Positions 1 through 37,291 of a stretch of 37,291 nucleotides of DNA are shown piece by piece. The notes beneath the pieces are model-generated. The model saw only the letters and a list, made by a program, of their open reading frames with translations. It was not told where the DNA came from and searched no databases. Origin of the DNA: a virus; the IMG/VR virus record IMGVR_UViG_3300028299_000011, positions 1-37,291 of that record; one strand, 5' to 3'. Every line of letters starts with the position of its first letter. The stretch's first letter is position 1. A program made the position numbers and the translations under genes.

Positions 1-1005
1 TCTATCTTTTAATGATAATTCCTTATTAATTGAACCACAATTAGAACATGTTTTTGATGAAGGATCAAATCTACCAATCACACTTAAATTCTTTCCGTAC
101 CAATCACATTTATATTCAATCATTGATTTGAATTTATACCAACCCATATCACCGATAGCACGACTTAACTTATTGTTTTTCATCATACTAGAAACACCAA
201 GATTTTCTATACAAATTGTATCATAATTATCTACAAGGTATTTACTTATTTTATGTAAGTAATCCTCTCGTTGATTTTTGATATGTTCGTGAAATAATGA
301 TAATTTCATTTTTTGTTTTAAATAATGATTTGACCCTTTTTGTTTTCTACTAAGGGATCGCTGCTGTATCCTTAGTTCATTCATTACAGATTTGAAGAAA
401 TCGTGGTTCTTGAATTTCTTTCCATCTGAGGTTATTACAAAATCTTTTATACCCAAATCAACACCAACAGAAGTATTTACTCTTATTGGTTTCTTTTCGG
501 GTAATTCTTGTTTATTATCAACTAATATAGATACATAATATTTATTAGTTACTGATTTACTGACTGTTACTGTCTTTATTTCACCTTTAAATTCTCTATG
601 TAAGTCTATGTCTGTGTATTGTAGTTTAGGTATCCAAATTTGTTTTTTATTATCTGACAACCACACATTTTGAGGTAGTTGAAATGATTGTTTTGAATAT
701 TTTGATTTAAATTTAGGAAAACCAGCACCTCTAAAAAAATTTGTGTATGCAACATCAAGATTTCTAATTGAAGCTTGTAATGCTTGTGATGGGCTTTCTT
801 TTAGCCAATCACATTCATTATCTTTTAATTCTTTAATTTGTTTAGTTAAACTAAACATATCAAGATGTTTCTTATTTCCTGTATATGCTTGAATTTTAGT
901 TTCTAAACCAAGATTATATACAAATCTTACTTGACCAAAAATTCTTGATAGGAGTTCTTTTTGTTCTTGATTTGGATATATTCTGTATTTGTAGGCTTTT
1001 AACAT
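1..1005 (-). CDS. tnpB: TnpB of an IS200/IS605-type element, 3' end off the window
   Basis: RNA-guided nuclease of the TnpB family, ancestor-like to Cas12. The gene starts at the ATG at 1005-1003 (MLKAYKYRIYPNQEQ, the usual TnpB N-terminus) and stays open to the left edge, 335 codons. Visible RuvC parts are GVDLGIKDF with the first catalytic Asp and CIENLG with the catalytic Glu. The first half of the C-terminal zinc finger (TCSNCGS) is present. The last Asp and second zinc-finger half would lie beyond position 1, as would the right end and guide RNA. No tnpA accompanies it here, so this is a tnpB-only derivative. None of the alanine codons I read is GCG, unlike the phage core genes. Confidence 0.93.
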   Translation of the reverse strand, partial: MLKAYKYRIYPNQEQKELLSRIFGQVRFVYNLGLETKIQAYTGNKKHLDMFSLTKQIKELKDNECDWLKESPSQALQASIRNLDVAYTNFFRGAGFPKFKSKYSKQSFQLPQNVWLSDNKKQIWIPKLQYTDIDLHREFKGEIKTVTVSKSVTNKYYVSILVDNKQELPEKKPIRVNTSVGVDLGIKDFVITSDGKKFKNHDFFKSVMNELRIQQRSLSRKQKGSNHYLKQKMKLSLFHEHIKNQREDYLHKISKYLVDNYDTICIENLGVSSMMKNNKLSRAIGDMGWYKFKSMIEYKCDWYGKNLSVIGRFDPSSKTCSNCGSINKELSLKDR

Positions 1006-1088
1006 ATAATATTAATGAAAACTTTTTTTTCCTTAAACTATATATAATTAAAAAATAATGACTTTTTTCCATTTATTTATTTACAACA

Positions 1089-1117
1089 CTAAAGATGTAG
1101 TAGTTTTTCTTTGATGG
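1089..1117 (-). repeat. IS200/IS605-type element end (left copy)
   Basis: Read on the minus strand this is CCATCAAAGAAAA, 8 bases, then ATCTTTAG. The same two blocks occur on the plus strand at 36952-36979 with 7 bases between them. Both copies lie upstream of a TnpB reading frame in the same relative orientation, so I read them as the conserved end of the element on the tnpA side. The region from here to the tnpB start (1006-1088) is AT-rich and holds no gene I can support. Confidence 0.7.
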
Positions 1118-1128
1118 ACTCTATAAAG

Positions 1129-1161
1129 AAAAAAATCCCGAAAAAACTTTCGGGATTTTTT
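1129..1161 (+). terminator. Rho-independent terminator, symmetric
   Basis: Stem AATCCCGAAA / TTTCGGGATT with loop AAAC, flanked by an A-run on one side and a T-run on the other, so it can work in both directions. It sits between the IS end and the promoter of the 1224 gene. A terminator with the same AAATCCC/GGGATTT base lies next to the other IS end at 36914-36944. Confidence 0.8.
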
Positions 1162-1190
1162 GTATATATAAAATAAAATCCGTATCTTTG
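1159..1190 (+). promoter_or_regulatory. Bacteroidota-type promoter for the 1224 gene
   Basis: TTTG at 1159-1162 and TATCTTTG at 1183-1190 are 20 bases apart. This matches the -33 TTTG / -7 TAnnTTTG promoter of Bacteroidota primary sigma factor. The start codon follows 33 bases later. The same arrangement with the same spacing lies upstream of clpP (29583-29614). Confidence 0.75.
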
Positions 1191-1223
1191 TATTGTAATT
1201 GAAACTATAAGGAGAAAAAAACT

Positions 1224-1394
1224 ATGAAAAAAGTAAATAAAAATAAGGTCACTTTTGATGTTAACGACTACATCAAAGCCGTAAAAATCGCTGATCGTAA
1301 TATGAACTTGGGTAATGGTTTCAAAGGTACTCATAAAGTTTTCAAAAACAAGAAAGCGTATGATCGTAAAAGAGACAAAAAAGTTGTCTTCTAA
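1224..1394 (+). CDS. Small basic protein, 56 aa, function unknown
   Basis: A 56-residue, Lys/Arg-rich protein (MKKVNKNKVTFDVNDYIKAV at the start, ending KKVVF). It has one of the clearest ribosome-binding sites in the window (AAGGAG, 1209-1214, 9 bases before the ATG), a host-type promoter and a downstream terminator, so it is a self-contained transcription unit. Charge and size would fit a nucleic-acid-binding or host-modifying early protein, but that is inference and I assign no function. The central run (KAVKIADRN, then KVFKNKKAYDRKRDKK) recalls small hypothetical proteins of Bacteroidota and their phages. I am confident it is a gene, less so of any relationship. Confidence 0.8.
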   Translation: MKKVNKNKVTFDVNDYIKAVKIADRNMNLGNGFKGTHKVFKNKKAYDRKRDKKVVF

Positions 1395-1400
1395 AAAATA

Positions 1401-1425
1401 AAGTCAGGAAAATCCTGACTTTTTT
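1401..1425 (+). terminator. Rho-independent terminator after the 1224 gene
   Basis: Stem AAGTCAGGA / TCCTGACTT with an AAA loop and a T-run, beginning 6 bases after the stop codon. The next plus-strand gene starts at 1445, so it would depend on read-through or its own weak signal. Confidence 0.85.
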
Positions 1426-1444
1426 AATTTTAAAACTAAAAATT

Positions 1445-1759
1445 ATGGAATTATTTAATTCAGAAAAAGACAGAGAATTGTGGATTAAACTTAACGCGGA
1501 AAGACAGATTGAATGGGAAAAGGGTTTAACTTGGTTTAATAAGAAAACAGGTCAACACCAACCTACTTTACAGGCGAGAAATCCAAGAAATATGGAGACA
1601 GCGTTAAAAATATCAAAAGGTCAATGTTCTTATGATGAAAAACAGGGCAAATTAAGATATACTTTAGAAGAATTATTAACACTGGATATAGATGGTCTTA
1701 ATGAAATACAGAGAAGACAACATTTAGAATGGTGTGAAAAATTTAAAAAATTAAAATAG
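1445..1759 (+). CDS. Hypothetical protein, 104 aa
   Basis: A charged, Trp- and Gln-containing protein with no signal peptide or membrane segment (MELFNSEKDRELWIKLNAER at the start). I do not recognise a family. The ATG follows an A-rich leader directly after the terminator at 1401-1425. Its last codons overlap by 9 bases the end of the convergent methyltransferase-like gene (1751-2404), an arrangement usual in tightly packed phage genomes. Confidence 0.7.
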   Translation: MELFNSEKDRELWIKLNAERQIEWEKGLTWFNKKTGQHQPTLQARNPRNMETALKISKGQCSYDEKQGKLRYTLEELLTLDIDGLNEIQRRQHLEWCEKFKKLK

Positions 1760-2404
1760 ATTTTTGACATAAATATCATCACCACCATATGGAATACTTT
1801 TAATTCTTATAAAATAATCAAATAGATCACTTCCTGTACCTATATGACTCATTGTGTAATATATTATTACATCATCTTTTGTATTATCATAAACAAGTTT
1901 CATCAATTTCTCTGATAAATTATAATCTTTAATTGGCCTATACAAATAAACAACATCCATATTTTTTAAAAATGATAAATCCATATTTAATAAATCATCA
2001 TATATTACACTGATTCCTAATTTATTATGATATTCTTTTAATGATATCTCTTTTTCTACTCCTATAGATTCATATCCCATTTTATTACAAAAATAAACAA
2101 CAGTTCCATATCCACACCCCAAATCACATAATTTTGGATTTTCATTTGGAAATATATTCATTTTTATAAGATTTAAGACATATAATTTGGAATAACTACT
2201 GTTAACCTCACCATATTCAATGTTATTTTTTTTCGTATAATCTCCAATATATTTACCTAGACTATCAAATTTATTTGGATTTAGATTTTTTGTTATTTTT
2301 ATATAATCTTCCTCACTAAATGGCATCATTTTTAATCTATAATTGAAATTTCTAAATTTTTCTATTATATCACTAAAACTTTCAAATAATTTTAAATATC
2401 TCAT
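1751..2404 (-). CDS. SAM-dependent methyltransferase-like protein with capsid-targeting-like N-terminus
   Basis: 217 aa. The N-terminus MRYLKLFESF is the tag shared with several unrelated proteins in this window. LCDLGCGYGTVV around residues 98-109 is motif I (SAM-binding glycine loop) of class I methyltransferases, followed by an acidic residue at the end of strand 2 (GVEKE). A later YDDLLNMDL fits the strand-4 region. No catalytic NPPY/DPPY motif is present, so the substrate cannot be named and it need not be DNA. It is the last of three tagged minus-strand genes and is only 2 bases from the HD gene upstream. The tag suggests the enzyme is carried in the phage head; that is inference. Confidence 0.75.
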   Translation of the reverse strand: MRYLKLFESFSDIIEKFRNFNYRLKMMPFSEEDYIKITKNLNPNKFDSLGKYIGDYTKKNNIEYGEVNSSYSKLYVLNLIKMNIFPNENPKLCDLGCGYGTVVYFCNKMGYESIGVEKEISLKEYHNKLGISVIYDDLLNMDLSFLKNMDVVYLYRPIKDYNLSEKLMKLVYDNTKDDVIIYYTMSHIGTGSDLFDYFIRIKSIPYGGDDIYVKNLF

Positions 2405-2406
2405 TC

Positions 2407-2982
2407 TTAAAATCCTCCCCTATCTGATTGATTAAAAACTTTTAAATAATATTTATATTCATCTATTAAATTACCATACCAACGAACATTTCTATCGTTT
2501 CCTTTCATATCTTTCATTCTCATATGATTTGATATTATAAATCTTATAACATCTGGATCTCCTCCCATATACCTAACCCAGTTTCTCCAAGGTGAACCAA
2601 CATTTAATAATTGAGCGGAATATTGTTCGTGCCCAGGTTGCATTATAATACCTTTTTCTATCTTCTGGGTCCTATCTTTACCAGTATCGTGTAAAAATCC
2701 AGATAAAATTAAATTAATATCTTTTGTCTTTGATAATCTATTTACGACAGCTTTTGTATGATTGTAAACATCTTTTTCGGGGTGGTAATCCGTTCTTTGT
2801 TCTATATTTTTTAATGAGTCTATATAATCTTTTATTGTTTTTGGAGAATATTGATAAATATAATCAAACATATCTTTGTCATCAACAGAATCAATATCAA
2901 ACTCTGAAAAATCTATCTCATCTATCTCATTTTCAAAATTATATTCCTCAAATAATTTTATTTTACTTTTTCCTAAAAACAT
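2407..2982 (-). CDS. HD-domain phosphohydrolase with tag-like N-terminus
   Basis: 191 aa. The N-terminus holds a tag-like SKIKLFEEY at residues 6-14 followed by an Asp/Glu-rich stretch to about residue 38. The HD domain follows: YNH (His75), FLHDTGK (His98-Asp99), GHE (His118) and SNHMRM (His153). This order resembles the HD domains of tRNA nucleotidyltransferases and related metal-dependent phosphohydrolases, acting on a nucleotide or phosphoester not readable here. The start overlaps the end of the upstream gene by 20 bases. It differs from the other HD protein (30388-31014), which is of the cyclic phosphodiesterase type. Confidence 0.75.
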   Translation of the reverse strand: MFLGKSKIKLFEEYNFENEIDEIDFSEFDIDSVDDKDMFDYIYQYSPKTIKDYIDSLKNIEQRTDYHPEKDVYNHTKAVVNRLSKTKDINLILSGFLHDTGKDRTQKIEKGIIMQPGHEQYSAQLLNVGSPWRNWVRYMGGDPDVIRFIISNHMRMKDMKGNDRNVRWYGNLIDEYKYYLKVFNQSDRGGF

Positions 2983-3808
2983 AATCTCTTAATTTCGTTT
3001 TAGTTTCTAAATCAACATCTATTTGATTTTTAAATTTTCTCTCTAACCAATCTACTATATTAGTATTTATTTTAAATAATGTTTTAATTCTGTCTCTATG
3101 GCTATCATATAACATTACTAATCCTAATTTAGAATGATAATAAATAGTATCAACTCCCTTTCCATCAACATCAAATGATATTATATCATTTTCTGTATTG
3201 TTATCCAATTCAACCGATTTATTTATAATATATTCTCCATATTGTTTATATCTACTTCTGATTGGTTGTATAACATTGGTTAATAAACTTTCTTCTGTTT
3301 CTGTTATTTCTAACGCGTCCGATTTGATATTATTTGGTTCCGTGTGTCTTATAACTACTTTATCTTGTATTCTATCTAATGTATTTAAGATATTTAGATT
3401 ATTTATATCTTCTGGATTTATATTATCTGGTTCACCAAATCCATTTATTATCAATAAATCTTCATCAGAGTTTCTAGCTATTTTAACAGCTCGTTTTAAC
3501 ATTTTAATCATAAATTCCTTATCAAATTCTATCAAATGTTTAATCGCGTGGCTGGTCGCACCATGAGTTCTCTTACCCCTGAATTCTTCATCATTTGGAT
3601 AATAATAATCCTCTTCTTCAGAAAAAACAACAGTATCGCTTTTTGATGAGTTATCAACATATCCATCAGATGAAGTTGTCAACGCGTTTATCGCGTTCTT
3701 ATCTATATCATTGTATATTTCTCTGTCCGCTGGTAAATCCACATTTCTCGCTAAATCAAACTCTACTTTAGATTCTAGAAATTTTTTATATCTTAATATT
3801 TTTCTCAT
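2963..3808 (-). CDS. Unknown protein, 281 aa, possible head cargo
   Basis: The N-terminus (MRKILRYKKFLESK) is a variant of the tag of its two downstream neighbours. It is followed by about 60 low-complexity polar residues and a folded region. In that region are GATSHAIKHL (near residue 86), VVIRHTEP, and late YYHSKLGLVMLYD followed by IKTLFKI. The order His-containing helix, then a short strand pair ending TLFK, is reminiscent of small RNase-toxin folds (BECR type). I cannot show catalytic residues, so this is only a suggestion. An AT box typical of this phage's promoters lies just upstream (3814-3828), so it probably heads the three-gene tagged operon. Confidence 0.6.
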   Translation of the reverse strand: MRKILRYKKFLESKVEFDLARNVDLPADREIYNDIDKNAINALTTSSDGYVDNSSKSDTVVFSEEEDYYYPNDEEFRGKRTHGATSHAIKHLIEFDKEFMIKMLKRAVKIARNSDEDLLIINGFGEPDNINPEDINNLNILNTLDRIQDKVVIRHTEPNNIKSDALEITETEESLLTNVIQPIRSRYKQYGEYIINKSVELDNNTENDIISFDVDGKGVDTIYYHSKLGLVMLYDSHRDRIKTLFKINTNIVDWLERKFKNQIDVDLETKTKLRDYVFRKK

Positions 3809-3813
3809 ATTAA

Positions 3814-3828
3814 ATTATATATTAAAAT
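3814..3828 (-). promoter_or_regulatory. AT-box promoter candidate for the 3808-1751 tagged operon
   Basis: On the minus strand ATTTTAATATATAAT, 5 bases before the start codon. It matches the recurrent TTTTAATATATAAAA box seen upstream of many genes in this window. Its closeness to the ATG would imply a nearly leaderless transcript or a start slightly downstream. Confidence 0.4.
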
Positions 3829-3841
3829 TAAATTTCACGAA

Positions 3842-5404
3842 TTACGCCAAGTCTGGATATCCACCTTGTCCAAATATATCTGGGAATCCAATTATAGTTT
3901 TACCACCAGAATTTCTTCCATCGTTTATAAGAGTTAAATCTTGTTTTCTATTCCCGCCATATTTTTTACCATTACATTCATATGGTTTACTGACGAATGA
4001 TACATGAATCCATACTCTACCACTACCACCTCTTGAATTTTCTTTCATTTCTCTCAGTAATTGATCATAACCACTGACATTTTGTTTCGCCCAATTAATA
4101 ACTTCTGAGTATTGAGAATTTTTCATTCCTCTAATTTGGAAATCACACGCCATACCAAAATTATGTTGAGAACAACCAAACGAAGATCCCGCACCTTCTC
4201 CACGAAGAGATGATGTTACTCTTATTTTTGGATATTTTTCTGTTATTGGATCTATAATATTTACAAATAAATTTTTCAAATTACATATAATCTGTTTTTT
4301 ACTTAATCCAGACCATGTTTCATTAGGTTTTAATTTTAATAACTTTCTAGTTCTAGACCCATTACTTATCGCATCTTCTAGAGTATAATATTTTGATAAT
4401 TGATATTTACTTGTTAGTTGTTCATCAGATATTTGATTTAATTCATCACAATTTGTTGAGACATCATCAACCTTTGTTCTAACTTTATCTTTCTCAGATA
4501 CATACTCCTCACCATTATATTCTGATATATTAAAATTCGGTGAATTTTCTTTAATTCTTGGTTTTCTTGATGTATTGGTATTTAATGACCCATTCCCTAT
4601 ACTACCACTTGTACTAGATACAGTGAATAATAAGTCATTATCATTTTTGATATCTTCTCTAGTTGGTGAATGTTGAGTTCCATCTGGAATTAAACCACTG
4701 AAATTAGTTGGTCTTTGTATTGTTTTATTATACGGTAAATAAACATTTTCTGATAGAAATTTATCAGATTTACTATAATCTGGTTTAGTCTCACCAACTC
4801 TTTTGTCTATATATTCTTTTAATATTTTATCTAAAAACGGTTTTGTGACATTACCACCCCTACTATCAATTAGAGATGTTTTATTGTATAATAATTCTTT
4901 AACAAATTTATCAAACCACTCTAACCAATGATTACCAAATATTACTTGTTGAGATTCACTACCTATTCCTAGGTTTATAATCTGGTCATTATTTTTTAAT
5001 ATAAGATTTATACTACCATCATCTATTGTGAGACTATTATATTTATAATCAATTCTAAATTCATTATTATCTGAATATACCATAGTTCTATTATCAAACA
5101 GTAACGCGGAGAAGTTTACATAATCATCATCACCCATTTCTTCTAATCTTCCCATTAAATTATAATTATAATTTTCTGAATCTATATACATCGGTGAGTA
5201 AATGTTTTCATTTGTAAAAACAACTGTAACTAATTTATTTAACGATGGTACACAGAAACTACGACCATCTATACTTTTCAATGGAGCACACCATGGTAAA
5301 TCTTCTAATGGTATTTCATCATAGACGCCCATTACTCTAACTCTTATTCTACCTAATCTTAATGGGTCATTATTCTCCTCAACTAAGCCTACAAATAAAT
5401 TCAT
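3842..5404 (-). CDS. Baseplate spike/hub protein (gp5-like OB fold) with M15 peptidase domain
   Basis: 520 aa. Residues 1-75 match the OB-fold start of T4 gp5-type spikes: LGRIRVRVMGVYDEIP, then LPWCAP, then PMYID. The middle (about 80-340) is Ser/Asn/Thr-rich. The C-terminal domain (about 345-490) is a D-Ala-D-Ala carboxypeptidase-type M15 peptidase, with SQHNFGMACDFQI giving the His and Asp zinc ligands and VWIHVSF the last His. In T4 gp5 this place is taken by a lysozyme, so here wall digestion at penetration would be by peptide cleavage of peptidoglycan. It ends the minus-strand baseplate run and lies 3 bases from its upstream neighbour. Confidence 0.85.
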   Translation of the reverse strand: MNLFVGLVEENNDPLRLGRIRVRVMGVYDEIPLEDLPWCAPLKSIDGRSFCVPSLNKLVTVVFTNENIYSPMYIDSENYNYNLMGRLEEMGDDDYVNFSALLFDNRTMVYSDNNEFRIDYKYNSLTIDDGSINLILKNNDQIINLGIGSESQQVIFGNHWLEWFDKFVKELLYNKTSLIDSRGGNVTKPFLDKILKEYIDKRVGETKPDYSKSDKFLSENVYLPYNKTIQRPTNFSGLIPDGTQHSPTREDIKNDNDLLFTVSSTSGSIGNGSLNTNTSRKPRIKENSPNFNISEYNGEEYVSEKDKVRTKVDDVSTNCDELNQISDEQLTSKYQLSKYYTLEDAISNGSRTRKLLKLKPNETWSGLSKKQIICNLKNLFVNIIDPITEKYPKIRVTSSLRGEGAGSSFGCSQHNFGMACDFQIRGMKNSQYSEVINWAKQNVSGYDQLLREMKENSRGGSGRVWIHVSFVSKPYECNGKKYGGNRKQDLTLINDGRNSGGKTIIGFPDIFGQGGYPDLA

Positions 5405-5407
5405 TTA

Positions 5408-7561
5408 TTATAAGGTTTTTTTCTTATTTTCATCTTCGGTATATACGGTACCATCTGGATGTTTTTTAACTAGCCCACTTTCGGTATATACAACCTTAGG
5501 TGGCATTGGATGTTTTTCAACTGGCCCACTTTCCGTATACACAACCTTAGGTGGTATTGGATTTTTTACAATTGGCCCACTTTCTGTATACACAACCTTA
5601 GGTGGTATTGGATTTTTTACAATTGGCCCACTTTCTGTATACACAACACCATTTGGTTGTTTAAGTATTGGCCCACTTTCTGTATACACAACACCATTTG
5701 GTTGTTTAAGTATTGCCCCACTTTCTGTATATACAACTCCATTTGGATTCTTTACAACTGGCCCACTTTCGGTGTATACAACACCATCTGGTGGTTTAAC
5801 TATTGGTCCAGGTTCTGTATATACAACACCATCTGGTGGTTTAACTATTGGCCCAGGTTCTTGATATACAACACCATGTGGTGGTTTAATGACTGGACCA
5901 GGTTCTTGATATACAACACCATCAGGTGGTTTAATAAATGGCCCAGGTTCTTGGTATACAACACCATCTGGTGGTTTAATGAATGGATCACCTTCCTGAT
6001 ATACAACATCATCTACCATAGGTTTTATTTCTGTGTTTCCATACAATATAGCTAATTGTTCACTATTTAGATTCATTTGAGATAAATATAATCTCTCTAA
6101 ATCACCTTCATTTATATTATCATTATACAATCCTTCATATAATGACATAAACGCTTGCTGACGAAGTTTATTTATTTCTGATGTTAAAAAAGTACTTATG
6201 CCAGCTCTTAGAGTATTGAAATTACCATTTAATCCATCTAGTATTATTTGTCTGTACGGGCCAAGTGGGGTTTCATCTAACAATGAAATAGCGATTCTTT
6301 CTAAATTTATTGAATCTTTTACATCATCTAATAATTGCCTCATTAATCCCTGTCTCTGACTATCCATATAATTTTTTACAGATATTTCTCGTTGTAATTT
6401 TAATTTATCTGCCCCCAAATTAGCCGTATTTGTCAATAATCCACCTGTATTAGAAAGTCCACCACTAGTTTCAGCTTCTGGTACATTCTGTTTACTTTCA
6501 TTTTCAAAATCACCAAAGTATTTATTTATATCAAAATTAACTTGGTCTTGTTCTTTATCTTTAACTTTACCATCATTACCATACGCTAATCTATTGTCTA
6601 GTATATAAGAATCTCCAATTAATCCAGGAGTTAATATTCTTCTGATAGATTTATAAAATATATTAAAATCAATAAAACTAAAATCTCTTGGTACACCAGC
6701 GTTAAGACCAGCTTGTGTTATATGTTGTGACCAAGATTTAGATTCACTGAAATCAAAATTACAATCATATAATGTTATTTTCATTATGGATTTTGGACTT
6801 TCTTTAAAATTATATTCGTAACTATTATTTGAATAATAAGGAATAACATAATTTCTATATTCATATAAGTCTATATCCATATTAAATCTAAGTAAATTTT
6901 CTGGCGCAGTATTTCTTTGATCTCTGTATGAATACACTAGATTATTATATAATTCTGATAGATATGTATTTGACATAAGAACATTTTCCTGTAATTCTAC
7001 AGATAATTTATCTTTTTTATAATCAATTATTTTTTTCATAAAATTTTCCATACCATCTACCTTATTAATATAATATGATTTTGGTCTAGAATTATCTATA
7101 AATCCTGGTTTTGGTATTATTCTAAATATTTCAGATAATCTAGATACAAATTCTTTATGTAAAACTTCTCTTTCTCCAAATAATATATCATATTCTCTTA
7201 TGAATCTAGTTAGGGAATTTTGTTTGAAAACATCCTTATCCATTTCTTGAAATAGTGGGGAATTACTACTATCAATCGTTATATCAAAAGATAATAAAAG
7301 TGGATCATCCACCCCATTATCATATCTAAAGTAATTTGAATAATCATCTCTCATTTCTTGTCTTCTAATAAAATCCCCCATCACTTCAGCGTTACCATTT
7401 TGTTTCTTAACGGTTTCTGGTTTTTTAACATCAACCTCAACACCAAGAAGATTAGTATTATAATATATATCTTCCTCATATCCACTTATATAATTACCAA
7501 GACCGATAGGTAATATATTTTTTCTTATAATTTGACCATCTTCTGTATTATCCCAGGGCAT
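5408..7561 (-). CDS. Baseplate/tail structural protein with C-terminal proline-rich repeats
   Basis: 717 aa. Residues 1-510 form a polar region with no family I can name. Within it, SIMKITLYDCNFDFSES resembles segments of T4-like tube and baseplate proteins. Residues from about 515 to the end are about 13 near-identical units of 15-17 residues of the type GVVYTESGPIVKNP. It lies between the spike and hub genes, so a baseplate or fibre-attachment role is likely. The repeats could form an extended stalk or an adhesive surface. No signal peptide or membrane segment. Confidence 0.7.
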   Translation of the reverse strand: MPWDNTEDGQIIRKNILPIGLGNYISGYEEDIYYNTNLLGVEVDVKKPETVKKQNGNAEVMGDFIRRQEMRDDYSNYFRYDNGVDDPLLLSFDITIDSSNSPLFQEMDKDVFKQNSLTRFIREYDILFGEREVLHKEFVSRLSEIFRIIPKPGFIDNSRPKSYYINKVDGMENFMKKIIDYKKDKLSVELQENVLMSNTYLSELYNNLVYSYRDQRNTAPENLLRFNMDIDLYEYRNYVIPYYSNNSYEYNFKESPKSIMKITLYDCNFDFSESKSWSQHITQAGLNAGVPRDFSFIDFNIFYKSIRRILTPGLIGDSYILDNRLAYGNDGKVKDKEQDQVNFDINKYFGDFENESKQNVPEAETSGGLSNTGGLLTNTANLGADKLKLQREISVKNYMDSQRQGLMRQLLDDVKDSINLERIAISLLDETPLGPYRQIILDGLNGNFNTLRAGISTFLTSEINKLRQQAFMSLYEGLYNDNINEGDLERLYLSQMNLNSEQLAILYGNTEIKPMVDDVVYQEGDPFIKPPDGVVYQEPGPFIKPPDGVVYQEPGPVIKPPHGVVYQEPGPIVKPPDGVVYTEPGPIVKPPDGVVYTESGPVVKNPNGVVYTESGAILKQPNGVVYTESGPILKQPNGVVYTESGPIVKNPIPPKVVYTESGPIVKNPIPPKVVYTESGPVEKHPMPPKVVYTESGLVKKHPDGTVYTEDENKKKTL
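5420..6018 (-). repeat. In-frame tandem repeats of 45-51 bp
   Basis: Encodes about 13 consecutive copies of VVY-[TQ]-E-x-G-P-[IVF]-x-K-x-P in the C-terminus of the 5408-7561 protein. Early copies use QEPGP...KPPD, later ones TESGP...KNP or KQPN, and three near the end have the longer KNPIPPK or KHPMPPK. This grading fits growth by unequal recombination. Unit length changes in whole codons, so the frame is kept. Confidence 0.9.
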
Positions 7562-7578
7562 TGTTTTTTATTTTTTTT

Positions 7579-8982
7579 TTATACATTTTGTTGATTTATT
7601 TCATAAAATTTTCTAGTTATTTGATCTAGTTTCTCTTTATTATATTTCAATGTCAACTCCCTCTTAACTAATATTAATTCTTGAACAAAGTTTCCATATT
7701 CGTATATATAGTTAATTCCAGTTATCAACCACTCTCCTGACAATCTTTCATTTATCTTATAAGAATCAGTTTTTTTATCTATTTCTAATTCATAAGCTGA
7801 GTTTAATTCATATAAAACTAGTTCAATATTCTGAAATCTATAAAGTGAAAAATTTGGATTATTTATGATAACACTCATTTTAATTTTATCAACAAATTCT
7901 ATATTATTCTCATTCTGTTTTTTAGCGAACAAGAAATTTTTGTGAACATTATCCCTATCTTGTTTACCCATAGAATAATTTCTAGTATTTTCATCTGGTA
8001 TTCTTGTTCTAACATCTATTTTAGTTCCATCTCTTCTTGGATTTGATATAGTGTTTAACAAATGATAATTCGCGTCGTTCGTGGTACGATCATAAAAATA
8101 CACCTGAGCGTCATAACCTATTGTAGTATTAATATCTCTAGAACTATTTTCTAAATTCCATTTATCAATGTACATGTTTGTTGTTCTCATATTTGGATGG
8201 TTAGAAAGTAATAATGGTGTAACAATCTCCTCACCATCAACTACCAATGATTCATTCCAAACACTTTTTTGATCCTCTGTTCTTTCTGATAATTGTGATT
8301 CTATGTCAATATAAGTTAGATTGTAATAAAGATCAATAAATGAATAAAGAAAACTATTATCATTTTTGTATGAATAATTTATTATTTCTTGTATAAATTC
8401 TGACAAATAATTTCCTGGATTAATCCATGTCATATAATCATCAGTATTCTCCATATTAGACGCGAATCCAAGTTTAAGATCCGACGCTAACCCTTTTAAA
8501 ACATTAAAACTAGTACCTTTGTAAGATTTATTTGTTGTAACATTAATTCCCATATTTAAATTAGCCCTAACATAATAAGTCTTATCTGTACTTTCACCAC
8601 TAACATCTTTTATTATTCTAAAATTACTTACAACAAAATCAACTCTTATTGGCATTAAATTTTCACTTTCACTTCTTTTATAAAAAGATATTGTTGAATT
8701 ATCTAGTGGATGGAGTTTATCAGATAGTAAATTTGTTGGGTCTTTTATAATCATATCAATATATGGAAAAAACTTATTATTATATATTTTGAGTTTTATT
8801 ATATCTCTAGTATCTATCATAATACCACCACCATCTATTTCTGGATTAGCGATGTATATAAATGGAGCTTTACCCATTGTGTACGCCCAGTCCTCAGCAC
8901 TTTTTTTATCAACACTTTTAAGATAATTTAATTCTATCTGTTTTAAATCTATTTGTGATCTAAATATTACTTTTAACGCCAT
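7579..8982 (-). CDS. Baseplate hub protein, gp27/late-control-D-like
   Basis: 467 aa. The features are those of central hub proteins of contractile tails: an N-terminal beta domain, FNVLKGLASDLKLGFASN followed by DDYMTWINPGNYLSEFI, and a C-terminal domain ending with SGEWLITGINYIYEYG and QELILVKREL. The last is typical of gp27/gpD-type hubs, which hold the spike trimer at the tube end. Position between the spike/repeat protein and the gp53-like gene supports this. The spacing to the next gene upstream is a single base (8983). Confidence 0.65.
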   Translation of the reverse strand: MALKVIFRSQIDLKQIELNYLKSVDKKSAEDWAYTMGKAPFIYIANPEIDGGGIMIDTRDIIKLKIYNNKFFPYIDMIIKDPTNLLSDKLHPLDNSTISFYKRSESENLMPIRVDFVVSNFRIIKDVSGESTDKTYYVRANLNMGINVTTNKSYKGTSFNVLKGLASDLKLGFASNMENTDDYMTWINPGNYLSEFIQEIINYSYKNDNSFLYSFIDLYYNLTYIDIESQLSERTEDQKSVWNESLVVDGEEIVTPLLLSNHPNMRTTNMYIDKWNLENSSRDINTTIGYDAQVYFYDRTTNDANYHLLNTISNPRRDGTKIDVRTRIPDENTRNYSMGKQDRDNVHKNFLFAKKQNENNIEFVDKIKMSVIINNPNFSLYRFQNIELVLYELNSAYELEIDKKTDSYKINERLSGEWLITGINYIYEYGNFVQELILVKRELTLKYNKEKLDQITRKFYEINQQNV

Positions 8983-8983
8983 T

Positions 8984-9427
8984 TTAGTCTAATTTATTTG
9001 TTACTTTTATTTTCTTATTTTTATCATCAACTCTTATTTGTTTATAATTTGATGAAGGTGTTGACATTGGTAACGATCTACTCAATGGTGATGAGGAATC
9101 TGGATTACCATAAACATCTTCTTCTTTTTTATATGGTTTTTGTATAACTTCAATTTTATCCTTTTTTACTGGATAATAAATAATATCTCCATTTTTTATA
9201 GAATATGGATCAATTATATTGTTCATATGCATTAATTCTTCAACATAAGAATCAGAACCAAAAATATCAATAGATACTAAATCTAATCTCATTTCTCTTT
9301 GTTCTGTTACAGTATATGGTAATATATTTAAACGAACATTAGTATCATCCAAATTTGGAAAAAATAAATCATAAAGATTATCTTGATTTATGTCCCTTTG
9401 TGTATTTTCTAAAGAATATAATTTCAT
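8984..9427 (-). CDS. Baseplate wedge protein, gp53-like with LysM-type core
   Basis: 147 aa. The core (about residues 30-95) reads EMRLDLVSIDIFGSDSYVEE, then a region ending DPYSIKNGDIIYYP. This is the pattern of gp53-type wedge proteins and of LysM-like domains used in baseplates: an arginine/aspartate-led helix, then an N..I.DPxxIxxGDxI-P ending. The C-terminal third is low complexity and Ser/Pro-rich. It lies in the baseplate operon between hub and tube-initiator genes. Confidence 0.65.
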   Translation of the reverse strand: MKLYSLENTQRDINQDNLYDLFFPNLDDTNVRLNILPYTVTEQREMRLDLVSIDIFGSDSYVEELMHMNNIIDPYSIKNGDIIYYPVKKDKIEVIQKPYKKEEDVYGNPDSSSPLSRSLPMSTPSSNYKQIRVDDKNKKIKVTNKLD

Positions 9428-9443
9428 TAATATTAATTATTTT

Positions 9444-10976
9444 TTAAAATGTGTCTCTTAAAATTGAACTCTGTCTATTTCCAATACCAGTTGTTGGTTG
9501 TTTCTTATATGGATCATTATTTGATGGTCTTGGGGAGTATGCATCTCCAACATTTTCTTTCACTTTACTAGTATTTGGATTTGTGTTAACTGGGGTTGGT
9601 TCATTTTTTTTCTGTTCATTAGGGTCAGAATATTTTCTACCATACCCATTATTAAATATCTGCATTATTTCTTGTTTTCCAAGTGGTCTACCAAATTTTA
9701 ATTTAACTTTCACATTAATTTTATTCGGCATATCATTGAATCCTAAATCATTAGACCAACCAACTGATATATCATTAACCAACATATTACCAATAGAAAG
9801 TATAGGATTATATGGATTTCCAACTGTTAAATGCCAAGGTGTTGTGTGTAAACCACTCATAAGACCTATTGAACCTCTTAAACCCCATCTATATTTCCTT
9901 AGGATTGATGTTAATAATTTTGATGCAGTTTCAAATGCCTTATCCAACCCGAATTCAGATAAAATTTTTCCAGAATCTTTCATTAGTTCATCAAATGTTT
10001 CAACTAATTTTTGAACCATATTTCTTACTAAATTTCCCCATTTGCCCAAAGATGTATCTTGATAACCGACAGCAGCTTTATAAAAATCTTCTGTTATTTT
10101 AGTTTGATTTAAAACAAAATTCATATCAGAAGTTCCCATTCTAAGAACGTTATGAAACACATCTAACATCGCGGAACCAGGATCAACACCATTTATGTAT
10201 TTTTGTTCATACGATGTTTCAAATCCTATTTCTATATCAGAATCTAAACTTTGTCTTTCAGTTTCTCTTTTAGTTGAAACTCTAAGTACATTTGGATCAC
10301 CAATTGGAAGATCATCAATATCATATTTAGTTAATCCCATTTTGTTTAAAAAACCAAAAACCAATCCCTGACTCCAAGATGGAATAGATAATATTTGACC
10401 AATATCAAATCCACCTGGATTGGTTTTACTTGTTGTTTCGTCTTTAATAATCTGAGTTATTAATGTATGTAATTCCTCAGATGTTTCTTCCCACTTTTCA
10501 TTAAAACTTATTGAGAACATATCATTACCTTCATCCATCTTTAACCACCCAATCAATGTTGATATTGGTGGTTCTTCTATATCATTTAAATTATGATTTA
10601 CAATAACACTTTCATCAAATCTTCTAAGTATAACCAATCTATTTAATGGATATACACCGAGATCTGTTAAATATGTAAAATCTTGTGGGGTTAAATATGT
10701 TGAACGAGTGAATTCAAAATCCTCTATTAGTTTAACATATGGATTTGAATCATCAGAATATTTGTATGATGATTCCGCTAAGAAATTTTTTATACTATTT
10801 GTATCACTAACATCTTTTTGTTTATATCTCAAATATATACTCTTAGCGTCTTTTTGTAAACTAATTTGTTTACCAAAATTCAGGTCATATTGACCCATTT
10901 CAAATATATCTTGTTTATTATCGTTATTGTCTATTTTAGGATTATTTGTAAATAGAAAACTTATTTCATCATACAT
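9444..10976 (-). CDS. Baseplate tail-tube initiator/cap-like protein (gp48/gp54-like)
   Basis: 510 aa. The C-terminal 130 residues before the tail contain TTPWHLTVGNPYNPILSIGN, then INVKVKLKFGRPLGKQEIMQIFNNGYGRKY. This is the kind of tube-like domain end found in T4 gp48/gp54, which start the tail tube on the hub. A long mixed helical region lies before it, and the last 60 residues are polar and Pro/Asn-rich. It is the first gene of the minus-strand baseplate operon, and an AT box lies 16 bases upstream (10993-11008). Assignment to gp54 rather than gp48 is not possible by eye. Confidence 0.55.
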   Translation of the reverse strand: MYDEISFLFTNNPKIDNNDNKQDIFEMGQYDLNFGKQISLQKDAKSIYLRYKQKDVSDTNSIKNFLAESSYKYSDDSNPYVKLIEDFEFTRSTYLTPQDFTYLTDLGVYPLNRLVILRRFDESVIVNHNLNDIEEPPISTLIGWLKMDEGNDMFSISFNEKWEETSEELHTLITQIIKDETTSKTNPGGFDIGQILSIPSWSQGLVFGFLNKMGLTKYDIDDLPIGDPNVLRVSTKRETERQSLDSDIEIGFETSYEQKYINGVDPGSAMLDVFHNVLRMGTSDMNFVLNQTKITEDFYKAAVGYQDTSLGKWGNLVRNMVQKLVETFDELMKDSGKILSEFGLDKAFETASKLLTSILRKYRWGLRGSIGLMSGLHTTPWHLTVGNPYNPILSIGNMLVNDISVGWSNDLGFNDMPNKINVKVKLKFGRPLGKQEIMQIFNNGYGRKYSDPNEQKKNEPTPVNTNPNTSKVKENVGDAYSPRPSNNDPYKKQPTTGIGNRQSSILRDTF

Positions 10977-10992
10977 ACTTTTCCATTTTTTA

Positions 10993-11008
10993 TTTTATAT
11001 ATAAAAAA
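10993..11008 (-). promoter_or_regulatory. AT-box promoter candidate for the baseplate operon
   Basis: On the minus strand TTTTTTATATATAAAA, 17 bases before the start at 10976. Same box as upstream of other phage genes. It would drive the run 10976 to 3842. Confidence 0.5.
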
Positions 11009-11033
11009 CAGTTAATTCTGAAATGATATTTTT

Positions 11034-11429
11034 TTAATAATCTCTTATTATTTGTGAAGAGTCAAAACTATCTAAATTATTGATAACTTTTGTTAACATC
11101 GTGTCTTGTCCGAATTCATCAAAGAAGACTAATATATTGAATCCACCTATCTCTTTGACATATCTTTTTAATTCAAATAATTGTTCAATGTCCATATTTT
11201 TGTCATAAAAGTTAGGAATGTAGTATATATCCTTATTTTTCTTTATAGATTGTACTATCTTTGTGTATATCAACAAATTAAAGAAATCTTTATATTTGTC
11301 TTTATCACTAATTTGATTTTCTTCTAGTATATCCTTTATGTCTATTATTAATTTATTTTTAATTCTGTTGACTTTAACGTATTTGTCAAATTTTTTTCGA
11401 TTTTTACAAAACACTATATAAAGATCCAT
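11034..11429 (-). CDS. Hypothetical protein, 131 aa
   Basis: A Lys/Asp/Ile-rich cytosolic-looking protein starting MDLYIVFCKNRKKF and containing NILVFFDEFGQDTM. The last resembles a hydrophobic strand ending in acidic residues, but no Walker A precedes it, so I do not call an ATPase. It is the most upstream gene of the minus-strand block and is separated from the baseplate operon by an AT box. No family recognised. Confidence 0.6.
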   Translation of the reverse strand: MDLYIVFCKNRKKFDKYVKVNRIKNKLIIDIKDILEENQISDKDKYKDFFNLLIYTKIVQSIKKNKDIYYIPNFYDKNMDIEQLFELKRYVKEIGGFNILVFFDEFGQDTMLTKVINNLDSFDSSQIIRDY

Positions 11430-11521
11430 ATATAAATTGGGTAGTTTTTTGATATATATTCAAATAATACAGTCCAAATCATTTTTATATTAAATTTAAC
11501 GGAAAAAATACATATTTTTTA

Positions 11522-11537
11522 TTTTATATATATAAAG
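11522..11537 (+). promoter_or_regulatory. AT-box promoter candidate for the RHH/endonuclease pair
   Basis: TTTTATATATATAAAG, 8 bases before the start of the 11546 gene. The gene-free stretch 11430-11521 shows only AT-rich leader sequence. Confidence 0.45.
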
Positions 11538-11545
11538 TAAATGAA

Positions 11546-11698
11546 ATGTATATGAAAAGTAGAGTATTTAATTTTAGACTGCATATAGAATTATATGAAT
11601 ATTTAAAAATGATATCAAAGAAGAACTTTATGACAATGAGTGGTTATCTGATTTTTCTATTAAAAAAAGATATGGAAAAGAATATTAAAAATGATTAA
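11546..11698 (+). CDS. Small ribbon-helix-helix-type DNA-binding protein, 50 aa
   Basis: Reads MYMKSRVFNFRLHIELYEYL, then MISKKNFMTMSGYLIFLLKK and a short charged end. One strand (RVFNFRL), a helix (HIELYEYLKMISKK), a turn with MTMSG and a second helix (YLIFLLKKDME) is the layout of Arc/CopG/MetJ repressors, and its length is typical. The start could also be the in-frame ATG at 11552. Its stop overlaps the start of the endonuclease gene by 8 bases (ATGATTAA), so the two are likely translationally coupled. A role in repressing the endonuclease is a reasonable inference. Confidence 0.65.
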   Translation: MYMKSRVFNFRLHIELYEYLKMISKKNFMTMSGYLIFLLKKDMEKNIKND

Positions 11699-12749
11699 AA
11701 AAGATATTTTGATAGAAAGATTTACTAAGATTCATAGTGATAGATATGATTACTCATTAGTTACTTATAAGGGAATGCATAAAAAAGTAATTATAGGTTG
11801 TTCGATACATGGAATATTTAATCAAACACCAGCTATTCATTTGAGTGGTAGTGGTTGTCCTGTATGTAACTCAGTTAAATTAAGTAAAAGTGATTTTATC
11901 AGTAGATGTAATGAAATACACAACAACAAATTCGATTATTCTTTAGTTGATTTTGGAGGAGTGTGTTATAAAATAATAATAATATGTCCAACACATGGTA
12001 ATTTTGAACAGAGAGCTGGAAATCATTCTTCTGGCCAAGGATGCCCTATGTGTTCTAATAAGAGATGGAATAATGAAATATTTATTAAAAAATCTATAAA
12101 AATCCATGGTGATAAATATGATTATTCTTTAGTTGATTATAAAAATGCACATACGAAAATAAAAATAATATGTCCTGAACATGGTGAATTTGAACAAATC
12201 CCATGGAATCATCTTTCTTTAAAAGAAGGTTGTCCATATTGTGCAGAAAATAAATCTAATTTGAAATTATCTAAAATGAAAGCATCAACTATACATAATA
12301 ACAAATATGATTATTCATATTTTACTAAATATATAAATGTTAAAGAGAAAATAAAAATAATATGTCCAGATCATGGTGAATTTACTCAGAAATTAAATAA
12401 TCATTTAAATGGTCAAGGATGTCCAATATGTGATGAATCAAAAGGAGAAAAAGAAATACGCCGTATTTTAGATGATAGTGGTTTTGAATATATTACAGAA
12501 AAAAAATTTGATGATTGTAAATATAAGAATTGTTTATCATTTGATTTTTATTTACCAGAACACAATATTTGTATAGAATATGATGGTATTCAACATTTTG
12601 AATCTGTTGATTTTTTTGGTGGAATTAGTAGATTAAAATATAATCAAAAAGTTGATCATATAAAAAATGATTATTGTAAAAATAATAATATAGAATTATT
12701 AAGGATAAAGTATACTGATTCTATAAAAGACAAATTAAACATTCTTTAG
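11691..12749 (+). CDS. Free-standing endonuclease with four zinc-ribbon-like repeats (DUF723-type) and a PD-(D/E)xK-like domain
   Basis: 352 aa. Four repeats of about 55-60 residues follow the pattern IH..KYDYSLV.Y....KI.IIC..HG.F.Q....H....GCP.C, with Cys/His pairs that could bind zinc and DNA. They end near residue 245. The C-terminal domain has GEKEI, then LSFDFYLPE and CIEYDGIQHF, the Glu/Asp/Glu spacing of Vsr/PD-(D/E)xK-like nucleases. Such genes are typical selfish endonucleases of large phages and giant viruses. Alanine codons are GCT/GCA only, unlike the neighbouring uvsX gene. It separates the baseplate block from the replication block. Confidence 0.8.
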   Translation: MIKKDILIERFTKIHSDRYDYSLVTYKGMHKKVIIGCSIHGIFNQTPAIHLSGSGCPVCNSVKLSKSDFISRCNEIHNNKFDYSLVDFGGVCYKIIIICPTHGNFEQRAGNHSSGQGCPMCSNKRWNNEIFIKKSIKIHGDKYDYSLVDYKNAHTKIKIICPEHGEFEQIPWNHLSLKEGCPYCAENKSNLKLSKMKASTIHNNKYDYSYFTKYINVKEKIKIICPDHGEFTQKLNNHLNGQGCPICDESKGEKEIRRILDDSGFEYITEKKFDDCKYKNCLSFDFYLPEHNICIEYDGIQHFESVDFFGGISRLKYNQKVDHIKNDYCKNNNIELLRIKYTDSIKDKLNIL

Positions 12750-12812
12750 TAAGTTATTTACAAAACTTTTATTTCTTTTATGTATAAAATATAAAAAATA
12801 AATATAAAAAAT

Positions 12813-14048
12813 ATGGCTAAGAAAAAATCAAGTTCAGATTTTGATTTCTCTAAGATATCTAATGTTGTAGATAGTTTATCGAAAAAATCAATGATAACAA
12901 TAGAGAATATCCAAGCGGAGAAATCGTATATAAGTACTGGAGTTTACATACTAGACGCGTTACTTTCAAAGAGTATATTAAATGGTGGTATTCCGAACAA
13001 TCGCATAACAATTTTCGCGGGCCCCCCTCAGACCGGCAAATCTTATATCGCGTTAAACATCGCACGTAACGCTCAGAAAGAAGATTATAATATAATTTAT
13101 ATTGATACAGAATTCGCGATAGAAAAAAGTGATTTTGATATGTTTGGTGTGGATACAACAGACCCAAATAAATTTATGTTGATTCGTTCAAATAGAGTTG
13201 AAAATATTAAAATCTTTTTAACACAATTATTGGGTGAGCTAAAAGAACAAAAATCTAAAGGAGTGGATGTTAGTAAAAATATCATTATTCTAGATAGTAT
13301 TGGTCAACTCGCATCCAACAAAGAAGTAGAGGACGCGTTGGAAGGAAAACAAAAACAAGATATGAGTCGTGCGAAAGCGATAAAATCATTGTTTAGAATT
13401 ATTAGTTCGGATATGGGATACTTGAATATTCCACTTGTCGCGACTAACCATGTTTATTTAACACTCGATTTATTCCCACAGACAGTTCAAAGTGGTGGTG
13501 ATGGATTAAATTATTCCGCGTCTATAATCGTCTATTTATCAATAGCTAAGTTAAAAACAGGAAATGAAGATGAGTTAGATTTGGGACAAAGTGGAGTTGT
13601 TATAACAGCGAAATCCCGTAAGAATCGTCTCGCGAAACCAAAGAAAATTAAATTTGAATTAGATCATACAAAGGGAGTTAATCCATTCAAAGGATTAGAT
13701 TTTTTCTGTACACCAGAGAATTTTGAACAGGTTGGAATCGCGAAAGTTAAGAAAGAAGTTGATAAGAAAACTGGTGAAATATTATATTCATCAGGTGGAA
13801 CTAAATATTATATTAGACATCTAGATAAATATCTTTATGAAAAAAGTATTTTTAATAGTGTAGTATTTTCAAAACCTGTGTTGGAAGCGTTATCACCAAT
13901 TATTTATGATTATTTCAAATACGCGTCATATGAAGAGTATCAAAAAGAATTAGAACAATTGGATGAAGAATATTCAAAGTTTGAGGTTGATGAAGATGAT
14001 AAGGATTTTGATATTGATTTTGATGATGATAAAACATTATTTAGTTAA
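12813..14048 (+). CDS. uvsX: UvsX-type RecA-family recombinase
   Basis: 411 aa, near the size of T4 UvsX. Walker A is GPPQTGKS at residues 70-77. Walker B is NIIILD at about 156-161, followed by SIGQLA. DMSRAKAIKSLFR and PLVATNHVY correspond to the L1/L2 region and the strand after it. The C-terminal tail is strongly acidic (DEDDKDFDIDFDDD), as in UvsX/RecA proteins where it tunes DNA binding. It promotes strand exchange in recombination-dependent replication. It begins the plus-strand replication operon, 2 bases from the next gene. GCG is the commonest alanine codon here by my count, an odd choice in such an AT-rich genome. Confidence 0.93.
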   Translation: MAKKKSSSDFDFSKISNVVDSLSKKSMITIENIQAEKSYISTGVYILDALLSKSILNGGIPNNRITIFAGPPQTGKSYIALNIARNAQKEDYNIIYIDTEFAIEKSDFDMFGVDTTDPNKFMLIRSNRVENIKIFLTQLLGELKEQKSKGVDVSKNIIILDSIGQLASNKEVEDALEGKQKQDMSRAKAIKSLFRIISSDMGYLNIPLVATNHVYLTLDLFPQTVQSGGDGLNYSASIIVYLSIAKLKTGNEDELDLGQSGVVITAKSRKNRLAKPKKIKFELDHTKGVNPFKGLDFFCTPENFEQVGIAKVKKEVDKKTGEILYSSGGTKYYIRHLDKYLYEKSIFNSVVFSKPVLEALSPIIYDYFKYASYEEYQKELEQLDEEYSKFEVDEDDKDFDIDFDDDKTLFS

Positions 14049-14050
14049 AA

Positions 14051-14365
14051 ATGACTAATGAAACAAAACAAATTCTAATAAAATCATATACAAATACTCT
14101 AGGTGATGATATAAATGAATTAAAAAGATCATTAAAAGAATTATCTGAAATATTATTATCTAATAATGAGAAGGTGTATTACAGTGGTACTGTTGATAAT
14201 AAGGAGTTTGTGGAAGCGTGGGAATTGGATATTGGAAGTGAAATATTAATATTTAATCGCCAAGAAGTTGGAAGTATTGGTGATTATATAAAAGAGGGTG
14301 GTAACATAAGAAAAGTGGTTGTATCTAGAAAAGATTTAGATAATTTACCAGAAAAAAATATATAA
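14051..14365 (+). CDS. Hypothetical protein, 104 aa
   Basis: Small acidic protein with an N-terminal helix (DDINELKRSLKELSEILL) followed by mixed strands (KVYYSGTV, ILIFNRQEVG). It lies 2 bases after uvsX and 5 bases before the next gene, so it is in the same operon and probably serves replication or recombination. The family is not recognised. Confidence 0.65.
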   Translation: MTNETKQILIKSYTNTLGDDINELKRSLKELSEILLSNNEKVYYSGTVDNKEFVEAWELDIGSEILIFNRQEVGSIGDYIKEGGNIRKVVVSRKDLDNLPEKNI

Positions 14366-14370
14366 AAAAA

Positions 14371-14670
14371 ATGAGAAAATTAATTATTAGAGTATTTTAC
14401 ATAAGTGTAAGAGGTCTAAGCAGACAGCACGCCGAACAAACAATGTTTGATCTTATGACAGAATATAACCCAGAGGAAAATCTACCTGAGGATATTCTTG
14501 AACATTATTTCATTCATGATATTTGGATACCAATCACTGACGGTCAATCTAGAGATTCAAAAGTAGAAATTATTTATCCTAATAAATTTGAATTTGAAGA
14601 TTTGAGTTTAGAGAATATAGATTTGTTAATAGATAAACTAAATGAGATAAAAAATAAAATGAATAATTAA
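14371..14670 (+). CDS. Hypothetical protein, 99 aa
   Basis: Begins MRKLIIRVFYISVRGLSRQ, with a strand followed by a helix containing QHAEQTM, then HDIWIPITDG and EIIYPN. The pattern is compact and single-domain. I cannot name a function. Its stop overlaps the helicase N-half start by one base (TAATG), so the two are probably translationally coupled. Confidence 0.65.
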   Translation: MRKLIIRVFYISVRGLSRQHAEQTMFDLMTEYNPEENLPEDILEHYFIHDIWIPITDGQSRDSKVEIIYPNKFEFEDLSLENIDLLIDKLNEIKNKMNN

Positions 14671-15371
14671 TGGAGGTAATGAATAAAAATATGGAGAAGA
14701 ATTTCTTCACATATATTTTAGAAAATCCAGCACAATTTGGTAAAGTAGAAGCGTATTTCTTTAAGGATGATCATATACAACTTGTATATTCTATTGTCCG
14801 TGAAGAATATCTGATTTCAAAGAAAGTTCCATCATTACAACAGATTGTTGATATGGTTAAACTCAATGACCCAGAGGGAAAGATACCAAATGAAATAATT
14901 AAAATTATACTTAAAAATGATATAACTGATAAAAAAGATTGGTTGGAAATGAGATTCAGATCATGGAAAATTTCTAATTTAGTTCGTAATAATACTAGTC
15001 AGACTATTACTGAGTTAAGAAATTTACAAGATCTTGATTTGGAGAATGTTAAGAGTGTAACTGAGAAAATAAGAAATCTTTATAATAATATTCCATTGAT
15101 GGATGAAGATGAAGATGACTTGGGTGATGATTTTGATAATCCAGAATCACACCGTCAGGATATCGCTAAATATACAATACCAACTGGGTGGTCAAGTATG
15201 GATAAAATATTAGGTGGTGGATGGGATTTAGCAACTTTTACAGTATTTATGGGGGAGACAAACTGTGGTAAGTGCGCTCATTATCAGTCAATTATAAAGA
15301 TAAAGAATAAAAAAACAGGAATAATAGAGTCTATGAGTATAGGTGATTTTTATAAATTAAAAAAAATATGA
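14670..15371 (+). CDS. Replicative DNA helicase (gp41/DnaB-type), N-terminal half fused to a split-intein N-fragment
   Basis: 233 aa. Residues 1-201 are the N-terminal helicase domain and linker, then the RecA-core start GWSSMDKILGGGWDLATFTV and GETNCGK, which is Walker A without its last residue. From Cys202 (base 15273) the sequence is intein: CAHYQSIIKIKNKKTG and on to SIGDFYKLKKI, then stop. Alone it cannot be an ATPase. Joined to residue 122 onward of the 17260-18348 product it gives GETNCGKS and a 442-residue helicase, close to T4 gp41. Alternative starts are at 14679 and 14691; a GGAGG at 14672-14676 is placed best for 14691, so the first seven residues are uncertain. Confidence 0.88.
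   Translation: MEVMNKNMEKNFFTYILENPAQFGKVEAYFFKDDHIQLVYSIVREEYLISKKVPSLQQIVDMVKLNDPEGKIPNEIIKIILKNDITDKKDWLEMRFRSWKISNLVRNNTSQTITELRNLQDLDLENVKSVTEKIRNLYNNIPLMDEDEDDLGDDFDNPESHRQDIAKYTIPTGWSSMDKILGGGWDLATFTVFMGETNCGKCAHYQSIIKIKNKKTGIIESMSIGDFYKLKKI
15273..15368 (+). other. Split intein N-fragment, 32 residues
   Basis: Begins with the nucleophile Cys1 and contains only block A and the following strand, ending at the gene's own stop codon. Block B, usually on the N-fragment, is on the partner. This places the break much earlier than in canonical split inteins such as DnaE or gp41-1 (about 100 plus 35 residues), and resembles the atypical AceL-TerL type of split. Confidence 0.82.
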
Positions 15372-15393
15372 ATAATTCAATTAGACTCACCCA

Positions 15394-15409
15394 TTTTAAT
15401 ATATACAAA
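15394..15409 (+). promoter_or_regulatory. AT-box promoter candidate for the homing endonuclease
   Basis: TTTTAATATATACAAA, 11 bases before the start at 15421 and after the stop of the helicase N-half. It could let the endonuclease be transcribed apart from the helicase operon. Confidence 0.45.
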
Positions 15410-15420
15410 TAAAAAGAGTT

Positions 15421-16563
15421 ATGAAATGTGAAATTTGTAATAAAGAGTTTAATAACACTAAAGGACTTTCCCTTCATCTAGTTCAAGTACATAAATTTAA
15501 TAAAAAAGACAAGAAAGACTACTATGATAAATACTTAAAAAGGAACGGTGAAGGAAACTGTTATTTTTGTGAAAATGAATCAATATTTTTTAATTTAACT
15601 AAAGGATATCATAGAATATGTGAATCAAAAGAGTGTTTAGGAAAAACAAGAGCTACTGGAACATATGAGTTTTTAATGTATAAATATAATTTATCAGAAA
15701 AGGACGCGATAAAACTTATGAATGAGAGAGCGAATGAAAGAGGAGAAAAAATAAAAGAATCACTAGATAATAAACTAAAAGAAAATCCATATTTTCATAA
15801 AGAAAAATCTCATCAGGCGAAAGAATATTGGATGAAAAAAGGATATTCAGAAGAGGAATCTGTTGAAAAATCCTATAGTATTATGAAAATGATACATAAG
15901 AAGACTTCAAAGAAAAAAAAAGAACACCCAGAATTATATAAAAATTCTTATAAAAATCAAACAGGATATTGGTTAAAAAGAGGACTTACAGAAGAAGAAT
16001 CAAAAGAACAGGTTAAAGAAAGACAGAGAACATTTACATTAGAAAAGTGTATTAAAAAATATGGTGAGAAAAAGGGATTAGAAATATGGACAGAAAGACA
16101 ATTCAAGTGGTCAAATATAATGGAAGAAAAATATAGAAATGGAGAATTTACGAAATTTAGAAAAGATCCATATTCTAATTGTGAGATTGAGTTATTTGAT
16201 AATGTTGTTCATAAATTAAAAATTGATGGTAAATTTTATTATGGTGATAATCAATTTTATAAATATTTTAATGAAATAGGAAAAACATTTTCATATGATT
16301 TTGTTTTTAAAAATAGAATAATAGAGTTTAATGGTGATTATTGGCATTGTAATCCAAATATTTATGAGAAAGAATATTTTCATAAGTACCATCAAATGAC
16401 AGCGGTTGAAATATGGGATAGAGATAAATTAAGAAAAGAAATGATTGAAAAACAAGGATATGAAATTTTAGTTATTTGGGAGAATGACTATAAACAAAAT
16501 AAAGATAAAGTTATACAAGAATGTATAGATTTTATTAAAAACAATAACCAGAATGAAATTTAA
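15421..16563 (+). CDS. Homing endonuclease of the Vsr-like (EDxHD) type, between the helicase halves
   Basis: 380 aa. The N-terminus has a C2H2-like finger (CEICNKEFNNTKGLSLHLVQ), then a second Cys set (CYFCENES...CESKECLG). Repeats containing YWMKKGYSEEESVE and YWLKRGLTEEESKE probably bind DNA. The C-terminal nuclease has FSYDFVFKNRIIEFNGDYWH, then CNPNIY, DRDKLRKEMIEKQGYEILVIWENDY. This is the Vsr-like family found with fractured genes in phages (I-Bth0305I and relatives). Four of its five alanine codons are GCG, as in core phage genes, so it may be a long-term resident. It would spread the gene break by cutting uninterrupted helicase alleles; that is inference. Confidence 0.82.
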   Translation: MKCEICNKEFNNTKGLSLHLVQVHKFNKKDKKDYYDKYLKRNGEGNCYFCENESIFFNLTKGYHRICESKECLGKTRATGTYEFLMYKYNLSEKDAIKLMNERANERGEKIKESLDNKLKENPYFHKEKSHQAKEYWMKKGYSEEESVEKSYSIMKMIHKKTSKKKKEHPELYKNSYKNQTGYWLKRGLTEEESKEQVKERQRTFTLEKCIKKYGEKKGLEIWTERQFKWSNIMEEKYRNGEFTKFRKDPYSNCEIELFDNVVHKLKIDGKFYYGDNQFYKYFNEIGKTFSYDFVFKNRIIEFNGDYWHCNPNIYEKEYFHKYHQMTAVEIWDRDKLRKEMIEKQGYEILVIWENDYKQNKDKVIQECIDFIKNNNQNEI

Positions 16564-17251
16564 TGATAAATGGACAAGAGAAGTGAATGATAGATATCGT
16601 CAAATGATAAAGGAAAAATATTCAAGAGATGAGATTAGGGATGAGTTAGGTCATTTGATGAAATATCACCCAGAAGGTAAATTTGATAGTGGAGGAGGTA
16701 TATTTCCATATAGAAGATTTTTGGGAATTTTAAATGAAATAAAATTTCATCCGAATTATATTTATTTCAATTTTAAATATGATGTTTCTTTATGGTATAA
16801 AGATAAAAAAGATATTATTTGTTATTTTACTATAAATGATATTGATTATGTTTTATTGTTAGAATATTTGATAGAAGATAATGATTTTTTCAATAATGAG
16901 GTAGTTTATAATGTTTTTTTTGCAATAAAAGATCGGTACGATTTGTTTATAAAAGAAATGAAAAGGGGGGAGATTAAAAAAGATGAAATAGATAAGTTAA
17001 GAGTTATGATGGAGGAAGAAACGAATCTTGGAGATGTTGTTAAGGTTTTTAACGCTATATCATATATTTTATTAAAAATTTTATCACATATAGAAAATCC
17101 TATTTATATGGTATCAGATACGAATAATCTTAAAAAAATAAAATTTTATAAAAAATCAATAGAAGATTCATTTAAAGAAAAGTATGAATTATTTGTTGGA
17201 AAGAGTTCACATACAGATAAAAAATCATATTATTTTAAAATAAAAAAATAA
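16553..17251 (+). CDS. Unknown protein, 232 aa, inside the fractured helicase locus
   Basis: Overlaps the endonuclease end by 11 bases and stops 8 bases before the helicase C-half, so it is locked into this locus. The sequence begins MKFNDKWTREVNDRYRQMIK and has KFDSGGGIFPYRRFLGILNE. It is rich in Lys, Asp and aromatic residues, with no zinc finger, nuclease or ATPase motif that I can see. No family recognised. It could be a helper of the mobile endonuclease or a passenger gene. Confidence 0.65.
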   Translation: MKFNDKWTREVNDRYRQMIKEKYSRDEIRDELGHLMKYHPEGKFDSGGGIFPYRRFLGILNEIKFHPNYIYFNFKYDVSLWYKDKKDIICYFTINDIDYVLLLEYLIEDNDFFNNEVVYNVFFAIKDRYDLFIKEMKRGEIKKDEIDKLRVMMEEETNLGDVVKVFNAISYILLKILSHIENPIYMVSDTNNLKKIKFYKKSIEDSFKEKYELFVGKSSHTDKKSYYFKIKK

Positions 17252-17259
17252 AAACAATA

Positions 17260-17622
17260 ATGAGAAAATTTATAGATACAATAGAAATAGATGACTGGGA
17301 AGTTGAAACAGATACAGGATGGTCTGATATAAAAGCTATTGGAAAGACAACTGAATATGATGAATGGGTTTTAAAAACAAAAAATACTGAACTTATTTGT
17401 GCTGATACACATATTGTTTTTAGAGAAAATATCGGGGAGATTTTTAATGATATGGAAGAAATTTATGTTAAGGATTTGAAAATTGGTGATTGTATCGTCA
17501 CAAAAAGTGGTGTTGAAAAAATTATTGATATACATAAAACAGAAAATAAGTCAAATATGTATGATTTACAGTTAGATGATAAAAACCATAGATTTTATTC
17601 TAATGATATATTAAGTCATAAT
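17260..17622 (+). other. Split intein C-fragment, 121 residues
   Basis: Covers everything after block A, including the Thr/His block B motif (ADTHIVF) and the C-terminal blocks with His-Asn before Ser+1. Together with the 32-residue N-fragment it gives a 153-residue mini-intein with no endonuclease domain. The endonuclease is encoded separately at 15421-16563. Confidence 0.82.
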
Positions 17623-18348
17623 TCAATGTGGTTACAAAATATCGCGGTTAACGCGGTAGAATATGGTAAAGTTATAGTTATTATAACATTAGAAATGTCA
17701 ATGAGAAAAGTTATGAAACGATTGGGTGCGATGAGGTTGAAAATTGACATAGATCAATACGATGAACTTAGTAAAGATACAACATTTATAAAAAATAGAA
17801 TTAATCAAGTAATTGGTAAGAATAATGGTATGTTTAATACAGATAAATCTGGAAAGATATTTGTTAAAAAATATAATACTAGTGATTGTAACATTATTGA
17901 TATTGATAATTACATAAGTAGATTACAAGAATCCAAGAATTTAAAAGTTGATATGATAATAGTTGATTATATTAATATTATGTCAGTAGATAGTGGGAGC
18001 AAAGATATTAAAAATAATTTATATATGAAAGGAAAACATCTAGCGGAAGGACTGAGATATATCGCGGATAAATATAATACGGTTGTTATAACCGCTACTC
18101 AGTTGGATCGTGCGGTATGGGGGGCGAATGATGTTAAATTGAATGATATTCCAGAGAGTAAAGCTATCGCGGAAACCGCGGATACGGTTTGGGCTATTAT
18201 TAGAACACCAAGTATGAAAAAAGAGAATAAGTATAAATTGAAAATATTAAAACTTCGTGATGGTGAACATAAAGAAGAACAAATAAGATTTGATTTTAAT
18301 ACAAAATATTTAACAATAGAAAATGATATGATAGAGGGGTCAGTTTGA
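17260..18348 (+). CDS. Replicative DNA helicase (gp41/DnaB-type), C-terminal half preceded by a split-intein C-fragment
   Basis: 362 aa. Residues 1-121 are intein: block B-like ICADTHIVF, a strand-rich middle, then MYDLQLDDKNHRFYSNDILS ending HN, with Ser122 as the +1 residue. Residues 122-362 continue the helicase core from the last Walker A residue: SMWLQNIAVNAVEYGK, VIIVDYIN as Walker B region (MIIVDYINIMSVDSG), then TATQLDRAVW, and an arginine-finger-type end NKYKLKILKLRDGE. The gene cannot give a working helicase unless spliced in trans to the 14670-15371 product. Alanine codons are mostly GCG in the helicase part and GCT in the intein part. Confidence 0.88.
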   Translation: MRKFIDTIEIDDWEVETDTGWSDIKAIGKTTEYDEWVLKTKNTELICADTHIVFRENIGEIFNDMEEIYVKDLKIGDCIVTKSGVEKIIDIHKTENKSNMYDLQLDDKNHRFYSNDILSHNSMWLQNIAVNAVEYGKVIVIITLEMSMRKVMKRLGAMRLKIDIDQYDELSKDTTFIKNRINQVIGKNNGMFNTDKSGKIFVKKYNTSDCNIIDIDNYISRLQESKNLKVDMIIVDYINIMSVDSGSKDIKNNLYMKGKHLAEGLRYIADKYNTVVITATQLDRAVWGANDVKLNDIPESKAIAETADTVWAIIRTPSMKKENKYKLKILKLRDGEHKEEQIRFDFNTKYLTIENDMIEGSV

Positions 18349-18354
18349 CTTTAA

Positions 18355-18371
18355 TTTTTTAATATATAAAA
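18355..18371 (+). promoter_or_regulatory. AT-box promoter candidate for the acidic protein gene
   Basis: TTTTTTAATATATAAAA, one of the best matches to the recurrent box, 27 bases before the start at 18399. Confidence 0.5.
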
Positions 18372-18398
18372 TCCCCTTCAAAAAAATATAGAAAACAT

Positions 18399-19139
18399 AT
18401 GACAAAAGATAAAGACCCAAAGCCAAAGAAACAGATTGATGATGAAGATATTGATGATATGGACTGGGAAGATGATGATTTAGAAGAAAATACAAATGAT
18501 GATAAAAACGATAATGTTGATGGTGATGATATTGATTTAGATATTATTGTTGATGATATTGTGGAGGACGATACTGATGATGATGATACAGATTTAGATG
18601 ATCCCGATGACGATGATGATGATGATACTGTTTATTTTAAATTCAATACTACTAGTCATAAAATAGAAGGTAAACATAGATTAAAAAGGGATACCATATT
18701 TTATGGTAAATTAAATGAGGAATCAGAAGAAGATGAAATATTATACTACAATTCAACTTCAGAATATTATAATAAAGATTTTCCAATAGAACGAGGAACG
18801 GTTTATGAAGATGAATCTAGAAATTATGGTGAAGTTGAAAGTCAAAGATTATTGAAAAAAGATATTTATAATCTTCTTAAAGCAAAAACAGATTTAGATT
18901 TTGATTCAAATAGAAGAAAACCAAATAAACAATCGTTTAACTCTTATTATGAAATGTTATTAAAAAATTTAAATAACAACTATACAAAGTCTGAAATATT
19001 TGTAGAATTATCTTATTATTTTACTGACCATATATTTAATATGTACAAATTATTATATCCACAATATGCTACGAGTATAATAATGGAGTTACGAGAGAAG
19101 GGGTATCTAGATGAACTAGATGATATGATGTTTGTATAA
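18399..19139 (+). CDS. Acidic protein, 246 aa, function unknown
   Basis: After a short Lys-rich start (MTKDKDPKPKKQ) residues 13-80 are almost pure Asp/Glu with few hydrophobics, a disordered polyanion. The rest looks folded: YFKFNTTSHKIEGKH, a helical region near LLKKDIYNLLKAKTDLDF, and an end rich in Tyr and Leu. Acidic tails of this kind occur in DNA mimics and in partners of DNA-binding replication proteins. Position between the helicase and ribonucleotide reductase genes supports a replication role, but no family is recognised. Confidence 0.65.
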   Translation: MTKDKDPKPKKQIDDEDIDDMDWEDDDLEENTNDDKNDNVDGDDIDLDIIVDDIVEDDTDDDDTDLDDPDDDDDDDTVYFKFNTTSHKIEGKHRLKRDTIFYGKLNEESEEDEILYYNSTSEYYNKDFPIERGTVYEDESRNYGEVESQRLLKKDIYNLLKAKTDLDFDSNRRKPNKQSFNSYYEMLLKNLNNNYTKSEIFVELSYYFTDHIFNMYKLLYPQYATSIIMELREKGYLDELDDMMFV

Positions 19140-19206
19140 ACTATTTTCATAAAAACATCTATATTTTGAAATAGGGGAAGACTCTATAAAAAAAAATAAT
19201 ATAAAT

Positions 19207-22200
19207 ATGAATTTTTACTCTAGAGAAGAGGTTTATAAATCAACTCTTGATTATTTTAATGGTGATTCACTCGCTACTGATGTATGGATTAATAAATACG
19301 CGTTGAAGACTGATGAGAAGATTTATGAACTAACACCAGATGATATGCATAGAAGAATAGCGAAAGAATTATCTAGGATTGAAAGTAAATATCCAAATCC
19401 ATTGAGTGAGGAAAAAATATTTGATTTGATAAAAAATTTCAAATATATCGTTCCACAAGGGAGTCCGATGTCTGGAATTGGAAACAATAAACAAGTTGTA
19501 AGTCTCTCAAACTGTTTTGTTATAGGAAATGAAGCGGATTCTTATGGTGGAATTTTTATGACAGACCAAGAACAAGCTCAATTGATGAAAAGAAGAGGTG
19601 GTGTTGGTCACGATTTATCTCATATAAGACCTAAAAAATCACCCGTAAAAAATTCCGCGTTAACATCAACTGGAATAGTACCATTTATGGAAAGATTTTC
19701 CAACACTACTCGTGAGGTAGCACAAGATGGTCGCAGAGGAGCATTAATGCTTTCAATTTCTGTAAAGCACCCAGATTCAGAGGATTTTATTGATGCGAAA
19801 TTAGATAAGAAAAAAATAACAGGGGCTAATATATCTGTTAAAATTGATGATGAATTTCTTAAATCTGTTGAAACAAATAAAGAATATATACAAAAATTTC
19901 CAATAGACTCTGATTCACCAATAGTTGAAAAGATTATAGATCCATCACTGTTGTGGAATAAAATAATCCATAACGCGTGGAAATCTGCGGAACCAGGAAT
20001 ATTGTTTTGGGATACAATAATTAGAGAATCTGTGCCAGATTGTTACGCGGATTTGGGGTTTGCCACAATTAGTACAAATCCTTGTATTGTTGGAGATACA
20101 TTGATTTCGGTTGCTGATGGTAGAAACGCTGTTAGTATAAAACAATTAACTGAAGAAGGAAAAGATGTATTAGTGTACTGTTTGGATAATAATGGTAAAT
20201 TGGCCATAAGGACAATGCGAAATCCAAGAATTACTGGATATAATCAAAGGATTTATAAAATTACATTAGAAGGGGGCCATAAAATAAGAGTAACTGGAAA
20301 TCACAAAATTAGATTATCTAATGGTGAATATGTAGAAGCGAAAGATTTAAAATATGCTGATAGCCTTCATATTATGACTAAATGGAAAAATCCTATTGTT
20401 ATAGATGATAATAAATCAAAAAATGATTATATGTGGATTAATAATGCACAATTCAAAAAAACTATATCAGAACATAGATTTGTTTATGAACAATATCATA
20501 ATATTAAATTAAATAGTGGGCAGATTATACATCATATAGATTATGATACATTAAACAATAATGTAAATAATCTTGAAATTATGACAAGAGATGAACACAA
20601 TGAGTTTCATAGAAAAGATATGATGGGTAAAAATAATCCTATATTTAAAATAAAATCTGATGAAAAAAAATTTTTAGAATATTCAAAAAAAATATCATTA
20701 TCTTGTAGTGGTATAAAGAATGGAAATTATATGGATGTTTCTAATGAACATATAATAAATCAAGCCATAATATTAACAAAAAAATTAGATAGGAGATTTA
20801 GCAACAGAGATTGGGTTAATCACGCCAAAGAAAATAATTTACCACAAAGATTCTCTAATTTTAGAAAAAATAAATTAGGATCTATTACAACATTATCAAA
20901 ACGAATAGCACTAGAATTGGGATATGATAAAATAAATATAGATCCAAGAATTGTTGAAACATATAAAAAAGCTTTAGATGGTGGTTATAATACTGAGATA
21001 ATTAATAATAGGGTTATGGTAATTAAATATTGTGAGATGTGTAATAAAGAATTTAAGGTTAATTATTTTAATAGAGAAATATCATTTTGTGGACATTCTT
21101 GTTCATTACAAAAGATTAATAATGATAATAAAATTAAAGAAAAAAGAACATTTACTATAAATGAGATATTTAATAGGAGGGGAGATGATAACAAAAAGAA
21201 ACAGGTTAAGATTTATTCCAATCTTAAATTTAAATTAGGTAGGAATCCACAATTAAAGGAGTGGGAAGATGAATGTAGAGAATTAAAAATTCCATTTAGA
21301 CTTAAAACCAAATATGGATTTTTTGATTTTTCAGAATTGATAGAAGAATCAAAATATTTTAATCACAAAGTAATATCTATTGATGAAGATGGATACGAAA
21401 ATGTATACAATGGAACAGTTGATGACTTTCATAATTTTTTCTCTGGGTGTTTTATTGAGGAATGTTCCAATAATAAACCTAAGTATTTGAGTATTAATCA
21501 ATTAAATTGTGGTGAGATAACCCTCTGTAAATATGATAGTTGCAGATTAATCGCGATGAATTTGTATGGTTTTGTTGAAAACCCATTTACAAAAGAATCA
21601 TTTTTTAATTTTGATAAATTTAAAGAATATGTCATTTATGGTCAACGATTTATGGATGATGTTATTGATTTAGAATTAGAAAAAATAGAAACTATTTTAG
21701 AGAAAATTAAAAGTGATCCAGAAGATGATTTTATAAAAAGTATAGAAATAGATTTATGGAAAAAAATAAAAGATAAAGCTATTAGGGGTCGTAGAACAGG
21801 TCTTGGTGTTACCGCGGAGGGAGATATGTTAGCCGCGTTAGGATTTAGATACGGAACAAAAGAAGCGACTAGTTTTTCTATAGAAATTCATAAAACTCTC
21901 GCAATTGAAGCGTATCGTTCTTCAGCGATAATGGCGAAAGAGAGGGGAAGTTTTGAGATTTATGATTGTGAAAGAGAAGTTAATAATCCATTCATATCTA
22001 GATTAAAAGAGAATGACCCAATGTTAGATAAAATGTTAAAAGAATATGGTAGAAGAAATATAGCGTTATTAACAGTTGCTCCAACTGGTAGTTTATCAAT
22101 TTTAACAAAAACAACATCTGGATTAGAACCTGTATTTTCACCCGCTTACAAAAGAAGAAGAAAAATCAATCCAAATGATAAAAATTCTAGGTCTGATTTT

Positions 22201-23169
22201 GTTGATGATAATGATGATCATTGGGAAGAATATACAATTCTTCATCCAAAATTTATTGTATGGTTAGAATTAAATAATTATAATGTTTCTAGTGTATTAA
22301 ATATGACAGAAGAAGAATTGGATAAATTAGTAGAAAAATCACCATATTACAAAGCTTCATCAAATGATATAGATTGGCATGAAAAAGTTAGAATGCAAGG
22401 AGAAGTTCAAAAATGGGTAGATCATTCGATAGCTGCAACAATAAATCTTCCATCATCAACAACTGAAGAAATGGTTGATGAACTTTACAAAACCGCTTGG
22501 AAATATGGCTGCAAGGGAATTACTGTTTATAGAGATGGTAGTAGAGATGGTGTTCTTATTAGAGATGATAAAGACAAGAAAACTGTTGAACAATATTTGA
22601 AAGAAAATAACGCGCCAAAAAGACCAAAAACACTTGAATGTGAAGTAGTTAGATTTGTAAATAACAAAGAAAAGTGGGTTGGATTTTTAGGTATGTATGA
22701 TGAGGATGGGACAAAATATCCATATGAATTGTTTACTGGATTGATGGAATCGTTTCCAGTTCCAGGATATGTTGAAAAAGCGTGGATTAGAAAAATGAAA
22801 GATAAAACAACAAGTAAATCACAATATGATCTAGTTTATTTAGATAAAGATGGTTATGAAGTTATAATGACTGGATTAAACAGGGCGTTTGATCGTGAGT
22901 TTTGGAATACTAGTAAGATGTTATCCGCGATGTTAAGACATAAAATTCACCTTCCAACTGTTATGAATCTAGTTGATACATTACAAATAAACAAAAATGG
23001 AGACACACCATTCTTTGGAACTTGGCAAGCGGGGGTTAAAAGGATTTTGAAGAAATATTTAAAAACATCACAAATTGATGAAAATTCTTGTCCAGAATGT
23101 GGATCTACTAATTTAGTTAGATTAGAAGGGTGTGTAAAATGTCTAGATTGTCAATGGAATCGCTGCTGA
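19207..23169 (+). CDS. nrdJ: Class II (B12-dependent) ribonucleotide reductase with an HNH-containing intein
   Basis: 1320 aa as translated, 845 after removal of the intein (residues 293-767). Reductase signatures are VPQGSPMSGIGN, SLSNCFVIG, MKRRGGVGHDLSHIRPKKSP, NTTREVAQDGRRGALML, the active-site NPCGEIT (rebuilt by splicing), LTVAPTGSLSIL, and GCKGITVYRDGSRDGVL. The C-terminal CPECG...CVKCLDC zinc ribbon is typical of NrdJ. It makes deoxynucleotides independently of oxygen using adenosylcobalamin, which the host must supply. The intein splits the protein exactly before the Cys of NPCGE, so unspliced enzyme must be inactive. Confidence 0.92.
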   Translation: MNFYSREEVYKSTLDYFNGDSLATDVWINKYALKTDEKIYELTPDDMHRRIAKELSRIESKYPNPLSEEKIFDLIKNFKYIVPQGSPMSGIGNNKQVVSLSNCFVIGNEADSYGGIFMTDQEQAQLMKRRGGVGHDLSHIRPKKSPVKNSALTSTGIVPFMERFSNTTREVAQDGRRGALMLSISVKHPDSEDFIDAKLDKKKITGANISVKIDDEFLKSVETNKEYIQKFPIDSDSPIVEKIIDPSLLWNKIIHNAWKSAEPGILFWDTIIRESVPDCYADLGFATISTNPCIVGDTLISVADGRNAVSIKQLTEEGKDVLVYCLDNNGKLAIRTMRNPRITGYNQRIYKITLEGGHKIRVTGNHKIRLSNGEYVEAKDLKYADSLHIMTKWKNPIVIDDNKSKNDYMWINNAQFKKTISEHRFVYEQYHNIKLNSGQIIHHIDYDTLNNNVNNLEIMTRDEHNEFHRKDMMGKNNPIFKIKSDEKKFLEYSKKISLSCSGIKNGNYMDVSNEHIINQAIILTKKLDRRFSNRDWVNHAKENNLPQRFSNFRKNKLGSITTLSKRIALELGYDKINIDPRIVETYKKALDGGYNTEIINNRVMVIKYCEMCNKEFKVNYFNREISFCGHSCSLQKINNDNKIKEKRTFTINEIFNRRGDDNKKKQVKIYSNLKFKLGRNPQLKEWEDECRELKIPFRLKTKYGFFDFSELIEESKYFNHKVISIDEDGYENVYNGTVDDFHNFFSGCFIEECSNNKPKYLSINQLNCGEITLCKYDSCRLIAMNLYGFVENPFTKESFFNFDKFKEYVIYGQRFMDDVIDLELEKIETILEKIKSDPEDDFIKSIEIDLWKKIKDKAIRGRRTGLGVTAEGDMLAALGFRYGTKEATSFSIEIHKTLAIEAYRSSAIMAKERGSFEIYDCEREVNNPFISRLKENDPMLDKMLKEYGRRNIALLTVAPTGSLSILTKTTSGLEPVFSPAYKRRRKINPNDKNSRSDFVDDNDDHWEEYTILHPKFIVWLELNNYNVSSVLNMTEEELDKLVEKSPYYKASSNDIDWHEKVRMQGEVQKWVDHSIAATINLPSSTTEEMVDELYKTAWKYGCKGITVYRDGSRDGVLIRDDKDKKTVEQYLKENNAPKRPKTLECEVVRFVNNKEKWVGFLGMYDEDGTKYPYELFTGLMESFPVPGYVEKAWIRKMKDKTTSKSQYDLVYLDKDGYEVIMTGLNRAFDREFWNTSKMLSAMLRHKIHLPTVMNLVDTLQINKNGDTPFFGTWQAGVKRILKKYLKTSQIDENSCPECGSTNLVRLEGCVKCLDCQWNRC
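20083..21507 (+). mobile_element. Intein in the reductase gene, 475 residues, HNH endonuclease type
   Basis: Starts CIVGDTLISVADG (block A); block B is GGHKIRVTGNHKIRL. The endonuclease insert carries HRFVYEQYH, then IIHHIDYDTLNNNVNNLEIM and DEHNEFH, the HNH_3 type used by homing inteins and group I introns. A Cys-rich CEMCNKEF...SFCGHSCS part may bind DNA. The end has GTVDDFHNFFSGCF (block F) and SINQLN before Cys+1. The residue before the terminal Asn is Leu instead of the usual His. Only 1 of about 10 alanine codons is GCG, against roughly 21 of 36 in the flanking exteins, so it is a later arrival. Confidence 0.9.
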
Positions 23170-23230
23170 CAGCAAAACATCATCCCGAATACTTGTAAAT
23201 ATCCTGCTGATTTTCAAATAGACCACGGTC

Positions 23231-23401
23231 ATGAGGGGCAGTAAACCCAAGAAAAAAATATTTATTACATATTTTACATGTGGATTTGATAAAATAGAAA
23301 TTAAAAGAAGATCTGTTGAAAATGAAAATAAAGAATATATTTTAATACTAGATAAAGATTATACAGAATTTTTAGAAAAAATAAAAAAAGTGGTCAATTG
23401 A
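23231..23401 (+). CDS. Small hypothetical protein, 56 aa
   Basis: Starts MRGSKPKKKIFITYFTCGFD and ends EKIKKVVN. It follows nrdJ by 61 bases and its stop lies inside the perfect palindrome at 23383-23412, so its last codons double as terminator stem. A basic start and a central IKRRSVENENKEYI are visible; no family recognised. The 61 bases before it show no convincing ribosome-binding site, so it may not be expressed. Confidence 0.5.
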   Translation: MRGSKPKKKIFITYFTCGFDKIEIKRRSVENENKEYILILDKDYTEFLEKIKKVVN

Positions 23402-23412
23402 CCACTTTTTTT
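23383..23412. terminator. Bidirectional terminator, perfect palindrome
   Basis: AAAAAAAGTGGTCA joined to its exact complement around an AATT centre, with A-run and T-run ends. It separates the plus-strand replication block from the minus-strand block. Both convergent genes end inside it. Confidence 0.88.
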
Positions 23413-23711
23413 ATAAACCCTTTTCTGAAAAACCCTCGTTTTGTCAAAAATGTCATAAAATTATTCATATTGGTTTTAGATAATTCAAATCTACCACTAG
23501 GACAACCATTTTTAAAATAACATACACTTTTCCCATCTTTTATATCTCTACTTAATCTAACGATTAGTATATCACCACAGGTATCCGAGTGTTTAGATAT
23601 ATCAATTTGAAAAACTACAAATTTTTTCTCACTATCTACTTTTATATGAAATTTTTCACTACTTTTGAATATTTCATTAAAGTATGACCTTATAGTTTCA
23701 GTATAATCCAT
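23394..23711 (-). CDS. Hypothetical protein, 105 aa
   Basis: I choose the ATG at 23711 (MDYTETIRSYFNEIF), which overlaps the stop of the upstream gene by one base (TAATG). A start 12 codons earlier (23747) would overlap that gene by 37 bases. The protein has FVVFQIDIS, GDILIVRLSRD and RFELSKTNMNNFMTFLTKRG and ends IKKVVN. It is probably a small alpha/beta protein, family not recognised. Coupling suggests it works with the tagged protein upstream. Confidence 0.65.
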   Translation of the reverse strand: MDYTETIRSYFNEIFKSSEKFHIKVDSEKKFVVFQIDISKHSDTCGDILIVRLSRDIKDGKSVCYFKNGCPSGRFELSKTNMNNFMTFLTKRGFFRKGFIKKVVN

Positions 23712-24694
23712 TATTTTATATATTGAGCTTTGTACGCATTTATCCACCCTGGGAGTTTCATATTTTTGGAATCCATTGGATATGTATACGATATTTGATT
23801 AAGTTCAAAATTTACATAAAATCCATCAAATGGGCAATATTGTGGAAATCGGGTATCCTCTAACTGGGTAATAAATACATCAATACCACGCCTTGATGAA
23901 CCATCTGGTAAAGAACCAACAGTAGTACAATTTTTTATTTTATTTTTCGCGTACTCTTTTATTTTATTATCAAATATTGATCCACTACCACCTTCACCAT
24001 AATAATTGTTTAATAATCCATAATGTTCGCCTTTTTTATAATATCCGTGTGTTTCAACCTGTTCACCTTCTATTAATGGTCTCCTACCTCTTACTTTTCC
24101 ATTTTTTAACGCGACAACAACACCAATATTTTTTGGATTTTTAGTATAAATATCAAACCAACTCACCCCTGGTTCGGCATATGAATAACCTTTAGATAGA
24201 TGTTGGTTGAAATTTGCACAAGATGATGAAAACCTACTCATATCTATACTATCATTGTATCCGAACGCTTCTAAACATTTATCACCTCGATATATCTCAA
24301 CATGAATTTCATCATCAAATAAAGATTTCCATTTATTTGAAAATTCTTCAAGATCTTTTTGTATTATATTTTCATCAAAATATTCTTTTTTTATAATTTT
24401 TGATACGATTTTACTTATTTTAGCGTCTTGTCTTCTTGGTGATGTATATGGATCAACACTTTCTTCAACATATCTAGTTGGTATATAGGATATTTCACCT
24501 TTATCATTAACATCTAAATAATTTAATGGTGATTCAATTAAGTTATCAGCAGATATATTTTCAAATGATAATATAAAAGATGATAGCTTTGTGTTAACAA
24601 TTTTTAGCACATTCTTTAATTTATCTGATATTTCTATACGAGATTTTACATCAACACTTTCTTTAGTGAATTCCAACCACGAGAATATTTTCAT
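23711..24694 (-). CDS. Conserved-looking phage protein of unknown function, possible head cargo, 327 aa
   Basis: The N-terminus MKIFSWLEFTKES resembles the tag of other proteins here and T4 internal proteins. A helical region follows to about residue 125, then VEIYRGDKCLEAF, SRFSSSCANFNQ, SWFDIYTKN and GVVVALKNGKVRGRRPL. These recall a widespread family in phages that has an SSC motif and a GRA-type strand, with no known function. The YRGD could suggest an ADP-ribosyltransferase start (T4 Alt is also a packaged head protein), but the required Glu motif is not evident, so I do not claim it. An AT box lies upstream. Confidence 0.65.
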   Translation of the reverse strand: MKIFSWLEFTKESVDVKSRIEISDKLKNVLKIVNTKLSSFILSFENISADNLIESPLNYLDVNDKGEISYIPTRYVEESVDPYTSPRRQDAKISKIVSKIIKKEYFDENIIQKDLEEFSNKWKSLFDDEIHVEIYRGDKCLEAFGYNDSIDMSRFSSSCANFNQHLSKGYSYAEPGVSWFDIYTKNPKNIGVVVALKNGKVRGRRPLIEGEQVETHGYYKKGEHYGLLNNYYGEGGSGSIFDNKIKEYAKNKIKNCTTVGSLPDGSSRRGIDVFITQLEDTRFPQYCPFDGFYVNFELNQISYTYPMDSKNMKLPGWINAYKAQYIK

Positions 24695-24709
24695 TAAAAA
24701 TTCTTTTTC

Positions 24710-24725
24710 TTTTATATATTAAAAA
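24710..24725 (-). promoter_or_regulatory. AT-box promoter candidate for 24694-23394
   Basis: On the minus strand TTTTTAATATATAAAA, 15 bases before the start at 24694. Confidence 0.5.
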
Positions 24726-24753
24726 GCAAATATAAGAAAAAAATTTTAATAAT

Positions 24754-25680
24754 TTAAATTTCTTTTTTGGATTCGTAAATTTTATAAATTGTATTTAATT
24801 CTTCTGATAGGTTTAGATTTTCTTTTGATAAATAATCTTTTATTAAGTCTCTGATAATGAATGTGTTATCATTTATATCTTTTTCCTCATATTTTATTTT
24901 TTCATCATCTATATATGAAATAGTACTAAAATCGTGTTTATTAAGAACTATATTTAATTTATTTTTATTTTCAACAGATGATATAAAAGATTTACTAACT
25001 TTCAAATCTATAAAATCTTTTTTATAATCTTTTATTTTTTCAATATCATCTAATGTCTTTATGGATAGAGAAACAAAATCTGGACTATAAGTATTCTCTA
25101 ATAATTTGAATTTCTTTTTATCTGTATCAACAACCAAGATACCTTTTTTATTTTTTTGATTTTTATTTAATTTGTATGGACTCCCAATATTAATTATATT
25201 ATCGTCTTGTAAATCAATATCATCAAAATATCCACAAATTGATAACTCAAAATCCTTTAATAAATTCTTGATAAAATCCGAATTATTCATATAATTATTA
25301 TTGAACAATAATATATCATTTTTTTCTAGATTTTCCATATTACCTAGAACAAATGTTATATTACTGATTTTTAATTCATTATCAATTATATTTACATTTT
25401 CAATTCTTTTTAATAATTCAACAGAGAATTGGTCATTACTTGATTTCATTATGTAGACAGGAAGAATTTTAGATATTTTTTCAAATAGGTTTAAAACATT
25501 ATTTATTATATCCATACTGACATTTTTTCTATTACTGAAAACATTTCCCATATGGATAAATAAGTCACCATTTCTTGATTTTTCTTCCAATATTTTTGTT
25601 AGTTTATCAAAATAAGAAAACTGGTGAGGAATAATATTCCTGTAACCAAATTGTGTATTTGATGTTATAAATAATTTCAT
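24754..25680 (-). CDS. SbcD/gp47-like metallophosphoesterase fold lacking catalytic residues
   Basis: 308 aa, close to T4 gp47 (about 340). The fold pattern is clear: an N-terminal strand with SNTQFG where active members have SDxHFG, GNVFSN in place of GDxFD, KSSND in place of GNHD, ICGYFDD where a His motif is expected, and INIGSPYKLN, the well-kept Mre11/SbcD strand after the active site. Every metal-binding motif is altered, so it should not be a nuclease. It may be a structural partner in a gp46/47-type complex or a regulator. It overlaps the upstream 91-aa gene by 4 bases (ATGA), and the sliding clamp lies just beyond. Confidence 0.7.
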   Translation of the reverse strand: MKLFITSNTQFGYRNIIPHQFSYFDKLTKILEEKSRNGDLFIHMGNVFSNRKNVSMDIINNVLNLFEKISKILPVYIMKSSNDQFSVELLKRIENVNIIDNELKISNITFVLGNMENLEKNDILLFNNNYMNNSDFIKNLLKDFELSICGYFDDIDLQDDNIINIGSPYKLNKNQKNKKGILVVDTDKKKFKLLENTYSPDFVSLSIKTLDDIEKIKDYKKDFIDLKVSKSFISSVENKNKLNIVLNKHDFSTISYIDDEKIKYEEKDINDNTFIIRDLIKDYLSKENLNLSEELNTIYKIYESKKEI

Positions 25681-25952
25681 TTTTTAAAATCATTATTATT
25701 AACAGGTATCATATAGATTCTAAAAGGTAGAGAACCATTGTAATTTCTAATTTCTATATTATTTTTATCACAATATTTTTTAACTCTTTTTTTTAATAAT
25801 AAATCAGAACGATAATGGTTTATTGATAAATTTATTGGACATAAATCATATATCTTATTTAATTCTATGGATAACTCCTCATCTGATAAATTTTTTTCTT
25901 TATCACATAAATCATTTAGTAAGGAAAATATTTTTATTTTTATTTCATCCAT
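25677..25952 (-). CDS. Hypothetical protein, 91 aa
   Basis: Mostly helical, with two Cys-containing helices (SLLNDLCDKEKNLSDEELS; IYDLCPINLS) and a basic stretch LLLKKRVKKYCDK. No family recognised. It is joined by a 4-base overlap to the SbcD-like gene and lies 17 bases from the clamp gene, so it belongs to the same replication or recombination operon. Confidence 0.65.
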   Translation of the reverse strand: MDEIKIKIFSLLNDLCDKEKNLSDEELSIELNKIYDLCPINLSINHYRSDLLLKKRVKKYCDKNNIEIRNYNGSLPFRIYMIPVNNNDFKK

Positions 25953-25969
25953 AATTTTCTTTTATTTTT

Positions 25970-26731
25970 TTAAACACTTGTTTCCAATACAATCATTAAA
26001 TCGGAATTTTCATCAGATATCATAATATAAGTTTCAAATACATATATTTTTGTATTTTCTTTGAATTGTAATGTATTAAAATACTTTTTAGGAAATGATA
26101 TATTTAAATTTGGTTTATCAATATCAGATATTTTTAAGTCCCACTTTGTTTCACCTATTGATAATTCTTTGTTATTCACATTTATATAAAGAACATCATT
26201 ATTTAGTTCAATTAAAGATAATCTTTTTATCTTATCAAAATCGTGTTTTGTTATATCAAAATCAAATAATGAATTCTTTTTATTTGTTAATGTATCTATA
26301 TCATCTTTACCTATCTGTTTACTTACCATCAATGGGTCACCACAAATTTCCTTTATTCTTAGTTTACTATTACTCAGATGTATATAATTTGAATAATTAT
26401 CATCATTATTGTATGATATTTTGAATTTTATCTCTTCACCATAATCAACAAAATTGTTTATATTTCGTGTGAATTTTTTTCCATCTTTTATAATTATAAT
26501 GATATCATTTTCAAATTCCTTTGTCTTACTAAATAATTCTTCGGGTTTCATTACTATACTCCTAAATGCGTGAATATCACTGAGATCTTTTCCAACAAAG
26601 GAATATAAAATAACATCATTGTTATTTAGTTTAAACACTATACTATTATCAATACTATAAAGCTCTTTCATATAACTAATGAAATTACTGAATTGACCAA
26701 TATCTATACTGAATGTTAAATTTTTATCCAT
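25970..26731 (-). CDS. Sliding clamp (gp45-like)
   Basis: 253 aa, near T4 gp45 (228 aa). The sequence alternates strands as expected of a two-domain clamp subunit. The C-terminal part, FPKKYFNTLQFKENTKIYVF followed by YIMISDENSDLMIVLETS, is the recognisable end of phage processivity clamps. In T4 the clamp also links replication to late transcription. Company with an SbcD/gp47 relative fits. No clamp-loader genes are in the window. Assignment is by pattern, not by invariant motif. Confidence 0.6.
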   Translation of the reverse strand: MDKNLTFSIDIGQFSNFISYMKELYSIDNSIVFKLNNNDVILYSFVGKDLSDIHAFRSIVMKPEELFSKTKEFENDIIIIIKDGKKFTRNINNFVDYGEEIKFKISYNNDDNYSNYIHLSNSKLRIKEICGDPLMVSKQIGKDDIDTLTNKKNSLFDFDITKHDFDKIKRLSLIELNNDVLYINVNNKELSIGETKWDLKISDIDKPNLNISFPKKYFNTLQFKENTKIYVFETYIMISDENSDLMIVLETSV

Positions 26732-26737
26732 AAATTT

Positions 26738-27616
26738 TTATTTTTTTAATTTATCAATCATTTGAGTCATAAATATATAACATTTATCATTTATAAAACT
26801 ATTAAATCTTATATCATCACTCTCTTTTTTCTCATATTTTAAAATAGATTTTGGGATTTTTGATACAAAATCAAGTTTTTTATAAGCTCTTTTTAATTCA
26901 CTTAAACTTGGTGGATTAGTAGAAAAACCACCCAATGATTTTACTTTTGAATATATCAATTCATTTTCTAATCTTTTTGTTTTTTCATAAGATTCTTTCA
27001 TTTCTTCAATATAAGATGTTAAAAAATAGTCTAGTCTACTATATGATAAATAAATTATCTGACTATCATATAAAACTCTACTATCTTTTGTATTATTTTT
27101 AATTACCCATAACATTTTTCCATCATCATCGTGTTTTATTGATAAATTACATACATCAATTTCATTAATACCAATGATATTTTTTTGTTTATCATCAAAT
27201 ATAATTTCAAAAGAGAGATAACCATCAACTAGGAATTTTTTTATATAATTATAAAAAGAAATTTCATCTAAAATATTTGTTGGAATATTATCTTTTATTT
27301 TTGACCATATCAAATCAGTCATAATATTAAGATATTCTCTTAATTCATCTTTTGTTGATAATTGCCTTAATAGTTTTCTTTTTTCTATATACGATTTATC
27401 AATGTATGAAATTTCCTTTTTTGTTTCATCCATATCATTTAAAAAATTTTTCAAAAGATATATAGAATTTTGGTCTATACGAACTATATTATCAGATGAA
27501 ATAGCCGACTTTTTTTCAAAACCATTTTTGTCATAAAAATCTTTAAAAATTTCTAGACATTGATCTGATAACACTACTTTAATGTTTTCTAGTTTTAATT
27601 CTTTTTTTGTTTTCAT
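26738..27616 (-). CDS. Portal-protein-like (gp20-like), shortened
   Basis: 292 aa. The middle resembles T4-type portal proteins: KRKLLRQLSTKDELREYLNI, then YNYIKKFLVDGYLSFEIIFD and KNIIGINEIDVCNLSI, then VLYDSQIIYLSYSRLDYFLT and SYIEEMKESYEKTKRLENEL. Portals are usually over 500 residues; here the long stem, crown and C-terminal barrel are missing. It starts a minus-strand operon with the clamp, not a head operon. It may be a repurposed paralog or a fragment. Another reading is a helical adaptor that resembles portals by chance. Confidence 0.45.
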   Translation of the reverse strand: MKTKKELKLENIKVVLSDQCLEIFKDFYDKNGFEKKSAISSDNIVRIDQNSIYLLKNFLNDMDETKKEISYIDKSYIEKRKLLRQLSTKDELREYLNIMTDLIWSKIKDNIPTNILDEISFYNYIKKFLVDGYLSFEIIFDDKQKNIIGINEIDVCNLSIKHDDDGKMLWVIKNNTKDSRVLYDSQIIYLSYSRLDYFLTSYIEEMKESYEKTKRLENELIYSKVKSLGGFSTNPPSLSELKRAYKKLDFVSKIPKSILKYEKKESDDIRFNSFINDKCYIFMTQMIDKLKK

Positions 27617-27724
27617 TTTTTCTTTGTTTTTTTTTGTTGTTTTGTTTTTGTTTGGTTGTTGTTTGTTTTTAAATTTTTAAAACTTGTTTACATATATATT
27701 ATATAAAAGATAAAAAGTTTAAAA
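27617..27724. promoter_or_regulatory. Divergent promoter region with an A/C-only leader
   Basis: Between the minus-strand gene ending its start at 27616 and the plus-strand gene at 27725. The side next to 27616 is almost only G and T on the plus strand (27617-27670), giving the minus-strand transcript a long unstructured A/C-rich leader of CAA-type units with no Shine-Dalgarno. An ATATATATTATATAAAAG box at about 27692-27709 lies before the plus-strand gene. Confidence 0.5.
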
Positions 27725-28105
27725 GTGAAAGAGATAAAAATTATAGTCTCAAATGGAGAGATTGTTGATAAAATAACAATTTTGCAAATAAAATTGGAAA
27801 ATATAAAAGAAAGTGTTAAATTAGAGAATATTAAGAAAGAATTTGATTATTTATATTCTATTATGAAAGAGAGTATAGATATAGATAATGAGATGTATGA
27901 AGATCTTTTGGCTATAAATAAACAACTTTGGGATATTGAGGATAAAATCAGAGACAAAGAGAGAAATAAAGAGTTTGATAACGAATTCATAGAACTCGCT
28001 CGGAGTGTATATTTTGTAAATGACAAAAGATCTGAAGTTAAAAAAAGGATAAATCTTCTAACAGAGAGTGTTTTTGTTGAAGAGAAATCTTATAAGGAAT
28101 ATTAA
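27725..28105 (+). CDS. DUF6165-like protein, 126 aa
   Basis: Starts at GTG. The order VSNGEIVDKITILQIKLENI, then NKQLWDIEDKIRDKE, LARSVYFVNDKRSEVKKRIN and a final SVFVEEKSY matches what I remember of DUF6165, a small helical family of unknown function also found in bacteria beside glycosyltransferases. The match covers the whole length. It begins a plus-strand group of three small genes. Confidence 0.7.
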   Translation: MKEIKIIVSNGEIVDKITILQIKLENIKESVKLENIKKEFDYLYSIMKESIDIDNEMYEDLLAINKQLWDIEDKIRDKERNKEFDNEFIELARSVYFVNDKRSEVKKRINLLTESVFVEEKSYKEY

Positions 28106-28122
28106 AAAAAATAAAAAAAGAT

Positions 28123-28500
28123 ATGGGAAAAATTGAAATTTTTAAAGGAAAAGACGATCAATTTTATTACAAGGTTGTCGCTGAAAATGGTGAAACATTA
28201 GTTGTTAGTGAAGGATTCACAACAAAACAAAACGCATTTAAGAGTATAGATTCATTGAAGGAGAATATTAATTCTCCAGTCTTCTGGGGAGAAATAGAAA
28301 TAGATGAAAGTGTTAAAGATGAAAAGAAATATGATGTCTATCAAAAAACTGTAACACTCCCAAAGTCAATGCCAGAAGAATCAAAAAAGACTGTTCTAAA
28401 AAATGAATTAGGTATGGAATTGGGTAAAGGATTAGGATTAGGTAAAGGATTATGTAATGGATTAGGTAGTAAAAATCGTCGTATGAACCGAAACAAATAA
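28123..28500 (+). CDS. YegP/DUF1508-like domain protein with Gly-Leu repeat tail, 125 aa
   Basis: Residues 1-62 match the short DUF1508 unit: IEIFKGKDDQFYYKVVAENG, then SEGFTTKQNAFKSIDSLKEN, a small beta-beta-alpha fold of unknown role found in bacteria and phages. After a linker the tail has GLGLGKGLCNGLG-type repeats and a basic end (RRMNRNK). Only one DUF1508 unit is present whereas bacterial YegP has two. It lies 17 bases after the DUF6165-like gene. Confidence 0.7.
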   Translation: MGKIEIFKGKDDQFYYKVVAENGETLVVSEGFTTKQNAFKSIDSLKENINSPVFWGEIEIDESVKDEKKYDVYQKTVTLPKSMPEESKKTVLKNELGMELGKGLGLGKGLCNGLGSKNRRMNRNK

Positions 28501-28503
28501 AAA

Positions 28504-28791
28504 ATGTCAAAGATAAAATTACACGAAAGAATGGATTTATCTAGAAAATTGAAAACAACAATTAGTAAAGGTGATACAATTGAAATTGATAGTTGGAGAG
28601 ATATAGATGGTAAAGTCTGTAAGCTAGAATGGAAAGTTACTGATATATCAATAGGTGACGGACCAACAGAATCTTATGATTGTTTTTGGTATGAAGATGT
28701 TAGTTCAAAACGAAAAGTGAAATTATGTCAGACATTCCAATCATTATCATATATAATATTAAATTCAAAAGATTATAAAATAAAAGTTTAA
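28504..28791 (+). CDS. Hypothetical protein, 95 aa
   Basis: A strand-rich small protein (GDTIEIDSWRDIDGKVCKLE; FWYEDVSSKRKVKL) with several Trp and Cys residues. No family recognised. It follows the YegP-like gene by 3 bases and is the last gene before the terminator at 28819-28846. Confidence 0.65.
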   Translation: MSKIKLHERMDLSRKLKTTISKGDTIEIDSWRDIDGKVCKLEWKVTDISIGDGPTESYDCFWYEDVSSKRKVKLCQTFQSLSYIILNSKDYKIKV

Positions 28792-28818
28792 ATTTTTTTG
28801 TTATTTTTTATCAAAATA

Positions 28819-28846
28819 AAAAACCCACTCATTTGAGTGGGTTTTT
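28819..28846. terminator. Bidirectional rho-independent terminator
   Basis: Stem AAAAACCCACTCA / TGAGTGGGTTTTT with a TT loop between the convergent 28504 gene and clpP. The A-run and T-run allow use from both sides. Confidence 0.88.
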
Positions 28847-28860
28847 CTATTTAGAATGAA

Positions 28861-29550
28861 TTATTCTTCTGTTTTAGCTCTTTCAAGAATTTCGTCAATA
28901 ACACCATATTCTAACGCTTCGTGAGAAATCATCCAATAATTACGATCACTATCTTTCCAGATTTTATCATATTCTTGGCCTGTGTGTTTCGCTAAGATTT
29001 TATAAAGTTCATCCTTTGTTTTTTTAATTTCTTCTGCTGCGATCAAAATATCTGACGCTTGACCTGAAGCTCCACCAAGAGGTTGGTGAATCATGATTCG
29101 TGAGTGAGGTAACGCGGAACGCTTACCCTTTTCACCTGCACACATCAGAACAGCTGCCATAGACGCTGCCATACCTGTACAAATGGTCGCCACATCAGAT
29201 TTAATGTACTGCATCGTATCGTAAATACCTAAACCTGAATGAACATGTCCACCTGGTGAATTGATATACATTTGAATGTCACGATCATTCGCAACATTAT
29301 CTAGATAAAGTAATTGAGCTTGGATGATGTTCGCGACATAATCATTGATTGGTACACCAAGAAATATAATTCTATCCATCATTAACCGTGAGAATACATC
29401 CATAGTCGCAATATTGAGTTTTCGTTCCTCAATAATTGTCGGAGATATATAATTACCTACTACTGGAGTAGATGAATATTTCTCATAATTATCTAGTGAT
29501 AAACTACTGATTCCGAGATGATTGGTTGCGTAATTTCTAAAGTCGTTCAT
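28861..29550 (-). CDS. clpP: ClpP-type serine protease
   Basis: 229 aa. The Ser-His-Asp triad is visible: GMAAS (Ser130), RIMIHQP (His155) and SDRNYWM (Asp202). The INSPGGHVHSGLGIYDTMQ oxyanion strand is intact. An N-terminal extension of about 30 residues precedes the fold. The gene is noticeably less AT-rich than its neighbours. In phages such proteases may redirect host Clp ATPases or mature virion proteins; in this window no prohead protease is seen. A Bacteroidota-type promoter lies upstream, so expression is probably early and by host polymerase. Confidence 0.92.
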   Translation of the reverse strand: MNDFRNYATNHLGISSLSLDNYEKYSSTPVVGNYISPTIIEERKLNIATMDVFSRLMMDRIIFLGVPINDYVANIIQAQLLYLDNVANDRDIQMYINSPGGHVHSGLGIYDTMQYIKSDVATICTGMAASMAAVLMCAGEKGKRSALPHSRIMIHQPLGGASGQASDILIAAEEIKKTKDELYKILAKHTGQEYDKIWKDSDRNYWMISHEALEYGVIDEILERAKTEE

Positions 29551-29582
29551 ATTTTTCTATTTTTTTTATGATTTTATTTACT

Positions 29583-29614
29583 CAAACTTACATAAAAAAA
29601 AATTAAGTAACAAA
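29583..29614 (-). promoter_or_regulatory. Bacteroidota-type promoter for clpP
   Basis: On the minus strand TTTG (29614-29611), 20 bases, then TAAGTTTG (29590-29583), 33 bases before the clpP ATG. Same arrangement and spacing as at 1159-1190. Confidence 0.72.
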
Positions 29615-29618
29615 TTTA

Positions 29619-29633
29619 TTTTTATATATACAA
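29619..29633 (+). promoter_or_regulatory. AT-box promoter candidate for the 29646 endonuclease
   Basis: TTTTTATATATACAA, 12 bases before the start codon at 29646 and divergent from the clpP promoter. Confidence 0.45.
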
Positions 29634-29645
29634 TAAAAAACATCT

Positions 29646-30365
29646 ATGAAGAAAGACACTAAAGAAGAATTTATAGATAAATCAATAAAAGTACATAATT
29701 ATAGGTATAACTATTCATTAGTTGAATATAAAACAAATAAAATAAAAGTTAAAATAATTTGTAAAGAGCATGGAGTATTTGAACAACGACCAAATGATCA
29801 TTTAATGGGCCAAGGATGTTCTGAATGTAAGAAAAGAAAATTAAGTAGATTAAAAAGAAAAAGTTTAAGTGAATTTATAAATCAGTCAAATAAAATTCAT
29901 AATAATAAATATGATTATTCTAAATCTAAATATGAAAATATAGATAAAAAGGTCATTATAATTTGTAAAAAACACGGAGAATTTCTTCAAACTCCTCATC
30001 GTCACTTATCTAGCCAAGGATGCCCAAAGTGTAAAATGTCAATTGGGGAAAATAAAATTATGAGTTATTTAATTAGTAAAAATACATTATTTGAATTTCA
30101 AAAAACTTTTGATGATTGTTTATCTCCAAATGGTAGAAAAATGTTATTTGATTTTTATTTACCTGAAAAAAATGTATGTATAGAATATGATGGCCAACAA
30201 CATTATAAATCCATTATCAATTTTGGTGGAGATAAAAGATTTGAAACTCAAAAGAAATATGATAAAATCAAAACAGAATTTTGCTCAAATAATAATATAA
30301 AATTGATAAGAATACCTTATTATAAAATTAAAAATATTGATAAAATTCTAACAAATTTATTTTAA
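29646..30365 (+). CDS. Free-standing endonuclease with two DUF723-type repeats and a PD-(D/E)xK-like domain
   Basis: 239 aa, a shorter relative of the 11691-12749 protein. Two repeats of the form IH..KYDYS...Y....KVIIICK.HGEF.Q..H....GC..C occupy residues 10-125. The nuclease follows: GENKIM, MLFDFYLPE, CIEYDGQQHY. Two repeats are missing relative to the other copy. It sits alone between clpP and the HD gene with its own AT box, as usual for selfish genes in intergenic space. No GCG alanine codons were seen. Confidence 0.8.
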   Translation: MKKDTKEEFIDKSIKVHNYRYNYSLVEYKTNKIKVKIICKEHGVFEQRPNDHLMGQGCSECKKRKLSRLKRKSLSEFINQSNKIHNNKYDYSKSKYENIDKKVIIICKKHGEFLQTPHRHLSSQGCPKCKMSIGENKIMSYLISKNTLFEFQKTFDDCLSPNGRKMLFDFYLPEKNVCIEYDGQQHYKSIINFGGDKRFETQKKYDKIKTEFCSNNNIKLIRIPYYKIKNIDKILTNLF

Positions 30366-30375
30366 TATATAAAAG
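30361..30375 (+). promoter_or_regulatory. AT-box promoter candidate for the phosphodiesterase-like gene
   Basis: TTTAATATATAAAAG, 12 bases before the start at 30388, followed by the A-rich leader AAAAATAAAATA. It overlaps the 3' end of the endonuclease gene. Confidence 0.5.
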
Positions 30376-30387
30376 AAAAATAAAATA

Positions 30388-31014
30388 ATGAAGTACTTAA
30401 AGACTTTTAATGAGAAATTAAACTTATCAGAAGATATTTTTGAAAAAGCGTATAAGTATATTGTAGAAAACAATGAAGGTAATTCAAATCCTTATCACAA
30501 TAATAAACATATGTTTTTTGTTTTTAATACTTCACTAGAATTATTTGATATGTATAAAGATGAATATAATTTAACATCAGAAGATAGATATGAGTTGGGA
30601 TTAGCCGCTATTTTTCACGATTTTAATCACTCTGGAGGAAAATTGAAAGATGATGGTAATATTGAATTAGCGATTAAAGGTCTTAATGATTTTTTAGATA
30701 AGTATGAAATTGATATAAATAGAGAAAATGTTATAGATATACTTGGCTCAACTGAATTTCCACATAAAGATATAGAACTTAATATCTTACAGAAAATTAT
30801 TAGAGATTCTGATTTAGTTGGTGGAATAAAAGGTGAAGGATATATGGATATTGTTATGTCTTTAGCTGAGGAATGGAATAAAACTATAGAAGAAATAGTA
30901 CCAATGCAGATAAATTTTTTAGATGGTATTAAATTTAACACATCATATTGTCAAGAGTTATTGGATGAAAGAAAAGATATTTTGAAAAAAGAATTGTTGA
31001 ATTTATTAGATTAA
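30388..31014 (+). CDS. Cyclic-nucleotide-phosphodiesterase-like HD protein with capsid-targeting-like N-terminus
   Basis: 208 aa. The start MKYLKTFNEKL is a variant of the window's tag. The catalytic domain reads NPYHNNKH (His37, His41), IFHDFNHSGG (His77-Asp78, His81), Asn91, and IIRDSDLVG, the order and spacing of the metal site in class I cyclic nucleotide phosphodiesterases (YHN..H, HDxxHxG, then D). It is shorter than animal enzymes but has the core. Possible substrates are cyclic mono- or oligonucleotides, such as the signals of host CBASS or Pycsar immunity. That, and delivery from the head, are inferences. Confidence 0.75.
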   Translation: MKYLKTFNEKLNLSEDIFEKAYKYIVENNEGNSNPYHNNKHMFFVFNTSLELFDMYKDEYNLTSEDRYELGLAAIFHDFNHSGGKLKDDGNIELAIKGLNDFLDKYEIDINRENVIDILGSTEFPHKDIELNILQKIIRDSDLVGGIKGEGYMDIVMSLAEEWNKTIEEIVPMQINFLDGIKFNTSYCQELLDERKDILKKELLNLLD

Positions 31015-31030
31015 AAATAGAATTAAAATA

Positions 31031-31405
31031 ATGAAACATATAAAACTTTTTGAAGATATTGATTTTGATGAAAATGATTTTGATTGGGAAGATGAAATTC
31101 AACCTGATAGAGATGAGAAATATCATTTAAATAAAAAGGAAGTTGAAATTTTATCAAAAAGAAACAAACTTGGAATACTGAATGAATCAGATTTAGAAAA
31201 ATTAGATTATTTTATTTTTTTAAAAATAGATGAAGAAGATTATTTTTTAAAAAAACTTATAAAAGAAGGATTACGAGATTACAATGAATATTTAGATATT
31301 AAAAGAAATATAGAGAATTATAATCAACCACTAAAATTAACTATTGCAAGATGTGAAGGAATTGTAAACGCGATGATAGGTGTTCTTGAAGATTGGATAT
31401 CGTAA
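31031..31405 (+). CDS. Tagged acidic protein, 124 aa
   Basis: Starts MKHIKLFEDIDFDENDFDWE, nearly the same as the 34940 and 35721 proteins, then continues with a different helical part (HLNKKEVEILSKRN; LDYFIFLKIDEEDYFLKKLI; IARCEGIVNAMIGVLEDWI). So the tag plus acidic stretch behaves as a movable N-terminal module. It lies 16 bases after the HD gene in the same operon. Function unknown. Confidence 0.7.
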   Translation: MKHIKLFEDIDFDENDFDWEDEIQPDRDEKYHLNKKEVEILSKRNKLGILNESDLEKLDYFIFLKIDEEDYFLKKLIKEGLRDYNEYLDIKRNIENYNQPLKLTIARCEGIVNAMIGVLEDWIS

Positions 31406-31480
31406 TTAGAAATCTTAACAGATATATTTTAAACTTTTTATATAACCACCACTATATTTTGTAAAAATAACTATAAATTT

Positions 31481-32398
31481 ATGAATTGTTCATATAGCCC
31501 AGATGACATTAAAAATATTAATGAAATTAAAAAATTCCTAGATGATAATAATGTCGAATATAGTACAGAATATTCTAATTTTTGTTTATGGTTCAATAAT
31601 CCTGAACACCGTTCGTATGAAATAGAATATGTTCCATCTATTCAATATCCCATATCATATCCAAAATATGGAATACCTGGAGTTGCCAAAGATTTTTTCT
31701 TTAAGTTAAGCTATGAAGCAGAGACTGAAAATAATTCATTTAAATTATGGATAAAAGATTTTGAATGGAATGATATAAACAAAAAAGAAATTTTGAAATC
31801 TTATATACTACATTCCGCTGATAAAACACCAAACAAATTTTACGCTAGAGATTGTGAAATTAGGGTTGTGGATTCGAAAGAAGCTAGACAGTTTGAAATT
31901 GAAAATTGTTTTTATGGAAAAAGAGGCGCTTCTTTAAATCTAGGATTATATCCTAAAAAAGAAAAAAATGGAATAACAACAGATACTCTTCTAATGTTAT
32001 ATACTTTTGGTAAAAATTATTTTGGAAAAAATGATGGAGTTATTGAAATTATCAGAGTTGGTACAAAAAGATTTTTTCATATTACTGGTGGAGCTTCTAA
32101 ATTACTAGCTCATTTCCTAAATAATTATAAGTCCTTACAAATAGGTAAAAATATAATAGATGTTAAATCAATAAAATTTTATTCAGATTATGATCACAAT
32201 TTAGGAGATTCCCTAGATAAAATGGGATTTGAATTTGTGGGATATTCTAAAGGAGGTTTTGTAAATTATTGGTTAGATTCTGGAGTAGTTAAACATAGAG
32301 AACCGATGAGACATAAGTGGGTTATGGAACAAATGAAGGATGGAAAATGTTTAGCTATTCCTAACGCTGGCGTTAAAGTGTTTATTATGAATGTGTAA
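31481..32398 (+). CDS. Homing-endonuclease-related protein, 305 aa, nuclease part degenerate or absent
   Basis: The C-terminal half (FYARDCEIRVVDSKEARQFE; GGASKLLAHFLNNY; YSDYDHNLGDSLDKMGFEFV; KHREPMRHKW) matches, piece by piece, the end of the convergent 32351-33991 protein (YGRKCEIREI; KLFKYFIENY; YSDRSWSRGNLYKKLGFEFV). The N-terminal half has no clear Vsr-type active site, although DFEWNDINKKEILKSYI resembles the segment that follows it in that protein. None of its ten or so alanine codons is GCG, a mark of mobile genes here. Stop and partner's stop overlap by 48 bases. Confidence 0.65.
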   Translation: MNCSYSPDDIKNINEIKKFLDDNNVEYSTEYSNFCLWFNNPEHRSYEIEYVPSIQYPISYPKYGIPGVAKDFFFKLSYEAETENNSFKLWIKDFEWNDINKKEILKSYILHSADKTPNKFYARDCEIRVVDSKEARQFEIENCFYGKRGASLNLGLYPKKEKNGITTDTLLMLYTFGKNYFGKNDGVIEIIRVGTKRFFHITGGASKLLAHFLNNYKSLQIGKNIIDVKSIKFYSDYDHNLGDSLDKMGFEFVGYSKGGFVNYWLDSGVVKHREPMRHKWVMEQMKDGKCLAIPNAGVKVFIMNV

Positions 32399-33991
32399 TT
32401 CAAATTTTAAATTTCCACTATCATAAATTCTATAAATTTCTCTATCCATCATTATTTCGTGTTCGGTTTTATTAGAAGAAAATCCTTCTTTAACTAATTT
32501 ATCTTTCCTATAATTAAACTTGTTATGTCTTATTCCATCAATAACATAATAATAGTTAGGTTCAGTTTTTTCAACAAATTCAAATCCTAATTTTTTGTAC
32601 AAATTTCCTCTACTCCAACTTCTATCCGAGTAAGTTGTTACGAGTTTTGGTTTATAATTTTCAATAAAGTACTTGAATAATTTATTTTCCGCATCAACAA
32701 CATTTGTATTTAGTTTATTACAAAACCTTAATAGTTCATATCCACTAAATCTCTTTCCAAAAATCATTAAACTAACTAATTCATTTTCATAAAATAATCC
32801 TACTTTAACACTTGAACCAATAAATCCCTGAATATGGTTTTTCCCTAAAAACTCTCTAACTAATTTATTATCTATTATTTCACGAATTTCACATTTTCTT
32901 CCGTATATCTTATTTTCAGTTTTTCCTAACTTATTTAATATCATTGATTTAACAATATCATTCTTGTAAATCCAATCATCCTCATAAATATGAATTAATT
33001 GAATGTTATTTTCTTCACATATTTCTGTTTTATTTAGATGATAATTGTTAGGTTTATTTAATTCATTGTGCCAATAAATTCCATTAAATTCAAACGCTAA
33101 TTTTAATTCAGGAATATAGATATCTAATTCTTTTCCATATGATCTATCATTAAATAATATATTTTCTTTATAATTTTCTTTAATGAAATCTTGTAATTGA
33201 ATTTCATATCCAGAATTAGAATATGAACTTATTGGATTACAAATTGTACATAATTCGGTATTTAATTTTATTCTATGATAAAACATAGTATAAAATATTT
33301 TATATTTGTGATTTTTTTCACAATGAATTATTAATTCTTTATTTTTCATGTCATAATCAATAACATTATATTTTTTATATTTATCAATTAGATTTTTTCT
33401 TTTTGTTTCATTTATTTTATCCATTATTTCAACAGACATTGATGGAATTTCAAATCCATATTTTTCAATATTTGTTTTCTTTATTTTTTCTCTTATTTCT
33501 TTGTTTTTCCATACATTTCTAACTCCATATTTTTCAATATTTGTTTTTTCAAATTTATCTTTAATGGTTTTATGTTGTAATGGAAATTCAACTCCATATT
33601 TTTTTACCATCCCCTTTTTTCTTAATTCAATATCTTGTAATGGGGTGTCATATCCATATTTTTCATTATTTGTTATTTTTTGTTTTTCTTTAAATTCATC
33701 TAATTGTGAAGAGTGTTCAACACCATATTTTTCTAAGTTAGTTTTTATCATTTTTTCAACAGTTTTTTTACTATTCATAGGAGATACACCACCATATTTT
33801 TCCAAGTTGGTTTTCTTTACTTTAATTCTAGAACATTTATGGCAATAATATTTATCTTTTAGTTTATTTGTTATTTTATAATATGTTCTATATTCCATTT
33901 CTTTTTCTTTTTCACATATATCACATTTCGTAAGTATATTTAAATGACTGCCTTTACTTACTTTTTTGGATGTTATATCACTTACTATCAT
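32351..33991 (-). CDS. Homing-endonuclease-like protein with EKYG repeats and a Vsr-like nuclease domain
   Basis: 546 aa. Residues 1-45 hold two CxxC pairs (CDICEKEKE; CHKCSR). Residues 45-190 are about seven repeats of the form KTNxEKYGVExP, thought to be DNA-binding in phage homing endonucleases. The nuclease is at about 270-350: GKELDIYIPELKLAFEFNGI, WHNE, then CEENNIQLIHIYEDDW. The C-terminal domain (370-520) is the one shared with 31481-32398 and recalls an acetyltransferase-like fold. It stands alone on the minus strand with its own AT box. Confidence 0.75.
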   Translation of the reverse strand: MIVSDITSKKVSKGSHLNILTKCDICEKEKEMEYRTYYKITNKLKDKYYCHKCSRIKVKKTNLEKYGGVSPMNSKKTVEKMIKTNLEKYGVEHSSQLDEFKEKQKITNNEKYGYDTPLQDIELRKKGMVKKYGVEFPLQHKTIKDKFEKTNIEKYGVRNVWKNKEIREKIKKTNIEKYGFEIPSMSVEIMDKINETKRKNLIDKYKKYNVIDYDMKNKELIIHCEKNHKYKIFYTMFYHRIKLNTELCTICNPISSYSNSGYEIQLQDFIKENYKENILFNDRSYGKELDIYIPELKLAFEFNGIYWHNELNKPNNYHLNKTEICEENNIQLIHIYEDDWIYKNDIVKSMILNKLGKTENKIYGRKCEIREIIDNKLVREFLGKNHIQGFIGSSVKVGLFYENELVSLMIFGKRFSGYELLRFCNKLNTNVVDAENKLFKYFIENYKPKLVTTYSDRSWSRGNLYKKLGFEFVEKTEPNYYYVIDGIRHNKFNYRKDKLVKEGFSSNKTEHEIMMDREIYRIYDSGNLKFELHIHNKHFNASVRNS

Positions 33992-34005
33992 AGAGATTGT
34001 TTTTT

Positions 34006-34023
34006 CTATTATATAGTAAAAAA
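34006..34023 (-). promoter_or_regulatory. AT-box promoter candidate for 33991-32351
   Basis: On the minus strand TTTTTTACTATATAATAG, 15 bases before the ATG at 33991. A weaker match than others. Confidence 0.35.
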
Positions 34024-34052
34024 TGAAAGTATAAAATTCTAACTCACTTTAA

Positions 34053-34066
34053 TTAATATATAAAGG
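34053..34066 (+). promoter_or_regulatory. AT-box promoter candidate for the 34081 tail gene
   Basis: TTAATATATAAAGG followed by AAAAATAAAATAAA and the ATG at 34081. Almost identical in sequence and layout to the one at 30361-30375. Confidence 0.5.
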
Positions 34067-34080
34067 AAAAATAAAATAAA

Positions 34081-34728
34081 ATGAGGCTCAATAGTCAAAA
34101 CAACCAATTCATATTTTTACTACCGACAGATTTCATTGATGAAGAATTAACATTAAAATTCCAAAGTGTTATTGACAACAATCATATGGTGTATGATAGT
34201 GTAATTGATTATATCAATAGTACAATAAAAGAGATTGTTTTCCCGTCCTTATCATTTGATACAAAAGAACAGACATTCTGGAAAGGTAAAAAAATAGAAT
34301 GGAAAGAAACTGGCAATATCTTTGATAAGTTTCAAAATGAGTTAGATATAACTTTTCGTTCGGTTGACTCCCATATGAATTATTTTATTTTAATGGAGGT
34401 TTTACTTAATTTTTATCAAAATAATAGAGAAAATTACATTCCTTATTTCGCGTTACAGATATTGGATAAAACAGGTGATTTAATTTACACTATTTTATTT
34501 AAAGAAATCATAACCAAATCCTTATCAGAACTCAGAATGAGTTATCAACAACAGGAAGTTGGTGAAAAAACATTTTCAGTAACTTTTAGATATAATTTCA
34601 TAGATATTATCTGGGAAACAAGAGATGAACATAAAGACGAACCAACTAGTATCTTTGATATACCACTAGACAGGGGGTACAGAGACAATCAACCAGATTT
34701 TCCAAATAGTACAATTAGTCAAACATAA
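34081..34728 (+). CDS. Phage tail/virion structural protein, 215 aa
   Basis: The sequence (NNQFIFLLPTDFIDEELTLK; VIDYINSTIKEIVFPSLSF; NELDITFRSVDSHMNYFILM; TFSVTFRYNFIDIIWETRD) shows the regular strands and the order of tail-tube-like or baseplate wedge proteins in T4-like phages, with a conserved NY aromatic core. I cannot choose between a tube-type (gp19-like) and a wedge protein. A strong AT box before it suggests the same control as the baseplate operon. The C-terminal 30 residues are polar. Confidence 0.5.
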   Translation: MRLNSQNNQFIFLLPTDFIDEELTLKFQSVIDNNHMVYDSVIDYINSTIKEIVFPSLSFDTKEQTFWKGKKIEWKETGNIFDKFQNELDITFRSVDSHMNYFILMEVLLNFYQNNRENYIPYFALQILDKTGDLIYTILFKEIITKSLSELRMSYQQQEVGEKTFSVTFRYNFIDIIWETRDEHKDEPTSIFDIPLDRGYRDNQPDFPNSTISQT

Positions 34729-34761
34729 TTCTTTTATTTTTATAAATTACTATATAGATTT

Positions 34762-34943
34762 ATGAAACACTTAAAATTATTTGAGGAGATTGATTTACAC
34801 CATCTACACACACATATTATAAAGGATATTATTTATTACAGGTTGAAGAGGATAATAAGAAGTTATCTTGGTGGGGTGATTCTAGTATTGAAGAAATAAA
34901 GATGGAGAAGAAAGGTAAGAAAATAAATCTTGTGGAGATATGA
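34762..34943 (+). pseudogene. Tagged small protein gene broken by a one-base deletion
   Basis: Starts MKHLKLFEEID like its downstream neighbours. The frame then continues into an unlikely HHLHTHIIK and stops at 34897-34899. Restoring one T in the run at 34794-34796 gives EEIDFTPSTHTYYKGYYLL and a natural C-terminus ending KKGKKINLVEI, 60 residues in all. Its stop then overlaps the next start (ATGA), exactly as between the other members of this series. So the ancestral gene had 60 codons, and the break is a recent mutation or a sequencing error in a T-run. Confidence 0.75.
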
Positions 34944-35299
34944 AATATTTAAAGCTATTTGAAGATATTGATTTTGATGAATCTGATTGGGATTACGAGG
35001 AGTTTGAAGAAGAATCAGATTTTACTTATGTGATGGGTGCTGGACAAGTATATATATCATTTGGAGAAGATGATAATGATAATGTAATATTATTCAATGG
35101 TATTCATACTAGTGGTTGGAAACCATCACAATTTATTCCATTAACAGATTCTCAACTTAATGAGGTAAAAAATGGAAGAAGTATAGATATTTATGATAGA
35201 GATAATATGGTTGATGGGGAAATTAACAACTGGAGTAAAAATTGGAAATCTGTAACATACGAAAACTTAATAAAAATATATCCACAATTTAGAATATGA
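34940..35299 (+). CDS. Tagged acidic protein A, 119 aa
   Basis: MKYLKLFEDIDFDESDWDYE opens an acidic stretch to about residue 30. A strand-rich domain follows (FTYVMGAGQVYISFG; FNGIHTSGWKPSQFIPL; LIKIYPQFRI at the end). The same domain forms the C-terminal half of the 35721 protein. LFE fits the L-x-E site cut by gp21-type prohead proteases. The start overlaps the broken gene's stop, and its own stop overlaps the next start by 4 bases. Confidence 0.8.
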   Translation: MKYLKLFEDIDFDESDWDYEEFEEESDFTYVMGAGQVYISFGEDDNDNVILFNGIHTSGWKPSQFIPLTDSQLNEVKNGRSIDIYDRDNMVDGEINNWSKNWKSVTYENLIKIYPQFRI

Positions 35300-35724
35300 A
35301 ATACTTAAAATTATTTGAAAAGATAAACTGGGAAGACTGGGATTACGAGGAGAATGAGAAATATGATTATGATTTTTATATAATGTGGGCTAGTGATGCG
35401 GGTGATTATATAATCCTCCCCATTTTAAAAATAGATAAAAAGTATTATCTTTTTGTTGGGTTATATGAAGATTTTGATAAATATATGGATAAGATACATT
35501 ATAAAGTAATTAATCTAAATGGATATGATATCTGTGTTCTTGACTATACATCATTGGTAAAAGATGAAGAAGATATTGATTTTATTGATGACCAGGATGT
35601 TATTAATAATATAAAAAGTGATATGACACTCGTTAGTAATGATTATGATCATAAACCATATGAGAGATATTTTAAGTATAGTTATTTGGTTGAATTATTT
35701 GGTAATATAAAGTTTGAGTTATGA
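35296..35724 (+). CDS. Tagged acidic protein B, 142 aa
   Basis: MKYLKLFEKINWEDWDYEEN at the start, then a different domain (DFYIMWASDAGDYIILPILK; YHKVINLNGYDICVLDYT-like strands; YEDFDKYMDK). The end (ERYFKYSYLVELFGNIKFEL) parallels the LIKIYPQF end of its paralogs in position only. Overlaps both neighbours by 4 bases (ATGA), so all members of the series are translated from one transcript. Function unknown. Confidence 0.78.
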   Translation: MKYLKLFEKINWEDWDYEENEKYDYDFYIMWASDAGDYIILPILKIDKKYYLFVGLYEDFDKYMDKIHYKVINLNGYDICVLDYTSLVKDEEDIDFIDDQDVINNIKSDMTLVSNDYDHKPYERYFKYSYLVELFGNIKFEL

Positions 35725-36425
35725 AATATTTAAAACTTTTTGAGGAGATTGATTTTGATGACTGGGACTGGGAAGAAGAAGAACCATTTGATTTTAATTC
35801 ATTCATAATCAATGATGTATATAAATCTCTTAAGAATTATAAAAGACTTTTAGATTGGTTAAATGGTAATATCGTTGGTAAAACAATAAGTGTTTATAAT
35901 CCATATGAAAATAATGAATTAACATTTGAAAATATAATAATTCATAAATTTTTACCAGAACGGCACCATTCAGTTTTATATCCTAAAGAAATTGTTATTG
36001 AATATAGTGTAGATGATTCTAAAATATTTAATAATAATGAATTTGACAATTTATATTTTACTGATAAAATAGTTATAAATAAGTTAAATGAAAGTATAGA
36101 TTTTGATGATTGGGATTATGAAGAAGAAGAGCCAATTAAAAATTTTACTTATGTTAAAGGACATTCAGGTGGGAGTATATATTTATCTCTAAATGAAATA
36201 AGAGATGGTAATTCAAAACTATTCAATGGTAAATTTACTAGTGGATGGAAACCATATGATTTTATACCTTTAGATGAAAATGAAATAGATGATATGATAA
36301 ATGGAAGACCTATAACTATTTATGATAAAAATGATAAACTTACTGGAGAAATATTATATAATTCATTATGGAAAATTGTACATTATGATGAATTAATAAA
36401 AATATATCCACAATTTAAAATTTAA
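35721..36425 (+). CDS. Tagged acidic protein C, 234 aa, two-module fusion
   Basis: MKYLKLFEEIDFDDWDWEEE begins the first module (to about residue 120). A second, degenerate copy of the tag region, KLNESIDFDDWDYEEEEP, lies inside the protein. It is followed by a domain closely matching the 34940 protein (FTYVKGHSGGSIYLSL; FTSGWKPYDFIPL; LIKIYPQFKI). So this gene looks like two members of the series joined after loss of a stop. If a prohead protease reads the tag, the internal copy could be a second cleavage site (L-x-E as LNE). Function unknown. Confidence 0.8.
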   Translation: MKYLKLFEEIDFDDWDWEEEEPFDFNSFIINDVYKSLKNYKRLLDWLNGNIVGKTISVYNPYENNELTFENIIIHKFLPERHHSVLYPKEIVIEYSVDDSKIFNNNEFDNLYFTDKIVINKLNESIDFDDWDYEEEEPIKNFTYVKGHSGGSIYLSLNEIRDGNSKLFNGKFTSGWKPYDFIPLDENEIDDMINGRPITIYDKNDKLTGEILYNSLWKIVHYDELIKIYPQFKI

Positions 36426-36489
36426 AAAATAACGAAAGGAGGAAAATATCAATTAATATTATTTACAATTAAAAAAAAATATTAATAAA

Positions 36490-36906
36490 ATGGCAACAAC
36501 TAAATTCAGAGAGAACTTCCAATCCTTAATGGAAGTATTGACAAAAGAGGAACTTTACAATTTTCTAACAACAAAAAACGCGTTTACCGATGAATTTATG
36601 AAAATGATAATTGAGTCAGACCAGTTGAAAAAACTATCCAATGTTAAAAAAAATAAAACAAAAAACTTTAAGAAAAAAACAAATTATAACTTTGATATAT
36701 CAAAGATTGATAATCAATATAGTGTTGGGTATGATTATGAAAAAAAGAGAGTTATTGTAGATATAATTGACAATAAAATTTTTTCATATTATGATGATGA
36801 TGAAAACTTAATTAAGAAAATGAGGAATCTAATATATCAGGAAAATTATGAAGACGCGGGGGTTCTTTATAAGTACCTGAAAACCTGTGGAATAGCATAT
36901 CCATAA
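36490..36906 (+). CDS. Hypothetical protein, 138 aa
   Basis: A helical start (MATTKFRENFQSLMEVLTKE), a Lys/Asn-rich linker (residues 53-68) and a small second part with YSVGYDYEKKRVIVDIID, ending YKYLKTCGIAYP. No family recognised. It does not carry the tag of the series before it. A strong ribosome-binding-like AAAGGAGG lies at 36435-36442 but is 48 bases from this ATG. A terminator follows its stop. Confidence 0.65.
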   Translation: MATTKFRENFQSLMEVLTKEELYNFLTTKNAFTDEFMKMIIESDQLKKLSNVKKNKTKNFKKKTNYNFDISKIDNQYSVGYDYEKKRVIVDIIDNKIFSYYDDDENLIKKMRNLIYQENYEDAGVLYKYLKTCGIAYP

Positions 36907-36913
36907 TATATTC

Positions 36914-36944
36914 AAATCCCTTCTTTATAGGAGGGATTTTTTTT
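36914..36944 (+). terminator. Rho-independent terminator beside the right IS end
   Basis: Stem AAATCCCT / AGGGATTT with loop TCTTTATAGG and eight T. It terminates the 36490 gene and lies 7 bases from the IS end at 36952. Confidence 0.85.
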
Positions 36945-36951
36945 ATATAAC

Positions 36952-36979
36952 CCATCAAAGAAAACACACAAATCTTTAG
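36952..36979 (+). repeat. IS200/IS605-type element end (right copy)
   Basis: CCATCAAAGAAAA, 7 bases, ATCTTTAG: the same blocks as at 1089-1117 on the other strand. Just inside it, ATCTTTAGAT and CAAAT...ATTTG can fold into small hairpins, as subterminal hairpins do in this IS family. Confidence 0.7.
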
Positions 36980-37001
36980 ATGAATTTGACAAAAAGCAAT
37001 T

Positions 37002-37103
37002 CTAACCTTGAGTTAAAATGTATTGTTTAACGGTGTTTGGATTTGCTTCACCAATAGAACAAACAAAATAACCATCCATCAGACCAGAAAGTTTTTTCAA
37101 CCC
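37002..37103 (-). pseudogene. tnpA: TnpA (Y1 transposase) C-terminal remnant
   Basis: The last 33 codons read KKLSGLMDGYFVCSIGEANP, then NTVKQYILTQG and stop. This is the GYFVxSxG...VxxYIxxQ end of IS200/IS605 TnpA. The catalytic HUH and Tyr parts and the start are gone, so it is inactive. It points away from the adjoining tnpB remnant, as in IS605, where the two genes are divergent. Confidence 0.82.
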
Positions 37104-37291
37104 AGAAGGTGAAATATTATTTGCTACTATATCTAAATCAACAACAGGTAAATATTATGTTTCTATTACTTGTGAAGTAAATCATAAACCTTTTAATAAA
37201 ACTGGTAGTGAAGTTGGTATAGATACTGGTATTAAAGATTTAGCAATATTAAGTGATGGAACTACATATGAAAATATTAAAACATTAAAGA
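37072..37291 (+). pseudogene. tnpB: TnpB remnant, 5'-truncated, running off the right edge
   Basis: Open from the stop at 37069-37071 with no suitable start. It shows ATISKSTTGKYYVSITCEVN and EVGIDTGIKDLAILSDGTTY, the beta-rich stretch and first RuvC motif of TnpB, matching the 1-1005 protein around VSKSVTNKYYVS and GVDLGIKDFVITSDG. The N-terminal half is missing. Together with the tnpA stub it marks an internal deletion that removed the 5' halves of both genes. Confidence 0.82.

What the first reader, a model, noticed from the sequence alone, without database searches (positions are those of the whole stretch)
14670..18348. Replicative helicase gene fractured by an atypically split intein, with a homing endonuclease and an extra ORF in the break
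The first half ends CGK plus a Cys-led 32-residue fragment; the second half starts with 121 intein residues ending HN, then Ser and the rest of the helicase core. Joining gives Walker A GETNCGKS and a 442-residue gp41-type helicase. Fractured phage genes with split inteins and Vsr-like endonucleases are known (gp41-1 and NrdJ-1 types), but those break late in the intein. Here block B is on the C-fragment, as in AceL-TerL-type inteins. An atypical split in a helicase, with its endonuclease in place, would be a useful new case. DNA replication would depend on trans-splicing.
Basis: partly seen in the sequence, partly recalled or inferred. Interest (0 to 1): 0.85.

Follow-up and report, generated by a model that had tools for sequence, protein, structure and literature searches.

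The report
Phage helicase split by mobile intein
A large phage's DNA-unwinding enzyme is encoded in two pieces that a two-part, mobile protein-splicing element should stitch together, and the same element family recurs at the ATP-binding loop of many other phage motor proteins.

Summary
A gp41/DnaB-type helicase gene is broken exactly inside Walker A (GETNCGK^S). The first ORF ends with a 32-residue Cys-led intein-N piece; an EDxHD/Vsr-type homing endonuclease gene and an orphan ORF follow; the last ORF starts with 121 intein-C residues ending HN, then Ser. Joining gives 442 residues. Relatives without the element have an unbroken gene at the same codon.

It is not an isolated oddity and not an AceL-TerL member. 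It belongs to a large phage family (467 IMG/VR stretches) of mostly atypically split inteins. All 87 members whose N piece I recovered sit after the Walker A GK of a P-loop ATPase: terminase, helicase, SbcC/gp46, ClpB, ClpX or ABC. A homologous endonuclease usually lies between the halves; many short gaps hold its remnants. Synonymous divergence is lower in the element than in the helicase, which indicates horizontal spread. In five contiguous relatives a complete endonuclease is encoded in the +1 frame inside the still-open intein frame.

Trans-splicing is inferred, not shown. I found no published atypically split helicase intein in the held papers. Verdict: a real new variant of fractured genes with atypically split inteins.

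The parts
14670..15272 (+). N-extein: helicase residues 1-201, ending ...GETNCGK (Walker A up to its lysine)
   Evidence: ORF; PHROG_19 158-366, E 7.9e-14; uninterrupted in L003, L005, L006, L008, L009 and in 735-kb phage LR756501
15273..15368 (+). Intein-N fragment, 32 aa, CAHYQSIIKIKNKKTGIIESMSIGDFYKLKKI, then stop at 15369-15371
   Evidence: Leave-one-out HMM E 6.9e-15; homologous pieces of 31-59 aa in 75 split loci
15421..16563 (+). Homing endonuclease gene, 380 aa: N-terminal C2H2-like zinc finger, helical middle, C-terminal Vsr/EDxHD-type nuclease domain
   Evidence: Pfam MTES_1575 E 6.4e-6, below gathering score; invariant E302-N-G-D306..H309-x-N-P; Foldseek top hit 3r3p I-Bth0305I, probability 1.00 but E 0.028, then Vsr; homologs in the gap of most split loci
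16553..17251 (+). Orphan ORF, 232 aa, overlapping the endonuclease stop by 11 bases; function unknown, probably passenger DNA
   Evidence: No Pfam or PHROG match; no relative in phages or viral contigs except L002; absent from the other helicase loci
17260..17622 (+). Intein-C fragment, 121 aa, with CADTHIVF and terminal RFYSNDILSHN
   Evidence: Leave-one-out HMM E 5.3e-48; family profile hits VidaL 3.6e-10 and gp41-1 6e-10 in PDB
17623..18348 (+). C-extein: helicase residues 202-442, starting Ser+1 (Walker A serine), with stop
   Evidence: Pfam DnaB_C E 6.7e-20; PHROG_19 367-576, E 9.4e-41

Best explanation
This is a fractured replicative-helicase gene. The helicase is made as two precursors; neither has a complete Walker A loop. 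The 32-residue and 121-residue intein pieces should associate into one HINT domain and trans-splice, joining Lys201 to Ser202 and releasing the intein (inferred). Between the halves lies the gene of an EDxHD/Vsr-type homing endonuclease, which would cut intein-free helicase alleles at the Walker A codons so that repair copies the whole IntN-endonuclease-IntC cassette into them (inferred from uninterrupted alleles, divergence pattern and endonuclease conservation). The cassette belongs to a phage-wide family specialised for Walker A sites of P-loop ATPases. The orphan ORF is most likely passenger DNA.
For: Exact reading-frame anatomy and split helicase homology. Uninterrupted alleles at the same codon: L003 reads GETNVGKSMWLHN, and blastn aligns window 14632-15262 and 17626 onward to L003 5358-5990 and 6004 onward. 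75 split and 12 contiguous members with recovered N piece all follow GK. HINT model of the contiguous relative L081: pLDDT 87, nearest VidaL with E 1e-9 and TM 0.83; the linker at the split position has low confidence. EDxHD-type nuclease, homologous in the gap of TerL, helicase, SbcC and ClpB loci. dS is lower in IntN, endonuclease and IntC than in exteins for L016/L018 (0.31, 0.45, 0.63 against 2.8 and 1.2), and also for window/L014 and window/L015; endonuclease dN/dS 0.09-0.36. Endonuclease remnants in 13 of 23 short-gap loci, including helicase loci L014, L065 and L044.
Against: No splicing or cutting was measured. The joined window intein could not be folded directly; a contiguous relative stood in for it. 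The record is a 37-kb fragment, so an intact helicase elsewhere is not excluded. Block-B threonine is not in the textbook TxxH position, although the histidine is invariant. The I-Bth0305I fold match has E 0.028 despite probability 1.0. dS values near or above 1 are rough, and window/L025 and L015/L016 do not separate element from host gene clearly. The IntN search model included the three residues before the intein, and family membership was counted for Ser/Thr +1 only.
Confidence: 0.9

Rival explanations
1. An RNA intron (group I or II) carrying the endonuclease and extra ORF sits inside a contiguous intein gene and is removed before translation, so that no trans-splicing is needed.
For: Phage introns often carry homing endonucleases (general knowledge); the gap here is 1.9 kb.
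Against: No Rfam match in the window. Homologous loci keep the same split with gaps of only 14-151 bases (L045, L063, L047, L031, L043, L014, L044), too short for such introns. Both pieces end and start as complete ORFs.
Confidence: 0.03
2. The locus is decaying: the two halves are dead or act as separate subunits without splicing.
For: The gene is broken in the DNA; no expression data exist.
Against: Cys1, penultimate His, terminal Asn and Ser+1 are kept; intein and extein parts show dN/dS well below 1; the same split recurs in many unrelated contigs. An unspliced pair would lack a covalent Walker A loop.
Confidence: 0.04
3. The element is an AceL-TerL/GOS-TerL-type intein that moved from terminase into a helicase.
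For: Same split position (after the first helix) and similar fragment lengths; weak profile similarity to AceL (hhalign E 3.5e-6) and CatC (8.3e-6).
Against: AceL relatives examined (L170, L174, L178, L179, L180) sit at another terminase site with Cys+1 (EFE^CEFLGS); L174 shows its Walker A intact. The window family is closer to VidaL and gp41-1.
Confidence: 0.05
4. Assembly artefact: two different genes or a chimeric contig.
For: Metagenome-derived contig.
Against: A second contig (L002) has the same order; related helicase loci have the homologous IntN-(endonuclease)-IntC order.
Confidence: 0.01

Closest known systems
Fractured genes with split inteins and an endonuclease gene in the break (Dassa et al. 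2009; gp41-1, NrdJ-1, IMPDH-1 types)
   Same: Host gene split, split intein pieces on the two halves, endonuclease gene between them; IntC profile matches gp41-1 (E 6e-10).
   Different: Those inteins are split late (about 100 + 35-50 aa); here the split is 32 + 121. The gp41-1 insertion site is not Walker A (from memory; the paper is not held).
AceL-TerL / GOS-TerL / Cat
   Same: Split after the first helix with a short IntN (25-37 aa; PMC13014065, PMC11766414).
   Different: Other terminase insertion site with Cys+1, separate sequence lineage.
VidaL intein
   Same: Nearest solved fold and nearest profile match; short-IntN atypical split.
   Different: VidaL is split after strand 2 (S1 position, PMC13014065); here after the first helix (S2).
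DnaBi1 (site b) P-loop mini-intein of Mycobacterium DnaB
   Same: Replicative helicase, P-loop insertion, the P-loop serine is the +1 nucleophile (PMC6195587).
   Different: Contiguous, class 3, no endonuclease.
EDxHD homing endonucleases (I-Bth0305I)
   Same: Predicted nuclease domain matches 3r3p then Vsr.
   Different: The family was described among group I intron homing endonucleases (PMC3943268); this one lies between intein halves and has a zinc-finger N-terminus.
ShiLan out-of-frame HNH insertion (PMC11855218)
   Same: Endonuclease hidden out of frame in an open host frame, as in contiguous relatives L051, L075, L097, L122, L067.
   Different: ShiLan has no splicing domain; here the host frame carries a complete intein.

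Membership tests
Atypically split inteins (short IntN) | Two ORFs, IntN of about 15-40 aa led by Cys/Ser, IntC carrying the rest and ending HN with a +1 nucleophile | tested here: met
   32 + 121 aa, Cys1, HN, Ser+1
Atypically split inteins (short IntN) | Pieces form one HINT fold | tested here: inconclusive
   Contiguous relative L081 predicted as HINT, nearest VidaL; joined window pieces could not be folded here
Atypically split inteins (short IntN) | Protein trans-splicing activity | not testable with these tools
   Needs co-expression
Fractured genes (Dassa type) | Host gene split at the intein, endonuclease gene in the break | tested here: met
Fractured genes (Dassa type) | Uninterrupted alleles exist at the same site | tested here: met
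   L003, L005, L006, L008, L009, LR756501
AceL-TerL family | Insertion at the EFE^C site of terminase with Cys+1 | tested here: not met
   Walker A of helicase with Ser+1; AceL relatives keep the other site
EDxHD/Vsr-like homing endonuclease | Vsr-like nuclease domain with conserved E, D, H, D | tested here: met
   E302, D306, H309, D335 invariant; Foldseek 3r3p, probability 1.0 (E 0.028), then Vsr
EDxHD/Vsr-like homing endonuclease | Cuts the intein-free site | not testable with these tools
   Needs purified enzyme
gp41/DnaB replicative helicase | DnaB_C ATPase domain with Walker A completed on joining | tested here: met
   DnaB_C E 6.7e-20, PHROG_19 continuous 366|367

The most novel reading that the evidence does not exclude
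A single lineage of atypically split inteins is specialised for the Walker A loop and spreads as an IntN-endonuclease-IntC cassette between non-homologous phage ATPases (terminase, replicative helicase, SbcC, ClpB, ClpX, ABC). In some contiguous relatives the endonuclease is overprinted in the +1 frame of a still-open intein, a plausible intermediate between contiguous and split inteins.
Probability: 0.6. Interest if true: 0.85.

Novelty: new variant of a known kind. Interest (0 to 1): 0.72.

Why it matters
Only a handful of natural short-IntN split inteins are characterised (VidaL, PolB16, AceL-TerL, GOS-TerL; PMC13014065). This family supplies dozens more with native Walker A exteins, useful for protein ligation. 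It gives a natural series (empty site, contiguous, contiguous with overprinted endonuclease, split with endonuclease, split with remnant) in which the origin of split inteins can be tested. It also shows phages whose core replication and packaging motors would depend on trans-splicing at their catalytic loop.

Tried and rejected
RNA intron in the gap: no Rfam hit, and homologous gaps as short as 14 bases. AceL-TerL membership: rejected by insertion site. A conserved role for the orphan ORF: no relatives, absent from other helicase loci; L021 and L022 instead share a different small ORF. Sequence search of the PDB with the endonuclease: nothing significant; only the fold search placed it. The first mixed IntN/IntC alignment (A2) misaligned the IntN rows onto IntC and was dropped. 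One endonuclease alignment failed on wrong coordinates and one script failed on an index error; both were redone. Dassa 2009, Bachmann 2015 and Stevens 2018 are not held. Weak intein hits with Cys+1 elsewhere in terminase were excluded from the family count as second-site inteins.

Full report
What is there. Four same-strand ORFs lie between 14670 and 18348. The first (233 aa) carries 201 residues of a DnaB/gp41-type helicase ending GETNCGK, followed by a Cys-led 32-residue tail and a stop. The fourth (362 aa) begins with 121 residues ending SNDILSHN, followed by Ser and the remaining 240 helicase residues. PHROG_19 runs 158-366 in the first and 367-576 in the last, and DnaB_C is found in the last. 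Profiles built without the window find the two intein pieces at E 6.9e-15 and 5.3e-48.

The empty site. Close relatives in IMG/VR (L003, L005, L006, L008, L009) have an unbroken gene reading GETN(V/I)GKSMWL, as does the helicase of a 735-kb uncultured phage. The insertion is exactly between the Walker A lysine and serine. L004 carries the intein-C piece while L005, 85.8% identical in DNA downstream of it, does not.

The family. The intein-C piece has 78 relatives in a first IMG/VR scan and 467 in a profile scan (the best 80 kept). Host proteins identified by Pfam are terminase, DnaB-type helicase, SMC/SbcC-type ATPase, ClpB and ClpX-type AAA proteins and an ABC ATPase. Of 87 distinct members with recovered N piece and Ser/Thr +1, 75 are split and 12 contiguous, and all 87 follow GK. 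Two caveats: the N-piece model included the three residues before the intein, and members were counted only with Ser/Thr at +1. A more distant relative in UvsX of L053 sits at GESG^TAKT, slightly off the GK position. The tree of joined pieces puts the window with L014 (94/89) among nine closely related helicase inteins (93/93, fork drawn open) and needs 7 target changes in all; many forks are weak. One contig carries two of these elements, in helicase (L020) and in an ABC ATPase (L050). Locus L053 has UvsX, helicase and SbcC all broken by such inteins with endonucleases within about 10 kb.

The endonuclease. The 380-aa ORF has a C2H2-like N-terminus and a C-terminal domain with invariant E-x-N-G-D-x-x-H-x-N-P and a later Asp. 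Its AlphaFold model (pLDDT 82) matches the I-Bth0305I catalytic domain first and Vsr next, though with modest E-values. Homologs lie in the gap of terminase, helicase, SbcC and ClpB loci. Loci with short gaps often keep part of it, mostly its last 20-40 codons (13 of 23), including helicase loci L014, L065 and L044, so many split loci without the gene look like deletion derivatives.

Mobility. For L016/L018 synonymous divergence is 0.31 (IntN), 0.45 (endonuclease) and 0.63 (IntC), against 2.8 and 1.2 in the two exteins; window/L014 and window/L015 behave alike, while window/L025 and L015/L016 do not separate clearly. High dS values are rough, but the direction suggests that the cassette moved between phages after their helicases diverged. 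Endonuclease dN/dS of 0.09-0.36 indicates selection for function.

Fold. The joined window pieces could not be submitted, as they are not one translated stretch. A naturally contiguous relative (L081) is predicted as a HINT domain, pLDDT 87, nearest VidaL (E 1e-9, TM 0.83), with low confidence mainly in the linker that corresponds to the split.

Comparison. A 2026 paper lists VidaL, PolB16, AceL-TerL and GOS-TerL as the natural short-IntN inteins (PMC13014065; see also PMC11766414). P-loop insertion in a replicative helicase is known for the contiguous DnaBi1 (PMC6195587). I found no report of an atypically split helicase intein in the held library, which lacks many subscription papers.

A side result. 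In contiguous relatives L051, L075, L097 and L122 (EDxHD) and L067 (HNH) a complete endonuclease of about 300 codons is encoded in the +1 frame inside an uninterrupted IntN...IntC frame. For L051, L075 and L067 the intein frame has no stop where synonymous reshuffling gives 15-20, in 0 of 20,000 shuffles each; L097 and L122 were not shuffled. Out-of-frame endonucleases are known from ShiLan (PMC11855218), but without a splicing domain.

What is shown and what is inferred. Shown: anatomy, insertion site, family, endonuclease type (by fold prediction), remnants, divergence pattern. Inferred: trans-splicing, cutting of empty sites, dependence of replication on splicing, passenger status of the orphan ORF.

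Noticed in passing
L051:1830-2786, L075:4894-5784, L097:2897-3802, L122:3084-3998, L067:2788-3687: Complete homing endonucleases (EDxHD, in L067 HNH) encoded in the +1 frame inside an uninterrupted intein reading frame of terminase; for L051, L075 and L067 the open frame is never reached in 20,000 synonymous shuffles.
   Followed up: partly
L053:602-11972: UvsX, helicase and SbcC-like genes of one phage are all broken by short-IntN split inteins with EDxHD endonucleases within about 10 kb; the UvsX site is GESG^TAKT.
   Followed up: partly
L020 and L050 (same contig, IMGVR_UViG_3300029268_000006): Two elements of the same family in one genome, in helicase and ABC ATPase, raising the question of cross-splicing between their pieces.
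   Followed up: no
L015:3312-4022, L018:2211-4077, L021:2445-3137: UvsX genes next to the split helicase carry a late-split (conventional) intein.
   Followed up: no
19207-23169: Ribonucleotide reductase ORF of 1320 aa with a contiguous intein and HNH domain.
   Followed up: partly
11691-12749, 29646-30365, 32351-33991: Further probable free-standing endonuclease-like ORFs (DUF723/DUF4379 treble-clef proteins; DUF7487), so the window is rich in such genes.
   Followed up: partly
1-1005: OrfB_IS605/TnpB-like gene (Cas12f1-like TNB domain) running off the window's left end.
   Followed up: no
L021:4947-5189 and L022:5715-5990: A homologous 80-91 aa ORF of unknown function follows the endonuclease in two helicase loci.
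   Followed up: no
5408-7561: ORF with about a dozen imperfect repeats of the type GVVYTEPGPIVKPPD near its C-terminus.
   Followed up: no
L092, L093, L094: Cultured Ackermannviridae (Vibrio and Salmonella phages) carry contiguous relatives of this intein at the terminase Walker A, convenient for bench tests.
   Followed up: partly
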